Assembly: GCF_006715095.1 (NCBI RefSeq)
Contig: NZ_VFMO01000001.1
Location: forward strand, 806,001 to 870,000
DNA length: 64,000 nucleotides
Origin: Yimella lutea
GTDB lineage: Bacteria > Actinomycetota > Actinomycetes > Actinomycetales > Dermatophilaceae
Direction: 5' to 3'
In this document: one piece after another, positions 1 to 64,000 of the stretch
Layout: each line of letters starts with the position of its first letter
Position numbering within the stretch: position 1 is the stretch's first letter
Translations under genes and position numbers: made by a program
The notes under the pieces: model-generated
Seen by the model: only the letters and a program-made list of their open reading frames with translations
What the model was told of the DNA's origin: nothing
Database searches by the model: none

Positions 1-28
1 GTCGGTGGGCTCGCCTAGGCTTGCCGCC

Positions 29-667
29 ATGTCGAACGCCACCGGTTGCAACGCCACCGGTTTCATCGTCTTCGAAGGTGGCGACGGCGCCGGCAAGACC
101 ACCCAGATCGAGGCGCTGGCCCAGTGGTTGCGCTCCGTCGAGCGCACAGTGGTGGTCACCCGTGAACCCGGCGGCACCCCCTTGGGCGCCCAGATCCGGC
201 AGTTGCTCCTGCACGGCGATCACGTCGAGCCGCGAGCCGAGGCGCTGCTGTTCGCAGCCGACCGTGCCCACCACATCGCGACGCTGGTCCGTCCGGCGCT
301 CGAGCGCGGTGATGTCGTGCTGCAGGACCGTTACCTCGACTCCTCGGTTGCTTATCAGGGGGAGGGGCGTGATCTCGATGCCGACGACGTCCGCCGCCTG
401 TCGATGTGGGCGACCCACGATCTGGTCCCCGACCTGACGATCGTCCTGGACGTCGACCCCGCCGTCGGCAGGGCCCGCCGCGGCGACTCCCACGACCGGC
501 TGGAGCGGGAGGCGGACGACTTCCATCACCGGGTCCGTCAGCAGTTCTTGGCCATGGCGCGCCAGGCACCCGAGCGCTACCTCGTCCTCGACGCCACACG
601 CGACCGCGACGAGCTCGCCGGCGAGATCCGCACCCGTGTCGCCGCGTTGCTCGGGATGAGGGCATGA
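29..667 (+). CDS. tmk: Thymidylate kinase
   Basis: Phosphorylates dTMP to dTDP with ATP in the cytoplasm, for dTTP supply. Visible motifs over 212 residues are the P-loop GGDGAGKTTQ near residue 17, the DRY-type segment QDRYLDSSVAYQG near 100, and an Arg-rich lid (RRGDSHDRLERE) near 150. I chose the ATG at 29 over the GTG at 5 because a TAGGCT hexamer (16-21) lies 7 nt before it, which suggests a leaderless mRNA. The stop overlaps the holB start (ATGA), so the two genes are translationally coupled. Length and motifs are normal for bacterial Tmk. Confidence 0.95.
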   Translation: MSNATGCNATGFIVFEGGDGAGKTTQIEALAQWLRSVERTVVVTREPGGTPLGAQIRQLLLHGDHVEPRAEALLFAADRAHHIATLVRPALERGDVVLQDRYLDSSVAYQGEGRDLDADDVRRLSMWATHDLVPDLTIVLDVDPAVGRARRGDSHDRLEREADDFHHRVRQQFLAMARQAPERYLVLDATRDRDELAGEIRTRVAALLGMRA

Positions 668-1824
668 GTCCGGCCACCGGAGTGGAGTCCGGCGTCTGGG
701 CCGATGTCGTCGGTCAGCCCGAGGTCGTCGCCACGCTGCAGCGAGCCGTCACCACCCCGGGATCCATGACGCACGCGTGGTTGTTCACGGGCCCGCCTGG
801 TTCGGGACGCTCCACTGCGGCCCGGGCGTTCGCCGCCGCTCTGCAGTGCCCCGACAACGGGTGTGGCGCCTGCCGGGAATGTCGAACGGTGATCGACGGC
901 TCGCACGCCGATCTCACCGTGTTGGCCACGCAGGGTCTGTCGATCCAGGTGCGCGACGCCCGCGAACTCGCCGTCGCCGCTCAGCACTCGCCGTCCGTCG
1001 GGCCGTGGCAGGTCATCCTCATCGAGGACGCCGACCGCCTCACCGAGCGCGCCGCCGATGCCCTGCTGAAGGCCTTGGAGGAACCGGTCGCCCGCACTGT
1101 GTGGTTGCTGTGCGCACCCAGCCTCGAGGACGTCATCATCACCATCCGCTCCCGCTCACGGCACGTCCGGTTGCGCACCCCGTCCATCGAGGCGGTGGCC
1201 GACCTGCTCGAGCGTCGCGACGGCGTCCCGAAGGAACAGGGTCTGCTTGCCGCTGCAGCGGCACAGTCCCATGTCGGTCTGGCCAAGCGCCTGGCCAAGG
1301 ACGACGCCGCCCGGGGGCGGCGCTCCGACACCCTCAACCTCGCCGGGTCCATCCGGTCGCTCGGCGACGCGATCCGCGCGGCCGAGGCACTCGACACCCT
1401 CGCCAAGCAGGAGTCGGCAGCAGCCGCGGGTGAACGCGACGCGGCCGAACGCGAGCGACTGCTCGAGCAGCTCGGCGCCGATGCCGCAGCCCGCACCCAG
1501 CCACCGCACGTCCGTTCACAATTGGCGGCGCTCGAGAAAGAACAGAAGACCCGCGCCACGCGCATCACCCGGGATGTCATCGACCGGTCTCTGGTCGATC
1601 TGATGTCCATCTACCGCGACGCGCTGGTGACGCAGACGGGTAGCCGGGTCCCATTGATCAACCAGGACCACCGCGTCCAGGTCGAGACCCTCGCGCAGCA
1701 CGCCCCCGAATCGTTGCTCGGGGCGATGGACGCGATCGGCACCGCCCGCGAGCGCATCGACGCCAACGTCCCGCCGCTGCTGGCCCTGGAAGCGATGATG
1801 ATCTCGCTGCGCGTGCAGGTATGA
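664..1824 (+). CDS. holB: DNA polymerase III delta-prime subunit
   Basis: Clamp-loader subunit of the replicative polymerase (386 aa). The N-terminal AAA+ domain has GPPGSGRSTAARA, in which the Walker A Lys is Arg. This fits delta-prime, which does not hydrolyse ATP. A four-Cys zinc site (CPDNGCGACREC) follows. The ORF extends upstream to 406, but the ATG at 664 overlaps the tmk stop by ATGA and matches the family N-terminus. The C-terminal half is the collar domain. tmk-holB adjacency is typical of actinobacteria. Confidence 0.93.
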   Translation: MSPATGVESGVWADVVGQPEVVATLQRAVTTPGSMTHAWLFTGPPGSGRSTAARAFAAALQCPDNGCGACRECRTVIDGSHADLTVLATQGLSIQVRDARELAVAAQHSPSVGPWQVILIEDADRLTERAADALLKALEEPVARTVWLLCAPSLEDVIITIRSRSRHVRLRTPSIEAVADLLERRDGVPKEQGLLAAAAAQSHVGLAKRLAKDDAARGRRSDTLNLAGSIRSLGDAIRAAEALDTLAKQESAAAAGERDAAERERLLEQLGADAAARTQPPHVRSQLAALEKEQKTRATRITRDVIDRSLVDLMSIYRDALVTQTGSRVPLINQDHRVQVETLAQHAPESLLGAMDAIGTARERIDANVPPLLALEAMMISLRVQV

Positions 1825-1845
1825 CCTGACGTAGCGTTGAGGACC

Positions 1846-3438
1846 ATGAGCCGCACCTCACTCACCTCCTCGCGCCGAACCGGACGGTCGACGCTCGCAC
1901 TGCTCGCCGCGTCCGCGCTGGCCCTCAGCGCCTGCAGCGGTGGTTCGGACGACGGGGCGAGCACCTCGTCCCCAGTCGGCTCCCAGCCCTCGTCCGGCGC
2001 CGCCACGACGTCCGGTTCTTCTTCGGCCGGCGCGGCGGACCCGGCCAAGGCGCTGGAGAAGTTCTACACGCAGAAGCTGACGTGGGGCGACTGCGAAGGC
2101 GTGAAGTGCGCCAAGCTCACCGTTCCGGTCGACTACGCCGACCCGGGTGGCCAGACGATCCAACTCGCGTTGTCGAAGGTCGCCGCGAAGGGCAAGGCCA
2201 AAGGCTCCCTCGTGGTCAACCCGGGCGGTCCCGGGGCGAGCGGCTACGACTACGGCGCGATGGCCGACGGGGTCGTGACGCCGAAGGTGCTCGAGTCGTT
2301 CGACGTCGTCGGGTTCGACCCGCGCGGCGTGGGGCGCTCGGCGCCGATCACCTGTGCGTCCGACGCCGAGATGGACACCATGCTCGGCATCGACCCGACT
2401 CCCGACGACAAGACCGAGCAGTCCTCGGTGCAGAAGTCGGTCGGCACCTTCGCGCAGGCCTGCAAGGACAAGGCCGGACCGCTGCTCGGGCACGTCTCCA
2501 CCGTCGAGGTGGCCAAGGATCTCGACGTGCTGCGCGCCGCACTCGGCAGCGAGAAGCTGGACTACCTCGGCTTCTCCTACGGAACCTTCATCGGATCGAC
2601 CTACGCCGACCTGTTCCCCCAGCGCGTCGGACGCTTCGTGCTCGACGGCGTGGTGCCGCCCGACGTCACCTCCCAGGAGATGAACCTCGGACAGGCCACC
2701 GGATTCGAGGCAGCGACCCGCAGCTATGTCGAGGACTGTGTCAGCAAGGGCGACTGCTATCTCGGCTCGACCGTCGACGCCGGCATGCAGCGCATCCGCA
2801 CATTCCTGAAGCAGCTCGACGCCAAGCCGTTGCCGATCTCCGGCGAAGGCCCGGTCACCCGGTTCACCGAGGGCTGGGCCACGCTCGGTCTCGCGCTCGG
2901 GTTCTACTCCAAGGCGAGTTGGCCGTCCCTGACCGAGGCGCTGAAGGCGGCGATGGGCGGCGACCCCAAGCCGCTGATGGCAATGGCCAACCAGTACGCC
3001 GGCCGACAGGCCAACGGTGCCTACCGGGACAACTCGATGCAGGCGTTCTACGCGGTGTCGTGTCTCGACCGTAAGGCGAGCAACAACCTGGACGAATATG
3101 CAAAGGACGCAACGGAGTTCGCCAAGAAGGCGCCGACCTGGGGCAACATGCTGGCCTGGGGTTCGCTCACCTGCGGCGAGTGGAAGGTGCCGGCGACCGG
3201 CAAGCAGAAGAAGGTCACCGCCGACGGCACCGGCCCGATCCTGGTGATCGGCAACACCCGTGACCCCGCGACGCCGCTCGCCTTCGCGCAGCGTCTGGCA
3301 AAGGACCTCAAGCACGCGCGCCTGCTCACCTTCGACGCCGACGGACATACCGCCTACGGCCAGAGCGAGTGCGTCAACGACGCCGTCGACGGGTACTTGC
3401 TGAACGGCACTCTGCCGCCGGACGGCCAGACCTGCTGA
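1846..3438 (+). CDS. Secreted lipoprotein alpha/beta-hydrolase, tripeptidyl-aminopeptidase (TAP) type
   Basis: Probable exported serine peptidase/esterase of 530 aa. The N-terminus carries basic residues, a hydrophobic stretch and a lipobox (LALSACSGG), so it is likely a lipid-anchored protein outside the membrane. A Ser/Thr/Gly-rich linker precedes the alpha/beta-hydrolase fold. Catalytic candidates are Ser in GFSYGTF, Asp in GNTRDPATPLAF and His in DADGHTAYG, the last two in the C-terminal TAP-like region. The ATG at 1846 is 8 nt after TAGCGT (1832-1837), suggesting a leaderless start; a TTG at 1837 is the alternative. A TAP-like hydrolase after holB is common in actinobacteria. The substrate is unknown. 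Confidence 0.85.
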   Translation: MSRTSLTSSRRTGRSTLALLAASALALSACSGGSDDGASTSSPVGSQPSSGAATTSGSSSAGAADPAKALEKFYTQKLTWGDCEGVKCAKLTVPVDYADPGGQTIQLALSKVAAKGKAKGSLVVNPGGPGASGYDYGAMADGVVTPKVLESFDVVGFDPRGVGRSAPITCASDAEMDTMLGIDPTPDDKTEQSSVQKSVGTFAQACKDKAGPLLGHVSTVEVAKDLDVLRAALGSEKLDYLGFSYGTFIGSTYADLFPQRVGRFVLDGVVPPDVTSQEMNLGQATGFEAATRSYVEDCVSKGDCYLGSTVDAGMQRIRTFLKQLDAKPLPISGEGPVTRFTEGWATLGLALGFYSKASWPSLTEALKAAMGGDPKPLMAMANQYAGRQANGAYRDNSMQAFYAVSCLDRKASNNLDEYAKDATEFAKKAPTWGNMLAWGSLTCGEWKVPATGKQKKVTADGTGPILVIGNTRDPATPLAFAQRLAKDLKHARLLTFDADGHTAYGQSECVNDAVDGYLLNGTLPPDGQTC

Positions 3439-3493
3439 CGGCGAACCTCGCCCGCAGGACCGCGTAGCTCGCGGGCAGTCGTACGGTTCTCGG

Positions 3494-4138
3494 GTGAGTT
3501 TTCGACCCGTTGCCCTGTTCGACTTCGACGGCACCCTGGCCGACACGATCCCGCTGATCGTGCAGTCCTACCACCACACCTTGGAGACCTCCGGGTTGCC
3601 GGCGGTGGACGAGGTGGAGGTGCGTTCGTGGATCGGGCGTCCGCTGCAGCCGGTGTTCGAGGAGCGTTACCCGGGCCGCGGCGAAGAGCTGACCGCGACC
3701 TACCGTGACTGGAACCTCGCCCAGCACGACGCCCTGATCGAGCGCGTCGAGGGCATGCCGGAGCTGCTGAAGTCGCTGTCCGACAAGGGGATCCGGCTCG
3801 GCGTCGTTTCATCGAAGAAGGCGTCCACTGTCCTGCAGGGATTGCGGGTGGTCGGGTTGGACGAGGCGATCGACGTGCTGGCCGGGATGGACGAGACGGC
3901 CAAGCACAAGCCCGAACCCGACCCGCTGCTGTTCGCCGCCGATGCTCTCGGTGCCGACCCGTCGGACTGCGTGTACATCGGTGACGCGGACGTCGACGTG
4001 CTGGCCGCTCGCGCGGCGGGCATGGCGTCCGTCGCGGTGACCTGGGGTGCCGGTACGCGTGAGGTGCTGGAGTCACTGGACCCCGACGCGATCGTCGACA
4101 CGGTGGACGAACTGCGGGAGTTCCTGCTCAGCGGCTGA
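3494..4138 (+). CDS. HAD-superfamily phosphatase (Pgp/PpaX-like)
   Basis: Cytoplasmic phosphatase of 214 aa with all four HAD motifs: DFDGTLADT near residue 9 (nucleophile and acid Asp), a Ser motif (VVSSKKAS) near 100, a Lys loop (KHKPEPDP) near 138, and the acidic motif GDADVD near 160. The helical cap after motif I is typical of phosphoglycolate phosphatase or pyrophosphatase PpaX, but the substrate cannot be read from sequence. GTG at 3494 is 6 nt after TACGGT (3482-3487), a leaderless arrangement. Its 3' end overlaps the degraded sigma factor on the other strand by 11 nt. Confidence 0.85.
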   Translation: MSFRPVALFDFDGTLADTIPLIVQSYHHTLETSGLPAVDEVEVRSWIGRPLQPVFEERYPGRGEELTATYRDWNLAQHDALIERVEGMPELLKSLSDKGIRLGVVSSKKASTVLQGLRVVGLDEAIDVLAGMDETAKHKPEPDPLLFAADALGADPSDCVYIGDADVDVLAARAAGMASVAVTWGAGTREVLESLDPDAIVDTVDELREFLLSG

Positions 4139-4810
4139 CCCGTGCGGCCTTGGCGTTGAGGTAGCGCTGCTCGGGGATGCTGTGCGTCAGGCTCGCCGCG
4201 AGAGCGAACGCCGCGCGGGCCGGCTCATCCTCCCCGGCGAGTTCGAGCAGGTGCGCGCGGGTGGCATGGAGTCGGTGGTTCCCCCGTTGTGCCGGGTCGG
4301 CGAGCAGCGGTCGGTCGGCGCGGTGAGCCCGGCCTCACGGATCGTGGTCTTCGCGCGACTGATCCGTTGCCCGATGGTCGCCGAGGGCATGAGCAGCAGG
4401 TCCGCTATCCGGTGGGTCGGCAGCCCGGCGACTGCTCGCAGGGTCAGGGCGACCCGGGACGTGTCCGACAGCTGCGGGTGGGCGCACAACAACAGCATCC
4501 GCAGGGTGTCGTCGTCGCCGATCGGATCGCCGACCACGGGGTCGTCCAGGCGCTCCTGCAGTGCATACCGATCGATCCTGGCCGCCTCGGCGTCGACCGA
4601 GCGGCGGTGGTCGATGATCTTGCGGGACGCGACCCGGATCAGCCAGGCGCGTGGACTCTGCGGCGCACCGTCGGCGGGCCACTGCGCCGCCGCCGCGAGC
4701 AGTGCTTCCTGGACGGCGTCCTCGCAGTCGTGGAACGAACGGTGCCGACGCAGCAGCGCGGCGAGGACGTGCGGCGCCTCGTGCCGCCACACGTCCTCAC
4801 TGATCGTCAC
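4128..4810 (-). pseudogene. Deleted and frameshifted ECF42-type sigma factor (YCII-associated)
   Basis: The frame from the GTG at 4810 encodes sigma region 2 (HDCEDAVQEALLAAA) and region 4 (AGLPTHRIADLLLMPSATIG) up to about residue 155. It then runs into sequence with no family resemblance and stops at 4187. From about 4330 down to the stop at 4128, a different frame reads as the expected C-terminus of this family (NHRLHATRAHLLELAG ... SIPEQRYLNAKAARVS). Intact members are about 400 aa with a large C-terminal SnoaL/TPR-like extension, so roughly 200 central residues are missing and the two ends are out of frame. The GTGA overlap with the upstream YCII gene keeps the usual operon order. Confidence 0.85.
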
Positions 4811-5118
4811 TGGTCCTCGCCGCCGGGCCACATCGTCGGCCGCAACTCGATCGTCTCGCCCGGACCGGCGAACTTCGCCGCGACTTCTTCGGCGCGAGCG
4901 CGGTCCTGCACATCGACGAGGAAGAAGCCGGCGAACTGTTCCTTGGTCTCGGCGTACGGGCCGTCGGACGCGATCGGGTCGCCGTTCTTGACCCGGTAGA
5001 GGGTCGAGGACTTCGGGTCACCCAGTGCTTCGCCGCCGATCAGTTCACCCTGCTTGCCCAGTTCCTCCAGGAACGCGTCGGGCGTCCACCCGTGCTGTAG
5101 TTCGCCGGCGTCATGCAT
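4807..5118 (-). CDS. YCII-domain protein, possibly N-terminally truncated
   Basis: Partner of the ECF42 sigma factor. The recognisable YCII core is GELIGGEAL followed by DGPYAETKEQFAGFFLVDV (about residues 27-70); 103 aa in total. In the family these small proteins are encoded next to the sigma factor and are thought to bind a small ligand; the role is unproven. The usual first beta strand (MKY-like) is missing. The frame stays open upstream as far as the tRNA terminator but has no ATG, GTG or TTG, so the original start may have been lost. With a broken sigma gene just downstream, this is probably a decaying module. Confidence 0.6.
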   Translation of the reverse strand: MHDAGELQHGWTPDAFLEELGKQGELIGGEALGDPKSSTLYRVKNGDPIASDGPYAETKEQFAGFFLVDVQDRARAEEVAAKFAGPGETIELRPTMWPGGEDQ

Positions 5119-5219
5119 CCCGAACGCCGGAATCTCGGGATCATCGTGGCCATGGGGCTTCGAACTGCAGCAGTTTGCGTACGACTCACCGTGGATTCCG
5201 AAGTGGATCGACGAAGAAA

Positions 5220-5241
5220 GGCCCCCGGCGGACCGGGGGCC
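5220..5241 (-). terminator. Rho-independent terminator of tRNA-Thr
   Basis: A perfect 9-bp GC stem (5220-5228 with 5233-5241) with a 4-nt loop. On the minus strand it is followed by TTTCTT. It lies 7 nt past the 3' end of the tRNA gene. Confidence 0.8.
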
Positions 5242-5248
5242 TTGACTG

Positions 5249-5322
5249 AGCCGCTTGTCGGAATCGAACCGACGACCTATTCATTACGAGTGAATCGCTC
5301 TGGCCAACTGAGCTAAAGCGGC
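5249..5322 (-). tRNA. tRNA-Thr (anticodon CGT)
   Basis: 74 nt without an encoded CCA. The acceptor arms GCCGCTT and AAGCGGC pair fully. The D arm contains AGCTCAGTTGG. The anticodon stem is ATTCA/TGAAT with loop CTCGTAA, giving CGT for ACG codons, and the T arm is GTCGG-TTCGATT-CCGAC. A strong terminator follows. A plus-strand open frame across it (containing IEPTTYSLRVNR) is an artefact of the tRNA sequence. Confidence 0.96.
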
Positions 5323-5442
5323 GCCGCAACCGGCAGCGCGGACGCGCACGGATGCGATCAGCGAGTATACGCGCCGGGTGTGTATCCGCCGAATCGAGCG
5401 GCCGGACTACGGCCGATCGCTCGGGGCTGCGATCATCGAGGG

Positions 5443-5661
5443 GTGAACGAGCTCGCCATGTTGCCCGCGAAGTCCGAAGCCCTCGGCATGGGACCGACGT
5501 TCATCATGTTCTCGATGGGGTTCGTCGCAATCTTCGTGATCATGGTGATGATCGGCGAACGCCGTAATCGCAACAAGCCGCGTCAGGAGCCGATCCGCAA
5601 GCCGGTGCTGGTGCAGAAGGACGAGGAGCGCAAGCGTCGCAAGGAGCAGGGCGACCTCTGA
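5443..5661 (+). CDS. Small single-pass membrane protein, unknown function
   Basis: A 72-aa protein with one membrane helix at about residues 19-39 (TFIMFSMGFVAIFVIMVMIG) and a highly basic, charged tail (KDEERKRRKEQGDL). No family is recognised. GTG at 5443 follows a degenerate -10-like GATCAT by 6 nt; an internal ATG at 5458 is the alternative start. The composition (membrane helix, basic cytoplasmic tail, third-position GC) supports a real gene. It stands alone between tRNA-Thr and a repeat patch. Confidence 0.6.
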   Translation: MNELAMLPAKSEALGMGPTFIMFSMGFVAIFVIMVMIGERRNRNKPRQEPIRKPVLVQKDEERKRRKEQGDL

Positions 5662-5761
5662 GTGCTGCCGGGACGACGCCGATCCACCATTGAACGCCGA
5701 GTGGGCTCGGTACCGCAGCGCACCTTGGTTTCGGCGCGCGCTGCCTCCTTCGTCGGCAGCG

Positions 5762-5850
5762 CGGCTCAACCAGCGGAGTGGGTGGTTCGGCTCAACCAGC
5801 GGAGTGGGTGGTTCGGCTCAGCCCGCGGAGTGGGTGGTTCGGCTCAGCCA
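5762..5850 (+). repeat. 26-bp direct tandem repeats, about 3.4 copies
   Basis: Copies start at 5762, 5788 and 5814, with a partial copy from 5840. The first two are identical; the third differs at two bases. The array is head to tail without spacers, so it is not a CRISPR. The last partial copy runs into the stop region of the hydrolase on the minus strand. The rest of 5662-5843 shows no gene. Confidence 0.9.
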
Positions 5851-6701
5851 GCGTTGACGCGCTCGATGATCGCCTCGGCGACGTCGTCCGTGCGGGTCTC
5901 GGGCAACCAGTGCCCGGCCGGCAACTCGATGAAGTGGTACGGCCCGTCGCAGAACTCCTCGGTCTTCTCCGCCGCCGCACGACCGAGTGCGAAGTCCTTG
6001 CTGCCCCAGATGTAGGTCGCCGGGATCGACACGTGCTTTGCGCCGCCGCCCTCCGACTTCTTGCGTCCGGGCTTGGCGTTCGCGACCAAGGAGGCGCGGC
6101 TGGACAAGGAGCGGTACCAACCCAGCGGTCCGTGCAACGACTCCGGGGTGCTGAAGCGAGCCACGTAGCGATCGGCGTACGAGTCGGGAAGTCCGGTGCG
6201 CGAGAACATCTTTCGCATCCCGCGCGACATCTGCAGTTCGGGCAGGAAAGGCACCTGGAACGCTGCCATGTACCAGCTCTTGCGCCACTGCCCGCCGTGC
6301 TGCAGTGCCCAGGCCATCGCAGCCGGGTGCGGCGTCGACAACACGGTCACCGTCGAGACCAGGTCGGGCCGGTGCGCCGCCATCGACCACGCGACCGCGC
6401 CTCCCCAGTCGTGCCCGACCAGGTGCACCTTCTCGGCGCCGCTCGCCTCGACCAGTGCCGCGATGTCGCCGATCAACTCACGGATGTCGTACGCCGCCCG
6501 ACCCTTCGGCGTGGCGCCGGGGGAGTAGCCACGCTGGTCGGGGGCAAGTGTGCGCAGCCCGGCGTCGTTGAGACGTTCTGACACACCCGTCCATGCGGTG
6601 CCATCCTGTGGGAAGCCGTGCAGCAGAACGACCACCTCACCGTCGCGGGGGCCGCTGTCGGTCACGTCGAAGACCAGTCCGTCACGCTCGAAATTCTGCA
6701 T
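5844..6701 (-). CDS. Alpha/beta-fold hydrolase, epoxide-hydrolase / haloalkane-dehalogenase type
   Basis: A 285-aa soluble hydrolase. The oxyanion motif is HGFPQ near residue 29. The nucleophile elbow GHDWGG (near 97-102) has Asp rather than Ser, the hallmark of epoxide hydrolases and dehalogenases. The closing His is in AGHWLPETRTDD near the C-terminus. A cap domain with aromatic residues lies between. ATG at 6701 matches the conserved N-terminus; an upstream in-frame extension to 6770 has no family support. The natural substrate is unknown. Its promoter must overlap the start of the divergent MFS gene. Confidence 0.85.
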   Translation of the reverse strand: MQNFERDGLVFDVTDSGPRDGEVVVLLHGFPQDGTAWTGVSERLNDAGLRTLAPDQRGYSPGATPKGRAAYDIRELIGDIAALVEASGAEKVHLVGHDWGGAVAWSMAAHRPDLVSTVTVLSTPHPAAMAWALQHGGQWRKSWYMAAFQVPFLPELQMSRGMRKMFSRTGLPDSYADRYVARFSTPESLHGPLGWYRSLSSRASLVANAKPGRKKSEGGGAKHVSIPATYIWGSKDFALGRAAAEKTEEFCDGPYHFIELPAGHWLPETRTDDVAEAIIERVNAG

Positions 6702-6742
6702 GGGGACGAGCCTGACACGTCGAACCCACAAAGGAGGACGAA

Positions 6743-8059
6743 GTGAGCACGGCGCCGGTTGCGTATCCACTCGGCGGACGACGGGCCTGGTTCGTCTGGG
6801 GCGCGGCGCTGCTGGTCTACGTGCTCGCCGTCTTCCACCGGGCCTCGCTCGGCGTCGCGGGGGTGCTCGCTGCCGAACGCTTCCACATCACCTCGGCGCA
6901 GCTGGCCGTTTTCACCATGGTGCAGCTGCTGGTCTACGCCGCGATGCAGGTGCCGGTCGGAGCGATGCTCGACCGCTTCGGCTCGCGCGCCCTGCTGACC
7001 ACCGGTCTGGCGATGATGACCCTCGCACAGGCCGGGTTCGCGTTCGCCCACACGTTCGGAGCCGGCGTGCTCGCGCGGGTGTTCGTGGGCATGGGGGACG
7101 CGATGGTGTTCGTGTCCGTGCTGCGACTGGTCGCGCTGTGGTTTCCGCCGGCGCGCTCCGCGATGGTCACCCAGGCGACCGGATGGGCCGGACAGGTCGG
7201 CTCGATCCTTGCCGCGGGTCCGTTGTCGGCCGCCCTGCACACGTACGGCTGGCAGCGATCGTTCCTGATCGCGTCCGGTTCCGGTGTGGTCGTCGCGATC
7301 GTCATGCTGCTGGTCGTCCGCGACACCCCCTACCTCGACCCGAATCGCACGAAGCTGCGCATGCGCTCCGTCGGACGCGCGTTGCGTTCGGCCTGGCGGA
7401 CGCCGGGCACCCAGCTCGGCCTGTGGTGCCATTTCACCGCACAGTTCAGCGCGACGGTCTTTGCGATGATCTGGGGATTCCCGTACCTGACCGTCGGATT
7501 GGGGATGTCCTCGGGGGAGGCGAGTGCCCTGCTCACGCTGATGGTGATCACCGGGATCATGGTCTCGCCGTTCATCGGCGGGTTCACCGTCCGCTTCCCG
7601 TATTCGCGGTCGACGCTCGTGCTCGGCCTCGTTCTCGCCATCGTGGCGACGTGGACGGTCGTGCTGCTGTGGCCTGGACGTCCGCCGACCCCGCTGGTCG
7701 TGCTGCTCGGCATCATGATGTCGATCGGCGGACCCGGATCGATGGTCGGCTTCGACCTCGCCCGCACCTTCAACCCGCCGGACCGCATCGGCTCGGCCAC
7801 CGGCATCGTCAACGTCGGTGGGTTCACCGCATCCCTGTGCACCGTCGTCCTGATCGGCGTGGTGCTCGACCGTGTCTCCCCGGGTGGGCCTGCGACCTGG
7901 ACCAACAACAGCTTCCGAGCGGCGTGGTGCGTTCAGTACATCGTCTGGACGATCGGCATCGTGCAGATCGTGCGGCTGCGTCGTCTGGCCCGGGCGGAGA
8001 TCGACACCAACCCCGAGATGGAGCACCTGCGTCGCCGGATCTCCAAGCGGCACGGCTGA
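6743..8059 (+). CDS. MFS transporter
   Basis: A 438-aa membrane protein with about 12 predicted helices. The motif-A-like loop between helices 2 and 3 reads GAMLDRFGSRALL. It resembles the nitrate/sugar-phosphate/hexuronate branch of the major facilitator superfamily, but the substrate cannot be assigned. The GTG start has an excellent ribosome site (AAGGAGG, spaced 6 nt), unlike its leaderless neighbours. The gene is divergent from the hydrolase, with 41 bp between start codons. Confidence 0.85.
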   Translation: MSTAPVAYPLGGRRAWFVWGAALLVYVLAVFHRASLGVAGVLAAERFHITSAQLAVFTMVQLLVYAAMQVPVGAMLDRFGSRALLTTGLAMMTLAQAGFAFAHTFGAGVLARVFVGMGDAMVFVSVLRLVALWFPPARSAMVTQATGWAGQVGSILAAGPLSAALHTYGWQRSFLIASGSGVVVAIVMLLVVRDTPYLDPNRTKLRMRSVGRALRSAWRTPGTQLGLWCHFTAQFSATVFAMIWGFPYLTVGLGMSSGEASALLTLMVITGIMVSPFIGGFTVRFPYSRSTLVLGLVLAIVATWTVVLLWPGRPPTPLVVLLGIMMSIGGPGSMVGFDLARTFNPPDRIGSATGIVNVGGFTASLCTVVLIGVVLDRVSPGGPATWTNNSFRAAWCVQYIVWTIGIVQIVRLRRLARAEIDTNPEMEHLRRRISKRHG

Positions 8060-8114
8060 CCAGCCCGCCGCCGTTACGCTCGCACCTGACGTACGAGCGT
8101 GCGGAAGGGAAGCA

Positions 8115-9518
8115 GTGCTGAAACAAGTGTTGGCCGGTGGCGCCGTCGTTCTGCTGGCTGTCGGCGGTTACGGCGTGCTGGACGTTCACGACAAGGTTCC
8201 CGGCATCCTCACCCTCGACAGCACCAGCCCTTCACCCGTGCCATTGCCCTCGCAGACCACCCCGGCGCCGTCGTACCCCGCCCCGAAACCGCCGTCCGCG
8301 CCGTCCGCAGTGCCCGTCGCGTCCGGGCAACCGTTGAGCGCCCCGCAGGTGGCCGCTGCGTTGAAGGGACCGCTCGCGTCCAAGGGCTACCTGAAGGACA
8401 CCTCGGTCGTCGTACGCGACGCGGCGACCGGCGCGACCCTCTTCGACCAAGCCGGCGCGCGCGCCCTCATCCCGGCATCGACCACGAAACTGCTCGCGGC
8501 CTGGGCTGTCGCCACGACCATGGACCTGAACAAGCCGTTCACGACGAAGGTGGTCGACCACGGCGGACAGCCCGTGCTCGTTGCCGGCGGAGACACGGTC
8601 CTCGCGCGGGGCAAGGGTGATCCGAACCAGATCGTCGGTCACGCCGGCGTCGCCGATCTGGCCGCACAGGTCGCGACCGGGCTGAAGAAGCAGGGTCGCA
8701 CCTCGGTGACCGTCGGCCTCGACACCACCACCTACGCACCCGGTCCGGACGCGGTGAGGACCTGGCACCCCGACTACCTCGGGATGGGATTCTCGGCCCG
8801 GATCGCGCAACTCGGCCTGTCCACCGAGCGCTCACAACCCCCGAAGCCTGCCGCAGCCGACCCGAACAGGTCGGTGCTGAACGCGTTGATCTCCGAACTC
8901 GGCAAGCGCGGCATCACCGCGGTCGCCGGCGGCGAGGTCAAGTCCGCAGCTGGAGTCCCCGTACTCGGGTCGGTGCAGAGTGCCCCGTTGATCGACGTGC
9001 TCGGTCAAGCGATGCGTGACAGTGACAACGCGATGATCGAATCCCTCACGCGCGCAGCTGCGTTCGGTCAGGGCGTACCCAGTGACTCTGTCACGACATG
9101 GGTGAGTTCCCTGCTCGAGAAGGACGGGTTCGACACCACCGGCGTGAAGCTCGCCGATGTCAGCGGACTGTCCGACGGCACCACGATCCCGGCGAAGCTG
9201 TTGAGCGACCTGCTCGTTGCCGGCACGACCGGCAAGAGCAAGCCCTTCCAGGAAGTACTCGCCCGCGAGTCGGTCGCTGCCTGGAACGGCACCCTGCACG
9301 ACCGCTACTCCCTCGACTCCGACAAGTGGGCCGCCGGTGAGGTGCGGGCCAAGACCGGCAGCCTGCCCGACGTCAGCTCACTCGCCGGCACGGTCGTCAC
9401 CGATTCCGGACGCCTTCTCGTCTTCGCGATCACCAGCAACGGCCCGATGAACGGGGCCGGCGCGTGGGGCGTCCGCGCCGCGATCGACAACACCGTTGCG
9501 GCGCTCGCGAAGCTCTGA
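8115..9518 (+). CDS. dacB: D-alanyl-D-alanine carboxypeptidase/endopeptidase (PBP4 class)
   Basis: Cell-wall penicillin-binding protein of 467 aa that trims or cleaves peptidoglycan stem peptides outside the membrane. An N-terminal membrane anchor (GGAVVLLAVGGYGVLDV) is followed by a Pro/Ser-rich linker. The active-site triad is SxxK in PASTTKLLA, SxN in DSDNAMIE and KTG in AKTGSLPDVSS. GTG at 8115 follows GGAAGGGA. It heads the dacB-zincin-tilS-hpt-ftsH gene order conserved in many actinobacteria. Confidence 0.92.
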   Translation: MLKQVLAGGAVVLLAVGGYGVLDVHDKVPGILTLDSTSPSPVPLPSQTTPAPSYPAPKPPSAPSAVPVASGQPLSAPQVAAALKGPLASKGYLKDTSVVVRDAATGATLFDQAGARALIPASTTKLLAAWAVATTMDLNKPFTTKVVDHGGQPVLVAGGDTVLARGKGDPNQIVGHAGVADLAAQVATGLKKQGRTSVTVGLDTTTYAPGPDAVRTWHPDYLGMGFSARIAQLGLSTERSQPPKPAAADPNRSVLNALISELGKRGITAVAGGEVKSAAGVPVLGSVQSAPLIDVLGQAMRDSDNAMIESLTRAAAFGQGVPSDSVTTWVSSLLEKDGFDTTGVKLADVSGLSDGTTIPAKLLSDLLVAGTTGKSKPFQEVLARESVAAWNGTLHDRYSLDSDKWAAGEVRAKTGSLPDVSSLAGTVVTDSGRLLVFAITSNGPMNGAGAWGVRAAIDNTVAALAKL

Positions 9519-9544
9519 CCGAACCGTCGCTTAGGTTGGCTGAC

Positions 9545-10582
9545 ATGTCGTACGTGGATTGGACCATCGCCCGCCGCATCGGACGACGCGTGGCCGGCGA
9601 CGGCCCGACCGTGAGTCTGGGGGAGGCGCACGCCGTCACCGAGGATCTTCGGATCGCGGCAGAACGCGCCTACGAACCGGTCGCGTCCACTGCCCGCCTC
9701 GACACCACCGGTCATCCGCACTCGCCGGTGCACGTCGTGGACCGGGGCACCTGGATCGACGTCAACGTCAACTCGTTCGCATCGCTGACCGACCCGGTGA
9801 TGGACAAACTGCTGGCCAAGCGGGCCGGCGGCCGGGCCACCCGGGCCGTGACGTCCAAGGTCTCCGGCACCGAGGCCGGCGGGTTGCTCGGATTCGTCTC
9901 GTCGAAGGTGCTGGGCCAGTACGACCTCGCCCCCGGTGGACAGCCGAGCCTGCTGCTCGTGGCTCCCAACATCGTTGCGGCAGAACGGGAACTGAACGTA
10001 GACAGCCACGACTTCCGGCTGTGGGTGTGCCTGCACGAGGAGACCCACCGAGTGCAGTTCACTGCCGTCCCATGGCTGCGCGATCACATGATCGACAGTT
10101 CGAGGTCACTGATGGTCGACCTGGTGCCCGACCCCGAGGCCATGCCGCAGAAGCTGAAGGAGATCAGCTCTCGGCTGCCGGCCGCGCTCAAGGAGGGCGG
10201 CAGCGGGCTCGCCGACGTGTTCGTCACGTCCGAGCAGCGCGAACGGGTCGCTGCGCTGACCGCCGTCATGTCGCTGCTTGAGGGCCACGCCGATGTTGTG
10301 ATGGACGACGTCGGCCCTCAGGTCGTGCCCAGCGTCGAGGAGATCCGGCGCAAGTTCGACCAGCGGCGCAAGGGTGCCGGTTCGGTCGACCGGGTGTTGC
10401 GCCGATTGCTCGGCCTCGAGGCCAAGATGCGGCAGTACCGCGACGGCGCCGTCTTCTGCCGCGCGGTGATCGACAAGGTCGGTGTCGACGGACTCAACGA
10501 GGTCTGGACCTCACCGGAGACCCTCCCGACCGCCGTGGAGATCACCGAGCCCGAACGCTGGCTCGCCCGCGTCCATGGTTGA
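9545..10582 (+). CDS. Zinc-dependent metalloprotease, actinobacterial zincin family
   Basis: A 345-aa protein with the zincin motif HEETHRVQF (near residue 164), in which the two His and the Glu supply metal binding and catalysis. The family is often annotated as coenzyme F420 biosynthesis-associated, but the evidence for that is weak; membership rests on the HExxH region and the position beside tilS. ATG at 9545 is 7 nt after TAGGTT (9532-9537), so it is probably leaderless. The stop overlaps the TTG start of tilS. The substrate is unknown. Confidence 0.85.
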   Translation: MSYVDWTIARRIGRRVAGDGPTVSLGEAHAVTEDLRIAAERAYEPVASTARLDTTGHPHSPVHVVDRGTWIDVNVNSFASLTDPVMDKLLAKRAGGRATRAVTSKVSGTEAGGLLGFVSSKVLGQYDLAPGGQPSLLLVAPNIVAAERELNVDSHDFRLWVCLHEETHRVQFTAVPWLRDHMIDSSRSLMVDLVPDPEAMPQKLKEISSRLPAALKEGGSGLADVFVTSEQRERVAALTAVMSLLEGHADVVMDDVGPQVVPSVEEIRRKFDQRRKGAGSVDRVLRRLLGLEAKMRQYRDGAVFCRAVIDKVGVDGLNEVWTSPETLPTAVEITEPERWLARVHG

Positions 10583-11571
10583 GTGGTCGGTCAGCGGTGC
10601 CCGGGCCTGACCCCGCGGTCGCCGCCATCCGGTTGGCCGTGCGGACCGCGCTGCGGGACAACGGGTTACGCCGGGTGATCGTCGGGTGCTCGGGCGGCGC
10701 AGACTCCACGGCCCTGGCTGCCGCCGTCGCCTTCGAGGCACCCAAGCTGGATGCAGAAGCGCTGGCGATGGTCGTCGATCACGGGCTCCAGGACGGCTCG
10801 GCACAGATCGCGCAGGACGCGGCCGAACGCGTCCGCCGCCTCGGACTGTCCGCGCAGGTGGTCGCGGTCGAGGTCGCCGACAGCAAGGACGGTCCGGAGG
10901 CGGCAGCCCGCGCAGCACGGTACGCGGCGCTTCGAGAAGCCGCGGGGCGGACGGAAGCGGACGCAATCCTGCTCGGCCACACCCAGGACGACCAGGCGGA
11001 GAGCGTGCTGCTCGGGCTCGTGCGGGGGTCCGGGCTCCGGTCCATCGCGGCGATGGCACCGGCCGGGCACGGCCTCGTCCGACCGCTGCTGCGCATCAGC
11101 CGACAGCAGACCCGGCAGGCGTGCGCGGCCGAGGGATTGGTGTTCTGGGACGACCCGCACAACGACGACCCACGCTTTTCCCGGGTGCGTGTGCGTCGCG
11201 CGCTCGCCCATCTCGAAGGTGATCTCGGTCCGGGATTGATCAAGGGTCTTGCCCGCACGGCCGACCTCGCCCGCCAGGACGCCGACCACCTCGACGCCGA
11301 AACAGCAGCGCTGCAGGACCGCCTGGGTGGTGCGCCGTGGCCGGTGGAGGAGTTGACGGGCGTCCCGATCGCGATTCGCACCCGGTGGTGGCGCGGAGCG
11401 CTTGCGGCGCAGGGCGCGGTCATCGCCGACCTGTCCTCGACACACGTGGCGTCCCTGGAGACCCTGCTCACCGGTTGGCGCGGGCAAGGACCCGTGGACG
11501 TCCCCGGACGGCTTCGGGTGCGACGAGGCACCGGGCAGATCCACGTCGAGCCCAGCGGTCAGGTTGAATAG
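10579..11571 (+). CDS. tilS: tRNA(Ile)-lysidine synthetase
   Basis: Modifies the wobble cytidine of the CAU-anticodon tRNA-Ile to lysidine using ATP and lysine, so that it reads AUA. The PP-loop SGGADSTALA is near residue 37, and GHTQDDQAES is a conserved catalytic segment. The C-terminal half is short, as in other actinobacterial TilS (330 aa). The start is uncertain: TTG at 10579 overlaps the previous stop (TTGA), while GTG at 10597 is an alternative six codons in. Confidence 0.9.
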   Translation: MSGRSAVPGPDPAVAAIRLAVRTALRDNGLRRVIVGCSGGADSTALAAAVAFEAPKLDAEALAMVVDHGLQDGSAQIAQDAAERVRRLGLSAQVVAVEVADSKDGPEAAARAARYAALREAAGRTEADAILLGHTQDDQAESVLLGLVRGSGLRSIAAMAPAGHGLVRPLLRISRQQTRQACAAEGLVFWDDPHNDDPRFSRVRVRRALAHLEGDLGPGLIKGLARTADLARQDADHLDAETAALQDRLGGAPWPVEELTGVPIAIRTRWWRGALAAQGAVIADLSSTHVASLETLLTGWRGQGPVDVPGRLRVRRGTGQIHVEPSGQVE

Positions 11572-11575
11572 GCCC

Positions 11576-12127
11576 ATGGATTCCGCGCACCTCGGTGACG
11601 ACCTCGACCACGTCCTGTACACGCAGGAGCAGATCCACGCCCGGCTCGAGGAGCTCGGCAAGGAGATCTGGGCCGACTACCACGACAAGGAAGTGCTGCT
11701 GGTCGGCGTCCTGAAGGGCGCGGTGTTGGTGATGGCCGACCTCATGCGTGCGCTGCCCGGCACCGTGACCATGGACTGGATGGCTGTGTCGTCGTATGGC
11801 TCGGGCACCAAGTCCTCCGGCGTCGTCCGCATCCTGAAGGACCTCGACACCGACATCTCGAACCGGCACGTGCTGATCGTCGAGGACATCATCGACTCTG
11901 GGCTGACCCTGAACTGGATCCGCAGCAACCTGCTGTCCCGCAACCCGGCTTCGCTGGAGATCTGCACCCTGCTGCGCAAGCCCGAGGCCGCCAAGGTCGA
12001 GATCGACTGCAAGTACGTCGGCTTCGAGATCCCCAACGAGTTCGTCGTCGGTTACGGCCTGGACTTCGACGAGAAGTACCGCAACTTGCGCGACATCGGC
12101 GTGCTCGCGCCGCACATGTACTCGTAG
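11576..12127 (+). CDS. hpt: Hypoxanthine phosphoribosyltransferase
   Basis: Purine salvage enzyme (183 aa) making IMP/GMP from bases and PRPP. The PRPP loop VLIVEDIIDSGLTL is at about residues 99-112, and the hydrophobic strand VLLVGVLKGAV precedes it. ATG at 11576 lies 4 nt after the tilS stop. tilS-hpt-ftsH is a conserved order in many bacteria. Confidence 0.94.
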   Translation: MDSAHLGDDLDHVLYTQEQIHARLEELGKEIWADYHDKEVLLVGVLKGAVLVMADLMRALPGTVTMDWMAVSSYGSGTKSSGVVRILKDLDTDISNRHVLIVEDIIDSGLTLNWIRSNLLSRNPASLEICTLLRKPEAAKVEIDCKYVGFEIPNEFVVGYGLDFDEKYRNLRDIGVLAPHMYS

Positions 12128-12285
12128 GCTTCGCGGGCTCAGCCTTCGACTACATCTGCGCCTTCTGTGACGACTTCTCCTCCGGCCGCGCTCGCAGGCT
12201 CGCACGGTCCGGCATCGTCGCCGGCACGGACCGATGTGAGGTAGCCGGAACACAATTCGTTCCTGGTCCGTTGGGGCTGGGAGGA

Positions 12286-12394
12286 TGGACCGATCGGTTT
12301 GCGCCGGTCCACCACGATGTAGCGTCGGTCAGCGATTCGGCTGTCGGTCAGCTGGTAATGCACAGTGAGCAGGAGGCACGGGGCGACCACCCCG
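12286..12394 (+). promoter_or_regulatory. ftsH leader: dyad, direct repeats, SD and start-proximal hairpin
   Basis: The 274-bp gap before ftsH holds an inverted repeat TGGACCG/CGGTCCA (12286-12292 with 12305-12311) with a 10-bp palindrome ACCGATCGGT inside. There are two direct copies of GTCGGTCAGC 19 bp apart (12324, 12343). A full AGGAGG lies at 12371-12376, followed by a 5-bp hairpin CGGGG/CCCCG (12379-12394) just before the ATG at 12402. A 15-codon open frame (12358-12405) ends in an ATGA overlap with ftsH. Which of these elements act is inference. Confidence 0.4.
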
Positions 12395-12401
12395 CACGTA
12401 C

Positions 12402-14388
<1,987 letters not shown>

Positions 14389-14417
<29 letters not shown>

Positions 14418-14982
14418 TCGTGATCGCGCCGCCGCGGCGGTGCGTGAACTGCTGATCGCGGTCGGGGAGGACCCCGACCGCGACGGCCTGGTCGACACCC
14501 CGATGCGGGTCGCCAAGTCGTTCGAGGAAGTGTTCTCCGGCCTGGATCAGGATCCCGCCGAGGTGCTCTCGCGCACCTTCGAGATCGATCACGACGAGCT
14601 GATCATCGTCAAGGACATCGAGCTCTACAGCACCTGCGAGCACCACCTGGTGCCCTTCCACGGCGTCGCACACGTCGGATACATCCCGGCCAAGGACGGA
14701 CGAGTGACCGGGCTGTCGAAGATCGCCCGCCTGGTCGATGTGTTCGCCAAGCGTCCGCAGGTGCAGGAGCGGCTGACCACGCAGATCGCCGACGCGATCA
14801 TCACCCACCTGGATGCCCAGGGCGTGCTGGTGGTCTTGGAATGCGAGCACCTGTGCATGTCGATGCGCGGCGTGCGTAAGCCCGGCGCCACGACGATCAC
14901 CTCCGCGGTGCGAGGCGTGCTGCGTGACCCGGCGACCCGGTCCGAGGCGATGAGCCTGATGAAGGCTTCCTCCCACCGATGA
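14389..14982 (+). CDS. folE: GTP cyclohydrolase I
   Basis: First step of folate synthesis, GTP to dihydroneopterin triphosphate (197 aa). Zinc ligands sit in [10 protein letters not shown] (Cys and His, near residue 81) and [11 protein letters not shown] (near 152). The GTG at 14389 lies inside the ftsH 3' end (29-nt overlap), and its product begins [12 protein letters not shown]. More upstream starts would give an unrelated Arg-rich N-terminus. It is co-transcribed with folP and folBK through ATGA overlaps. Confidence 0.94.
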
Positions 14983-15818
14983 CCGCCCGGTCGTTGCCGA
15001 AGCGGCCCGCCGACCGCCCGTTGGTCATGGGCGTGGTCAACGTGACCCCCGATTCGTTCTCCGACGGCGGACGCTGGTTCGACCACGAAGCCGCGATCGC
15101 GCACGGTCGCGACCTCATCGCCCAGGGTGCCGACATCCTGGACGTCGGTGGCGAGTCGACCCGTCCAGGTGCCGAACGACCGTCCGCCCAGGATGAACAG
15201 GCCCGCGTGCTGCCGGTGGTCGAGGCTCTTGCTGCCGACGTGCCGATCTCGGTCGACACGATGCGCGCATCCGTGGCGCACGCGTGCGTCGAGGCCGGAG
15301 CGGCGATCGTGAATGACGTCAGCGGGGGCCTGGCCGACCCGGAAATGGCGACCATGGTTGCCGAGGTCGGGGCGGCGTACGTCGCCATGCACTGGCGCGG
15401 TCACAGTCACGACATGCAGACCCGCACGCAGTACGACGATGTGGTCGAGGACGTCCTGCGTGAGCTGAGCGAGCGCCGGGACGCACTGTTGGACAGCGGG
15501 ATCCGTCCTGAGCTGTTGGTGCTCGACCCGGGCCTGGGTTTCGCCAAGACAGCCGCTCAGAACTGGGCGGTGTTGCGTGCCACGCCGCGCTTCATGGAAC
15601 TCGGTCACGAATTGTTGGTCGGGGCCTCCCGTAAGTCCTTCCTCGGTCCGGTCGGATCGGTGGACGGTTCGCCGTTGCCCGCCGACCGGCGTGATGCCGC
15701 GACGGCTGCGGTCAGCGTGGTGCTGGCCCAGGCCGGGGTCTGGGCGATCCGCGTGCACGAGGTGCGCTCCACCATGGCGGCCTGCGACGTCGTCGGCTCG
15801 CTGCGGGCGGCGCGATGA
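14979..15818 (+). CDS. folP: Dihydropteroate synthase
   Basis: Joins p-aminobenzoate to dihydropterin pyrophosphate and is the sulfonamide target (279 aa). The signature strand [15 protein letters not shown] is at about residues 17-31, and GGESTRPGA, the pterin-binding DVSGG region and the C-terminal RVHEV are all present. It starts at the ATGA overlap with folE and ends in an ATGA overlap with folBK. Confidence 0.95.
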
Positions 15819-16696
15819 GCGACACGATCACGATCACCGGCCTCGAGGTCACCACCTGCCACGGCGTCCTTGCGAGCGAGAAGGTCGAGCCGCAGCGCTT
15901 CCTCGCCGACATCACGTTCGGCATCGACGTCCGCCGGGCCGGCGAGTCCGACGACCTCACCAGGTCGGTCAGCTACGCCGACGTCGCCCAGGCGGCCGAG
16001 GCCGTCCTGCGCGGCGAACCGGTCGATCTCATCGAGACTCTGGCCGAGCGCATCGCCGCGTCCACGCTTTCCTTTCCCGGGGTCGAGTCCGCCACCGTGA
16101 CCATTCGCAAGCCGCAGGCTCCTGCCGGCGTCCCGTTCCACGACGCCCGGTTGGGTGGGCCCGCGGTCACCGTGCACCGCGAGCACGACCGCCCTGTCGT
16201 CATCGCAGCGGGCGCCAACCTCGGCGACCGGCAGGCCACGCTGAAGGCCGCGATCCGCGCGCTGGACGAGACCGACGGACTCACCGTCGTCGCGGTCGCG
16301 CCACTCGTCGAGACCGACCCGGTCGGCGGACCTGACCAGCCCGACTACCTCAACACCGTCATCTTGGGCCGCTCGCGCCTGGCGCCGCAGACGCTGCTCG
16401 ACCGGCTGCACCAGATCGAGCGCTGGCACCACCGCACCCGCGAAGGCCGTTGGGGGGCAAGGACGCTCGACCTCGATCTGATTCAGGTCGGCGACCCGTC
16501 CGACGGCTCCGATCTGACCAGTGACACCGACGAGCTGACCCTGCCGCACCCGCGAGCCGGCGAGCGCGGTTTCGTGTTGGTGCCCTGGGGGAACCTCGAC
16601 CCGGGTGCCCGGTTGCGCACCGCGGACGGCGTCCGCGCGGTCAGCGATCTCGCCGCCGAGGTCGACACCACCGGAGTCCGGGCGGTGAACGACTGA
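15815..16696 (+). CDS. Bifunctional dihydroneopterin aldolase / HPPK (FolB-FolK fusion)
   Basis: A 293-aa fusion of two consecutive folate enzymes. Residues 1-118 are FolB (GLEVTTCHGVLASEKV at the start, Glu and Tyr/Lys region SYADVAQ). Residues about 127-280 are FolK, the pyrophosphokinase (AAGANLGDRQATL, then RWGARTLDLDLIQVGD with the metal-binding Asp pair, then LPHPRAGERGFVL). The fused form is common in Micrococcales. The stop and the next start share one base (TGATG). Confidence 0.93.
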   Translation: MSDTITITGLEVTTCHGVLASEKVEPQRFLADITFGIDVRRAGESDDLTRSVSYADVAQAAEAVLRGEPVDLIETLAERIAASTLSFPGVESATVTIRKPQAPAGVPFHDARLGGPAVTVHREHDRPVVIAAGANLGDRQATLKAAIRALDETDGLTVVAVAPLVETDPVGGPDQPDYLNTVILGRSRLAPQTLLDRLHQIERWHHRTREGRWGARTLDLDLIQVGDPSDGSDLTSDTDELTLPHPRAGERGFVLVPWGNLDPGARLRTADGVRAVSDLAAEVDTTGVRAVND

Positions 16697-17178
16697 TGCA
16701 GGACGGTGTCCAGGTACGACACCCGGTGATCGCCGGCGTCATCGCTTTCGTGCTGTCCTACGGTTTCCTGCGCTTCTGGAGCACGCAGGGCAACACGATC
16801 CCGCAGATCAGTTGGTTCACTGTCGCGGTCATCGCGCTGATGGGCGGGCTGGTCGCCGCCGGCGGTTGGCAGATCCGCTCGTACCGCCGGCACACCGCGC
16901 GCCGGATGCCGGCGCCCCAGGTGGCCCGTCGGACGTTGGTCGCCGCACAGGCGTCCGCCCTCGTCGGCGGCGTGCTCGCCGGTTGGTATGCGGGTCACGC
17001 AGCGGCGGCATTGCACAACCTCGACTCCGACCGTCTGCGCGGCATCGCGATCGTCGCGGCGGCCTCGGCTCTCGCGTCCGTCGGTCTGGCGATCATCGGC
17101 TTCGTGGTGCAGCAGTGGTGCCGCATCGACGAGGACGACGACGACAAGAAGCCGAAGGGCGACGCCACTCCCGCGTGA
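16696..17178 (+). CDS. DUF3180 membrane protein
   Basis: A 160-aa protein with four predicted membrane helices (about residues 9-25, 36-54, 82-102 and 118-136) and an acidic/Lys tail (DEDDDDKKPKGD). The family is defined by its constant position after folK in actinobacteria; its function is unknown. It ends the ftsH-fol operon. The 86 bp to the convergent nuoD-like gene has AT-rich imperfect repeats but no clear terminator. Confidence 0.8.
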   Translation: MQDGVQVRHPVIAGVIAFVLSYGFLRFWSTQGNTIPQISWFTVAVIALMGGLVAAGGWQIRSYRRHTARRMPAPQVARRTLVAAQASALVGGVLAGWYAGHAAAALHNLDSDRLRGIAIVAAASALASVGLAIIGFVVQQWCRIDEDDDDKKPKGDATPA

Positions 17179-17264
17179 GGCCGTCCGTGCGCGGACAGAT
17201 CGAGGGAGAATTGTTCCGTGAGCAGGAGAATTTCCCTGCCGGTGAGGAAAATCCCTTCCCGTAA

Positions 17265-18482
17265 TCAGCGGTCGATGTCGCCGACGACGAAGAACATCGA
17301 TCCCAGGATCGCGACCATGTCGGCGACCAGGGTCTCCTCGAGCACTTCACTCAGGACGGCCACATTGTTGAACGATGCCGACCGGAGCTTCAGGCGCCAT
17401 GGCGTCTTGTCACCGCGGGAGACGAGGTAGTAGCCGTTGAACCCCAACGGGTTCTCGGTCGCGAAGTAGTCGGTGCCCTCGGGCACCTTCAGCACCTTCG
17501 GCAGCTTCACGTTGACCGGTCCGGCCGGCATCGAGCGCAACCGATCCACGCAGGCTTCGGCCAGGTCGAGGCTGACATGGATCTGCTCCAGGAGCACTTC
17601 CAGGCGTGCCTCGCAGTCGCCGGCGGTGCGGGTCACCACGCGTCCGGGGCCGCCGGGCGCGAACAATTCACCGTAGGCAAGGTAGGGCTGGTCGCGACGC
17701 AGATCGACGTCGAGCCCGCTGGCTCGTGCGATCGGCCCGCTGACTCCGTACGCCTTCGCGGTGCGGGCCGACAGCACGCCGACCCCACGCGTGCGGGCAC
17801 GCAGAATCTCGTTGCCGATCAGCAGCGATTCGAGTTCGGGCAGGCGCCGGCGGACGGCCTCGATCGCCGCGTCCACCCGCTGCAACCAGCCGGCCGGCAG
17901 GTCGTCACGCAGGCCACCGACGCGGGAGAACATGTAGTGCATCCGTCCGCCGGAGATCTCCTCCATGACGGCCTGCAACTCCTCGCGCTCGCGGAAGCTG
18001 TAGAAGATCGGGGTGATCGCACCGAGCTCGAGTGGGTAGGAGCCGGCGAACATCAGGTGGTTCAGTACGCGATTGAGTTCGGCCAGCAGAGTGCGCGTCC
18101 AGGTGGCCCGTTGGGGCACGTCCATGCCCAGCATCCGCTCGACCGTGAGGGCGACACCGATCTCGTTGCTGAACGCCGACAGCCAGTCGTGTCGATTTGC
18201 CAGCACCATGATCTGCCGGTAGTCGCGCACCTCGAACAGCTTCTCCGCGCCGCGGTGCATGTAGCCGATGACCGGTTCGGCGTGCTTGATCAGCTCGCCG
18301 TCGAGGGTGAGCCGCAGACGAAGGACGCCGTGCGTCGCGGGGTGCTGCGGACCGATGTTGAGCACCATGTCGGTGGTGGAGAAACCGGTGCCGCCCACCG
18401 CCGCGGTCACTGATGGAGAATTTTGTGGTCCTGTGTCCGACCGGTTGCCCGCAAAGCGTTCGTCGTCGGAGCTGGAGGGCAT
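17265..18482 (-). CDS. Orphan NuoD-like (49-kDa complex I subunit) protein
   Basis: A 405-aa homologue of the quinone-site subunit of NADH dehydrogenase, with no other nuo gene in the window. The N-terminal motif GPQHPATHG (quinone-cavity His at 51), [10 protein letters not shown] (residues 73-82) and the C-terminal [12 protein letters not shown] are all intact, so it folds as NuoD. The Tyr that contacts quinone in complex I (bovine Tyr108) is Trp100 here. Arg77 matches the Arg that NDUFAF7 methylates in the human subunit, and a MidA/NDUFAF7-family gene lies two genes away. The start at 18482 is the longest; the conserved domain begins near residue 37. It may act outside complex I. Confidence 0.85.
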
Positions 18483-18556
18483 GGGGCCAGTTCATCCCAC
18501 CCGGGCGCAGCGTGCAAGCCGCCTCGCTGAGGGTGGCGGAAGGTACCGTGGGCGGC

Positions 18557-19407
18557 GTGAACGATCAGATGGGGGACCAGGGGCCGCACACGCCGCCGCC
18601 GTCGCAGGACCGCTATTACCAGCGGTACCTGCAGGACACCGACCCGACGCTTCGGAGTTCGGGTGGAGCAGGCACCGGTGGTCGCAACGCGCTCATCGCC
18701 GCAGGAGTCATCGCTGCGCTCGCGCTCGGTGGAGTCGGCATCTGGGCGTTGACCGGCGGTGACGACGAGCAGGTCCAGGGCGGCGCTTCGCCGCCGACCA
18801 CCGCCACCACGACACAGACCACGACCACATCGGCGTCGACGACGAGCACCACCACGTCGAGTTCGCCGACTGTCGAGCCTATGACGTTCCGGACAACGAC
18901 AAGTGGGAACCACCGAAGCACTCCGGTGACCTGCAGGGGTGGCTCGCCGACAACAAGGAGGACAAGGGCGTGGTCGCCAGCGCGCCGTCCGAGTACGGCA
19001 AGGGTCACTGTCCGACGGCGAAGACCGCCGCCACCGGATTCATCGGCTTCGTGAACATCGGCACCCGCGACCCGGCGGAAGCCGCCCCGTCCGTCATCGA
19101 GAACGTCGCGAAGCTGATCACGTACGACAAGAAGACGAAGAAGTACCTGAAGTACAGCCCGGCCCGAACGCGTCAGATCACCGTGAACGGCGGGAAGACG
19201 CCTGCGATCGAGTCGCTGATGACGATGGACGTCGCGAACCCCGAAGCGAAGAGGTGCGAGGGGAAGAAGGCCGAGGCCCGGGTCGTCGCCTTCTCCGGTA
19301 GCGGGGTATCGGTGATGCTGTTGATCTCACGCGACATGGACACCAAGAAGAAGATGTCCGACCAGGACATCCTCGACATCATCAACTCGTTGCGTCCGAA
19401 GAAGTGA
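18557..19407 (+). pseudogene. Frameshifted single-pass membrane protein with Thr-rich linker
   Basis: From GTG 18557 (7 nt after TACCGT, 18544-18549) the frame gives a soluble N-terminus, a membrane helix (ALIAAGVIAALALGGVGIWAL, residues about 38-58) and a Thr-rich linker. It then becomes Arg-rich nonsense and stops at 19054. A second frame is open through the linker and reads as a coherent extracellular domain (VEFADCRAYDVPDNDKW ... KGHCPTAKTAATGFIGFVNI) to 19407. The shift falls in ACC/ACG repeats at about 18800-18870. It may be a disrupted gene, slippage-prone coding sequence or a sequencing error. The domain has paired Cys residues; no family is recognised. Confidence 0.7.
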
Positions 19408-20347
19408 CCCGCTCCAGCGACCAGTAGAACGCGCCCAGTCCTGCCGGCTCGGTGAACGTCGCGTAGGCGGAGCGTCGGCGCAGCATCAACAGGTACTTCG
19501 TCGGATCCATGCGCGCGAGCTCATGATCGGGACGATCGGGAATGACGAGGTATCGCGCGGCGATGTCCTTCTGCTGCAACAGTTCCGGTACACCGAGCGA
19601 GTCCATCGACACGTGCGCGGTGAGGTCGGTGGAGCCGTCGAAGCGGGGCTCGCAGATGGCGCCGGCCCGGTAGCCGGTGAAGGTCGAGTCCGTCGGCCGG
19701 TCCTCGATCGTGTGCCCGTAGTCGACGCAGATCAGCAGTCCGTCGGCGATCCGTGATCGCAGTTCGCAGTAGGCGTCGTCGCGCGTGGTGCCGATCTCGG
19801 CTGCTTGCGCGTCGGGCCAGTGCTGTTCGCACCACTCACGCTCCCGGTCGCTGAGTTCTCGGCCCGGACGCGACCCACCGTCGGGCGCGACCTCCAGAAC
19901 GCGAAGGCCGTCGCACGTGGTCACGGCGATCTCGCAGGGCACGACGTCGAGCCATTCGTGCGCCAGCACCAATGTCGACCTCAGATCGGTCAGTTCGTCC
20001 GGGAGGCCTTCGCCGCCGGGCGAACGGACCCACTCCACGGACGCAGGCAGTCCGGCCGGACGATCGACGACGTCCACACCCGTCAGCTGAAGGCGCTTCG
20101 ACCGCTGAGCAATCAAAGCCAGCAGTTCACCTCTGCCACAGCCGATTTCGACCACGTGATCCAGCCGGTGCTCTTCGGCGATCGCGATGATGCACTCGGC
20201 GAGGAGTTCATCCACCCCGGGCAGGCCCTGCGCCGAGGTGCTGAAGTGGGCCGCCGGTCCGCCGGGTTGCCGGTAGAACCCGTCAGCCCCGTACAACGCC
20301 TCGTGCCACGCCTGGCGCAGCGGGCGCGTGGACGGTGAATTCGGCAC
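19382..20347 (-). CDS. MidA/NDUFAF7-family SAM-dependent methyltransferase
   Basis: A 321-aa member of the COG1565 (PF02636) family. Family features are an ALYGADGFYRQ start near residue 17, the SAM loop VVEIGCGRGELLAL near 67, LAHEWLDVVPCE in place of the usual NELLDALP, VDYGH near 216 and DLTAHVSMDSLG near 250. The human member NDUFAF7 dimethylates an Arg of the NuoD-equivalent subunit of complex I. Here it lies close to an orphan NuoD-like gene on the same strand. GTG at 20347 is 6 nt after TACGCT (20354-20359). It overlaps the convergent neighbour by 26 nt. Confidence 0.8.
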   Translation of the reverse strand: MPNSPSTRPLRQAWHEALYGADGFYRQPGGPAAHFSTSAQGLPGVDELLAECIIAIAEEHRLDHVVEIGCGRGELLALIAQRSKRLQLTGVDVVDRPAGLPASVEWVRSPGGEGLPDELTDLRSTLVLAHEWLDVVPCEIAVTTCDGLRVLEVAPDGGSRPGRELSDREREWCEQHWPDAQAAEIGTTRDDAYCELRSRIADGLLICVDYGHTIEDRPTDSTFTGYRAGAICEPRFDGSTDLTAHVSMDSLGVPELLQQKDIAARYLVIPDRPDHELARMDPTKYLLMLRRRSAYATFTEPAGLGAFYWSLERVTSSDATS

Positions 20348-20398
20348 CAGCGCAGCGTACGAGGTGGGTCGGGTCGGCCCACAGGTAACGTCGTGCAG

Positions 20399-21274
20399 GT
20401 GATGAATTCGCCCCCTGCCCTGCGCATCGGACTCGTCGGCGTCGGCAAGGTCGGTGCTGTTCTAGGGGCTGCGCTCGCCGCATCCGGCCACCGGATCGTC
20501 GCTGTCTCGGCGGTCAGTGAGGCCTCCCTCGAACGGGCTGGGGCCATGCTTCCCGGCGTGCCGATCGTCCCGATCCCCGAGGTGGTCGCCTGCGCGGACG
20601 TGATCCTGATGACTGTCCCGGACGACGCGCTTGGCCCACTCGCGGACGGATTGGGAGCCGAAAATGCCTGGGCCGGTGGGAAACTGGTCGTCCACACCAG
20701 CGGATTTCACGGCCCCTCGGTTCTGCAGGCGGTGCTCGACGCCGGCGGGGACGTCGTCGCGATGCACCCCGCGATGACGTTCACCGGTGGGCCGAAGGAC
20801 CTGCCCCGCCTGGCCGGCACGCCCTTCGCGGTCACGGCATCGCCGGGGGCGCAGTTGATCGGTGAGGCACTGGTCGTCGACATCGGGGGTGATCCGTTCT
20901 ATCTCGCCGAGGTCGATCGGCCGCGCTATCACGCGGCCCTCGCCCACGGCTCGAACCACTTGGTCACGCTCGTCGCCCAGGCTCAGCAGGTCTTGCGGGA
21001 GGTGGGTATCGACGATCCGTCGCGCATCCTGCGCCCGTTGCTCGAGGCGAGCCTGGACAACGCGCTGGAGCGGGGCGACAAGGCACTCACCGGGCCGGTG
21101 GCCCGCGGTGACCTTCAAACAGTGCGTGCCCATCTCGGCGTACTGACGGACGACGCGCTGATGGCCTATCGTGCGATGGCTCTGGCAACGACGCAGCGGG
21201 CGGCGACGCGACGCGTCCTGCCGGCCGAAAAAGTAGACCCGATGACCGACCTGCTTTCCAAGGAGAACCGATGA
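20399..21274 (+). CDS. Rossmann-like and DUF2520 domain protein
   Basis: A 291-aa protein resembling 6-phosphogluconate/pyrroline-carboxylate reductase-type dehydrogenases. The nucleotide-binding GLVGVGKVGAVLGAALA opens the protein, then AMHPAMTFTGGP near 120 and a helical DUF2520 C-terminus. The family almost always precedes panC in actinobacteria, where a ketopantoate-reductase-like role has been suggested but not shown. GTG at 20399 is 7 nt after TAACGT (20386-20391); GTG 20393 and ATG 20402 are alternatives. The stop overlaps panC (ATGA). Confidence 0.85.
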   Translation: MMNSPPALRIGLVGVGKVGAVLGAALAASGHRIVAVSAVSEASLERAGAMLPGVPIVPIPEVVACADVILMTVPDDALGPLADGLGAENAWAGGKLVVHTSGFHGPSVLQAVLDAGGDVVAMHPAMTFTGGPKDLPRLAGTPFAVTASPGAQLIGEALVVDIGGDPFYLAEVDRPRYHAALAHGSNHLVTLVAQAQQVLREVGIDDPSRILRPLLEASLDNALERGDKALTGPVARGDLQTVRAHLGVLTDDALMAYRAMALATTQRAATRRVLPAEKVDPMTDLLSKENR

Positions 21275-22152
21275 CCCTGACGATCGCGCGCACCCGCGAG
21301 GAGTTGGCGAACGCTCGCCGCGAGCTGACCGGCACCGTCGGGGTGACGATGACCATGGGTGCGCTGCACAGCGGTCACGCCGAACTCATCGAGCAGGCGC
21401 GCTCCAGGGTGGATCATGTGATCGTCACGATCTTCCTCAACCCGCTGCAGTTCGCTCAGGGGGAGGACCTGTCGCGGTACCCGCGCACGTTCGAGTCCGA
21501 CGTGGAGATCTGCCGTGAACACGGTGCGGCGATCGTCTTCGCTCCGAGTCCGGACGTCGTCTACCCCGAGGGGGAGCCGGGAATCCGGGTCTCGGCCGGA
21601 CCACTGGGTTCTGTGCTGGAAGGTGCGTCGCGTCCGGGGCACTTCGACGGAGTGCTGACCGTCGTGGCGAAACTGCTGCACCTGGTGCGGCCGGACAAGG
21701 CGTTCTTCGGCCAGAAGGACGCGCAGCAGCTGCTGCTTATCCGGCGCATGGTGCGCGATCTCGACTTCCCGGTCGACATCGTTCCCGTCGAGACGGTGCG
21801 TGAGGACGACGGCCTCGCACTCAGCAGCCGCAACACCTATCTGTCGCCGTCCGACCGCGAGGTCGCGCTCAGCCTGTCGGCGGCGTTGAAGGCCGGTGCC
21901 GACATGGCGCAGACCGGACCGGCCGCGATCCGTCGCGCGGCCCGCGACGTGCTGGTGCGCGAACCGCTGGCGATCGTCGACTACTTGGTGCTGGTGCACC
22001 CGACGACGCTGGAAGAGGTGCCCGAGTGGTACCGCGGTCCCGCCCTGCTCGCGGTCGCGGCGAAGGTCGGCACGACCCGGCTGATCGACAATCTGCCCCT
22101 GGTCGTCGGCCCCGGCGGCGGTGCGCGCCCGGTGGTCGAATACACCGACTGA
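21271..22152 (+). CDS. panC: Pantothenate synthetase
   Basis: Ligates pantoate and beta-alanine with ATP (293 aa). Visible features are TMGALHSGHAEL near residue 29 (nucleotide-binding HIGH-like), FLNPLQFAQGEDLSRYPR near 65, FFGQKDAQQLLLIRRM near 150 and a SSRNTYLS motif near 187. panD, which supplies beta-alanine and usually follows in actinobacteria, is not in this window. Confidence 0.96.
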   Translation: MTLTIARTREELANARRELTGTVGVTMTMGALHSGHAELIEQARSRVDHVIVTIFLNPLQFAQGEDLSRYPRTFESDVEICREHGAAIVFAPSPDVVYPEGEPGIRVSAGPLGSVLEGASRPGHFDGVLTVVAKLLHLVRPDKAFFGQKDAQQLLLIRRMVRDLDFPVDIVPVETVREDDGLALSSRNTYLSPSDREVALSLSAALKAGADMAQTGPAAIRRAARDVLVREPLAIVDYLVLVHPTTLEEVPEWYRGPALLAVAAKVGTTRLIDNLPLVVGPGGGARPVVEYTD

Positions 22153-22225
22153 CCGGCCGCTCGGTGAGGGTGTCGGTCACGCCGCGTGAAGGGGTGCGCC
22201 GAACGGCGTTCTATCCTTGGTGATT

Positions 22226-22387
22226 GTGTGGCCCTACATCGCAACCCTCCTGCCGTCCATCGGGCTGCTCTATCTGTTCTACGTCATCATGAAGCACATC
22301 CTCGAGGGCGATCGCCGGGAGCGAATTGCGCAGGCTCAGTGGGAGCGCGATCAGCAGGTCGGTCCGCCGCCGTCGGATCATTCCTGA
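22226..22387 (+). CDS. Small membrane protein, unknown function
   Basis: A 53-aa protein. GTG at 22226 lies 8 nt after TATCCT (22212-22217), a leaderless pattern; GTG at 22220 is the alternative. A single hydrophobic helix (ATLLPSIGLLYLFYVIMKHI) is followed by a charged region (EGDRRERIAQAQWERDQQ) and a Pro/Ser tail. It sits between panC and lsr2, where similar small proteins occur in other actinobacteria. Confidence 0.6.
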   Translation: MWPYIATLLPSIGLLYLFYVIMKHILEGDRRERIAQAQWERDQQVGPPPSDHS

Positions 22388-22475
22388 GAACCACCGCATC
22401 CCTTTTTTGGCCGGAGTTTCTTTCTGCGGTGATTCGTGACTAAATTGGCCTCCGTAATTCTGGAAGACCGATCAG
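22388..22475 (+). promoter_or_regulatory. AT-rich lsr2 promoter region
   Basis: An unusually AT-rich stretch for this genome. It contains a T-run and TTTCTT (22417-22422) 18 nt before TAAATT (22441-22446), a plausible -35/-10 pair. Lsr2 binds AT-rich DNA in other actinobacteria, so autoregulation is possible. Confidence 0.45.
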
Positions 22476-22487
22476 ATGGAGGAAATG

Positions 22488-22811
22488 ATGGCGCAGCGGG
22501 TTCAGATCAAACTCATCGACGACCTCGATGGCGCGGACGCCGACGAGACCGTGTCGTTCGGACTCGACGGAGTCGTCTACGAGATCGACCTTTCGCAGTC
22601 GAATGCGGCCCAGTTGCGCGATGACCTCGCGAAATGGGTCGGAAATGCACGTCGGGTCAAGGGTCGCGCCTCGCGCAGTGCACGCCCTGCCGGTGTGAAG
22701 GACGACCTGAACAAGGTTCGTGAATGGGGTCGTGCGAACGGTTTCCAGGTCAGTGAGCGCGGTCGTGTTTCGCGCGAGGTGCAGGAAGCTTACGCAGCCG
22801 CCAACAACTGA
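22488..22811 (+). CDS. lsr2: Lsr2 nucleoid-associated protein
   Basis: H-NS-like xenogeneic silencer (107 aa). The N-terminal dimerisation/oligomerisation domain starts MAQRVQIKLIDDLDG, then a basic linker (KGRASRSARPAGVK). The C-terminal DNA-binding domain carries the AT-hook-like RGR in VSERGRVSREVQEAY. GGAGGA (22478-22483) is correctly spaced to either ATG 22485 or ATG 22488; I prefer 22488 because MAQ(R/K)V is the conserved start. It is convergent with the LigD polymerase gene, with 4 bp between stops. Confidence 0.95.
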   Translation: MAQRVQIKLIDDLDGADADETVSFGLDGVVYEIDLSQSNAAQLRDDLAKWVGNARRVKGRASRSARPAGVKDDLNKVREWGRANGFQVSERGRVSREVQEAYAAANN

Positions 22812-22815
22812 ATGG

Positions 22816-23727
22816 TCAGTGTTCGATCGCATCCATCAGATCGCCGTCGCGGTCGAGGCGCTCGAGCACATCCTCGAAATCGAGTTGACGCAGCACCCCC
22901 GGGTGCTGCGTTTCTCGTTCCAGTTCGTCCCACGTGCGTGGCGCGGCCACCGTGGGACGCTCCTTCGCGCGCATCGAGTACGGGCAGACCGTCGTTTTGG
23001 CGGCGACATTCTGCGACCAGTCCAGCAGGATCTTGCCCTTGCGCAGATTGGTCGTCATCTTCCACACCACGAGATCGGGCATGTCCTTGGTGAGCGCCTG
23101 CGCCACCTCGCGCATCGAATCGCGCACCTCGTCGCTCGAACGGGAACCATCCAAAGGCGCGTACAACTGCAGGCCTTTGCTGCCCGAGGTGACCGGAACA
23201 CTGGTGTCATGTCCGAGGTCGGTCAGTCGTTCGCGGACAGCCAGGGCGAGAACGGCGCATTCGTGCAGACCGGCCGGCGCGCCGGGGTCGAGATCGATGA
23301 CCAGGCGGTCCGGATTCTTGGGGGTGAGGTTTGCGTCGACCCGCCACTGCGGCACGTGCAACTCGATGGAGGCGAGATTGGCCAGATAGGTGAGCCCGGC
23401 CACATCTTCCACCAGCGGGTAAGTCACCTGATCTCCGCCGCGCGAACCACGCGAGTCGATGGTCACCCGCCCCAGCCAGTCCGGTGCACCTTGGGGCAGA
23501 TTCTTTTCGAAAAAGCTGATCCCACCCACGCCCTCGGGAAATCTGATCCGGGTCAACGGCCGGTGCTCGAGTTGCGGCAACAACACCGGGGCGACGGTGG
23601 CGTAATAGTGCAACACCTCACCTTTTGTCGTTTCGGTCGCCGGAAACAGCACTTTGTCCAGATTCGACAGGCCGAGTTTGCGGCCGTCCACCTCGACCGT
23701 GACGGTCTGTTTCTCCGGTGCCATCAT
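22816..23727 (-). CDS. Stand-alone LigD polymerase domain (NHEJ primase-polymerase)
   Basis: A 303-aa protein equal to the polymerase domain of LigD, used for gap filling at double-strand breaks. The metal-binding Asp pair is in VIDLDPG near residue 134, the nucleotide pocket in VTSGSKGLQLYAPL near 166, and LPQGAPDWL is near 75. The start is ATG 23727, in an ATGA overlap with the ligase gene (ATG 23724 directly follows). No phosphoesterase domain is present. Confidence 0.9.
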   Translation of the reverse strand: MMAPEKQTVTVEVDGRKLGLSNLDKVLFPATETTKGEVLHYYATVAPVLLPQLEHRPLTRIRFPEGVGGISFFEKNLPQGAPDWLGRVTIDSRGSRGGDQVTYPLVEDVAGLTYLANLASIELHVPQWRVDANLTPKNPDRLVIDLDPGAPAGLHECAVLALAVRERLTDLGHDTSVPVTSGSKGLQLYAPLDGSRSSDEVRDSMREVAQALTKDMPDLVVWKMTTNLRKGKILLDWSQNVAAKTTVCPYSMRAKERPTVAAPRTWDELERETQHPGVLRQLDFEDVLERLDRDGDLMDAIEH

Positions 23728-24683
23728 TCGTCTCCGTTCGGGGAAGCCGCACGAATCTGCAGGTCGGCCACGGTCAGATCCGAGCGCAAGCCGCGCCAGG
23801 CGGGCTGCCGCAAGCGGCCGGCGTCGGAAAGGCCGTGGAACTCGACATCGGCAACAAGGTGCGGCTCGACCCAGATCGCATCGCGCGCGTCGACGTCCGG
23901 CACACCGGTGACCACCGGCGCAGTCTCGCGACGCAGCGGGAGCAGGTCGCGGGCGAGCGTCACCCCCTTGCGACCGGCCAGGCCGGAGCCGACGCGTCCG
24001 CGATAGGCGAGCCCGACCTCGGTGGGCTCGGCGAGCAGCACCGATCCGAGAACGGACCCGGCCTGTTGACGCCGCCACCCGACGATCACGTAACTACCGG
24101 TGCGCCGGTGCAGCGTCTTGCGCCAGTCGTCGCTGCGCAGACCGGGCGAGTATTTCGAGCCGACCCGTTTGGAGACGATGCCCTCCATGCCCTGGTCGGC
24201 GGTGGCGTCCAACAGGGCCTCGCCGTCGGCGAACTCGGGCGGCACCGACACCCACTTCGACGTCGGGGCGATGGAGTCGAGCAGGTCGCGTCGTTCCCGC
24301 CAGGTTCGGCCCGTGACCGGGCTCCTCATCACGCGCAGCACGTCGAAGACCATGGCGGTGACGGGCGCGGTCGAGGCCAATTCGTCGGCGCTGTTCGGGT
24401 CGACGACATTGAACCGCTCGGCGAGCGCCGCGAACGAGGGCCGGCCCGCTCGCATGACGACGATCTCGGCGTCGAGCAGCAGATCCTCGAAATCAGCGAG
24501 CCCGGAGGCGGGCGATGCCAACTCGGGAAAGGCGATCGTGACGTCCCGTTCGGTGCGGCTGAAGACGCGGACGCGGTGATCACGTACGTCGATCAGGGCG
24601 CGCATCCCGTCCCACTTGATCTCGTGTCGCCACTCGTCGCCGCGAGGAAGGACCTCGGCGGGGGTGGCGAGCATGGGGCGCAT
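23724..24683 (-). CDS. ATP-dependent DNA ligase (LigD-type ligase domain)
   Basis: A 319-aa ligase with the adenylation motif EIKWDGMR near residue 22 (Lys nucleophile). Motif III-like VFDVLR, motif IV EGIVSKRVGSKYSPG and motif V KTLHRR follow, then an OB-fold. It corresponds to the ligase domain of LigD encoded separately. ATG at 24683 is only 16 bp from the divergent ku start, so the promoters must overlap the coding starts; CAAGAT lies 6 nt upstream of the ATG as a possible -10. Confidence 0.9.
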   Translation of the reverse strand: MRPMLATPAEVLPRGDEWRHEIKWDGMRALIDVRDHRVRVFSRTERDVTIAFPELASPASGLADFEDLLLDAEIVVMRAGRPSFAALAERFNVVDPNSADELASTAPVTAMVFDVLRVMRSPVTGRTWRERRDLLDSIAPTSKWVSVPPEFADGEALLDATADQGMEGIVSKRVGSKYSPGLRSDDWRKTLHRRTGSYVIVGWRRQQAGSVLGSVLLAEPTEVGLAYRGRVGSGLAGRKGVTLARDLLPLRRETAPVVTGVPDVDARDAIWVEPHLVADVEFHGLSDAGRLRQPAWRGLRSDLTVADLQIRAASPNGDE

Positions 24684-24699
24684 GGGGCAATCTTGACGG

Positions 24700-25494
24700 A
24701 TGCGAGCGATCTGGAAGGGCGCGGTCTCCTTCGGCCTTGTCAATGTGCCGGTGCGGTTGTACTCGGCCACCGAGAACCATGATGTCCAGTTCCGTCAGGT
24801 GCACCGCACCGACGGCGGCCGGATCAAGTACCAGCGGGTGTGTTCGATCGACGGCGAGCAGGTCTCGTACGACGACATCGCCAAGGGTTACGAGACCGAC
24901 TCCGGCGAGATGGTGGTGCTCGACGACGACGATCTCGCCGACCTGCCGATCAGCACCACCAAGGAGATCGCGGTCGACAAGTTCGTTCCTGCCGAGCAGA
25001 TCGACCCGTTGGTGCTCGACAAGTCGTACTACCTGGAGCCCGACAAGAGCGCGGTGAAGCCGTACGTGCTGCTGCGTGAGGCACTCGAACAGACCGATCG
25101 CGTTGCCCTGGTGACGGTTTCGCTGCGTACCCGTTCCACCGTGGCGCTGTTGCGGGTCCGCGACGACGTGATCGTGCTGCAGACGATGTTGTGGCCGGAC
25201 GAGGTGCGCAAGCCCGAGTTCGGGGTGCTGGACGACGACGACACGAAGATCAAGAAGGCTGAGCTCGAGATGGCTCACATGCTGGTCGAGTCACTCGCCG
25301 GCGATTACGAGCCCGACGAGTATTCCGACGACTACGAGCAGGCGGTCAAGGAGGTCGTGAAGGCGAAGCTGAAGGGCGGTGAGGTCAAGAAGCCGGCCGC
25401 TGCGGCAGAATCCGAGGGCGAAGTCATCGACCTTCTCGCAGCGTTGCAGCAGAGCGTGGATCGCGCCAAGAAATCGCGCGGCGAGGCCAGCTGA
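24700..25494 (+). CDS. ku: Ku homologue, non-homologous end joining
   Basis: Binds DNA ends as a homodimer and recruits LigD-type activities (264 aa). The characteristic start is MRAIWKGAVSFGLVNVPVRL. The beta-barrel core and FVPAEQIDPLVLDKSYYLEPD near 90 are intact. The C-terminal region is short, Lys-rich and ends in KKSRGEAS. It is divergent from the ligase and polymerase genes, so the whole end-joining set is encoded in 2.7 kb. Confidence 0.95.
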   Translation: MRAIWKGAVSFGLVNVPVRLYSATENHDVQFRQVHRTDGGRIKYQRVCSIDGEQVSYDDIAKGYETDSGEMVVLDDDDLADLPISTTKEIAVDKFVPAEQIDPLVLDKSYYLEPDKSAVKPYVLLREALEQTDRVALVTVSLRTRSTVALLRVRDDVIVLQTMLWPDEVRKPEFGVLDDDDTKIKKAELEMAHMLVESLAGDYEPDEYSDDYEQAVKEVVKAKLKGGEVKKPAAAAESEGEVIDLLAALQQSVDRAKKSRGEAS

Positions 25495-25508
25495 ACGGAG
25501 CCTGCCCA

Positions 25509-26018
25509 GTGCCCAAGGTGCTTTTCGTGTGCACCGGGAACGTCTGTCGTTCCCCTTTCGCCGAACGACTGGCCCGATTGCTGTCCGACGGCTCGGTCGA
25601 GTACGCGTCCGCCGGCATCCAGGCGCTCCACGGCGAGCCGATGGATCGACCGATGGCCGACCAACTGTCGGCCCGGGGAGGGACGTCGGAAGGTTTCGCC
25701 GGACACCAACTCACCGCTTCCATGGTGCGCGAAGCTGATCTGCTGCTGTGCATGGAGTCTCGGCACCGGCTGTGGGTCGTGGACGAGGCACCGGTCGCCC
25801 TGCGTCGTACGACCCTTCTCACCCACTTCACCGCGGTTGCTGCGCAGCAGCCGGCGCTGCGCGGTGACCAGATCGTCAAAGCGGCTCTGACACAGCCGAT
25901 TCCGCGGGGAGTCAAGGACATCGCCGACCCGTATCGCCAAGGTGACGAAGCCGCGGCACTGGCGGCCGAGGTCCTGGCTCAGCACGTCCGGCAGGTGGTC
26001 ATCGCCCTGGAGGGGTGA
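25509..26018 (+). CDS. Low-molecular-weight protein tyrosine phosphatase family protein
   Basis: A 169-aa phosphatase. The active-site loop VCTGNVCRSPFAERLA (residues about 7-22) fits C-x5-R-S. The general-acid Asp is in DIADPYRQG near 139. It could act on phosphotyrosine proteins. It starts 14 nt after ku with GTG. Its 3' end overlaps by 20 nt with the convergent HPr-kinase-like gene. Confidence 0.85.
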   Translation: MPKVLFVCTGNVCRSPFAERLARLLSDGSVEYASAGIQALHGEPMDRPMADQLSARGGTSEGFAGHQLTASMVREADLLLCMESRHRLWVVDEAPVALRRTTLLTHFTAVAAQQPALRGDQIVKAALTQPIPRGVKDIADPYRQGDEAAALAAEVLAQHVRQVVIALEG

Positions 26019-27111
26019 CTTCGTCGCATTCGCGCAGTACCGAATGGCTGATCAACTGTTCGACCGACGAGTTGACGATCTGTGTGTCGTCCGGGTGCGG
26101 TCCGAACTCCGCGCGGCATCGCTGCAGAAGATCCTCGATCCGGGTCGGCTGTTCGGCGTGCCGCCACAGCAGCGCACCGACGCCGTCAAGCACCATACTC
26201 TGACTGCCCAGCAACAACATGACGCGCCCGTCCGCTTCGACGGCGTCCAGATACGGGCTGCGCTGGACGACCCGTGGGTCGGTCACCGGTTGCGCGGCCA
26301 CCGTCTCGGCGGTGAACAACTCCGCGGTCGGTGGCAGATGCACGAACTCGACCTCGGGTGCGGTCGAGCCGAGCGCTTCACGCAACAGTTCGATGGACTC
26401 CTCGATCTCCGAGTACTCCAGCCGCAGCGGTCCGCCGACTCGCGCGACGGCGGAGGCGAGAGTGCGCAGTGGATGCGTGATGCGCGGCAGGGCGGAGGTG
26501 TGAGGGAGCAGGTCGACCAAGCCGTCGATCAGGTCGATTCGGGTCAGCGTCGGGGCGACATGTTCGTCACGGCGCCGCGTCAGCAGCACGACGGCACCCA
26601 GCCCGAGGTGTCCTTCCGGCGCCGGAGCCATGCCCAACTCGTCCGGACCGTGTTGCGATTTCTGCGTGGGGTGCGCCGGATCGATGACCACCGACACAGG
26701 CTTGGGATAGGCGCGAACGCTCAGGTCGTCGTCGACCGCGATCGTCTCGTCGCTGACGTAGGCGAGTCCGACCTGACTCAGCCGTACCGAGGCCGTCGTC
26801 TTGCCGGTGCCGGACGCGGCCACGAGGACCGCGACGTCCCGGGACTCTGGATCGGCCAGGCCGCAGGCGTGGAACATGAGGCGTTCCCCGGCTTGTGCGT
26901 TGATCGCGGCGAGTGTGACGGCGGAAGAGAGCGCGTAGTCGGCCGTATCGACGAGCTCGCCGCCGCTGTGTTCGACTCGCTCGATCTGCTTCGGCTCGTG
27001 GACCGGTTCGGTGAGGCAGCGTGACCACTGCTGCCGAAGGCGATCGAGATCACTGGCATGGCACTTCACGGACACCGCCGTGCCGAACGCATCGACGACG
27101 AAGCTGGCCAT
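25999..27111 (-). CDS. HPr-kinase-like P-loop protein with PqqD-like C-terminus
   Basis: A 370-aa protein of uncertain role. FHACGLA and the P-loop AASGTGKTTAS (near residue 97), then GLAYVSDETIAVD, follow the HprK-like serine-kinase fold found in peptide-modification and polysaccharide clusters. The last 90 residues (LDGVGALLWRHAEQPTRIEDLL) look like a PqqD-type peptide-binding domain. ATG at 27111 lies 7 nt after TAGGAT (27119-27124). There is no radical-SAM gene, lasso cyclase or precursor peptide nearby, so it may be free-standing. It converges on a phosphatase gene. Confidence 0.65.
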   Translation of the reverse strand: MASFVVDAFGTAVSVKCHASDLDRLRQQWSRCLTEPVHEPKQIERVEHSGGELVDTADYALSSAVTLAAINAQAGERLMFHACGLADPESRDVAVLVAASGTGKTTASVRLSQVGLAYVSDETIAVDDDLSVRAYPKPVSVVIDPAHPTQKSQHGPDELGMAPAPEGHLGLGAVVLLTRRRDEHVAPTLTRIDLIDGLVDLLPHTSALPRITHPLRTLASAVARVGGPLRLEYSEIEESIELLREALGSTAPEVEFVHLPPTAELFTAETVAAQPVTDPRVVQRSPYLDAVEADGRVMLLLGSQSMVLDGVGALLWRHAEQPTRIEDLLQRCRAEFGPHPDDTQIVNSSVEQLISHSVLRECDEVTPPGR

Positions 27112-27244
27112 GTCCCCGATCCTATGGGCAGGTCGCGGGCGCACCGATTGCGCGACGATTGAGCCCTGGGCGTAACGCGTGATCGGCATTCGGTGGACGG
27201 ATCTCGGAACAGAGGCGGCGGGGCTCGCGTTGTCACCGGCAGAG

Positions 27245-27311
27245 TTCGCCACCCCGAATCTCCACCGGTGTCCCCAGGGGCTCCACCGGCGTCCAGGGTG
27301 ACGACTAGCAT
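27245..27311 (+). promoter_or_regulatory. clpC promoter region with dyad and spaced direct repeats
   Basis: TTCG(N6)CGAA at 27245-27258 resembles a stress-regulator (ClgR-like) half-palindrome. Two 14-bp direct repeats (CTCCACCGGYGTCC) at 27260 and 27281 are exactly 21 bp apart, about two helical turns. TAGCAT at 27306-27311 is a plausible -10, 31 nt before the ATG. The regulator assignment is inference. Confidence 0.4.
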
Positions 27312-27341
27312 CGAGCGAAGAAGCAGCCGAGGGAGAAGACG

Positions 27342-29888
27342 ATGTTTGAACGGTTCACCGACCGTGCCCGCCGGGTTGTCGTGCTTGCGCAAGAAGAGGC
27401 GCGCATGCTCAACCACAACTACATCGGGACCGAGCACATCCTGCTCGGCCTCATCCACGAGGGCGAAGGAGTCGCCGCCAAGGCCCTGGAGCAGCTCGGT
27501 ATCTCCCTGGAGGCCGTGCGCGAACAGGTCCAGGAGATCATCGGCCCCTCCAACCAGCCGCAGTCGGGACACATCCCGTTCACTCCGCGCGCCAAGAAGG
27601 TGCTGGAGCTGTCGTTGCGTGAGGGTCTGCAGCTGAACCACTCCTACATCGGCACCGAGCACATCCTGCTCGGCCTCATCCGCGAGGGCGAGGGTGTTGC
27701 CGCCCAGGTGCTGGTGAAGATGGGTGCCGACCTGCCGCGCGTGCGCCAGCAGGTCATCCAGCTCGTCTCCGGTTTCAACAACGGTGAGAAGGGCGAGAAG
27801 GCCGGCGCAGGCGTCGGCCAGGGCGGCCCCGAGGCCGGTCAGCCGGCCGGTTCGCTGGTGCTCGACCAGTTCGGTCGCAACCTCACGCAGGCTGCCCACG
27901 AGGGCAAGCTCGACCCGGTCATCGGGCGCGAGAAGGAGATCGAGCGGGTCATGCAGGTGCTGTCCCGCCGCACCAAGAACAACCCGGTGCTCATCGGTGA
28001 GCCCGGCGTCGGCAAGACCGCCGTCGTCGAGGGCCTCGCCGCAGACATCGTCCGCGGCGACGTCCCCGAGACGCTGAAGGACAAGCAGCTGTACACCCTC
28101 GACCTCGGTTCGCTGGTGGCCGGTTCGCGCTACCGCGGCGACTTCGAGGAGCGCCTGAAGAAGGTGCTCAAGGAGATCCGCACCCGCGGCGACATCATTC
28201 TGTTCATCGACGAGATCCACACCCTCGTCGGTGCGGGTGCCGCCGAGGGCGCGATCGATGCCGCATCCATCCTGAAGCCGATGCTGGCTCGCGGTGAGTT
28301 GCAGACGATCGGCGCGACGACGCTCGACGAGTACCGCAAGCACATCGAGAAGGACGCCGCGCTGGAGCGCCGCTTCCAGCCGATCCAGGTGCAGGAACCG
28401 TCCATCCCGCACGCGATCGAGATCCTCAAGGGTCTGCGCGACCGGTACGAGGCGCACCACCGCGTCACGATCACCGACGCCGCGCTGGTGTCGGCGGCCA
28501 ACCTGGCCGACCGATACGTCAACGACCGGCATCTGCCGGACAAGGCGATCGACCTCATCGACGAGGCGGGCGCGCGCCTGCGTATCCGTCGCATGACGGC
28601 CCCGGCCGACCTGCGCGAGTTCGACGAGAAGATCGCGCACGTGCGCCGCGAGAAGGAGTCGGCCATCGACGGCCAGGACTTCGAGAAGGCCGCGTCCCTG
28701 CGCGACGACGAGAAGAAGCTCATCGACGCCAAGGCCGAGCGTGAGAAGGCCTGGAAGTCCGGCGACCAGGACCTCGTGGCCGAGGTCGACGAGGAGCTGA
28801 TCGCCGAGGTGCTCGCTGCGTCCACCGGTATCCCGGTGTTCCAGCTCACCGAGGAGGAGTCGGCTCGTCTGCTGCGGATGGAGGAGGAGCTGCACAAGCG
28901 CATCGTCGGCAACAACGACGCGGTCAAGGCGCTCTCCCAGGCCATCCGCCGCACCCGTGCCGGCCTGAAGGACCCGCGTCGTCCGGGCGGTTCGTTCATC
29001 TTCGCCGGCCCGACCGGCGTGGGTAAGACCGAACTGGCCAAGGCGCTCGCCGAGTTCCTGTTCGGCGACGAGGACGCGCTGATCACACTCGACATGTCGG
29101 AGTTCTCCGAGAAGCACACCGTGTCGCGCCTGTTCGGTTCGCCTCCCGGTTACGTCGGTTACGAAGAGGGCGGTCAGCTCACCGAGAAGGTGCGTCGCAA
29201 GCCGTTCTCGGTCGTGCTGTTCGACGAGGTCGAGAAAGCCCACCCCGACATCTTCAACTCGCTGTTGCAGATCCTGGAGGACGGTCGCCTGACCGACTCC
29301 CAGGGCAGGGTCGTCGACTTCAAGAACACGATCATCATCATGACCACCAACCTGGGTACGCGTGACATCGCCAAGGGCGTCTCGCTGGGCTTCGCGTCCG
29401 GCAACGACACCGCCACCGGCTACGACAAGATGCGCGCGAAGGTCAACGAGGAACTCAAGCAGCACTTCCGCCCCGAGTTCCTCAACCGTGTGGACGACAC
29501 CATCGTCTTCCCGCAGTTGTCGCAGGAGGAGATCGTCGAGATCGTCGACCTGATGGTCGCTCGTCTGGACGAGCGTCTGAAGGACAAGGACATGGCGATC
29601 GAGCTCACCCCCCTCGCCAAGGCGCTGCTGGCCAAGCGGGGCTACGACCCTGCGCTCGGTGCCCGTCCGCTGCGTCGCACGATCCAGCGCGAGATCGAGG
29701 ACCAGCTGTCCGAGAAGTTGCTCTACGGCGACCTCGGTGCGGGCCAGATCGTCCTGGTCGACGCCACCGGCGAGGGTAAGGACGACACGTTCACCTTCAA
29801 GGGTTCGCCGCGGGCCACCGCACCCGACACCCTCGAGGCCGAGACGGCGGCTATCGCCGACGGCATCGACCTGGGCAAGGGCGAATAA
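27342..29888 (+). CDS. clpC: ATP-dependent Clp protease ATPase subunit ClpC
   Basis: Unfoldase partner of ClpP (848 aa), essential for proteolysis in many actinobacteria. Two N-domain repeats each contain HILLGLI. The D1 Walker A is [13 protein letters not shown] near 218, followed by Walker [11 protein letters not shown]. The UVR-type coiled middle domain is near 430-470. The D2 Walker A is [14 protein letters not shown] near 560 and its Walker [21 protein letters not shown] precedes the ATG. A strong hairpin follows the stop. Confidence 0.97.
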
Positions 29889-29901
29889 GGTCGGTTCGTT
29901 T

Positions 29902-29941
29902 CGAGGGGGCGCTCATCCGGTTTCGGGTGGGCGCCCCCTCG
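29902..29941 (+). terminator. Hairpin terminator after clpC
   Basis: An 11-bp perfect GC-rich stem (29902-29912 with 29931-29941) with an 18-nt partly pairing loop, 13 nt after the clpC stop. There is no clear T-run. It precedes the leaderless acetyltransferase promoter. Confidence 0.65.
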
Positions 29942-29999
29942 CATGTCTTGTGCGCGGACGCGTCCGCGTGAGTCCGGTGTGGGTATTAGCGTTGGGCGG

Positions 30000-30506
30000 G
30001 TGAGTGAAACGCAGGTTCTCGTCCGGCCGGCCCGCGCGACGGACGTCCGCCGCATCCGGGAGGTCACGTCGCCGTACGTCGATTCCCGCGCGATCGTCCC
30101 CAAGCCGGCGGTGTCGTACTACGAGTCGCTGCAGGAGTTCCTGGTCGCGGAGATCGACGGGGTCATCGTGGGCTGCGGCGCGCTGCACGTGATGTGGGAC
30201 GACGTCGCCGAGATCCGCACGCTCGCGGTCGACCGCAGCGCGAAGGGGCACGGGGTCGGCAGCCGCATCGTCCGCGAACTCCTCGATCGGGCGAGGCAGT
30301 TGGAAGTCGAGCGGGTCTTCTGTCTGACCTTCGAGACCGAGTTCTTCGGGCGGCACGGGTTCGTGGAGATCGAGGGCGCGCCGGTGGAGCCGGCTGTGTA
30401 TGCCGAATTGCTGCAGTCCTACGACGAGGGTGTGGCCGAGTTCCTCGACCTCGACCGGGTGAAGCCGAACACCCTGGGAAACACCAGAATGCTGCTCACC
30501 TTCTGA
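30000..30506 (+). CDS. Amino-acid N-acetyltransferase (short ArgA-type GNAT)
   Basis: A 168-aa GNAT enzyme, probably acetylating glutamate for arginine synthesis as the short actinobacterial NAGS does. The acetyl-CoA loop is VDRSAKGHGVGSRIV near 77, preceded by AEIRTLAV, and FFGRHGF near 117 is typical of this group. GTG at 30000 is 7 nt after TAGCGT (29987-29992), so it is leaderless. The upstream in-frame part (29943-29999) lies within promoter sequence and is excluded. Confidence 0.8.
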   Translation: MSETQVLVRPARATDVRRIREVTSPYVDSRAIVPKPAVSYYESLQEFLVAEIDGVIVGCGALHVMWDDVAEIRTLAVDRSAKGHGVGSRIVRELLDRARQLEVERVFCLTFETEFFGRHGFVEIEGAPVEPAVYAELLQSYDEGVAEFLDLDRVKPNTLGNTRMLLTF

Positions 30507-30555
30507 GTCCTCGTCGAGGTATACCGATCGGTATCCGCCGCCGTATGGTCGGCGT

Positions 30556-30783
30556 ATGAGCACGACGATCAAGGTGAGTGCCGAACTTCGCGATCGGATC
30601 AATCGCGATGCGCGCGAACGTGGAGTGACCGCAGCCGGATTGATCGAGGGGCTGCTCGACGGGTACGAACGGCGTCAGCGCATGGAGGCCTTCGGCCGCG
30701 CTGTCCGTGGCGCCGACGCGTCCTACTGGGATGACTTCAGGTCTTGGGACGTGACGCTGCCGGACGGGCGGCCCGGCGAATGA
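30556..30783 (+). CDS. Ribbon-helix-helix antitoxin
   Basis: A 75-aa DNA-binding protein. The N-terminal strand and helices (TIKVSAELRDRINRDARERG) fit the RHH/CopG fold. The C-terminal half (YWDDFRSWDVTLPDGRP) would bind the toxin. ATG at 30556 is 6 nt after TATGGT (30544-30549), leaderless. A palindromic patch (ATACCGATCGGTAT) at 30521-30534 could be the operator. It is followed directly by the MazF-like gene. Confidence 0.8.
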   Translation: MSTTIKVSAELRDRINRDARERGVTAAGLIEGLLDGYERRQRMEAFGRAVRGADASYWDDFRSWDVTLPDGRPGE

Positions 30784-30802
30784 TCTGCATCGCGGATCCG
30801 TC

Positions 30803-31132
30803 GTGTGGGCTGAACTCGACCCGGTGCGCGGGCGCGAGCAGTTCGGCCGCCGCCCGGCGCTGGTAATCGCGAGCGATCTGTACCTCGAGCAAGCCGACAC
30901 GTTCGCGATCATCGTTCCTGCGACGACCGTAGATCGCGGCTGGCCCAACCACATCTTGCTCCGCGGTGCGAAGGTCGGGCTGTCGAAGCCGACCTTCGCG
31001 ATGACGGAACAGCCCCGCACAGTGACTCGGGATCGACTGGCCGCCCGGATCGGAGTGGTCGACTCCGCCACGATGCGAGAGGTCGACGGCTGGCTGCGCG
31101 ACTTCCTGGCCTTGCCCCAAGCATTCGCATAA
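30803..31132 (+). CDS. MazF/PemK-type endoribonuclease toxin, start uncertain
   Basis: A toxin of 109 aa from GTG 30803. WAELDPVRGREQFGRRPALV (residues 2-21) and VPATTVDRGWPNHI match MazF. In the same frame upstream the codons read LHRGSV, which fits the conserved first strand (RGDVW) of MazF, but no ATG, GTG or TTG is available there; only a CTG at 30785. An ATG at 30780 overlapping the antitoxin stop is in a different frame. Either a CTG start or a 1-base change near the start is implied. Confidence 0.75.
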   Translation: MWAELDPVRGREQFGRRPALVIASDLYLEQADTFAIIVPATTVDRGWPNHILLRGAKVGLSKPTFAMTEQPRTVTRDRLAARIGVVDSATMREVDGWLRDFLALPQAFA

Positions 31133-31165
31133 CCGACGCCGTGTGCTGCCGAGCGAGCTGATCGG

Positions 31166-31522
31166 TCAGTCGTCCCGGAGTCCGGGCATCGGACCGAGGA
31201 GACGCTCGGCATCGTCCGCGAGTGCTGCCAGGTCGGCGCGGTACTCCTTGATACGGCATCCGATGCCATTGGGTTTCAAGGTGATTCCCTCTTCCGCCCA
31301 GCGCGGGACCACTTCGTCCAGCAGGCGCTTGGGCGGGTCGCCGTAGGAGTTGGTCACGCGCCACCACGGCAACTCGTCGGCCGGCTCACTGATCGACATG
31401 AGGCGTCCGACCAGTCGCGGATTGATGCCGAAGAGTTCTGCGATGTCGCCGTAGCTGATCACGCGTCCGGGTGGAACGAGACTGACGACGGCGTACACCT
31501 GCTCCCGTAGCTGCTCGTTCAT
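31166..31522 (-). CDS. Alkyltransferase-like (ATL) protein, MGMT family
   Basis: A 118-aa protein with the O6-alkylguanine-DNA alkyltransferase DNA-binding fold (VPPGRVISYGDIAELFGI near residue 17). The active-site PCHRV is replaced by PWWRV (near 53), so the acceptor Cys is Trp and it cannot transfer alkyl groups. ATL proteins flag O6-alkylguanine for nucleotide excision repair. The start ATG overlaps the stop of the ABC remnant (ATGA). Confidence 0.85.
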   Translation of the reverse strand: MNEQLREQVYAVVSLVPPGRVISYGDIAELFGINPRLVGRLMSISEPADELPWWRVTNSYGDPPKRLLDEVVPRWAEEGITLKPNGIGCRIKEYRADLAALADDAERLLGPMPGLRDD

Positions 31523-32202
31523 GTCCGCTGCGCCAGGTAGATACGCCGCACCACGTCCTCGATGTCGGGTTCCTCGATGGTCAGGTCGCGCACCTCCGCC
31601 CGTTCACCGACGGCGGCCAGCAGGGCGGCCGCGGTCGTGGCGGCGGGGTCGAACGCGAGTCGCTGGCGCATGCCGTCCGCCTCACTACCCATGTGTTGGG
31701 TCTTCGGGATGTCGAGGAGGTCCGGACCGGCGTCCGCCAGGTCGAGCACGAGGACGCGTTGCGCACCCACCCGCGCCGACAGTCCCGGCAGGCGGCCGTC
31801 GTACGCCAGCTTTCCGTGGTCGACGACAAGGACGCGGTCGCACAGTCGCTCAATGTCGCCCATGTCGTGGGTCGTGAGCAGCAGCGTGGTGCCGTTCTGC
31901 GCGCGCTCGGCGATCAGGAAGTCGCGCAGCCGCTGCTTGGACAGCACGTCGAGACCGATCGTCGGCTCGTCCAGGATCACCAATTCGGGGGAGTGCAGCA
32001 GCGCCGCCGCGACCTCGGCACGCATCCCCGTTCCGCCGCCGGCGACGACCGTCGCCGACAGGATGGCGGTCTTCAGAAAGCCGAAGGTGGCGTTTGCGAT
32101 GAGTCCACCGACCATGGCCAACCGGGAGGTTGCCTGCTGTCTGATCCTTGCCACGAACAGGCGCCAGTACGGCAGCCAGGGGGAGGGAAGACACAACAGC
32201 AA
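31519..32202 (-). pseudogene. Chimeric ABC-transporter remnant (permease N-terminus joined to ATPase C-terminus)
   Basis: The first 45 or so residues (YWRLFVARIRQQATSRLAM ... LIANATFGFLKTAIL) look like the N-terminus of an ABC-2 permease. From about residue 58 the protein becomes the second half of an ABC ATPase (MRAEVAAALLHSPELVILDE, Walker B, then TTLLLTTHDMGDIERLCDR). There is no Walker A and no full signature motif, so it cannot work as an ATPase. A deletion between a permease gene and a downstream ATPase gene would explain it. The frame is intact and its stop overlaps the ATL start, so it may still be translated. Confidence 0.8.
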
Positions 32203-32228
32203 GACCCTACGCGTCCCTGGTTCGCTTG

Positions 32229-33113
32229 TCAGGTCGGTAGCGCGAACTGCTCTCCGTCGAGCGGTTCGACCAGGCCGTCCTCGATGAGCCCGGCGAGACA
32301 GCGATCCCGTTGTGCTTCATCGCTCCACACCAGGTCGAGCGTGCCGCGGGAAACCGGACCGTGCGCATCGCGCAGGGTCTGCAGCAACTTGCCGCGCACC
32401 TGGCGGTCGGTGCCCGCCCACTTCTGACCCTTGCGTGCCGGGCCGTCGTACGGTGGCGCGCCCGCCCGTTGCCAAGCACACAGGTCGAGCACCGGGCACG
32501 AACCACAGGTCGGATTCTTGGCGGTACAGACGACGGCACCGAGTTCCATCGACGCGACGTTCCAGACGGCGGCGTCCTCGTCGTCGTCCGGCAGAACCGC
32601 TGCGGCCAGCCGGGACTCGGCGGCGGTCAGGGTCGGTGCGGCAAGGGCGTCTCCGGTGAAGAGACGCGCTTCGACCCGGCGGATGTTCGTGTCGACGACG
32701 ACGGTTCGGACGCCGTAGGCGAACGCGGCCACGGCTGCCGCCGTGTAGGTGCCGATACCCGGAAGTGATTGCAGCACAACGGGATCGGACGGCACGACAT
32801 TGTCATGATCGCGCGCGATGGCGGTGGCTGCTTCGTGCAGGCGTAGCGCGCGTCGTGGGTAGCCCAGGCGTCCCCAGTGCCGGACGGCCTCGCCCGGAGG
32901 TGCCGTGGCGAGATCGGCGGGGGTCGGCCAGCGCTCCATCCACTCGAGCCAGATCGGAGCGACACGGGCGACCGGAGTCTGCTGCGACATCACTTCCGAC
33001 AGCAGCACGCCCCAGGCCGAGCAGTCGGCGTTGCGCCAGGGCAGCTCACGTTGCTCGCGGCGGTACCACTCGATGATCCGACAGTGGATCTCGCCGAGAT
33101 CGTCGATGTTCAA
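32229..33113 (-). CDS. mutY: A/G-specific adenine glycosylase
   Basis: Removes adenine mispaired with 8-oxoguanine (294 aa). SEVMSQQTPVARV near residue 39 holds the catalytic Glu. The helix-hairpin-helix LPGIGTYTAAAVAAF near 117 and VVDTNIRRV near 138 (catalytic Asp) follow. The Fe-S cluster Cys pattern C-x6-C-x2-C-x5-C lies in VCTAKNPTCGSCPVLDLC near 197. The C-terminal recognition domain is short. Confidence 0.95.
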   Translation of the reverse strand: MNIDDLGEIHCRIIEWYRREQRELPWRNADCSAWGVLLSEVMSQQTPVARVAPIWLEWMERWPTPADLATAPPGEAVRHWGRLGYPRRALRLHEAATAIARDHDNVVPSDPVVLQSLPGIGTYTAAAVAAFAYGVRTVVVDTNIRRVEARLFTGDALAAPTLTAAESRLAAAVLPDDDEDAAVWNVASMELGAVVCTAKNPTCGSCPVLDLCAWQRAGAPPYDGPARKGQKWAGTDRQVRGKLLQTLRDAHGPVSRGTLDLVWSDEAQRDRCLAGLIEDGLVEPLDGEQFALPT

Positions 33114-33127
33114 CGGTTTCGGTTGGG

Positions 33128-34204
33128 TCAGACGTAACGCTCGAGGATGCTGCTCTCGGCGAGACGCGACATCCCCTCGCGCACTGCACGGGCCCGGCTC
33201 TCACCGACGCCGTCGACGGCCATCAGATCGTCGAAGTCGGCGGCGAGCAGGGCCTGCAGCGAACCGAAGTGGTCGATGAGGCGCTCCACGATCGCACCGG
33301 GCAGGCGTGGGATGCGGCTGAGCAGGCGGTATCCGCGGGGGCTGACCGCGCTGTCGAGGGAGTCTCCGCTGACAGAGAAGCCCATCGCCCGTGCGCCCGC
33401 CGACAGGTCGAGCAGGTCGGACGAGGACAGCGCGCCGAGGCGGTCGAGTGCCTGGTCGACGGACAGCGGTTCCTTGGCCGACTCGACGTAGTCGCGCACG
33501 ACGAGCGTGCGGTCGTCGCCGAGGCCGGTGACGAGTTCATCCAACTGGAGTGCCATGAGGCGCCCGTCGACGCCGAGTTCGATCACGTACTCGGCGATCT
33601 CCTCGCTGATGCGGCGGACCATCTCCATCCGCTGCACGACGCTCGCGACATCGCGGATGGTGACCAGGTCTTCGATCTCCAGGGCGCTGAGGGTGCCGGC
33701 GACCTCGTCCAGCCGCTCCTTGTAACGCTCCAGGGTCTGCAATGCCTGGTTGGCGCGGGACAGGATCGCAGTGGAGTCCTCAATGACGTGACGCAGGTTG
33801 CCGACGTACAAGGCGCAGATGTGCATCGACTGGCTGACCGAGACGACCGGGTAACCGGTCTGCTTGGCCACGCGCTCGGCGGTACGGTGACGGGTGCCCG
33901 ACTCCGACGTCTCGATGGAGGCGTCCGGCACCAATTGCGTTGCGGCGCGGACGATTCGGCTGACATCGCCGTCGACGACGATCGCGCCGTCCATTTTGGC
34001 CAGTTCACGCAGTCGGGTGGCGGTGAGTTCGATGTCCATCGGGAATCCGCCGGTGCTGATCTGCTCCACGACCGGGTCGTTGCCGAGCACGATCAGCGCG
34101 CCCGTGCGCCCGCGCAGGATGCGCTCCAACGCTTCACGCAGAACGGTGCCCGGGGCGACGAGCGCGAGGGTGTCGTGCAGGATCTCTTCGGGTGTGCGCT
34201 CCAC
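33128..34204 (-). CDS. disA: DNA integrity scanning protein, diadenylate cyclase
   Basis: Makes c-di-AMP and scans DNA (358 aa). The cyclase motifs are DGAIVVDGD near 70 and GTRHRTAERVAKQTGYPV near 100. The C-terminal helix-hairpin-helix region (LPGAIVERLIDHFGSLQALL, then VDGVGESRARAV) binds branched DNA. GTG 34204 lies 6 nt after TAGTCT (34211-34216), so I prefer it to GTG 34210, which would be at the -10 edge. disA with radA and mutY is the usual actinobacterial order. Confidence 0.95.
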   Translation of the reverse strand: MERTPEEILHDTLALVAPGTVLREALERILRGRTGALIVLGNDPVVEQISTGGFPMDIELTATRLRELAKMDGAIVVDGDVSRIVRAATQLVPDASIETSESGTRHRTAERVAKQTGYPVVSVSQSMHICALYVGNLRHVIEDSTAILSRANQALQTLERYKERLDEVAGTLSALEIEDLVTIRDVASVVQRMEMVRRISEEIAEYVIELGVDGRLMALQLDELVTGLGDDRTLVVRDYVESAKEPLSVDQALDRLGALSSSDLLDLSAGARAMGFSVSGDSLDSAVSPRGYRLLSRIPRLPGAIVERLIDHFGSLQALLAADFDDLMAVDGVGESRARAVREGMSRLAESSILERYV

Positions 34205-34270
34205 CCGCACAGACTAGGTGACAGAGGTCGGATCGCGCGGATGCACGCCGGTTCCGGCCGACGTGAGCGG

Positions 34271-34425
34271 TCAGACCAACCCGTCTCGCCGCGCGATCGC
34301 TGCGGCCTCTCGATGCCGAACGGGTCGGTCGGCAGGCCGCTCGCCTCGGCACGGCCGACGGCCTCTCGGTAGATGCGGTACGCGTCGTGGTGCCGGGCGA
34401 TGCCACCGTTCGCGGTCAGTTTCAG
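34271..34425 (-). pseudogene. Fragment of an unidentified frameshifted ORF after radA
   Basis: In the 230-bp radA-disA gap one minus-strand frame reads LTANGGIARHHDAYRIYREA then GLPTDPFGIE. A +1 shift near 34313 then gives AAIARRDGLV and a stop at 34271. Both parts look like real protein but are out of frame, and no start codon precedes them. The family is unknown. This could be the tail of a lost gene. Confidence 0.4.
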
Positions 34426-34438
34426 TGCCTCAGACGGC

Positions 34439-35863
34439 TCAGGTGGCCCGCGACCGTCCGGGTGCTCCTTCGCGGGGGCGCAGTTCGGTGACGGTCGCCA
34501 GGTTGAGCAGGCGAACTGCGGACGCCAGATCGGCCACCTCGCGCACGTCCATCCCGTCGGGTGCTTTCTCCTCGCCGAGGGAGCCCTTGGGGATGATCGC
34601 CCGCTGGAAACCGATGCGCGCCGCTTCGGCCAACCGGCGCGGCACCCCCTGGACCGCGCGCACATCGCCCGCCAGTCCGACCTCTCCGAGCGCGACCGTG
34701 CCCTTGGTGAACGGCGCGTCGACCAGCGAACTGGCCATCGCGAGAGCAAGCGCAAGATCGGCGGCCGGCTCGGCCAGGCGCACGCCGCCGACGGTCGAGA
34801 CATAACACTCGGAGTTGCGGGTGGGCACCTGGCAGTGCCGGTCGAGGACGGCGAGGATCATCGCCACGCGCGAGGAATCGACCCCGCTGGTGGTGCGCCG
34901 CGGCGAGCCGCCCTGCTCCGACTTCGCCAGCAGCGCCTGCACCTCGGTGACCAAGGGGCGGCGTCCTTCGAGCGTCACCGTGATGCAGGTGCCCGGTGCG
35001 GGATTCGCGGTGCGGGTTAGGAACAACCCGGACGGGTCGGGCAGGCCGACAATTCCGACATCGGACAGATCGAAGCAACCCACCTCGTCCGTGGGGCCGT
35101 AGCGGTTCTTCACAGCCCGCACCATGCGCAGGCGCGAGTGGCGCTCGCCCTCGAACTGAACGACGACGTCGACGAGGTGTTCGAGCATCCGCGGACCGGC
35201 GATCGAACCGTCCTTGGTGACGTGGCCGACCAGCAGCGTGGCGATGTTTCTCTCCTTCGCCACCTGGATGATGCTGGTCGCGACCTCACGTATCTGGCTG
35301 ACATTGCCGGGCGCGCCCTCGATGTCGGCGGACGCGATGGTCTGCACCGAGTCGATGATCAGGAAGGTCGGCTGTACCTGTTCGATCTGCGCGAGCACGG
35401 TGGACAGGTCGGTCTCGGATGCGAGGTAGAGGGTGTCGGCCATGGCCTCGATGCGCTCGCCGCGCAGTCGCACCTGAGCCGCGGACTCTTCCCCACTGAC
35501 GTACAACACCTCACGACCCCCGCGCGCCGCCCGCCCCGCGACGTCGAGCAGCAGCGTGGACTTGCCGATGCCCGGTTCGCCGGCGACGAGCACCACAGCA
35601 CCCGGAACGAGCCCGCCACCGAGCACCCGGTCGAACTCACCCACGCCGGTCGGGGCAGCCTCGGCCAGGCTCGCATCGACGTCGGCAATCGGCAGAGCCG
35701 GCCGCTCGACGGTGCGCGCCGGAGCCGTCCGCGGCTTGACCGTGCCCGCCTCCACGACCGTGCCCCAGGCCTGACATTCACCGCACCGGCCGACCCACTT
35801 GATCGCCGTCCAACCGCACTCCGTGCACTTGTACGCCGGTGCCGAGCCCTTCTTCGCTGCCAT
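34439..35863 (-). CDS. radA: DNA repair protein RadA
   Basis: RecA-like branch-migration helicase (474 aa). It has an N-terminal four-Cys zinc finger (YKCTECGW ... GRCGECQAWGTV), Walker A GEPGIGKSTLLLD near 97, the RadA-specific KNRYGPTDEVG near 258 and a C-terminal Lon-like domain. ATG at 35863 is 7 nt after TACGGT (35871-35876), leaderless. The longer frame to 36220 is only the shadow of the opposite gene. Confidence 0.96.
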   Translation of the reverse strand: MAAKKGSAPAYKCTECGWTAIKWVGRCGECQAWGTVVEAGTVKPRTAPARTVERPALPIADVDASLAEAAPTGVGEFDRVLGGGLVPGAVVLVAGEPGIGKSTLLLDVAGRAARGGREVLYVSGEESAAQVRLRGERIEAMADTLYLASETDLSTVLAQIEQVQPTFLIIDSVQTIASADIEGAPGNVSQIREVATSIIQVAKERNIATLLVGHVTKDGSIAGPRMLEHLVDVVVQFEGERHSRLRMVRAVKNRYGPTDEVGCFDLSDVGIVGLPDPSGLFLTRTANPAPGTCITVTLEGRRPLVTEVQALLAKSEQGGSPRRTTSGVDSSRVAMILAVLDRHCQVPTRNSECYVSTVGGVRLAEPAADLALALAMASSLVDAPFTKGTVALGEVGLAGDVRAVQGVPRRLAEAARIGFQRAIIPKGSLGEEKAPDGMDVREVADLASAVRLLNLATVTELRPREGAPGRSRAT

Positions 35864-35950
35864 GGTGGTAACCGTACGAGACGGGTACGACAGCAACTTC
35901 GGACGTCCTAAGTGGCCGACCTCACCTGGTGTGGGGCCTACGCTGCTTGG

Positions 35951-36337
35951 GTGAACCTCGAAAAGGTGGTCTTCGGATTCTTCGTCCTGTTGGCGGCCAC
36001 ACTCAATTTCGGCTTCTTCCTCGGCGACATCGACAACCCGCACGTGCACAACGTGTACGAGTTGTTCGCTGCGATCGTCGTCAACTGCATCGCCACCGTG
36101 CTGAAGTTCGGCGACCGGACGCAGGTCGGCGCCGTGCACCTGGCGACCAGCCTGGTCGCCCTGCTGCAGCTGATCGGCGCGGCGTCGGTGTGGGTATGGG
36201 CGAGTCAGGTCTCCGCCCACGGGCTCGATGGGGAGGCCACGTCCAGCGTCGTCTCGCTGTCGGGTGGCGCACTGCTGGCGAACGTGGTCTCGGTGGTGCT
36301 GCTGGTCGTGGAGACGGTGTCGTTCCGGCGACGTTGA
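35951..36337 (+). CDS. DUF6394-type small membrane protein
   Basis: A 128-aa protein with four predicted helices (about residues 4-24, 35-51, 60-82 and 100-122) and a conserved-looking loop DIDNPHVHNVYELFAA. I recognise it as the small partner usually encoded beside TrkA-linked channels. GTG at 35951 is 6 nt after TACGCT (35939-35944), so the upstream GTG at 35912 is rejected. It probably forms a functional pair with the next gene, 26 bp downstream. Confidence 0.7.
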   Translation: MNLEKVVFGFFVLLAATLNFGFFLGDIDNPHVHNVYELFAAIVVNCIATVLKFGDRTQVGAVHLATSLVALLQLIGAASVWVWASQVSAHGLDGEATSSVVSLSGGALLANVVSVVLLVVETVSFRRR

Positions 36338-36363
36338 TCCGCGCCGTCGTCGACTGAACCTTC

Positions 36364-38091
36364 ATGGTCAACCTGCTGCATCTGCTCAACCTGCGTCATC
36401 GCCACGTGCGGCGCGCGCGGCGCCGGCCGGTGCCGATCCCCACCGGGCTTCCGGCGACGGACGCCGTCTTCCTGCTGCTGCGCCGGATGCGAATGCCGTT
36501 CATCGTGCTCATCACGACGTTCAGCATCGCCACCCTCGGCATGACGCTGGTGCCCGGCAAGGACGTCAACGGCAACACCTATCACCTGACGCCGTTCGAT
36601 GCGTTCTACCAGATGACGATGACGGTCACGACGGTCGGATTCACCGAGGCCCCGCATGCCTTCAGCTACCCGCAGCGCATGTGGATGACCGCGTCCATCT
36701 TCATGCTGGTGGTCAGCTGGGCCTACGCGATCGCCGTCATCTTCTCGATGATGCAGGACACGGCCTTTCAGGAAGCCCTTGCCACACAACGGTTTCGGCG
36801 CAAGGTGCGCAACATGCGCGAGCCGTTCATGCTCGTTGTCGGGTACGGAGCGGCGGGCCAGGCGGTGGGCCACGAACTCGACAAGCGACGCCGCAGGTTC
36901 GTCGTCGTGGAGGAGTCGCGGAGCCGGGTCGAGACCGTGTGGACCGACGAACTCACCGCCGATGTCCCGGCGCTGGAGTCGGACGGCAAGGTGCCGGCCG
37001 CACTCGGACTCGCCGGGCTCGGACACCCGCAGTGCGAGGCCGTGCTCGCGCTGACCGACGACGACGAGGCGAACCTGGCAATCACGATGAGTGTGTCCTT
37101 GCTTCGTCCGGACCTGCCGGTGATCGCGCGCTGTGTCGACCACACTGTCCAGTCGCGGATCGAGGATTTCGGACCGACCGCGCTGATCAACCCGGACGAC
37201 CGGTACGGCGGCTACCTCGCGCTGTCCCTGCACCAGCCGGTCACCGACCAACTCGTGCAGTGGCTGATGGACAACGACGAGCACGAACTTCCCGAGCTGC
37301 GTGAGGGCCTTGCCCTCGGACGCTGGGTGGTCGCCGGTGATTGCGAGTTCGGAGATGAGGTCACTCGCGACCTACGTGGAGCCGGACTGTCGGTCGACCA
37401 CGTGGACGCGTCCCGGATGCCCGAGTCGTTCGACGATGTCGCGGGGTTCGTCGCTGCCAGCACGAACGACCTGACGAACATCGCTCTGGCGGAACGGGTT
37501 CGGCTGACCAACCCTGACACCTACCTGTGCGTGCGGCAGCGCACGAACTCCTATGCGGCGCTGTGTCATGCGATGGACATCGACTCCATCTACATCTCGA
37601 CCGAGTTGGTGGCCCGTGAGGTGCTGGCCCGTGTGCTGACGCCGGTGTTCTGGCAGTTCATCGAGGAACTGTTGCAGCAGGACGAGCGGTTCGCGGTGGG
37701 GCTGCGCGACCGTCTGGTGGACAAGTGCGGCAAGCGCGCGCCCGAACGGGATCTGTTCAGACTCGATCCCGAGCATGCGCCGGCTGTGTCCGCGTGGCTC
37801 GAGCGTGGTCACGAGCTTCGACTCGGCGACCTGCTGCGGCACCCGGACGACCGCAACGAGATGCTCGCCCTGGTGCCGCTGATGGTGCTGCGCGATGACG
37901 AGCATTTTCTGGCCCCGGACGACGACCTGCTGGTGCAGGCCGGCGATCAGGTGCTGCTGGCCGGCACCGGCCGCGGCCTCATGGACCTGTACGACGCGCT
38001 GTTCTACTCAGCGACGCTCGAGTACATCGCCACCGGCAACCAGGTGCCCTCCACCTGGGTCTGGCGGGTCCTGCGCAGCCGGCGTTCTTGA
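36364..38091 (+). CDS. Ion channel with two RCK/TrkA regulatory domains
   Basis: A 575-aa membrane protein. Transmembrane helix 1 is near residue 40-60 (PFIVLITTFSIATLGMTLV), then a pore loop TMTVTTVGFTEAPHAFS near 78-95, then helix 2 (TASIFMLVVSWAYAIAVIF). The first RCK domain begins LVVGYGAAGQAVGHELD near 158, a second follows near 320, and TrkA-C-like segments end the protein. The filter reads TVGFTE instead of TVGYGD, so potassium selectivity is not certain. It is convergent with the methyltransferase, 6 bp apart. Confidence 0.8.
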   Translation: MVNLLHLLNLRHRHVRRARRRPVPIPTGLPATDAVFLLLRRMRMPFIVLITTFSIATLGMTLVPGKDVNGNTYHLTPFDAFYQMTMTVTTVGFTEAPHAFSYPQRMWMTASIFMLVVSWAYAIAVIFSMMQDTAFQEALATQRFRRKVRNMREPFMLVVGYGAAGQAVGHELDKRRRRFVVVEESRSRVETVWTDELTADVPALESDGKVPAALGLAGLGHPQCEAVLALTDDDEANLAITMSVSLLRPDLPVIARCVDHTVQSRIEDFGPTALINPDDRYGGYLALSLHQPVTDQLVQWLMDNDEHELPELREGLALGRWVVAGDCEFGDEVTRDLRGAGLSVDHVDASRMPESFDDVAGFVAASTNDLTNIALAERVRLTNPDTYLCVRQRTNSYAALCHAMDIDSIYISTELVAREVLARVLTPVFWQFIEELLQQDERFAVGLRDRLVDKCGKRAPERDLFRLDPEHAPAVSAWLERGHELRLGDLLRHPDDRNEMLALVPLMVLRDDEHFLAPDDDLLVQAGDQVLLAGTGRGLMDLYDALFYSATLEYIATGNQVPSTWVWRVLRSRRS

Positions 38092-38097
38092 CGCCGG

Positions 38098-38790
38098 TCA
38101 GTACTTTTTCCAGCGCACCCAGACCGCGTAGTCGACCTCGGCGCCTTCGTGCGAGGCAAGGATCTGCTCGGCGTGGTGCCTGTCGAACTCGATGCCTACG
38201 ACCGCCTCGAAATCCGCGCGGGTCTCGAACTTCCAGCGCATCAACACCGGGATCTTCGACCAACCCTGACGTTCCCAGAACCGCTCGACCGACACCAGGT
38301 CGTAGGTCGGCCATGCCTCGCGGAACCACCGCCCGAAGGTCGAGCGGGACGCGTCGTTGTCGACGACGAACGCGACACCGTCCGGCGCCATGACGCGGTC
38401 GAGCTCTTCCAGCCCCGGCTCGCAGCCGCCGCCGAAGAAGTACGCCCACCGGTTGTGCATCACGTCGACCGAGTGCTCCTCGACCGGCAGCATCTCCGCC
38501 CCACCGAGCCGGACGTCGACATTCCGGATGCCGCGCACCCGTGCCTGCGCGGTGCGCACCAACGGTTCGTGCGGCTCGACCCCGATCACGGACTCTGCCG
38601 TGCGGGCCAGCTCGGGCAGGTGGAAGCCGGTGCCGCAGCCGACGTCGAGCACCCGGGCACCGTCGAACGAACGCACCGAACGCATCGCGTCCCAGATCAG
38701 CCCGTCGGGATCGACCCCGCGGTTCTCGATCTCGTAGATGTCGGGGTGGTTCCAGATGTTCGGTGACGGAATCGCTTGGTAATCAGGCAA
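38098..38790 (-). CDS. Class I SAM-dependent methyltransferase
   Basis: A 230-aa protein. The SAM motif VLDVGCGTGFHLPEL is near residue 47, the acidic residue in VIGVEPHEP follows, then GGAEMLPVEEHSVDVMHNRW. The start is taken as TTG 38790, 2 nt after the stop of the Cys-rich gene, since no ATG or GTG gives the conserved N-terminus. The substrate is unknown. Coupling to the Cys-rich gene suggests a shared pathway. Confidence 0.75.
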   Translation of the reverse strand: MPDYQAIPSPNIWNHPDIYEIENRGVDPDGLIWDAMRSVRSFDGARVLDVGCGTGFHLPELARTAESVIGVEPHEPLVRTAQARVRGIRNVDVRLGGAEMLPVEEHSVDVMHNRWAYFFGGGCEPGLEELDRVMAPDGVAFVVDNDASRSTFGRWFREAWPTYDLVSVERFWERQGWSKIPVLMRWKFETRADFEAVVGIEFDRHHAEQILASHEGAEVDYAVWVRWKKY

Positions 38791-38792
38791 GT

Positions 38793-39596
38793 TCAGATCT
38801 TCCGACGATTCTGCTTCTCCGCGGCGAGAGTTGCAGGGTGGACGAGCAGGGGCAGCATCTTGCGGTTGCCCGGACGACGCGCGACCGCAACCGCGGCCAG
38901 GTGGGCCTCGCATCGCCGAACCAGTTCTGCATAACCGGCCTCGCCCATCAGATGTTTCAGCTCTCCGGCATTCGAGACGTACAGCGGGTTCTTGCCGACG
39001 TGCGCCTCGGGGTTGGCCGAGCAGTACCAGTCGAGGTCATGTCCACCCGGACCCCAGCCGCGACGGTCGTACTCAGTGATCGTCACCTCGGTGTACGTCG
39101 ACTCGTCGTTGTGCGTGACGGTGCGGAAGTCGCGCCGAATCGGCAGCTGCCAGCAGACGTCCGGCTTGATCGTGTGCGGCTCGATACCTTCGGCCATCGC
39201 GTGCTGATGCAGAGCGCATCCGGCGCCGGCGGGGAAGCCCGGCCGGTTGAGGAAGATGCATGCGCCGTCGACCACGCGGGTCTTGGTGGCGCCGTCCTCC
39301 TTCTGCGTCCAGCCCTTCTTGGAGCGGCCCTCGTCGTAGTACTGCCATTCGTCCGGACCGAGGTTCTTCGCGGCCTGCTTGACGTTCTTCAGATCGTCCT
39401 TGTCGCTGAAGTGGGCGCCGAGCGTGCAGCACCCGTCGTCCGGGCGGTCCTCGTAGATGCCCTGGCAGCCCTGGCCGAAGATGCACATGTAGGACGAGGT
39501 GAGCCAGGTCAGGTCGACCCGGAACCGTTCGGTCGCGTCGTCCGGGTTGTCGAACTCGGCCCAGACCCGCGGGGCACGAAGGGGTGTCTCGGTCAC
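38793..39596 (-). CDS. Cys-cluster protein of the Rv0495c type
   Basis: A 267-aa protein with a metal-binding-looking cluster ([17 protein letters not shown] then [11 protein letters not shown], residues about 28-58). Further Cys/His occur in [29 protein letters not shown] and DVCWQLP. The pattern suggests a zinc or Fe-S site, as in YkgJ-like proteins. By position (next to ppx) it matches M. tuberculosis Rv0495c. GTG 39596 is chosen because the conserved region starts there; the longer frame overlaps ppx on the other strand. Function is unknown. Confidence 0.7.
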
Positions 39597-39629
39597 CGGC
39601 GCATTCTCCCTTACCGGTAACCTCGCCTC

Positions 39630-40556
39630 ATGCGCCTGGGTGTGATCGACGTCGGATCGAACACCGTGCACCTTCTCGTGGTCGACGCTCACCAGGGCGC
39701 ACGTCCGTTGCCGGCGTTCTCCCACAAGCGCGAACTGCGGCTGTCGGAGTACACCGACGACAGCGGACACATCGCCGACGCGGGCATCGATGAACTGGTC
39801 ACGTTCATCGGGGAGTGCCAGGCGATCGCCGACGACCACGGCATCGAGGAACTCCTCCCGTTCGCCACGAGCGCGATCCGTGAGGCGCCGAACGGCGAGG
39901 ACGTGATCGAGCAGGTGCGCTCGCGTTCGGGTCTCGACATCCAGGTGATGCCGGGTGAGGACGAAGCACGCCTGACCTTCCTCGCGGTACGTCGCTGGTT
40001 CGGCTGGTCGGCCGGGCGCCTGCTCGTGGTCGACATCGGCGGCGGCTCACTCGAACTGGTCACCGGTACGGACGAGGAGCCCGACGTCGCCATGAGTCTG
40101 CTGCTCGGCGCCGGACGCCTGACCCGAACGATGCACGGCGACCCGCCCTCGGCCGCCGAACTCAAGGTGCTGCGCAAGCAGATCCGGTCCGACATCGCCC
40201 GCGAGATCCGTCCGCTGACCAAGGCCGGTCTGCCCGACCGGGTCATCGGCACCAGCAAGACGATTCGCTCGCTGGCTCGCATGTGTGGCGCCGCGCCCTC
40301 GGACGAGGGGCCGTACGTCCGCCGCACGCTCTCGCGCGATGACCTGCGCACGATGGTGCCCAAGTTGTCGACGATGACTGCGGCACAACGAACTTCGCTG
40401 CCCGGTGTCTCCGAGAGCCGCTCCCACCAGGTGCTTGCCGGTGCCATGGTCATCGAGGCCGTGATGGACCTGCTCGACATCGCCGAACTCGAGTTGTGTC
40501 CGTGGGCGATGCGCGAGGGCGTGATCCTGCGCCGGCTGGACTGGCTGGACGACTGA
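39630..40556 (+). CDS. Ppx/GppA family exopolyphosphatase / guanosine pentaphosphatase
   Basis: A 308-aa ASKHA-fold phosphatase. The phosphate-1 loop is [16 protein letters not shown] (residues 3-18), followed by [12 protein letters not shown] near 75 and the phosphate-2 loop [14 protein letters not shown] near 135. It degrades polyphosphate and/or pppGpp. The short form without the HD domain matches the mycobacterial Ppx1 type. ATG at 39630 is 6 nt after TAACCT (39618-39623). The next gene starts at the base after the stop. Confidence 0.9.
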
Positions 40557-41360
40557 GTGGGCGTCGTTGACGTGCCGGACTCCCGCGTGGCGCTGTCGAC
40601 CTCGTCGGTCTACCCGCTGGGGGTCGTCGGTGCGTTCGATCTCGCCGACCGGCTCGGGTACGACGGCATCGAAATCATGGTCTGGACCGACCCGATCAGC
40701 CAGGAGTCGGGTGCACTCAAGCGCCTCATCGACCACTACGGACTACCGGTCGTCTCGATCCATGCTCCGACGTTGCTGCTCACCCAGCGGGTGTGGGGCA
40801 CCGAACCCTGGGGCAAGGTCGACAACTCGGTGAAGCTGGCCCAGGAGGTCGGCGCCGAGGTGGTCGTCGTGCACCCGCCGTTCCGGTGGCAGAAGGAGTA
40901 CGCCGCGGAGTTCGTCGAGGGCATCGCGCAGCGGGAGGACGAGACCGGCATCGCGATCGCGGTGGAGAACATGTTCCCCTGGCGGGCCCGTGGGCGTGAG
41001 ATGCAGGCCTACCTGCCGCACTGGGATCCGGTCGGCGAGTCCTACCGCAATGTGACACTCGACCTGTCGCACACCGCGACTGCCGGGTCGGACGCCGTGC
41101 AGATGGTGCACGACCTCGACGAGCGGCTGCGCCACATCCATCTCGCTGACGGCCTCGGGTCCTTCAAGGACGAACACCTCGTGCCCGGACGCGGTGGCCA
41201 GCCCTGCGCGGAAGTGCTGGAACTCATTGCCGCCCAAGGATTCTCCGGTGACGTCGTGGTGGAGGTCGGCACACGCAAGCTCACCGACGACGATCGCGAA
41301 CTCGACCTCGCCGAGGCGCTCGCCTTCGCCCGATTGCACCTGGCGGCGCCTACGGGCTGA
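40557..41360 (+). CDS. Sugar phosphate isomerase/epimerase (AP endonuclease-2 fold)
   Basis: A 267-aa TIM-barrel protein. Metal-site segments are VVVHPPFRWQKEY near 101, VENMFPW near 137, LDLSHTA near 170 and HIHLADGLGSFKDEHLVPGRG near 195, as in xylose-isomerase-like TIM barrels. GTG 40557 directly follows the ppx stop. The substrate is unknown. In mycobacteria the orthologue (Rv0498) has the same position. Confidence 0.85.
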   Translation: MGVVDVPDSRVALSTSSVYPLGVVGAFDLADRLGYDGIEIMVWTDPISQESGALKRLIDHYGLPVVSIHAPTLLLTQRVWGTEPWGKVDNSVKLAQEVGAEVVVVHPPFRWQKEYAAEFVEGIAQREDETGIAIAVENMFPWRARGREMQAYLPHWDPVGESYRNVTLDLSHTATAGSDAVQMVHDLDERLRHIHLADGLGSFKDEHLVPGRGGQPCAEVLELIAAQGFSGDVVVEVGTRKLTDDDRELDLAEALAFARLHLAAPTG

Positions 41361-41446
41361 GCCCCCGCCGGGCCCTGCGGCCACTGTGGCAAGGCGAATG
41401 TCGCGCAGAAACATGGCGGTAACCAAACCGCGCTAGGTTCGCATGC

Positions 41447-43252
41447 GTGAAAGGGATCTTCGAGGCGTACCGGAACCGCCCCGACACCTACGACGAGATG
41501 TACGCCGAGGACGCCACCACGCGTCCGGCGTATGTCGAGCTCAGGCGTCAGGTCGAACGGCTGACCCCGGACGACATGCGTACGCGAGCCGACTACCTCT
41601 CGCACACGTATCTCGACCAGGGCGTCACGTTCGACATCGGTGGCGAGGAGCGGCCGTTCCCGGTCGACATCATTCCCCGTCTCATCGACAACAAGGCCTG
41701 GTCGCACGTCGAAGCCGGTGTGGCGCAACGGGTTCGCGCACTCGAGGCATTTCTGGGTGACATCTACGGAGAGGGCCAGGTCTTCAACGACGGCGTGATC
41801 CCGCGTCGCGTCGTCACCAGCAGCCCGCACTTCCTGCGCGCCGCGAAGGGCATCAACCCTCCTGCCGGCGTGCGCGTGCACGTCGCCGGCATCGACCTGA
41901 TCCGGGACGCGAAGGGCGATTTCCGGGTGCTGGAGGACAACGTCCGCATTCCCTCCGGTGTCTCCTACGTCATGACGAACCGGCGCGCGATGTCCGCCGG
42001 TCTGCCGGAAGCCTTCGCGCACCACCGAATTCGCCCGGTCACGCAGTACCCCGGCAAGTTGCTCGCCGCCCTGCGCGCCTGTGCTCCGTCCGGTATCGGC
42101 GATCCGAGCGTGGTCGTGCTTTCTCCTGGCTCCTACAACCCGGCCTACTTCGAGCACGCCTTGCTCGCTCGTCTGATGGGTGTCCGCCTCGTCGAAGGAC
42201 GCGACCTCGTCGCACAGGCCGGACGGGTCAGCGTGCGCACCACCAACGGCCTCCTGCCGGTGCACGTGATCTACCGCCGGGTCGACGACGATTTCATCGA
42301 TCCGGTTCATTTCAAACGGGATTCTGTACTCGGCGTGCCCGGCCTGCTGAACGCGGCCCGTCGCGGCAATGTCGCCATCGCCAACGCGGTCGGCAACGGC
42401 GTCGCCGACGACAAGCTCGTCTACACCTACATGCCCGATCTCATCCGTTATTACCTGGCGCAGGAGCCGATCCTGCCCAACGTCGACACCTGGCGGATGG
42501 AGGACGAGGACCACCGCGAAGAGGTGCTCGACCGACTCCACGAACTCGTCGTCAAGCCCGTCGACGGGGCCGGCGGCAAGGGCATCGTGATCGGCCCGCG
42601 GGCCACCATGCAAGAACTGGACGAACTGCGCGCCCGCCTCCTTGAGGACCCTCGCGGCTGGATCGCCCAGCCCGTCGTCCAGCTGAGCACCGTGCCGACG
42701 TTGATCGGCAGCGAGTTGGCGCCGCGTCACGTCGACCTGCGTCCGTTCGCGATCAACGACGGGGAGAAGGTCTGGGTGCTGCCCGGCGGCCTGACCCGCG
42801 TCGCGCTGCCCGAGGGCGAGCTGATCGTCAACTCCAGCCAGGGTGGCGGCTCGAAGGACACCTGGGTGCTGGCTCCCGAGCCCGGCGACCCGATCGTCAC
42901 CCCCGAGCCGGCCGATGAGTCGGCGGTCCTGCACCCTGCACAGCGGACGGCGCGCGCTGCCGCTGAACGCGAGGCGACGGAGGAAGCCGCAGAGACGGCG
43001 GAGGTCGTCACCCCGGGCTTCTCGCAGTCACAGGCCCAGTCACAGTCCCAGGGTTCGGCGCAGCGGTCGGCTCACCCCGGTCTGGACGGCGGGATGCAGA
43101 GACAGTCCCAGAGCCAGTCGCAAAGCGGTGGTGGCTCGCAGAGCCAGTCCCAGTCGCAATCGTCGCAGTCGGACGAGCCGGTCGAAGCCGGACCCCAGGA
43201 GCAACCCCAGATCGAACTAGATCCGGACGTCGAGGACGAGGGGGCGCTCTAG
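41447..43252 (+). CDS. Circularly permuted ATP-grasp type 2 protein (DUF404/DUF407) with Gln/Ser-rich tail
   Basis: Predicted peptide ligase of 601 aa. Family features are AYVELRRQVERL near residue 25, FPVDIIPRLID near 70, VLEDNVRIPSGVSYV near 165, LSPGSYNPAYFEHA near 227, and KPVDGAGGKGIVIGPR near 370 with the ATP-binding Lys and Gly-rich loop. After about residue 520 the family domain ends and a disordered tail follows (SQ repeats, then acidic EVEDEGAL-like end). GTG 41447 is 7 nt after TAGGTT (41434-41439). It is the first gene of a three-gene operon with an alpha-E protein and a transglutaminase-like protein. Confidence 0.9.
   Translation: MKGIFEAYRNRPDTYDEMYAEDATTRPAYVELRRQVERLTPDDMRTRADYLSHTYLDQGVTFDIGGEERPFPVDIIPRLIDNKAWSHVEAGVAQRVRALEAFLGDIYGEGQVFNDGVIPRRVVTSSPHFLRAAKGINPPAGVRVHVAGIDLIRDAKGDFRVLEDNVRIPSGVSYVMTNRRAMSAGLPEAFAHHRIRPVTQYPGKLLAALRACAPSGIGDPSVVVLSPGSYNPAYFEHALLARLMGVRLVEGRDLVAQAGRVSVRTTNGLLPVHVIYRRVDDDFIDPVHFKRDSVLGVPGLLNAARRGNVAIANAVGNGVADDKLVYTYMPDLIRYYLAQEPILPNVDTWRMEDEDHREEVLDRLHELVVKPVDGAGGKGIVIGPRATMQELDELRARLLEDPRGWIAQPVVQLSTVPTLIGSELAPRHVDLRPFAINDGEKVWVLPGGLTRVALPEGELIVNSSQGGGSKDTWVLAPEPGDPIVTPEPADESAVLHPAQRTARAAAEREATEEAAETAEVVTPGFSQSQAQSQSQGSAQRSAHPGLDGGMQRQSQSQSQSGGGSQSQSQSQSSQSDEPVEAGPQEQPQIELDPDVEDEGAL
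43022..43170 (+). repeat. Imperfect CAGTCN hexamer repeats encoding a Ser-Gln tail
   Basis: Two clusters of CAG/TC-type hexamers (43022-43058 and 43097-43170) within the ATP-grasp gene encode runs of alternating Ser and Gln. The codons vary (TCA, TCC, TCG, AGC; CAG, CAA), so the repeat is kept at the protein level rather than being a fresh expansion. Confidence 0.85.
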
Positions 43253-43255
43253 ATC

Positions 43256-44182
43256 ATGCTGAGTCGAATCGCTGAATCCCTCTTCTGGATCGGTCGCTAC
43301 ATCGAGCGCGCCGAGGCCACCGCCCGCATCCTCGACGTGCACCTGCAGTTGCTCGTCGAGGACCCGGTGCTCGACCGTGACGCCACCTGCCAGTCGCTGC
43401 TCGCGGCCATGGCCGTCGGGCACGACGGTCCGGCCGACGTGGACGAGGTGTTGCGCTACCTGCTGACCGATTCCCAGCAGCCGTCCGCGATCGCGTACGC
43501 GCTCACAATGGCCCGCGACAACGCGCGTCGGTCGCGCGAGATCGTCTCGACCGAACTGTGGGAGGCGCTCAACACCACCCACCTGCAGGTCGCCGACGGC
43601 CAGCTCGCCTCGATGCGACCGGCGGACGCGTTCCGTCTGGTTCGGGAGCGAGCGAACATGATTGCAGCGCTCGCCGACAACACCCAGAGCCACGACGACG
43701 GGTGGCAGTTCATCCGCCTCGGCCGGATGATCGAGCGGGTCGACATGACCGCCCGGGTCATCCTGATGACGACGTACGGCACCGGTTCGGCAGCGTCCTG
43801 GCAGGTCACCCTGCGCGCCTGCGGTGCCGCACACGCGTTCACCCGTATCTACCGGGCGTCCGAATCTCCCCGCTCCGCCGCCGAATTCCTGCTGCAGGAC
43901 CGGTTGTTCCCGCGATCTGTCAGGTACTCACTCAACGAGGCGGCCACCTGCCTCGAGGAACTCAATCCCAAGCAGCACCGCACCGGCTTTTCCGGCGATG
44001 CGCGCCGCATCGTGGGGCAGGCCCTCGCCCAGCTGGAGTACCGCTCGATCAGCGACCTGCTCGGCGACGTCGCCAGCGAGATGGAGTCGCTGCAGCGGGT
44101 GTGCGCACAGGCGACCGAGGCAGTGTCCAAGCGTTACTTCGAGGGAGCTCTCCCTCCCGAGTGGATCCGAGGTGAATCGTGA
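43256..44182 (+). CDS. Alpha-E domain protein (DUF403)
   Basis: An all-helical 308-aa protein beginning MLSRIAESLFWIGRYIERAE, the family signature. Further conserved Arg/Glu residues are in ARDNARRSREIVSTELWE near 85 and LGRMIERVDMTARVI near 160. The domain occurs with ATP-grasp type 2 and transglutaminase-like proteins in predicted peptide-modification operons (described by Iyer and colleagues); its biochemistry is unknown. It starts 3 nt after the ATP-grasp stop and overlaps the next gene by GTGA. Confidence 0.9.
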   Translation: MLSRIAESLFWIGRYIERAEATARILDVHLQLLVEDPVLDRDATCQSLLAAMAVGHDGPADVDEVLRYLLTDSQQPSAIAYALTMARDNARRSREIVSTELWEALNTTHLQVADGQLASMRPADAFRLVRERANMIAALADNTQSHDDGWQFIRLGRMIERVDMTARVILMTTYGTGSAASWQVTLRACGAAHAFTRIYRASESPRSAAEFLLQDRLFPRSVRYSLNEAATCLEELNPKQHRTGFSGDARRIVGQALAQLEYRSISDLLGDVASEMESLQRVCAQATEAVSKRYFEGALPPEWIRGES

Positions 44183-45024
44183 GCGTGACCCTTCGCCTGG
44201 TCCACCGGGCCGGCTATACCTACTCCGGACCCGCCGTCGCGTCGTACAACGAGGCGCGCATGGTGCCCAGATCGACTCTGGCACAAACGGTTTCGCACAC
44301 CAGGATGGAGATCACCCCGACGCCGTGGCAGGACTCCTGGGTCGACTACTGGGGCAGTAATGTCACCACCTTCGAGCTGCACGAACCGCACGGTGAACTC
44401 AAGGTCGTCGCCATCAGCACGGTCACCGTCCACCGCACCCCGCAGGAGGGCGAGCACCTCGGCTGGGACCAGATGCAGGAGAAGTCGGTCAGCGACGAGT
44501 GCGGCGAGTTGTTGGAGTGTTCGGGCCACTGTGGCGCGGTCGGCGAGTTCGCTGCGGCCATTCAGCGGATCCGGAACGAGGCCGACACCCCGGCGACGTT
44601 CGTCGAGTCCGTCGTTGCCGCGCTGCACGAGAAGGTGACTTACCGCCCGGAGCGCTTCTCGCACGCACCCCAGGCCGCGAAGGTCTGGGACGCGGGGGAG
44701 GGCGGCTCCACCGATTTCGCGCACATGATGATCACCGCGCTTCGATCCGCCGGGATCCCGGCCCGTTTCGTCGTTGGTTACCTGCTGCGTGACAGCGAGG
44801 TGCCGATCGGCGAAGTGATCACCGGTCACGGTCACTCGTGGATCGAATGGTGGGACGGCACATGGATGGCGTACGACCCTGCGATGCAGCGGGAGCCGGA
44901 CGACTTCTACATTGAGGTCGCACATGGACGCGACCACACCGACGTCGCGCCATTGCGGGGCATCTTCACCGGGACGCCCGGCAGCAAGATGTCCGTCACG
45001 GTGGAAATCAGCCGACTGGCCTGA
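44179..45024 (+). CDS. Transglutaminase-like protein lacking the catalytic Cys
   Basis: A 281-aa protein with an N-terminal beta domain (VTLRLVHRAGYTYSGPA) and a transglutaminase core. The active-site segment normally reads GVC(Q/T)DFAH; here it is GGSTDFAH near residue 178, with Ser from codon TCC at the Cys position. The following SAGIPARFVVGYLL, the His in GHGHSWIEWW and the Asp in AYDPA are intact. The fold is therefore kept, while Cys chemistry is lost. GTG 44179 overlaps the alpha-E stop. Confidence 0.85.
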   Translation: MSVTLRLVHRAGYTYSGPAVASYNEARMVPRSTLAQTVSHTRMEITPTPWQDSWVDYWGSNVTTFELHEPHGELKVVAISTVTVHRTPQEGEHLGWDQMQEKSVSDECGELLECSGHCGAVGEFAAAIQRIRNEADTPATFVESVVAALHEKVTYRPERFSHAPQAAKVWDAGEGGSTDFAHMMITALRSAGIPARFVVGYLLRDSEVPIGEVITGHGHSWIEWWDGTWMAYDPAMQREPDDFYIEVAHGRDHTDVAPLRGIFTGTPGSKMSVTVEISRLA

Positions 45025-45050
45025 CCACCGAACGAGCTGAAGGAGAAGTC

Positions 45051-46004
45051 ATGGTCGACCCGAGTGCTGTGCTGCGCAGCGGACTGATGGGTCTCAGCCG
45101 CAACACCAAGGTGCGTGACGTCGTCGAGAAGGCGCCGGTCAGCAAGGACGTCGTCAAGCGGTTCGTCGCCGGTACCTCCACCGAGGACGCCGTGCGGGTC
45201 AGCCGTGAGCTCGACGTGGAGGGCAAGCTCGCCACCATCGACTTCCTCGGCGAGGACACCCTCGACCGTGCGCAGGCGATCCACACCCGTGATGCCTACC
45301 TCGATCTGCTCGCCGAGCTCGCCGACGCCTGCCTCACCGACGGCGGACGTGTCGAGGTCAGCGTGAAGCTCAGCGCACTCGGCCAGGCCCTGCCCAAGGA
45401 CGGTCGCAAGCTCTCCCTGGAGCACGCTCGCTCGATCTGCGAGGCCGCGGCGATCGCCGGCACCACGGTGACTCTCGACATGGAGGATCACACCACCACC
45501 GACGCGACGCTGGAGACCCTCGCCGAACTGCGCAAGGACTTCCCTGACACCGGCGCCGTGCTGCAGGCCTACCTGCGCCGCACCGAGGGTGACTGCCGCG
45601 ACCTCGCGTACGAAGGCAGCCGCGTCCGCCTGTGCAAGGGCGCGTACGCCGAGCCGGCGTCCGTCGCCTTCGCCGACAAGGGCGAGATCGACATGAACTA
45701 CGTGAAGTGCATGCGGGTGTTGATGGAGGGCGAGGGCTACCCGATGATCGCCAGCCACGACCCGCGCATCGTCGAGATCGCCGGTTCGCTGGCGACCAAG
45801 AACCTCCGCGCCCCCGACTCGTTCGAGTACCAGCTGCTCTATGGCATCCGCCCGAACGAGCAGCAGCGTCTCGCGGACGCCGGAAACCAGGTGCGCGTGT
45901 ACGTCCCGTACGGCGACGAGTGGTACGGCTACCTGGTGCGTCGCATGGCCGAACGACCGTCGAACACGGCGTTCTTCCTGCGTGCGCTGAGCAGCCGCAA
46001 CTGA
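45051..46004 (+). CDS. Proline dehydrogenase
   Basis: FAD-dependent oxidation of proline to pyrroline-5-carboxylate (317 aa, stand-alone PutA-type domain). Motifs are VSVKLSALGQ near 103, TLDMEDHTTTD near 142, LQAYLRRTEGD near 170, RVRLCKGAYAEP near 190 and the C-terminal YLVRRMAERPSN. It has a clear ribosome site (GAAGGAGAAG). It lies just upstream of proC, so catabolic and biosynthetic proline genes are adjacent. Confidence 0.93.
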   Translation: MVDPSAVLRSGLMGLSRNTKVRDVVEKAPVSKDVVKRFVAGTSTEDAVRVSRELDVEGKLATIDFLGEDTLDRAQAIHTRDAYLDLLAELADACLTDGGRVEVSVKLSALGQALPKDGRKLSLEHARSICEAAAIAGTTVTLDMEDHTTTDATLETLAELRKDFPDTGAVLQAYLRRTEGDCRDLAYEGSRVRLCKGAYAEPASVAFADKGEIDMNYVKCMRVLMEGEGYPMIASHDPRIVEIAGSLATKNLRAPDSFEYQLLYGIRPNEQQRLADAGNQVRVYVPYGDEWYGYLVRRMAERPSNTAFFLRALSSRN

Positions 46005-46033
46005 ACCCCGTCCGTTCCATCCCGGAGGTACCA

Positions 46034-46864
46034 GTGTCAGAATCCTCGGCACCCGCGGGCACCCCGCGTCGCCTGGCCGTACTCGGCGTCGGCGTGATGG
46101 GGGAGGCCCTGCTCGCCGGTCTGTTGCGCAGCGGTCAGCCCGCTGATCACGTCGTGGTCGGTGACCGGTACGAGGCCCGCGCGCATCAGATCGTCGCCAC
46201 GCACGGAGTCCGGGCCGCGTCCCCGGCGGACGCCGTCGTAGGTGCCGACACAGTGGTGCTCGCGGTGAAACCACAGGACATGAGTGCGCTGCTGGACGAG
46301 ATCCGCGACCGGCTCGAACCGGGAGCGCTGGTGGTTTCGATCGCCGCCGGAATCGCCACGGCGTACCTGGAGGCGCGGTTGCCCGAAGGGACCCCGGTCG
46401 CCCGCGCGATGCCCAACACCCCGGCGCTCGTTGATCAGGGCATGGCCGCGGTCAGTCCCGGAACTCATTGCGGCGCCGACGATCTCGCCGAGGCGACCCG
46501 TCTGCTCGAGGGCTGCGGCAAGGTGGTCACGGTTGCCGAGCACCACATGGACGCGATCACCGCGATCAGCGGCAGCGGCCCCGCGTACCTGTTCTACGTG
46601 GTCGAGGCGATGATCGAGGCCGGCGTGCTGCTCGGGCTGCCGCGCAACACCTCCACCGAGCTCGTCGTCCAGACCGTCGTCGGCGCGGCCACCATGCTCA
46701 AAGAGACAGGTGAGCACCCGACCGTGCTGCGCGAGCAGGTGTCCTCACCCGGGGGAACGACGATGGCGGCGTTGCGGCAACTGGACGACCACAAGGTGCG
46801 CGCAGCGTTCCTGACCGCGATGGAAGCCGCCGCACATCGCTCCGCCGAACTGGCCCAGGGCTGA
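46034..46864 (+). CDS. proC: Pyrroline-5-carboxylate reductase
   Basis: Last step of proline synthesis (276 aa). The nucleotide-binding loop is LAVLGVGVMGEALLAGLL near residue 14, followed by VVLAVKPQDM near 75, ARAMPNTPALV near 120 and the C-terminal signature EQVSSPGGTTMAALRQLD near 234. GTG at 46034 follows GGAGG. In mycobacteria proC is likewise followed by the HTH and bS22 genes, though here a GNAT and acuC lie between. Confidence 0.95.
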   Translation: MSESSAPAGTPRRLAVLGVGVMGEALLAGLLRSGQPADHVVVGDRYEARAHQIVATHGVRAASPADAVVGADTVVLAVKPQDMSALLDEIRDRLEPGALVVSIAAGIATAYLEARLPEGTPVARAMPNTPALVDQGMAAVSPGTHCGADDLAEATRLLEGCGKVVTVAEHHMDAITAISGSGPAYLFYVVEAMIEAGVLLGLPRNTSTELVVQTVVGAATMLKETGEHPTVLREQVSSPGGTTMAALRQLDDHKVRAAFLTAMEAAAHRSAELAQG

Positions 46865-46970
46865 CCGCGCACACCTGGCCGGGCGTGTCGTCGGTCCTGC
46901 CGGATAGGCTGCAGCCGCGACTTCCCTCCCGGAGCCGGAAGGAAATGCTTGGCATGGAAAGGTGGACTGC

Positions 46971-47510
46971 ATGAGCGAAATCACGATTCGCGCGCTTGGT
47001 ACGGACGAGTGGGAGACCTACCGCTCCGTTCGCCTGAGCTCGCTGGAGGAGTCGCCCGAGGCCTTCGCCGCCTCCGCAGCCCAGGAGAAGGACTACGACG
47101 AGGACTTCTGGCGTACTCGCCTGGAGCGCTCCCGTCGGTTGATCGCGCAGGACGGTGACGACATCGTCGGAGTGGTCTCCGTCGGAGACCGCAGCACCGA
47201 CGAGGCGCGTGTGGGCGAACTGTTCGGACTCTGGGTCACCCCGCGCCTGCGTGGCCAGGGTGTGGCCTGGAAGTTGGTCGAGGCCGGCGTCGAGAAGGCC
47301 AAACAGGAGAGCTACAAGTTCCTGCTCTATTGGGTCGGCACCGACAACGGTCGGGCCGTCGCCTTCGCGAGCAGCTTCGGATTCCGTCCCACTGATTCGC
47401 GTCGTCCGATGAAGGGTGCCACTCAAGACACCCAGGACGACGATGAGATGGCGATGGTCTACCCCCTCGGCGACGACCCGTCCTCGGTGCCGTCGTCGGT
47501 CCTTGACTGA
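46971..47510 (+). CDS. GNAT-family N-acetyltransferase
   Basis: A 179-aa protein with the acetyl-CoA loop WVTPRLRGQGVAWKLVEAG near residue 84 and the NGRAVAFASSFGFRPTDSRR region near 127. This is typical of RimI-like enzymes that acetylate small molecules or N-termini. AAAGG precedes ATG 46971; an in-frame GTG at 46962 is less likely. TAGGCT (46905-46910) may be the -10. The substrate is unknown. Confidence 0.8.
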   Translation: MSEITIRALGTDEWETYRSVRLSSLEESPEAFAASAAQEKDYDEDFWRTRLERSRRLIAQDGDDIVGVVSVGDRSTDEARVGELFGLWVTPRLRGQGVAWKLVEAGVEKAKQESYKFLLYWVGTDNGRAVAFASSFGFRPTDSRRPMKGATQDTQDDDEMAMVYPLGDDPSSVPSSVLD

Positions 47511-47563
47511 TCCTTCGTCGCCGGCGCAGGAACACCACCTACTCGTAGAAGCCGCAGGCGCCC

Positions 47564-48775
47564 ATGGCATCGACAACGCCGTCGGTCCGAGTCGTCTGGG
47601 ATGACCGATTCACCCAGTACGACTTCGGGGAAACGCACCCGATGAACCCGGTCCGGTTGGACCTCACCACCCGGCTGGCACGCGCGCTCGGCGTGCTCGA
47701 CCTGCCTGGCGTCGAAGTGGTCGGTGTCGACGACGAACCCGATCTCGACGCCTTTCTCACGGGGGTGCACAGCCCCGACTTCGTCGAAGCGGTCAAGGCC
47801 GCCTCCCTGGATCCGGCGAATGCCGACGAGCGCTTCGGGCTCGGCACCGAGGACGACCCGGCTTTCGTCGGCATCCATGAGACCTCCGCCCGCATCGCCG
47901 TCGCGACCCGCGACCTGTGTAAGGCCGTCTGGCAGGGCGAGATAGACCACGGTGTCAACTACTGCGGCGGCATGCACCACGCGATGGCTGACCGCGCCGC
48001 CGGCTTCTGCATCTACAACGATGCCGCTCTCGGCATCAGGTGGCTGCTCGACAACGGCGCCGAACGCGTCGCCTACATCGACGTCGACGTGCACCACGGC
48101 GACGGCGTCGAGCAGATCTTCTGGAACGACCCGCGGGTGCTGACCATCTCGGTGCACGAAACCGGACGAATCCTGTTCCCCGGCACCGGTTTTCCCGGTG
48201 ACATCGGTGGTCCGGACGCCGAGGGCTCGGCTGCGAACCTCGAACTCCCGGCGGGTACCGGGGACGCTGCCTGGCTGCGGGCGATCCACGCGGTGGTGCC
48301 GTCGCTGGTGCGCGCGTTCAAGCCGCAGATCCTGGTGACCCAGCAGGGCTGCGACTCCCACTACTCCGACCCGCTCGCGCACATGGCGATCAGCATCGAC
48401 GCTCAGCGCACCGCGTTCGAGACCATCCACGACCTGGCTCACGAGGTCTGTGACGGACGCTGGGTCGCGCTCGGCGGAGGAGGCTACGAACTGGTCGACG
48501 TCGTCCCGCGCTCGTGGACGCACCTCACCGCGATCGCCGCGCACAAGCCGATCGATCTTGAGGCGCCCGTCCCGCAGGAGTGGCGCGACCACGTCACAGA
48601 GCGCGTCGGGCGCCCGGGCCCACCGCGGATGGGCGACGGCGTGGCCGAGGGCGGGCATGTCTGGTTCCGCTCCTGGGCCACCGGCAGCGACCCCGACAAC
48701 CCGGTCGACCGCGCCGTCATGGCCACCCGTGAAGCGGTCTTCCCGCACCATGGCCTGGACATCTGGTTCGATTGA
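47564..48775 (+). CDS. AcuC-type histone-deacetylase-fold amidohydrolase
   Basis: A zinc-dependent lysine deacetylase of 403 aa, possibly controlling acetyl-CoA synthetase as AcuC does in Bacillus. Zinc and catalytic segments are GGMHHAMADRAAGFCIYND near 130, YIDVDVHHGDGVEQIFW near 168 and QQGCDSHYSDPLAHM near 258; GGGGYEL near 306 completes the site. In the third segment Cys is found where many relatives have Ala. It sits next to a GNAT acetyltransferase. Confidence 0.88.
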   Translation: MASTTPSVRVVWDDRFTQYDFGETHPMNPVRLDLTTRLARALGVLDLPGVEVVGVDDEPDLDAFLTGVHSPDFVEAVKAASLDPANADERFGLGTEDDPAFVGIHETSARIAVATRDLCKAVWQGEIDHGVNYCGGMHHAMADRAAGFCIYNDAALGIRWLLDNGAERVAYIDVDVHHGDGVEQIFWNDPRVLTISVHETGRILFPGTGFPGDIGGPDAEGSAANLELPAGTGDAAWLRAIHAVVPSLVRAFKPQILVTQQGCDSHYSDPLAHMAISIDAQRTAFETIHDLAHEVCDGRWVALGGGGYELVDVVPRSWTHLTAIAAHKPIDLEAPVPQEWRDHVTERVGRPGPPRMGDGVAEGGHVWFRSWATGSDPDNPVDRAVMATREAVFPHHGLDIWFD

Positions 48776-48988
48776 GATCTCCCCACAGGGCACCGACGCG
48801 GAGCGGCCGGGCAGTATTTCGAGCGGTTTCGGCCACTGTCGGCGTGTCGGATGGACAAAGTCCCCCCAGAACTTTCCGCGGGGGCCCATCTGCCCCTATG
48901 GTGCTCCAAGGCAACATCAACCACATGAGTTCAGCGCAGACCGCCCTGGGCCATAGCTTCCATTGCCACGAGAGGGCTGGGATCCTAA
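48776..48988 (+). promoter_or_regulatory. Intergenic region upstream of the HTH protein
   Basis: 213 bp without a gene. It has a GC-rich imperfect dyad CCCCCAGAA/TTCCGCGGGGG around 48862-48887. No convincing -35/-10 pair close to the HTH start was found. Confidence 0.3.
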
Positions 48989-49189
48989 ATGGAGCAAGAG
49001 CGTCAGATCGGCGAGACCACATTCATGACGGTCGCCGAGGTGGCCGCGATCATGCGGGTCTCCAAGATGACGGTCTACCGCCTCGTGCACGCCGGTGAAC
49101 TACCGGCCGTCCGTGTCGGTCGGTCGTTCCGAGTACCCGAGGACGCGGTGCACCACTACCTCAAGCAGTCCTACATGGGCACCGCCTGA
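48989..49189 (+). CDS. Excisionase-like helix-turn-helix DNA-binding protein
   Basis: A 66-aa MerR/Xis-type winged helix (TVAEVAAIMRVSKMTVYRLV, then GELPAVRVGRSFRVPEDAV). The position, between proC/acuC and bS22, matches M. tuberculosis Rv0500A. It is a core-genome regulator rather than a phage excisionase, since no integrase or attachment site is near. Its targets are unknown. Confidence 0.85.
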   Translation: MEQERQIGETTFMTVAEVAAIMRVSKMTVYRLVHAGELPAVRVGRSFRVPEDAVHHYLKQSYMGTA

Positions 49190-49286
49190 TTTTCCGGCCT
49201 CGCCGTCGATGGCGTAAAGTAGCCCGAAGGGCTCGCGCCCACTGACTTTTCTGTTCCTCGATAACCAGTTAGGACACCGCTGACGC

Positions 49287-49385
49287 ATGGGTTCCGTGAT
49301 CAAGAAGCGCCGTAAGCGCATGGCCAAGAAGAAGCACCGCAAGTTGTTGCGCAAGACGCGTCACCAGCGCCGTAACAAGAAGTAA
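49287..49385 (+). CDS. Small ribosomal subunit protein bS22
   Basis: A 32-aa, extremely basic peptide ([19 protein letters not shown] then [13 protein letters not shown]), too short for usual ORF cut-offs. It matches the actinobacterial 30S protein bS22 (AURKAIP1/COX24 domain; Rv0500B in M. tuberculosis). A possible -10 TAAAGT is at 49215-49220, giving a leader of about 60 nt. AGGA lies upstream of the ATG. A strong terminator follows 20 nt after the stop. Confidence 0.93.
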
Positions 49386-49405
49386 GGCTTCTTCGCCACA
49401 AGATG

Positions 49406-49428
49406 GCTCCGTCCGATTCGGACGGGGC
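49406..49428 (+). terminator. Rho-independent terminator after bS22
   Basis: A 10-bp stem with one G-T pair (49406-49415 with 49419-49428) and an ATT loop, flanked by AAGA upstream and CTCTT downstream. Confidence 0.8.
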
Positions 49429-49480
49429 CTCTTGCGTAGGGTGTCGAACGCATAGGATCGGGGCGTCGAAAGGGGTGAGC

Positions 49481-50461
49481 ATGGGACGGATCGTGCTGGT
49501 CACGGGCGTTTCGCGCCGGATCGGTGGTCGCACCGCCGAATTGCTGTCCAGCGACCCCGAGATCGAGAAGGTCATCGCGGTCGACGCGGTACCGCCCTCG
49601 CACAGCCTGGGCCGTGCCCAGTTCGTGCGCGCCGACATCCGCAACCCGATGGTCGGCAAGGTGATCGCCCATGAGGGCGTTGACACAGTGCTGCACCTCG
49701 GCGTGATCCTCACCCCCAAACAGGCCGGTGGACGCACCTCCCAGAAGGAGATCAATGTCATCGGGACGATGCAGTTGTTGGCCGCCTGCCAGCGCGCGTC
49801 CTCCCTGCAGCGGCTGGTCGTGAAGTCGTCGTCCGCGGTCTACGGCTCCTCGCCGCGCGACCCCGCGATGTTCACCGAAGAACTACAGGCCAGGCGGATG
49901 CCCGCCGGTGGATTCGGCAAGGACTCGGCGGAGGTCGAGAACTACGTGCGCGGCTTCGCGCGCCGTCGTCCCGACGTCCAGGTCGCCACCCTGCGCATGG
50001 CCAATGTCGTCGGACGCGGTTTCCGTAGCCAGCTGTCCGATTACTTCTCGATGCCGATCATGCCGGTACCGATGGGGTTCGACGGACGGATGCAACTACT
50101 GCACTTCGACGACGCGCTGCAGGCGTTGCGCGCCGCGACATTGTCCGATCTCGACGGCACGATCAACATCGCGGCCGACGGACTGCTCACTGTCCGTCAG
50201 GCTGCGCGGATCGCCGGCAGGCCGATCGTCCCGGTCGTGCCTCAGACAAGCGGTCTGGTCGAGCAGCTCACTCGCCGGGTCGGACTCAAGGGCTTCGCGG
50301 CGTCCCAGATGGACTTCCTGTGTTACGGGCGAGGAATGGACACCAGTCGAATGCGCACCGAGCTCGGGTTCGAGCCCGCACTGACCACACGTGAGGCGTT
50401 CGCCGACGTGTTCGCTTCACCATCACGACGCGCGGCCTTCGTCGGAGCTGCGCATGGCTGA
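49481..50461 (+). CDS. NAD-dependent epimerase/dehydratase (extended SDR)
   Basis: A 326-aa Rossmann protein. VLVTGVSRRIGGRTAELL (residues 5-22) is a variant of the usual GxxGxxG, reading GVSRRIGG. The Ser of the active site is in VVKSSSAVYGSS near 118, but the expected YxxxK is replaced by FGKDSAEVEN. ATG 49481 follows AAAGGGG; TAGGAT (49453-49458) is a likely -10. The gene order epimerase-acyltransferase after bS22 matches Rv0501-Rv0502. The substrate is unknown. Confidence 0.8.
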   Translation: MGRIVLVTGVSRRIGGRTAELLSSDPEIEKVIAVDAVPPSHSLGRAQFVRADIRNPMVGKVIAHEGVDTVLHLGVILTPKQAGGRTSQKEINVIGTMQLLAACQRASSLQRLVVKSSSAVYGSSPRDPAMFTEELQARRMPAGGFGKDSAEVENYVRGFARRRPDVQVATLRMANVVGRGFRSQLSDYFSMPIMPVPMGFDGRMQLLHFDDALQALRAATLSDLDGTINIAADGLLTVRQAARIAGRPIVPVVPQTSGLVEQLTRRVGLKGFAASQMDFLCYGRGMDTSRMRTELGFEPALTTREAFADVFASPSRRAAFVGAAHG

Positions 50462-51686
50462 GCCCAAGGGCCGCAAGCCGGCTGCCAAATCCGCTGCGAA
50501 GCAGGTGCCATCGGCCAAACCGGCGTCCAAGCGCGCCACCAAGGCGTCGACGCCGCGCAAGACAACGGCCAAGCCGCTGCGTGCTGCCGCGCGAACCGAT
50601 GACTCGCTCGGCTCGAGGACGACCCGTCGGCCCACCCGGTCGTCAGTACAGACGAAGGCGAAGTCGCCGCGTCCGGCGCTGCACGTCGTGCCCGACCCGG
50701 CGCCCGATCGGGAGGAGGGGTTCGCCGCCACCGGCAATCCGTTCGCGAACAAGCTGCCGTTCGAGCTGCCGGTCGACCCGGCCACCCTCGTACAGACGCT
50801 GATCTCGGTACTGCGCGCGGCAGGCACTGCCGCCGGGTTGTCGGGTGATGACCTCGAACGCCGGGTCGCGTCCGCGCTGGCCTTCCTGCGGCGACGGCTC
50901 AACGGTGACTACGCGATCGACGATTTCGGTTTCGACGAGGAGTTCACCCGCGAGATCTGGATCCCGTTGCTACGGCCGCTGTACAAGCGCTGGTTCCGGG
51001 TCGAGGTGCGTGGCATCGAGAACATCCCGGCCGAAGGCAGGGGCCTGGTGGTCGCGAACCACTCCGGCACCGTTCCGGTCGACGGACTGATGACCCAGGT
51101 CGCGATCCATGACGAGCACCCGAACCACCGTTTCGTGCGGATGCTCGGAGCCGACCTGGTCTTCCAGTCGCCGTTCATCGGAGAGTTGTCCCGTAAATCC
51201 GGCACCACGCTGGCGGCCAACCCCGACGCCGAGCGCTTGCTCGAATCGGACGAACTGGTCGCCGTCTTCCCCGAGGGGTTCAAGGGCGTCGGCAAGCCGT
51301 TCAGCGACCGCTACCGTCTGCAGCGCTTCGGTCGCGGTGGCTTCGTGTCCGCCGCCGTCCGTGCCGGTGCCCCGATCATCCCGTGTTCGATCGTCGGGGC
51401 AGAGGAGATCTTCCCGATGATCGGCAACGCCAAGAGCGTGGCCAGGCTGCTCGGTTTCCCCTACTTCCCGATCACCCCGACGTTCCCGTTGTTCGGCCTG
51501 CTCGGTGCGATCCCGTTGCCGAGCAAGTGGATCATCGAGTTCGGCACGCCGATCGAGACCGAGCACCACGGCTCTGCCGCCGCCGATGACCCGATGGTGT
51601 TGTTCGACGTCACCGACCAGGTGCGCGAGACCATCCAGCAGACGCTGTACTCCCTACTGCTGGAACGACGTTCGGTCTTCTTCTGA
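50454..51686 (+). CDS. Lysophospholipid acyltransferase family protein (PlsC-like)
   Basis: A 410-aa protein. The first 90 residues are a basic, disordered Lys/Ala/Pro/Ser-rich extension (KPAAKSAAKQVPSAKPASK). The acyltransferase domain follows: NHSGTVPVDG near 200 (HX4D-type, catalytic His and Asp), then VFPEGFKGVGKPFS near 277 and PIIPCSIVGAEE near 312. It overlaps the epimerase by 8 nt (ATG 50454). It probably esterifies a glycerolipid or cell-envelope lipid. Confidence 0.85.
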   Translation: MAEPKGRKPAAKSAAKQVPSAKPASKRATKASTPRKTTAKPLRAAARTDDSLGSRTTRRPTRSSVQTKAKSPRPALHVVPDPAPDREEGFAATGNPFANKLPFELPVDPATLVQTLISVLRAAGTAAGLSGDDLERRVASALAFLRRRLNGDYAIDDFGFDEEFTREIWIPLLRPLYKRWFRVEVRGIENIPAEGRGLVVANHSGTVPVDGLMTQVAIHDEHPNHRFVRMLGADLVFQSPFIGELSRKSGTTLAANPDAERLLESDELVAVFPEGFKGVGKPFSDRYRLQRFGRGGFVSAAVRAGAPIIPCSIVGAEEIFPMIGNAKSVARLLGFPYFPITPTFPLFGLLGAIPLPSKWIIEFGTPIETEHHGSAAADDPMVLFDVTDQVRETIQQTLYSLLLERRSVFF

Positions 51687-51922
51687 TGGCGCGCGTCACC
51701 CTGTACGGCAGGCCCGGCTGCCACCTGTGCGACGACGCCCGCACGGTGATCCAGCGGGTCTGCGCCGATCTGGGGGAGCAGTACGAGGAGTTCTCGATCG
51801 AGGGCGACGCCGACCTGATGCACACGTACGGCGAACTGATCCCGGTCACGCTCGTCGACGGCAAGCAGCACGACTACTGGCGGGTCAGCGAGTCCCGACT
51901 GCGTACTGCCCTCACCGCCTGA
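51686..51922 (+). CDS. Glutaredoxin-like family protein
   Basis: A 78-aa thioredoxin-fold protein with the redox motif RPGCHLCDDA (CxxC at residues 12-15) and a conserved IPVTLVDGK segment holding the cis-Pro. One base is shared with the previous stop (TGATG). The family (DUF836-like) is common next to this acyltransferase in actinobacteria. It may supply reducing power to an unknown partner. Confidence 0.85.
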   Translation: MARVTLYGRPGCHLCDDARTVIQRVCADLGEQYEEFSIEGDADLMHTYGELIPVTLVDGKQHDYWRVSESRLRTALTA

Positions 51923-51994
51923 AACTGTTCGCGAAGGCCGGGGGTGGCCATACCACAGAGGCCTTGTAGCACGTTTCGCGCGTTCATGCGACTT

Positions 51995-52063
51995 TGTGCC
52001 TGCGTTCACGAGGACTTACTCTCGGGGGGTCATGTGCCAGGGATGACGAGCGTTTGGTATACG
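51995..52063 (+). promoter_or_regulatory. Candidate Rex operator and promoter of rex-hemACD
   Basis: TGTGCCTGCGTTCACG (51995-52010) matches the Streptomyces Rex operator consensus TGTGAACNNNTTCACA at 9 of 13 fixed positions. An extended -10-like TGGTATACG is centred near 52060. rex then starts at GTG 52096 behind GGGAGGAG. Redox autoregulation as in Streptomyces is inferred. Confidence 0.5.
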
Positions 52064-52095
52064 CCGCCATCTCATCGGGAGGAGATTCGTTCCCT

Positions 52096-52767
52096 GTGAC
52101 CAACACGTCCGCGTCGCGCCGGGACATCCCGGATGCGACCGTCGCTCGGCTGCCGGTGTACCTGCGGGTGCTCCGTGCCCTCAGCGGCCGCGGGGTCGAC
52201 GTTGTGTCCTCGAACGAACTGGCTGACGCCGCAGGCGTTCGCTCCGCTGGTCTGCGCAAGGACCTCTCCTACCTCGGCTCCTACGGCGTGCGTGGTGTCG
52301 GTTACGACGTCGAGCGCCTGTCGGAGGAGATCACCCGCGAACTGGGCCTACAGAGCGACTTCGCCGTTGCCATCGTCGGCATGGGCAACCTCGGCCGCGC
52401 GTTGGCCGACTACCGCGGATTCGCCACTCGCGGCTTCGAGGTGCGCTGGCTCATCGACAACGACCCGGCCCTGACCGGCATCCATGTGGGTGCTCTGGCG
52501 ATCGTCGACTTCGACGGCTTCCGCCCTGCCGCCGACGAGTCGGTCATCGGGGTGATCGCCACGCCGCCGCACGCTGCGCAGGCCGCCGCCGATGCTCTGG
52601 TGGCCCGCGGCGTCCGCTCCATCCTGAACTTCGCCTCGGAGCCGCTCGATCTGCCGGAATCGGTCGCCGTGCGCAAGGTCGACCTCGCCACCGAACTGCA
52701 GATCCTGGCCTTTCACGATCAGCGCACCCGTCCCGAGCCTGCTCCCCTTGTGGAGGTTCCTTCGTGA
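52096..52767 (+). CDS. rex: Redox-sensing transcriptional repressor Rex
   Basis: An NADH/NAD+-sensing repressor of 223 aa. The N-terminal winged helix has RLPVYLRVLRALSGRG and GLRKDLSYLGSYGVRGVGYD (DNA recognition). The Rossmann domain begins VAIVGMGNLGRALADYRG near 93, and the C-terminal swap helix is LQILAFHDQRT. It overlaps hemA by GTGA; rex-hemACD is a known operon in Streptomyces coelicolor. Confidence 0.95.
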   Translation: MTNTSASRRDIPDATVARLPVYLRVLRALSGRGVDVVSSNELADAAGVRSAGLRKDLSYLGSYGVRGVGYDVERLSEEITRELGLQSDFAVAIVGMGNLGRALADYRGFATRGFEVRWLIDNDPALTGIHVGALAIVDFDGFRPAADESVIGVIATPPHAAQAAADALVARGVRSILNFASEPLDLPESVAVRKVDLATELQILAFHDQRTRPEPAPLVEVPS

Positions 52768-54053
52768 GTCTCCTGGTCGTTGGGTTGTCGCACCGTTCGG
52801 CGCCCGTCGAGTTGCTCGAGCGCGCCGCCCTGTCCGGTGAGCGCGGCGCGCGGCTGGACGCCGTGCTGCGCGGCGGCGACCACGTCGAGGAATGGATGAT
52901 CGTGTCCACCTGCAACCGGGTGGAGATCTACGGCGAGGTCGGCACCTTCCACGGTGCCGTCACCCAGATGAGCGAATCGCTGTGCGCGGTAACGGGACTC
53001 AGCCTCGAAGAGCTCGGCGACAGTCTGTACGCCCACTACGAGGAGCGGGCGATCGCGCACCTGTTCTCCGTGGCCGCCGGGCTCGACTCGCTCGCGATCG
53101 GCGAGAGCCAGATCCTCGGTCAGTTGCGCAGTTCCCTGCAGGACGGCCGCGAACACGGGCACCTCGGAAGTGCGCTGGAGAACGTCGCCCAGCAGGCGCT
53201 GCGCGTCGGCAAGAAGGTGCACGCCGAGACCGAGATCGACCGGGTCAGCAAGGGTCTGATCGAACGTGGAGTTGCGCTCGCCGAACACCGGATCGGCCCG
53301 ATCCAGCGGGCCCGTGCGACGGTCATCGGTTCGGGTGCGATGAGTGCGCTCGCCACCCACACCCTCAGCCGGATGGGCGTGGAGAACATCACGATCGTCA
53401 GCCGGACGCTGGAGAACGCGCGCCGCCTGGCTGCGGCCACCGGCGCCACCGCGCGAGAGTGGGACGAGCGTGCCGACGCGGTCGCCGAGTCCGACTTCGT
53501 CGTGTCCTGCACCGGAGCCGTAGGACATGTCGTCGAGATCGAGCACGTCACCGGCGGCGACCGTCCGAAGGTCTTCCTCGACCTCGCACTGCCCCGCGAC
53601 GTCGACCCCGCGGTCGCCGTCCTCGACGGAGTCACCGTGCTCTGGCTCGAGGACCTGCGCGAGGTCACCGAGTCCGAGGGCTCGCGCTCGCAGGTGCACG
53701 CCGTCGAGGAGATGGTCACCGCCGAGGTCGCCGAGTTCGTGCTCAATCGGCGCGCCGCATCCGTCGGCCCGACCGTCGCCGCGATCCGCCGGTACGCCGC
53801 CGACGTGGTCGCGACCGAACTGGAACGCCTGGACTCCCGCGTCGAACTGGACGACCGCCAACGCGCGCAGGTGCAGCTCAGCGTCCACCGCATCGTGGAG
53901 AAGTTGTTGCACACCCCGACCGTGCGGATGAAAGAACTCGCGGGCTCCGAGGACGGCAGTGAGTACACCTCCCTGCTGCGCACGCTCTTCGACATCGACC
54001 CCTTCGTCTCGAAGGTGTCGTCCATCCCGCGACAGGTAGGAGGCGACTCATGA
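52764..54053 (+). CDS. hemA: Glutamyl-tRNA reductase
   Basis: Reduces glutamyl-tRNA to glutamate-1-semialdehyde, the committed step to haem (429 aa). The active-site Cys is in [12 protein letters not shown] near residue 50. [20 protein letters not shown] near 99 and the NADPH loop [11 protein letters not shown] near 189 follow. The C-terminal dimerisation domain has [17 protein letters not shown]. It is coupled to rex and to hemC by 4-nt overlaps. Confidence 0.96.
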
Positions 54054-55171
54054 GCGCACTTCGGCTCGGCACCCGCCGGTCCCACCTGGCGATGACCCAG
54101 TCCGGTCATGTCGCCGACGCGCTGCGTGCGCTCGGTCACGAGGTCGAACTGGTCGAGATCGTCACCGAGGGCGACACCAACCGCGCCCCGCTGACCCAGA
54201 TCGGTGGCACGGGAGTCTTCGCAGCCGCCCTGCGCGAAGCGCTGCTGCAGGGCGAGGTCGACCTCGCGGTGCACTCGCTCAAGGACCTCCCTGCTGCGGG
54301 GCATCCCGGCCTTACGGTCGCCGGTATCCCGCGACGAGAGGACCCGCGTGACGCCTTGGTAGCCCGCGACGGACTGACCCTCGGCGAACTTCCTCCCGGC
54401 TCGAGCATCGGCACCGGCTCGCCGCGCCGCGTCGCAGCGTTGAACGCGCTCGGCCTCGGCTTCGAGGTGCGGCCGCTGCGCGGCAATGTCGACTCCCGCT
54501 TGGCGCGGGTCAGCGACGGCGAACTGGACGCGATCATCCTGGCCTGCTCCGGGCTGCGCCGGATCGGACGGCAGGACCGCATCACCGAGGCGATCGACCC
54601 GCTGCAGATGCTGTCGGCCCCGGGGCAGGGCGCACTCGCCATCGAGGTGCGCGCGGACGACCGCCGGATGATCGACATCGTCGGCGCACTCGACGACGCC
54701 GACACCCGAGCCGCCGTCACCGCCGAACGAGCCGTTCTGCTCGGACTCAAGGCAGGGTGCTCGGCACCCGTCGGTGCGCTCGCCGAAGTCGTCGAGGACG
54801 TCGACGGCAGCCTGGAGATCTCGCTTCGGGCGTTCGTCGGAGCACCCGACGGCAGCGATGACCTGCGCCGCTCGATCACCGGCCCGTTCGACAAGGCCGA
54901 ACAACTGGGCCTCGACCTGGCACACATGCTGCTGGAAGACGGGGCGGACCGGATCATCGCCGACGCCGGTGGTGACGATGCGGTGGCGGGGAGCGTGCGA
55001 GCCGGCACCGGGGAGGAGCACCGGCAGAAAACACAGGCGCAGCATCACGGGGCGCACGAAATTGTCGCCGACGCGTCCGAACCCCCTCCCGGGCGACCAA
55101 CCAACGCCGGCTCGGCCGGCGGCCCAGAAGTCCGAACAACAAACACCGACGCCATGGAGCGTGACAAGTGA
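54050..55171 (+). CDS. hemC: Porphobilinogen deaminase with extended C-terminus
   Basis: Assembles hydroxymethylbilane (373 aa). [16 protein letters not shown] opens the protein, [10 protein letters not shown] is near 80, [11 protein letters not shown] near 122 binds the cofactor, and the dipyrromethane Cys is in [13 protein letters not shown] near 240. The family normally ends near residue 305-315. The remaining 60 or so residues ([14 protein letters not shown], then Pro/Gly/Thr-rich) have no family match and a lower-GC start, as if a former spacer had been read through. The ATGA overlap with hemA and GTGA overlap with the next gene are intact. Confidence 0.93.
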
Positions 55172-56790
55172 CCACCACCGCCAAGACGCCTGCAACAGTC
55201 GCCTTCGTGGGCTCCGGCCCCGGCGACCCCGGTCTGCTGACCGTGCGAGCCGCCAGCCTGCTGCGCCGCGCCGACGTCGTCGTCCTCGACCGGGTGGCTC
55301 GCGAGGACTTCGTCGCGAAGTTCGTCCGCGAGGACACCGAGATCGTCGACGCCGGCCACGGTGAGGCCGGCCAGGCTCTCACCACCGCCTCGCGTGCCAA
55401 GCTCGTCGTGAAGACGGCCAAGGCCGCGGCCAAGCTGGGCAAGGACGCTCTCGTCGTCCGCCTCATGGACGGCGACCCCGCCACCTTCAACGGTCTCGCC
55501 GAGGAGGCGACCGCGCTGCACAAGGCTGCGGTGCCGTTCGAGATCGTCCCCGGTGTCAGCGCTGCGTCCGCAGTACCGACATACGCCGGTATCCCGCTGA
55601 CGCACAACGGTTCTCGCGCGGTGCACCTGCTCTCGCCGGGCGACTCCAAGGTCGACTACGCCAAGTCGGTCGCAGCTGACACGACCGTCGTGCTGTTCGG
55701 CACCGTGGATACCCTGCGTACCAGCTTCACCCGACTCCTCCAAGCCGGACGGGACGCCGAGACCGCGGTCGCGGTGACCGTCGACGGCACGACCATCCAC
55801 CAGAAGACGCACACCTTCACCCTCGACACCGTCGACGCCGGCCTGAAGCTGCTCGCCGACGACGCCCAACTGGTCGCCGTCGTCGGTTCACCGGTCGACT
55901 ACCGCGAGACGTTGTCGTGGTGGGAGAACAAGCCGCTGTTCGGGTGGAACGTCCTGGTGCCGCGCACCAAGGACCAGGCCGGTTCGATGACCGAGCGCCT
56001 CGGCGACTTCGGGGCGTCCAGTGACGTCGTTCCGACGATCAGCGTCGAGCCGCCGCGCACCCCGCAGCAGATGGAGCGCGCGATCAAGGGTTTGGTGACC
56101 GGCCGCTACGAGTGGATCGGCTTCACCTCCCAGAACGCGGTTCGGGCCGTGCGCGAGAAGTTCGATGAGTTCGGTCTCGACGCCCGGGCGTTCGCCGGTC
56201 TGAAGATCGCCGCTGTCGGTGGCATGACCGCAGAAGCGTTGCGCGAGTGGGGCCTTCAGCCCGACCTGGTCCCGTCCGGCGAGCAGTCCGCCAAGGGCCT
56301 GCTGGAGGAATGGCCGGAGTTCGACGAGTTGCTCGACCCGATCAACCGGGTCTTCCTGCCGCGCGCCGACATCGCGACCGACACCCTTGTGGCCGGTCTG
56401 CAGGAGATCGGCTGGGAGGTCGACGACGTGACCGCGTACCGCACCGTGCGCGCCGCGCCGCCGGCCCCCGAGGTGCGTGAGGCGATCAAGACCGGCAAGT
56501 TCGATGCGGTCTGCTTCACCTCGTCCTCGACCGTGCGCAACCTGGTCGGCATCGCGGGCAAGCCGCACGCCACGACCATCGTCGCGTGCATCGGTCCGGC
56601 CACCGCCAAGACCGCCGAGGAGCACGGCCTGCGCGTCGACGTCATGTCGCCGGAGCCGTCCGCCGAAGCACTGGTGGACGCGCTGGCCGACTTCGGTCGA
56701 AGCCTCGCCCTGTCGGCCGCCGAGGCCGGTGAGGCGGTCCGTCGCCCGAGCGAGCGGCGCACCACCTCGCGCCGCAAGGCCAAGGCCTGA
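55168..56790 (+). CDS. Uroporphyrinogen-III C-methyltransferase / uroporphyrinogen-III synthase fusion
   Basis: A 540-aa fusion. Residues about 8-245 are the SAM-dependent methyltransferase ([19 protein letters not shown] at the start, [20 protein letters not shown] near 95, [20 protein letters not shown] near 128), which feeds sirohaem and cobalamin. Residues about 258-515 are HemD, which closes the macrocycle. The fused form is usual in actinobacteria. The C-terminal tail is Arg/Lys-rich. A long inverted repeat follows the stop. Confidence 0.93.
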
Positions 56791-56803
56791 TCCGAAACCT
56801 TCA

Positions 56804-56873
56804 CCGAGTGGCCGGGCTATGAACCAGTGGCCGAGCTATGGCCCGGCCGCCCGTTCATAGCCCGGCCACTCGG
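56804..56873 (+). repeat. Perfect 21-bp inverted repeat between hemD and hemB
   Basis: Arms at 56804-56824 and 56853-56873 are exact reverse complements. The 28-bp spacer carries a third, diverged copy of the same unit (AGTGGCCGAGCTATGGCC). The whole element fills most of the 111-bp gap and would form a very stable hairpin. It resembles dispersed intergenic repeats more than a terminator, as no T-run follows. Confidence 0.9.
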
Positions 56874-56901
56874 CGTTTGTCCGACAGAGCAAGGAGAAGC
56901 C

Positions 56902-57873
56902 GTGAACCCGATCGTCCGTCCGCGCCGTCTGCGGCAGAGTCCGGCTGTGCGCCGGTGGGTGTCGCAGACGCGTCTGCACCCGGCTGACCTGGTGCTCCCG
57001 CTCTTCGTGAAGGAGGGCATCAGCGAGCCGGCGCCGATCTCGTCGATGCCGGGAGTCGTGCAGCACACGCTCGACTCGCTGGTGGAGGCCGCACGCGAGG
57101 CGATCGACGCCGGCGTCGGTGGCCTGATGGTGTTCGGCGTTCCGGCCGAGCGTGACGAGATCGGTTCGGGCGCAACGGATCCGGACGGCATTCTCAATGT
57201 CGCGCTGCGTCGCTTGCGGGACGAATTCGGTGCGTCGACGGTGCTCATGGCCGACCTGTGCCTGGACGAGTTCACCTCGCACGGACACTGCGGTGTGCTC
57301 ACCGAGACCGGTGCCGTCGACAACGACGCGACGCTGGAGATCTACGGACGGATGGCGGTGGCGCAGGCACGAGCCGGCGCTCACGTCGTCGGCCCGAGCG
57401 GCATGATGGACGGCCAGGTCGAGGTCGTGCGGGCCGCACTCGACGACGCGGGCTTCACCGACGTGATTGTGCTGGCGTACGCCGCCAAGTACGCGTCCGC
57501 CGCCTACGGACCCTTCCGCGAGGCCGTCGACTCCGCGCTGCAGGGTGACCGTGCGACCTACCAGCAGGACCCGGGCAATCTCACCGAGTCGTTGCGCGAA
57601 GTGCGCCTCGACATCGAACAGGGCGCCGATATCGTGATGGTGAAGCCGGCGACTCTCTACCTCGACGTCATCGCCGCGGTGAAGCAGACGTCCGACGTGC
57701 CGGTCGCCGCGTACCACGTCAGTGGCGAGATGGCGATGATCGAGGCCGCTGCCGCGAACGGGTGGATCGACCGCGACCGGATGGTGACCGAGCAGTTGAC
57801 CGCGATCAAGCGTGCGGGTGCGCAGATCATCCTGACCTACTACGCCGCCGAGGTCGCGCGCCGTCTGGGCTGA
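56902..57873 (+). CDS. hemB: Delta-aminolevulinic acid dehydratase (porphobilinogen synthase)
   Basis: Condenses two ALA molecules (323 aa). The Schiff-base Lys residues are in [17 protein letters not shown] near 195 and [12 protein letters not shown] near 245. The metal site reads [14 protein letters not shown], with two Cys and one Asp in place of the three Cys of the zinc enzymes, so metal use may differ from the animal enzyme. GTG 56902 follows AAGGAGAAG. Confidence 0.95.
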
Positions 57874-57930
57874 CCCGCGTACCCTCGACCTGGAAGAGTC
57901 CGCTCCAACCTTCGATTGGGAGGCCACCCG

Positions 57931-58842
57931 ATGAGACTGCTCTCCATCGCCGCCGGTGCCACCGCGGCAGCAAGCATGCTCACAGTTGCCGGCTCCGCCG
58001 TGGCTGCTCCTGAGGCGGCGCCGAAGCTGACCCGCGTCGTCCCTGTGCCCGTCACCGCTGATCGCGTCGCGCTCGGTGTGGAGGTGAAGCACGCCGCCGA
58101 TGACACGGCGGTGAAGGCGTACGACCGCGGACGGTTGGTCGGCACCGGCGAAGTCGCGAAGGGGAAGGCCGTTGTGCCGATCCAGCACACGCTTCGAGCA
58201 GAATCCGCGCCCCGCTCGATCGCCGTCGTGGTCGGCGACCACCGCAGGACCGTCACGATCGCCCTCGACACCGACGACCTGAAGCGCAGCCCGTGGTTCG
58301 TGGTCAACAAGCGACACGGCGCCGCCAGGTACGTGCCCAAGAAGCTGAAGGAGTTCGAGGGTGGGCGTCTCGAGGTTCGTGCTCTCGATGCCTATCGGCC
58401 GATGGCGAAGGCCGCCGACAAGGACGGATCCGGTTTCTGGGTGGCGAGCAGCTACCGCTCCGCGGAGCGACAGAAGCAGCTGTACGAGGGTTACGTCCGG
58501 CGCGACGGCGCCGAGAAGGCGGATACCTACTCGGCCCGTCCTGGCCACAGCGAGCACCAGACCGGCCTGGTGATCGATATCGCGAACGGCGTCTGCAATC
58601 TCGAACGCTGTTTCGCCGAGACCGCGGCCGGACGCTGGGCCTCCAAGTACGCGGCCGAGCACGGTTTCGTCGTCCGGTACACCCGTGGCAGCGACGAGGT
58701 CACCGGCTACCGGTACGAACCGTGGCACCTGCGCTACGTCGGACGTTGGTTGGCGACCTACCTGCAGGACTCCGACACCGACACCCTCGAGGAAGCGTTC
58801 GACCTCGACGATGCAGCCGACTACCCCCGACCCGTGGCCTGA
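57931..58842 (+). CDS. Secreted M15-family D,D-carboxypeptidase (VanY-like)
   Basis: An exported cell-wall peptidase of 303 aa. A signal peptide (residues 1-26, ending AGSAVAAPEA) is followed by a beta-rich region. The M15 domain has VASSYRSAERQKQLYEGYV near 175, zinc ligands in PGHSEHQTGLVIDI near 206 and EPWHLRYVG near 267. The ATG at 57931 lies behind GGGAGG. Its place inside the haem block is conserved-neutral; no link to haem is evident. Confidence 0.88.
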   Translation: MRLLSIAAGATAAASMLTVAGSAVAAPEAAPKLTRVVPVPVTADRVALGVEVKHAADDTAVKAYDRGRLVGTGEVAKGKAVVPIQHTLRAESAPRSIAVVVGDHRRTVTIALDTDDLKRSPWFVVNKRHGAARYVPKKLKEFEGGRLEVRALDAYRPMAKAADKDGSGFWVASSYRSAERQKQLYEGYVRRDGAEKADTYSARPGHSEHQTGLVIDIANGVCNLERCFAETAAGRWASKYAAEHGFVVRYTRGSDEVTGYRYEPWHLRYVGRWLATYLQDSDTDTLEEAFDLDDAADYPRPVA

Positions 58843-58914
58843 CCTGCACCGATGGCCAGTTGATCGTTGTACGACCGAGACCCCTGAGGGCCGGCCTGCG
58901 CGTAAGTTATCTGC

Positions 58915-59370
58915 ATGGGTGGGTCTGGGGTCGAGTGGCTTGACGACGAACAACAGCTCGCGTGGCGGCACTACATCCGCGGTTCACGGGCGCTGGAGAC
59001 TGTGCTCGACAACGAGGTACAGACCGAGGCAGGCATGTCGCTGTCGGAGTTCGAATTGCTCTCGATGCTGTCGGAGGCACCTGACCGGGTGCTGCGGATG
59101 AGCACCCTCGCCGAACTCATCGTCCAATCACGCAGCCGGGTCACGCACACCGCCAACCGTCTGGCACGCCGGGGCTGGGTCGAACGGCGTGCTGCCGCCG
59201 ACGACGGCCGCGGCGTCGAGCTGGTCCTCACCGAAGCCGGGATGGAGGCCGTCGTGGTCGCCGCCCAGGTGCACGTGATGAGTGTTCGCCGGCATCTGGT
59301 CGACGTGCTGGAGCGCCTGGAGTTGGTGGAGCTCGGTGCCGCGATGATGAAGGTTCGCGCGTCACTGTGA
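58915..59370 (+). CDS. MarR-family transcriptional regulator
   Basis: A 151-aa winged-helix protein. The recognition helix region is LAELIVQSRSRVTHTANRLARRGWVERRAAADDGRG (shown here in part: residues about 62-97), with the wing Asp/Arg typical of MarR. ATG 58915 is 6 nt after TAAGTT (58903-58908), leaderless. It may regulate itself or hemL 71 bp downstream; the ligand is unknown. Confidence 0.85.
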   Translation: MGGSGVEWLDDEQQLAWRHYIRGSRALETVLDNEVQTEAGMSLSEFELLSMLSEAPDRVLRMSTLAELIVQSRSRVTHTANRLARRGWVERRAAADDGRGVELVLTEAGMEAVVVAAQVHVMSVRRHLVDVLERLELVELGAAMMKVRASL

Positions 59371-59441
59371 ATCGACTGTGAACCCGGGCTGACGCCGTGG
59401 GAGGATTTCGTTTGACCGCTCCCACCTGGGACACTGGCCTC

Positions 59442-60758
59442 ATGTCCACCGCCTCGACGTCGGCTTCCGCTGCCCTGCTCGACCGAGCCCGCCGGGTCAC
59501 GCCCGGCGGTGTGAACTCCCCGGTCCGCGCGTTCCGCGGCGTCGGTGGCACGCCCCGTTTCATCGCCTCGGCGAAGGGTCCGTGGATGACCGATGTCGAC
59601 GGCAACGAGTACGTCGATCTCATCTGCTCCTGGGGCCCGATGATCCTCGGCCACGCCCACCCCGACGTAGAGCGTGCGGTGAGCGAGGCTGCGTCGAAGG
59701 GGTTCTCCTTCGGCACGCCGAGCGAGAACGAGGTCGCGCTCGCCGAGGAGATCGTCCGCCGGGTCGAGCCCGTCGAGCAGGTGCGCCTGGTCAGCAGCGG
59801 CACCGAGGCGACGATGAGCGCGCTGCGGCTGGCGCGCGGATTCACCGGCCGGACGAAGGTCGTGAAGTTCGCCGGTTGCTACCACGGACACGTCGACGCT
59901 CTGCTCGCCCAGGCCGGTTCCGGTGTCGCGACGTTCGCGCTGCCCGACTCCGCGGGTGTCCCCGAATCGAATGCGCACGACACGATCGTGTTGCCCTACA
60001 ACGACATTCCTGCGCTCCAGGCTGCGTTCGTCGAGCACGGTGACGAGATCGCCTGCGTCATCACCGAGGCGAGCCCGGGAAACATGGGCGTCGTCCCGCC
60101 GGCCGAGGGCTTCACCGCCGCGCTGCGTCGCGTCACCCGCGACCACGGGGCGCTGCTGATCAGCGACGAGGTCATGACCGGTTTCCGTTGCTCGCAGGCG
60201 GGTTGGTTCGGCCTGGAAGGTCCGCAGGGCGACGGCGTGCCCGACCTGTTCACGTTCGGCAAGGTGATGGGCGGTGGCTTCCCGGCCGCCGCGTTCGGTG
60301 GTCGCGCCGACATCATGAGCCGCCTGGCTCCCGACGGCCCCGTCTACCAGGCCGGCACCTTGTCGGGTAACCCTGTTGCCACGGCGGCCGGACTGGCCAC
60401 TTTGCAGGGCTGCACCCCCGACGTCTACGGACGTCTGGAGGTGGCCGCCCGCGCGATCGCCGCAGCCGCGAGCGAGGAACTCGACAAGGCCGGAGTGCCG
60501 CACGTCGTGCAGTGGGCCGGGTCGATGTTCAGCGTCTTCTTCCGCGACCGCCCGGTGCGCAACTATGACGACGCCAAGGCCCAGGACACCGAGGCGTTCG
60601 GACGGTTCTTCCACGGGATGCTCGACCAGGGTGTCCACCTGCCGCCGAGCGCGTACGAGGCCTGGTTCGTCAGCGCGTCCCACGACGACGCCGCAGTGTC
60701 CAAGGTGATCGATGCGTTGCCGGGCGCGGTCCGCGCCGTCACGGAAGGAAGCCGCTGA
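59442..60758 (+). CDS. hemL: Glutamate-1-semialdehyde 2,1-aminomutase
   Basis: PLP enzyme giving 5-aminolevulinate (438 aa). [16 protein letters not shown] is near residue 22, [17 protein letters not shown] near 114, DEVMTGFR near 240 and the PLP Lys in [17 protein letters not shown] near 268. ATG 59442 is chosen as the conserved start; the frame extends upstream to 59397 without family support. With hemA it completes the C5 route in this window. Confidence 0.95.
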
Positions 60759-61399
60759 TGGCTGCTCGTACCGTCGTCCACCTGGTCCGTCACGGCGAGG
60801 TCGAGAACCCCGAGGCGCTGCTGTACGGACGGATGCCCGACTTCCATCTCTCGCAGCTCGGTCGCGAGATGGCCATACGGGTGGGGGAGTACCTCCAGTC
60901 GCACGACGTGACCCACCTGGTGAGCTCTCCACTGGAGCGCGCCCAGGAGACGATGGAGCCGCTGGCCGAGACACTGCGCCAGGAGGTTACCCTCGACGAT
61001 CGCGTCGTCGAGGCGGCCAACGACTTCGAGGGCATGACCGTCGGTTCGAACCCCAAACAGCTGCTCAACCCGCGCCTGTGGCCCAAACTGGTCAACCCCA
61101 TTCAGCCGTCCTGGGGCGAGCCCTACGAGCAGATCGCGACCCGGATGCGCGCTGCGATCCACGACGCCCGGGTGGCCGCCTCTGGTCACGAAGCTGTGAT
61201 CGTCAGCCACCAGTTGCCGGTCTGGACGGCGCGGTTGTCCTTCGAGGGACGCCGCCTGTGGCACGACCCGCGTAAGCGCGAGTGTGCGCTCGCGTCCGTC
61301 ACCAGCCTCACGTTCGCCGTTGACGAACTGTTGAGCATCCAGTACTCCGAGCCGGCCGGTGAGTTGCTGGCGCGCGCGTCCAAGGTGCCCGGAGCATGA
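60758..61399 (+). CDS. Histidine phosphatase family protein
   Basis: A 213-aa phosphoglycerate-mutase-like phosphatase. The catalytic His is in LVRHGEVENP near residue 9, SSPLERAQET near 57 holds the second Arg, and IVSHQLPVW near 148 the second His. One base is shared with the hemL stop (TGATG). In mycobacteria the same gene (Rv0525) opens the cytochrome c maturation cluster. The substrate is unknown. Confidence 0.88.
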   Translation: MAARTVVHLVRHGEVENPEALLYGRMPDFHLSQLGREMAIRVGEYLQSHDVTHLVSSPLERAQETMEPLAETLRQEVTLDDRVVEAANDFEGMTVGSNPKQLLNPRLWPKLVNPIQPSWGEPYEQIATRMRAAIHDARVAASGHEAVIVSHQLPVWTARLSFEGRRLWHDPRKRECALASVTSLTFAVDELLSIQYSEPAGELLARASKVPGA

Positions 61400-61995
61400 C
61401 CCGAGTGTTTCGTCGTCTGACCGCAGGTGCTGTTGCCGTTCTGTTGGCCGGGTCGTTGGCTGCATGTTCGGACGACCCCAATTCGATCGGCGCGCAGGCC
61501 AACAAGGGCGATTCCAAGGGGTACGTCGCCGGTGACGGCACCATCGAACAGATCGGTTCGGGTGAGCGGGGCAAGCCGGTGAGCCTGTCCGGCAAGCTGC
61601 TCGACGGCACGCAGTGGAGCAGTGACCAAGCGACCGGCAAGGTCGTCGTCCTCAACGTGTGGGGAGCCTGGTGCCCGCCGTGCCAGGAAGAACTTCCGCA
61701 CCTGCAGAAGGCGTGGACCGGTTGGCAGGACTCCGGCAAGCCGGTGGTGATGCTCGGTATCAACCAGCGTGACTCCGTGCAGCGGGCGCAGGCCATGCTC
61801 GACAAGTTCGCGATCAGCTACCCCTCGCTCGCCGAGGACGGCGGCCGGGCGCTGTTGTCGCTGCAGGGCAAGGTGCGCGCCTACCCGACCACGCTCGTCC
61901 TGGACAAGCAGCACCGCATCGCCGCGCGGGTCTCCGGCGAGGTCACCGAGAGCACGCTCAACGGTCTGGTCGACGACGTCCTGAAGTCGTCATAG
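61396..61995 (+). CDS. TlpA/ResA-like thiol-disulfide lipoprotein
   Basis: An extracytoplasmic reductase of 199 aa. The signal and lipobox (AGSLAACSDD) end near residue 23. The thioredoxin motif is WGAWCPPCQEELPHL near 92 (CxxC) and the cis-Pro is in RAYPTTLV near 157. It probably reduces apocytochrome c haem-binding Cys residues, with electrons from CcdA encoded next. ATGA overlap upstream. Confidence 0.92.
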   Translation: MTRVFRRLTAGAVAVLLAGSLAACSDDPNSIGAQANKGDSKGYVAGDGTIEQIGSGERGKPVSLSGKLLDGTQWSSDQATGKVVVLNVWGAWCPPCQEELPHLQKAWTGWQDSGKPVVMLGINQRDSVQRAQAMLDKFAISYPSLAEDGGRALLSLQGKVRAYPTTLVLDKQHRIAARVSGEVTESTLNGLVDDVLKSS

Positions 61996-62744
61996 TGCTC
62001 GCTGACGTCGGCTCGACGGTCGTCTCCGGCAGTCTGCCGGCGGCGATCGCGTTGGCCCTGCTCGCGGGCGTCGTCTCATTCGCCTCGCCGTGCGTGTTAC
62101 CGCTCGTGCCTGGCTTCCTCGCCTACGTCACCGGCCTCACCGACGAACAACGAAGGACCCGCCTGGTCACCGGCGCGTTGTTGTTCGTGCTCGGTTTCGG
62201 CGCCGTACTCGTGTCGGTTGCGGTGGCGCTCGGATTCGCCCTGGAGGCAACGCAATTGCACCGTGCCGCGATCACCCGGGTCGCCGGCGTCGTGGTCATC
62301 CTGCTGGCGCTCGTCTACCTCGGTTTCATCGGGCAACGCGGCTTGCCGGTGCACTGGCGGCCGACCGCGGGGCTGGCCGGAGCACCCCTGCTCGGCGTCG
62401 CGTTCGGGCTAGGGATGACCCCGTGCATCGGCCCGGTCTACGGGGCGATCCTGACCGTCAACGCGCCGCTGGCAGGCGACGGCGGCATCGTCGGACGCGG
62501 CGTCGTGCTCGCGATCTGTTACGCGATCGGGCTCGGGATCCCGTTCGTACTCATCGCCGCCGGGTGGGCGCGGGCCGAGCGTGCCTCGCGCTGGTTGCGT
62601 GATCACCACCGTCCGATCCAGTGGGTCGGTGGCGGGCTGATGCTGTTGGTCGGAGTCCTGATGGTCCTCGGAGTTTGGGAGCAGTTCATTGTCTGGATGC
62701 AGACGAACCTTGTCGGCGTCGACGGATTCCGGACGGTGATCTGA
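61995..62744 (+). CDS. ccdA: Cytochrome c biogenesis protein CcdA
   Basis: A 249-aa membrane protein with six predicted helices that carries reducing power across the membrane. The paired Cys are in SFASPCVLPLVPGFLAYVTG near residue 28 and FGLGMTPCIGPVYGAIL near 146. GTG 61995 shares a base with the preceding TAG. It works with the TlpA-like protein and ResB. Confidence 0.94.
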   Translation: MLADVGSTVVSGSLPAAIALALLAGVVSFASPCVLPLVPGFLAYVTGLTDEQRRTRLVTGALLFVLGFGAVLVSVAVALGFALEATQLHRAAITRVAGVVVILLALVYLGFIGQRGLPVHWRPTAGLAGAPLLGVAFGLGMTPCIGPVYGAILTVNAPLAGDGGIVGRGVVLAICYAIGLGIPFVLIAAGWARAERASRWLRDHHRPIQWVGGGLMLLVGVLMVLGVWEQFIVWMQTNLVGVDGFRTVI

Positions 62745-64000
62745 TGGGTACGAGCACGCGGACCGCACAACCCAAACTCGGTCTCGTCGGCACCCTGCGC
62801 TGGTTATGGCGCCAGCTGACCTCGATGCGCACGGCGCTGTTCCTGCTGTTGATGCTGTCGGTGGCGGCGGTGCCGGGCTCGATCTTCCCGCAGCGCTCGA
62901 TCAACGCCCAGCGGGTGACCGAGTACCTCGACCAGCACAAGACCACCGGGCCCTGGCTCGACCGGTTCGGCTTCTTCGACGTCTTCTCCAGCCCCTGGTT
63001 CGCGGCCATCTACATCCTGCTGGTGATCTCGCTGCTCGGCTGTGTCATCCCGCGGATGCGCATCCACTACAACTCGCTGCGCTCACCCATTCCGCAGGTG
63101 CCCGCGCGTCTGGGACGCCTGCAGGCGAGCGCCGACGAAAGGGTTGCGGGTGACCCTGCGAAGATCATCGCCACCGCGCGAGAAGTGTTGGGGCGCAAGC
63201 ACTATCGCCTGAGGGAAGACTCCGGCGACGACGCCCGCACCCAGGACACCCACGAACTCGCGGCAGAGGGCGGCCGGATGCGCGAGACCGGCAACCTGCT
63301 GTTCCACCTGTCGCTGGTGATCGTCATCGTGGCGGTCGCGATGGGTTCGCTGCTCGGTTGGCGCGGCGATGTCATCGTGCCGGAGAAGAGCGAGTTCTCC
63401 TCGACCATGACCCGTTACGACACGATCGACCCGGGCCCGTGGGTCGACCTGGAGAAGCTGACCCCGTGGTCGCTGACTATGGACAAACTCGATGTCGCGT
63501 TCGAGGAGAACGTGCCGCAGGACTCCCCGCAGTTCGGGCAGCCGCGCAGCTTCATCGCGTCCGTCACCACCCAGGACGGCGAAGGCGGGTCGCCGCAGAA
63601 GTCGCAGATCTCGGTCAACCATCCGCTCAGCATCGGCGGTTCGGACGTCTTCCTGCTCGGCAACGGGTACGCACCGAAGGTCGTCGTGCGAGACGCCCGA
63701 GGCAACGTCCTGTACGAGGACGCCACGCCGTTCCTGCCGCAGGACAACAACTACCGCTCGGTGGGCGCCATCAAGGTGACCGGTTCCGCGCCCAAGCAGC
63801 TGGGTTTCTTCGGGCTCTTCCTCCCGTCGGTCGACTTCGACGACAAGCAGGGCCCGTACTCCACCTTCCCCGACCTGCGAAAGCCCGCGCTCGTCCTTGG
63901 TCTCTACGAGGGCAATCTCTTCCCGGGCGGACGCCCGCAGTCGGTCTTCTCGCTCGACACCCGCGAGATGACCCAGGTGAAGGCGCAGAACGGTGAGCCG
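62744..64000 (+). CDS. resB: Cytochrome c biogenesis protein ResB (partial, runs off the window)
   Basis: System II cytochrome c synthase subunit; 419 residues are visible and the frame is still open at 64000. Membrane helices are seen near residues 28-46 (TALFLLLMLSVAAVPGSI), 85-103 (WFAAIYILLVISLLGCVIP) and 183-205 (LLFHLSLVIVIVAVAMGSLL), followed by a large extracytoplasmic domain. ATG 62744 overlaps the ccdA stop (TGATG). The ccsA gene is expected beyond the window. Confidence 0.93.
   Translation, partial: MGTSTRTAQPKLGLVGTLRWLWRQLTSMRTALFLLLMLSVAAVPGSIFPQRSINAQRVTEYLDQHKTTGPWLDRFGFFDVFSSPWFAAIYILLVISLLGCVIPRMRIHYNSLRSPIPQVPARLGRLQASADERVAGDPAKIIATAREVLGRKHYRLREDSGDDARTQDTHELAAEGGRMRETGNLLFHLSLVIVIVAVAMGSLLGWRGDVIVPEKSEFSSTMTRYDTIDPGPWVDLEKLTPWSLTMDKLDVAFEENVPQDSPQFGQPRSFIASVTTQDGEGGSPQKSQISVNHPLSIGGSDVFLLGNGYAPKVVVRDARGNVLYEDATPFLPQDNNYRSVGAIKVTGSAPKQLGFFGLFLPSVDFDDKQGPYSTFPDLRKPALVLGLYEGNLFPGGRPQSVFSLDTREMTQVKAQNGEP

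Follow-up and report, generated by a model that had tools for sequence, protein, structure and literature searches.

The window analysed here is a stretch of 64,000 nucleotides from the genome of Yimella lutea, which consists of a single contig of 3.53 Mb. By NuoD2 protein, the closest named relative is Metallococcus carri (87%). The genes and codons considered are as follows.

17265-18482, minus strand: nuoD2, encoding a protein of 405 residues of the NuoD family (PF00346, 236.3 bits)
18252-18254, minus strand: codon of Arg77 of NuoD2, the predicted target of MidA and the equivalent of bovine Arg85
18183-18185, minus strand: codon of Trp100 of NuoD2, at the place of the quinone-binding Tyr of canonical NuoD
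19382-20347, minus strand: midA, encoding a protein of 321 residues of the MidA/NDUFAF7 family of SAM-dependent methyltransferases (PF02636, 43.5 bits, above the curated Pfam cut-off of 23.3)

An earlier note on this DNA had described a NuoD-like protein carrying Arg77 near a MidA-family gene on the same strand, and the matches to PF00346 and PF02636 together with a reading of the residue confirm this. A plus-strand gene of approximately 0.9 kb lies between nuoD2 and midA, which do not form an operon here. One flank contains DUF3180 (Pfam) and look-alikes of folBK, folP, folE and ftsH; the other contains DUF2520 (Pfam) followed by a panC look-alike (the look-alikes being named by eye from their translations). 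The note had also stated that the window holds no further complex I gene. This stands: when the window was searched with every complex I subunit as query (E ≤ 1e-6), only the nuoD2 and midA genes were matched, and no other complex I gene was found.

NuoD2 lies below the NCBIfam cut-offs of NF008974 (374.5 versus 522) and of TIGR01962 (374.7 versus 459.35), the equivalog model used as the test for a canonical NuoD, and above that of NF004739 (371.2 versus 360). It also lacks the Tyr found at the quinone head-group site of canonical NuoD, with Trp100 in its place; this Tyr has been assigned a role in quinone binding (PMC8119997). The canonical paralogue in the same genome, encoded approximately 42 kb past the end of the window, reads RMDY at this site, with Tyr where NuoD2 has Trp100, and GYLHTGIEKN around the other, with Thr at the place of Arg77. 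Thr at the latter place in the Thermus subunit, as given in the earlier note, is stated in the published work (PMC8042128; PMC3750175). Equivalents of both Arg77 and Trp100 are present in all 80 named loci and in 77 of the 77 rows of the NuoD2 clade described below; one canonical row was scored as Trp by the pattern used to read this site, which we take to be a pattern error, canonical rows elsewhere showing Tyr. Large subunits of [NiFe] hydrogenases bind the NiFe centre by two CxxC motifs, and an assignment of NuoD2 to this group was rejected since its 405-residue translation is devoid of CxxC.

The second nuo cluster and its probable D subunit

The canonical nuo operon of Y. lutea starts at approximately 910 kb and encodes the Thr-type NuoD. 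NuoB (PF01058) and NuoH (PF00146) are each present in two copies, the second of which lie at approximately 942-944 kb in a cluster of the order A2-B2-C2-H2-I2-J2-K2-L2-M2-N2 (locus L215). All ten genes match their expected Pfam families, and none for D, E, F or G was found in the cluster. Two nuoD genes only were found in the genome, and the one to spare is nuoD2 of the window, approximately 117 kb from the nuo2 cluster. The genes for A, B, C, H, I, J, K, L, M and N thus occur together without E, F and G, the gene set of an 11-subunit complex I. Two explanations were rejected on these grounds, namely that NuoD2 and MidA are the survivors of a complex lost from this genome, as the NuoB and NuoH searches found second copies, and that their function is unrelated to complex I, as the genome has a nuo2 cluster.

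The sequence of NuoD2 fits it as the D subunit belonging to this set, both in its grouping with operonic NuoD2 and in the complementary residue of NuoB2. In a quick maximum-likelihood tree, the operonic, displaced and reduced-lineage NuoD2 proteins form one clade of 77 rows (SH-aLRT 99), outside which five Thr-type NuoD rows fall; the tree has long branches in the reduced lineages, of which nine of 14 genomes are included, and one row (L194_G043) is wrongly labelled as displaced. The phylum survey contains 32 loci, some truncated at contig ends, in which NuoD of this type, with both Arg and Trp, is encoded within a nuo2 operon. As to the complementary residue, in Thermus and Yarrowia the Thr of the NuoD homologue goes with an Arg of the NuoB homologue, their side chains overlapping close to cluster N2 (PMC8042128). 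Y. lutea has this D-Thr/B-Arg pair in its canonical set and the reverse, D2-Arg/B2-Thr, in its second. Among the 62 rows of a NuoB alignment, Arg occurs in three, each with an adjoining Thr-type NuoD, and Thr in 59; 43 of the latter share the fetched locus with an Arg-type NuoD and 16 belong to displaced nuo2 clusters. A further alignment, which overlaps the first in that the cluster of G062 is counted in both, contains 11 canonical NuoB proteins with Arg, whose loci also encode a Thr-type NuoD, and 19 NuoB2 proteins with Thr. This swap at the N2 site agrees with a predicted match of the orphan NuoD2 to NuoB2, and on account of it NuoD2 was rejected as an isoform belonging to the canonical complex.

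The presence of two NuoD-family proteins in one cell might suggest that NuoD2 is an alternative D subunit which, in certain conditions, takes the place of the canonical one in the 14-subunit complex. However, the Arg of canonical NuoB would then face a second Arg, which no cluster read here shows, and NuoD2 clusters with the NuoD of nuo2 operons, away from the Thr-type rows; we regard such a replacement as highly improbable. The earlier note had proposed an enzyme-substrate pair outside complex I. As regards the pair, the proposal is supported by the co-occurrence and linkage given below. A pair with no role at all in complex I of Y. lutea would accord with the window, in which no other complex I gene lies, and with the finding in 14 other genomes of a cluster without a membrane subunit gene, but it is very improbable given the ten-gene, D-less nuo2 cluster approximately 117 kb away, the complementary Thr of NuoB2 in the same genome and the operonic relatives of NuoD2 in the phylum. 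As judged from sequence, NuoD2 is thus most likely a D subunit encoded away from the rest of its complex, a second complex I of 11 subunits (A2, B2, C2, D2 and H2 to N2), into which it would be physically assembled.

That nuoD2 stands apart from an otherwise contiguous nuo2 operon is already published for Streptomyces, where the second nuo set likewise has no E, F or G (PMC3765725; PMC8388888). The available text of these two papers says nothing of MidA or korAB, nor of the swap of residues and the reduced clusters, and does not list nuoC2, which was found here in two genomes that neighbour a named Streptomyces in the tree (G023 and G107). Desulfitobacterium resembles the present case in having nuoABCDHIJKLMN without the NADH module (PMC11238625, in the part available); in comparison, the displaced D, the substitution of Trp for the quinone-binding Tyr and the korAB genes beside the cluster are features of Y. 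lutea.

MidA and its candidate substrate

The midA protein matches only itself in the Y. lutea genome, no paralogue being found. Its best solved relative is 1ZKD (DUF185; sequence match with E 9.8e-6), and in the SAM-binding and A-x-E-x-L-D regions Gly71, Ala129, Glu131, Leu133 and Asp134 are invariant in 38 relatives. The origin of MidA is reportedly the subject of a 2018 study by Shahul Hameed (Cell Rep). In humans, NDUFAF7 dimethylates Arg85 of NDUFS2 and is required for complex I assembly (PMC3829151). The equivalent of Arg85 adjoins N2, and its mutation in Yarrowia abolishes this cluster (PMC8042128). Among bacteria, the corresponding Arg of the NuoD family is dimethylated in Paracoccus and not in E. 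coli (PMC3750175; PMC8042128). An Arg at this place therefore proves nothing by itself, the E. coli residue being undimethylated (PMC8042128). Of 14 control genomes three gave a PF02636 match, and E. coli is not one of them.

The association of the two genes was surveyed at several levels, and the co-occurrence called for in the earlier note was found. MidA lies within the fetched flank in 77 of the 80 named NuoD2 loci; the other three are L125 and L145, on contigs of 3.7 kb, and L143, whose sequence extends for 2.5 kb on one side. Among 197 genomes of the class (NuoD2 at E ≤ 1e-100, MidA profile at E ≤ 1e-10), NuoD2 was found in 75, MidA in 85, both in 73 and neither in 110, so that MidA is present in 73 of 75 genomes with NuoD2 versus 12 of 122 without it; at the genus level, 41 of the 91 genera contain NuoD2 and 49 contain MidA. 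The two genes are at most 11 kb apart in 67 of the 73 genomes with both and on separate contigs in the other six. The two genomes with NuoD2 and no MidA match are G131 (78% complete) and G236 (98%). Of the 12 with MidA and no NuoD2 above the cut-off, four (G159, G175, G276 and G295) have a sub-cut-off NuoD2 approximately 0.1 kb from MidA, G303 has one at approximately 2 kb, and in G138 and G185 the contig with MidA also bears fragments of NuoD2. The five without any such explanation are G130, G178, G187, G217 and G275; G178 was rejected as a clear case, its contig stopping shortly past MidA.

In the phylum survey of 119 genomes, PF02636 was matched in 34 of 47 genomes with NuoD2, the Arg being retained in the 13 without a match, and an Arg-type NuoD is present in 39 of 40 genomes with PF02636. 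The exception, G092, has two PF02636 matches and a Thr-type NuoD only. The apparently broken NuoD2 of G022 was rejected as such, since the gene spans two contig ends, near one of which lie weak MidA matches, and this genome was counted in neither set of the phylum survey. Fisher values for the co-occurrence in class and phylum ignore kinship. The 29 genomes outside the class with both genes carry them on the same contig in 17 cases, 0.2-20 kb apart, and on different contigs in 12.

It might be argued that the adjacency of MidA and NuoD2 reflects inheritance of position alone and that MidA acts on a different substrate. The order of fol genes, NuoD2, MidA, DUF2520 and panC is widely kept in the class and is largely inherited, the MidA matches of G092 coexist with Thr-type NuoD only, and more than a quarter of the NuoD2 genomes of the phylum (13 of 47) have no PF02636 match. 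On the other side stand the joint absence of the two genes as well as their joint presence across the class, the almost constant company of PF02636 and Arg-type NuoD in the phylum, and the persistence of the pair where the neighbourhood differs: order and orientation of NuoD2 and MidA are changed in named Streptomyces loci, MidA lies 7.7-8.4 kb from an operonic NuoD2 in five genomes (G016, G031, G069, G091 and G102), and the fetched stretches of family f12 and of G006 contain the pair without fol or pan genes. The association therefore occurs in more than one setting, and we consider neighbourhood by inheritance only to be improbable.

The co-occurrence and linkage support a predicted enzyme-substrate pairing of MidA with NuoD2, for which no report was found in the open-licence literature. 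The most likely action of MidA is to dimethylate Arg77 of NuoD2, in the manner of NDUFAF7 on Arg85 of NDUFS2, and the dimethylated Arg77 would let NuoD2 join NuoB2 around N2, stabilizing the cluster. The NDUFAF7/MidA system of humans and Dictyostelium shares with the present one a PF02636 enzyme and the Arg of the HRGxEK motif of the NuoD family beside N2. It differs in that its target belongs to the main complex I, whereas here the target would belong to a second, 11-subunit complex, with the D gene near midA; the main complex of Y. lutea carries Thr, and the methylation of Arg77 is a prediction. A bacterial parallel is Nqo4 of Paracoccus denitrificans, a NuoD dimethylated on the Arg at the equivalent place; there the modification was seen by mass spectrometry, in an enzyme referred to by the authors as complex I (PMC3750175), and here it is predicted.

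Electron supply and the reduced lineages

The genes korA and korB, for a 2-oxoacid:ferredoxin oxidoreductase, lie head-to-head with nuo2 in Y. lutea, approximately 6 kb from nuoA2. KorA matches TIGR03710 (645 bits), and the substrate of KorAB is presumably 2-oxoglutarate. In 20 of the 30 class genomes fetched, Y. lutea included, korAB adjoins nuo2 or its remnant; none was seen beside the 11 nuo2 clusters of families f12 and f11. This adjacency makes it likely that ferredoxin reduced by KorAB feeds NuoI2 and so is the donor of the second complex I. Electrons would pass from KorAB-reduced ferredoxin via NuoI2 to N2 and on to a putative acceptor, and the membrane subunits would pump protons. A region of Streptomyces is reported to hold korA and korB alongside nuoA, nuoB and nuoC (PMC13118837, in the text available), and no description of korAB with complex I was recognized among open-licence papers. 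Taken jointly, that NuoD2 is the D subunit, encoded at a distance from the others, of a complex I with 11 subunits, that MidA dimethylates its Arg77, that KorAB and ferredoxin supply the electrons and that the complex is a proton pump form an account that we consider probable.

In a number of relatives the partner cluster found is smaller. Of the 75 class genomes that carry NuoD2, 25 gave no match to nuoH2 (E ≤ 1e-70), and 24 of these 25 have a second NuoB (the exception being G299). NuoB neighbourhoods were fetched for 20 of the 25, G135, G170, G176, G205 and G229 being left out, and 14 of them contain B2-C2-I2 only (G127, G129, G131, G142, G145, G149, G158, G164, G174, G188, G202, G214, G218 and G236). 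Of the other six, G270 and G062 are partial, G132, G136 and G179 are cut by contig ends, with part of nuoH2 visible before the end in G136, and G299 has the canonical set only. In these reduced genomes nuoH2 was sought at E ≤ 1e-70 only, and the lost subunits, in most, by a search of limited sensitivity. Absence from the cluster is not proof of loss, because nuo genes can be split between loci, as in Chloroflexi with nuoBCDI, a set that can be encoded away from a membrane arm still in existence (PMC7117926, in the part available).

The proteins that remain are altered as well. All 13 reduced NuoI2 sequences read lack the N-terminal helix before the first cluster motif, which the displaced clusters with nuoH2 have in 22 of 22 cases; the pattern used missed L262, and five operonic rows were scanned too short upstream, the helix being visible in the alignment. 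In NuoB2, all displaced (20), operonic (31) and intermediate (five) rows parsed have the PRQ (or PRR) loop and none of the 14 reduced rows does as aligned, the pattern having parsed 20 of 22 displaced, 31 of 32 operonic, five of five intermediate and 11 of 14 reduced loci. Two matches to the PRQ pattern among the 11 reduced rows fall downstream of the loop. Reduced NuoB2 retains the N2 cysteines and Thr, NuoD2 retains Arg and Trp in nine of nine genomes read, and MidA is retained in 12 of the 14, G131 and G236 being without it. G062, a single contig, has a partial A2 followed by B2, C2, I2 and a 123-residue remnant of nuoH2; a PF00146 search of this genome gave the canonical nuoH, the short remnant and a third, partial match of 136 bits. 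It looks like a halfway state of reduction. The label 'reduced' requires at least two changes on the starred tree branches, a number that is unsure given the long branches.

The simplest reading that the reduced clusters suggest is a soluble, pump-less relic of complex I. That several lineages have lost the membrane arm and retain NuoB2-C2-D2-I2 as a soluble iron-sulfur enzyme, which receives electrons from KorAB by way of ferredoxin and is still served by MidA, we put forward tentatively, at somewhat less than an even chance; the retention of the quinone-site His of NuoD2 in most reduced genomes counts against it, as do the limited sensitivity of the search for the lost subunits and the split nuo genes noted above. 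Since the partner cluster found there holds B2-C2-I2 only, the NuoD2-MidA pair may outlive the membrane-bound pump. A 2025 survey lists 2171 species with incomplete complex I (PMC12361115); its main text, as available, does not contain the word MidA and describes no B2-C2-I2 remnant of this kind.

If the pairing holds, bacteria, Streptomyces included, would offer a genetic system for a complex I arginine methyltransferase, which could be examined independently of the main enzyme of respiration, given that the cell's own 14-subunit complex has Thr at that site, and the korAB neighbourhood suggests a ferredoxin donor for a little-studied complex I. The relatives apparently without a membrane arm seem the most interesting lead. 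Having MidA and its target, such lineages would be a natural experiment on the purpose of the methylation; if this reading is true, methylation of the NuoD Arg would serve N2 and the joint between NuoB and NuoD, and not quinone chemistry or proton pumping.

MidA-family proteins and the NuoD arginine

Thirteen phylum-survey genomes with an operonic NuoD2 (the Arg77-type NuoD-family protein), in which the arginine is kept, gave no match to PF02636, the family of MidA (loci L155, L156, L159, L161, L163 and L175-L182). The NuoD2 arginine in these genomes is either unmethylated, as in E. coli, or the target of another enzyme. Genome G092 (loci L052 and L193) has two PF02636 matches and a sole NuoD match of the Thr type, and its MidA-family protein may have a substrate other than the NuoD arginine.

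Neighbouring genes

18557-19407, plus strand: gene between NuoD2 and MidA, with a membrane segment, a Thr-rich linker and a small domain
within 22816-25494, minus strand: split LigD-like polymerase and ligase (by eye)

The intervening gene occupies two reading frames, with the break near 18860 inside the Thr-rich repeat; a frameshift or an error in the assembly could account for it. A Ku-like gene is divergent from the LigD-like genes in 22816-25494, by eye an unremarkable locus for end-joining repair. Many second nuo (nuo2) clusters or their reduced B2-C2-I2 forms have a YajQ-family (DUF520) gene close to their far end (L261, L263, L218, L222 and others).

The quinone site of NuoD2

Trp replaces the quinone-binding Tyr across the whole 77-row NuoD2 clade (codon 18183-18185 in the window). 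Since the operonic forms are included, the entire nuo2 enzyme may handle its acceptor differently.
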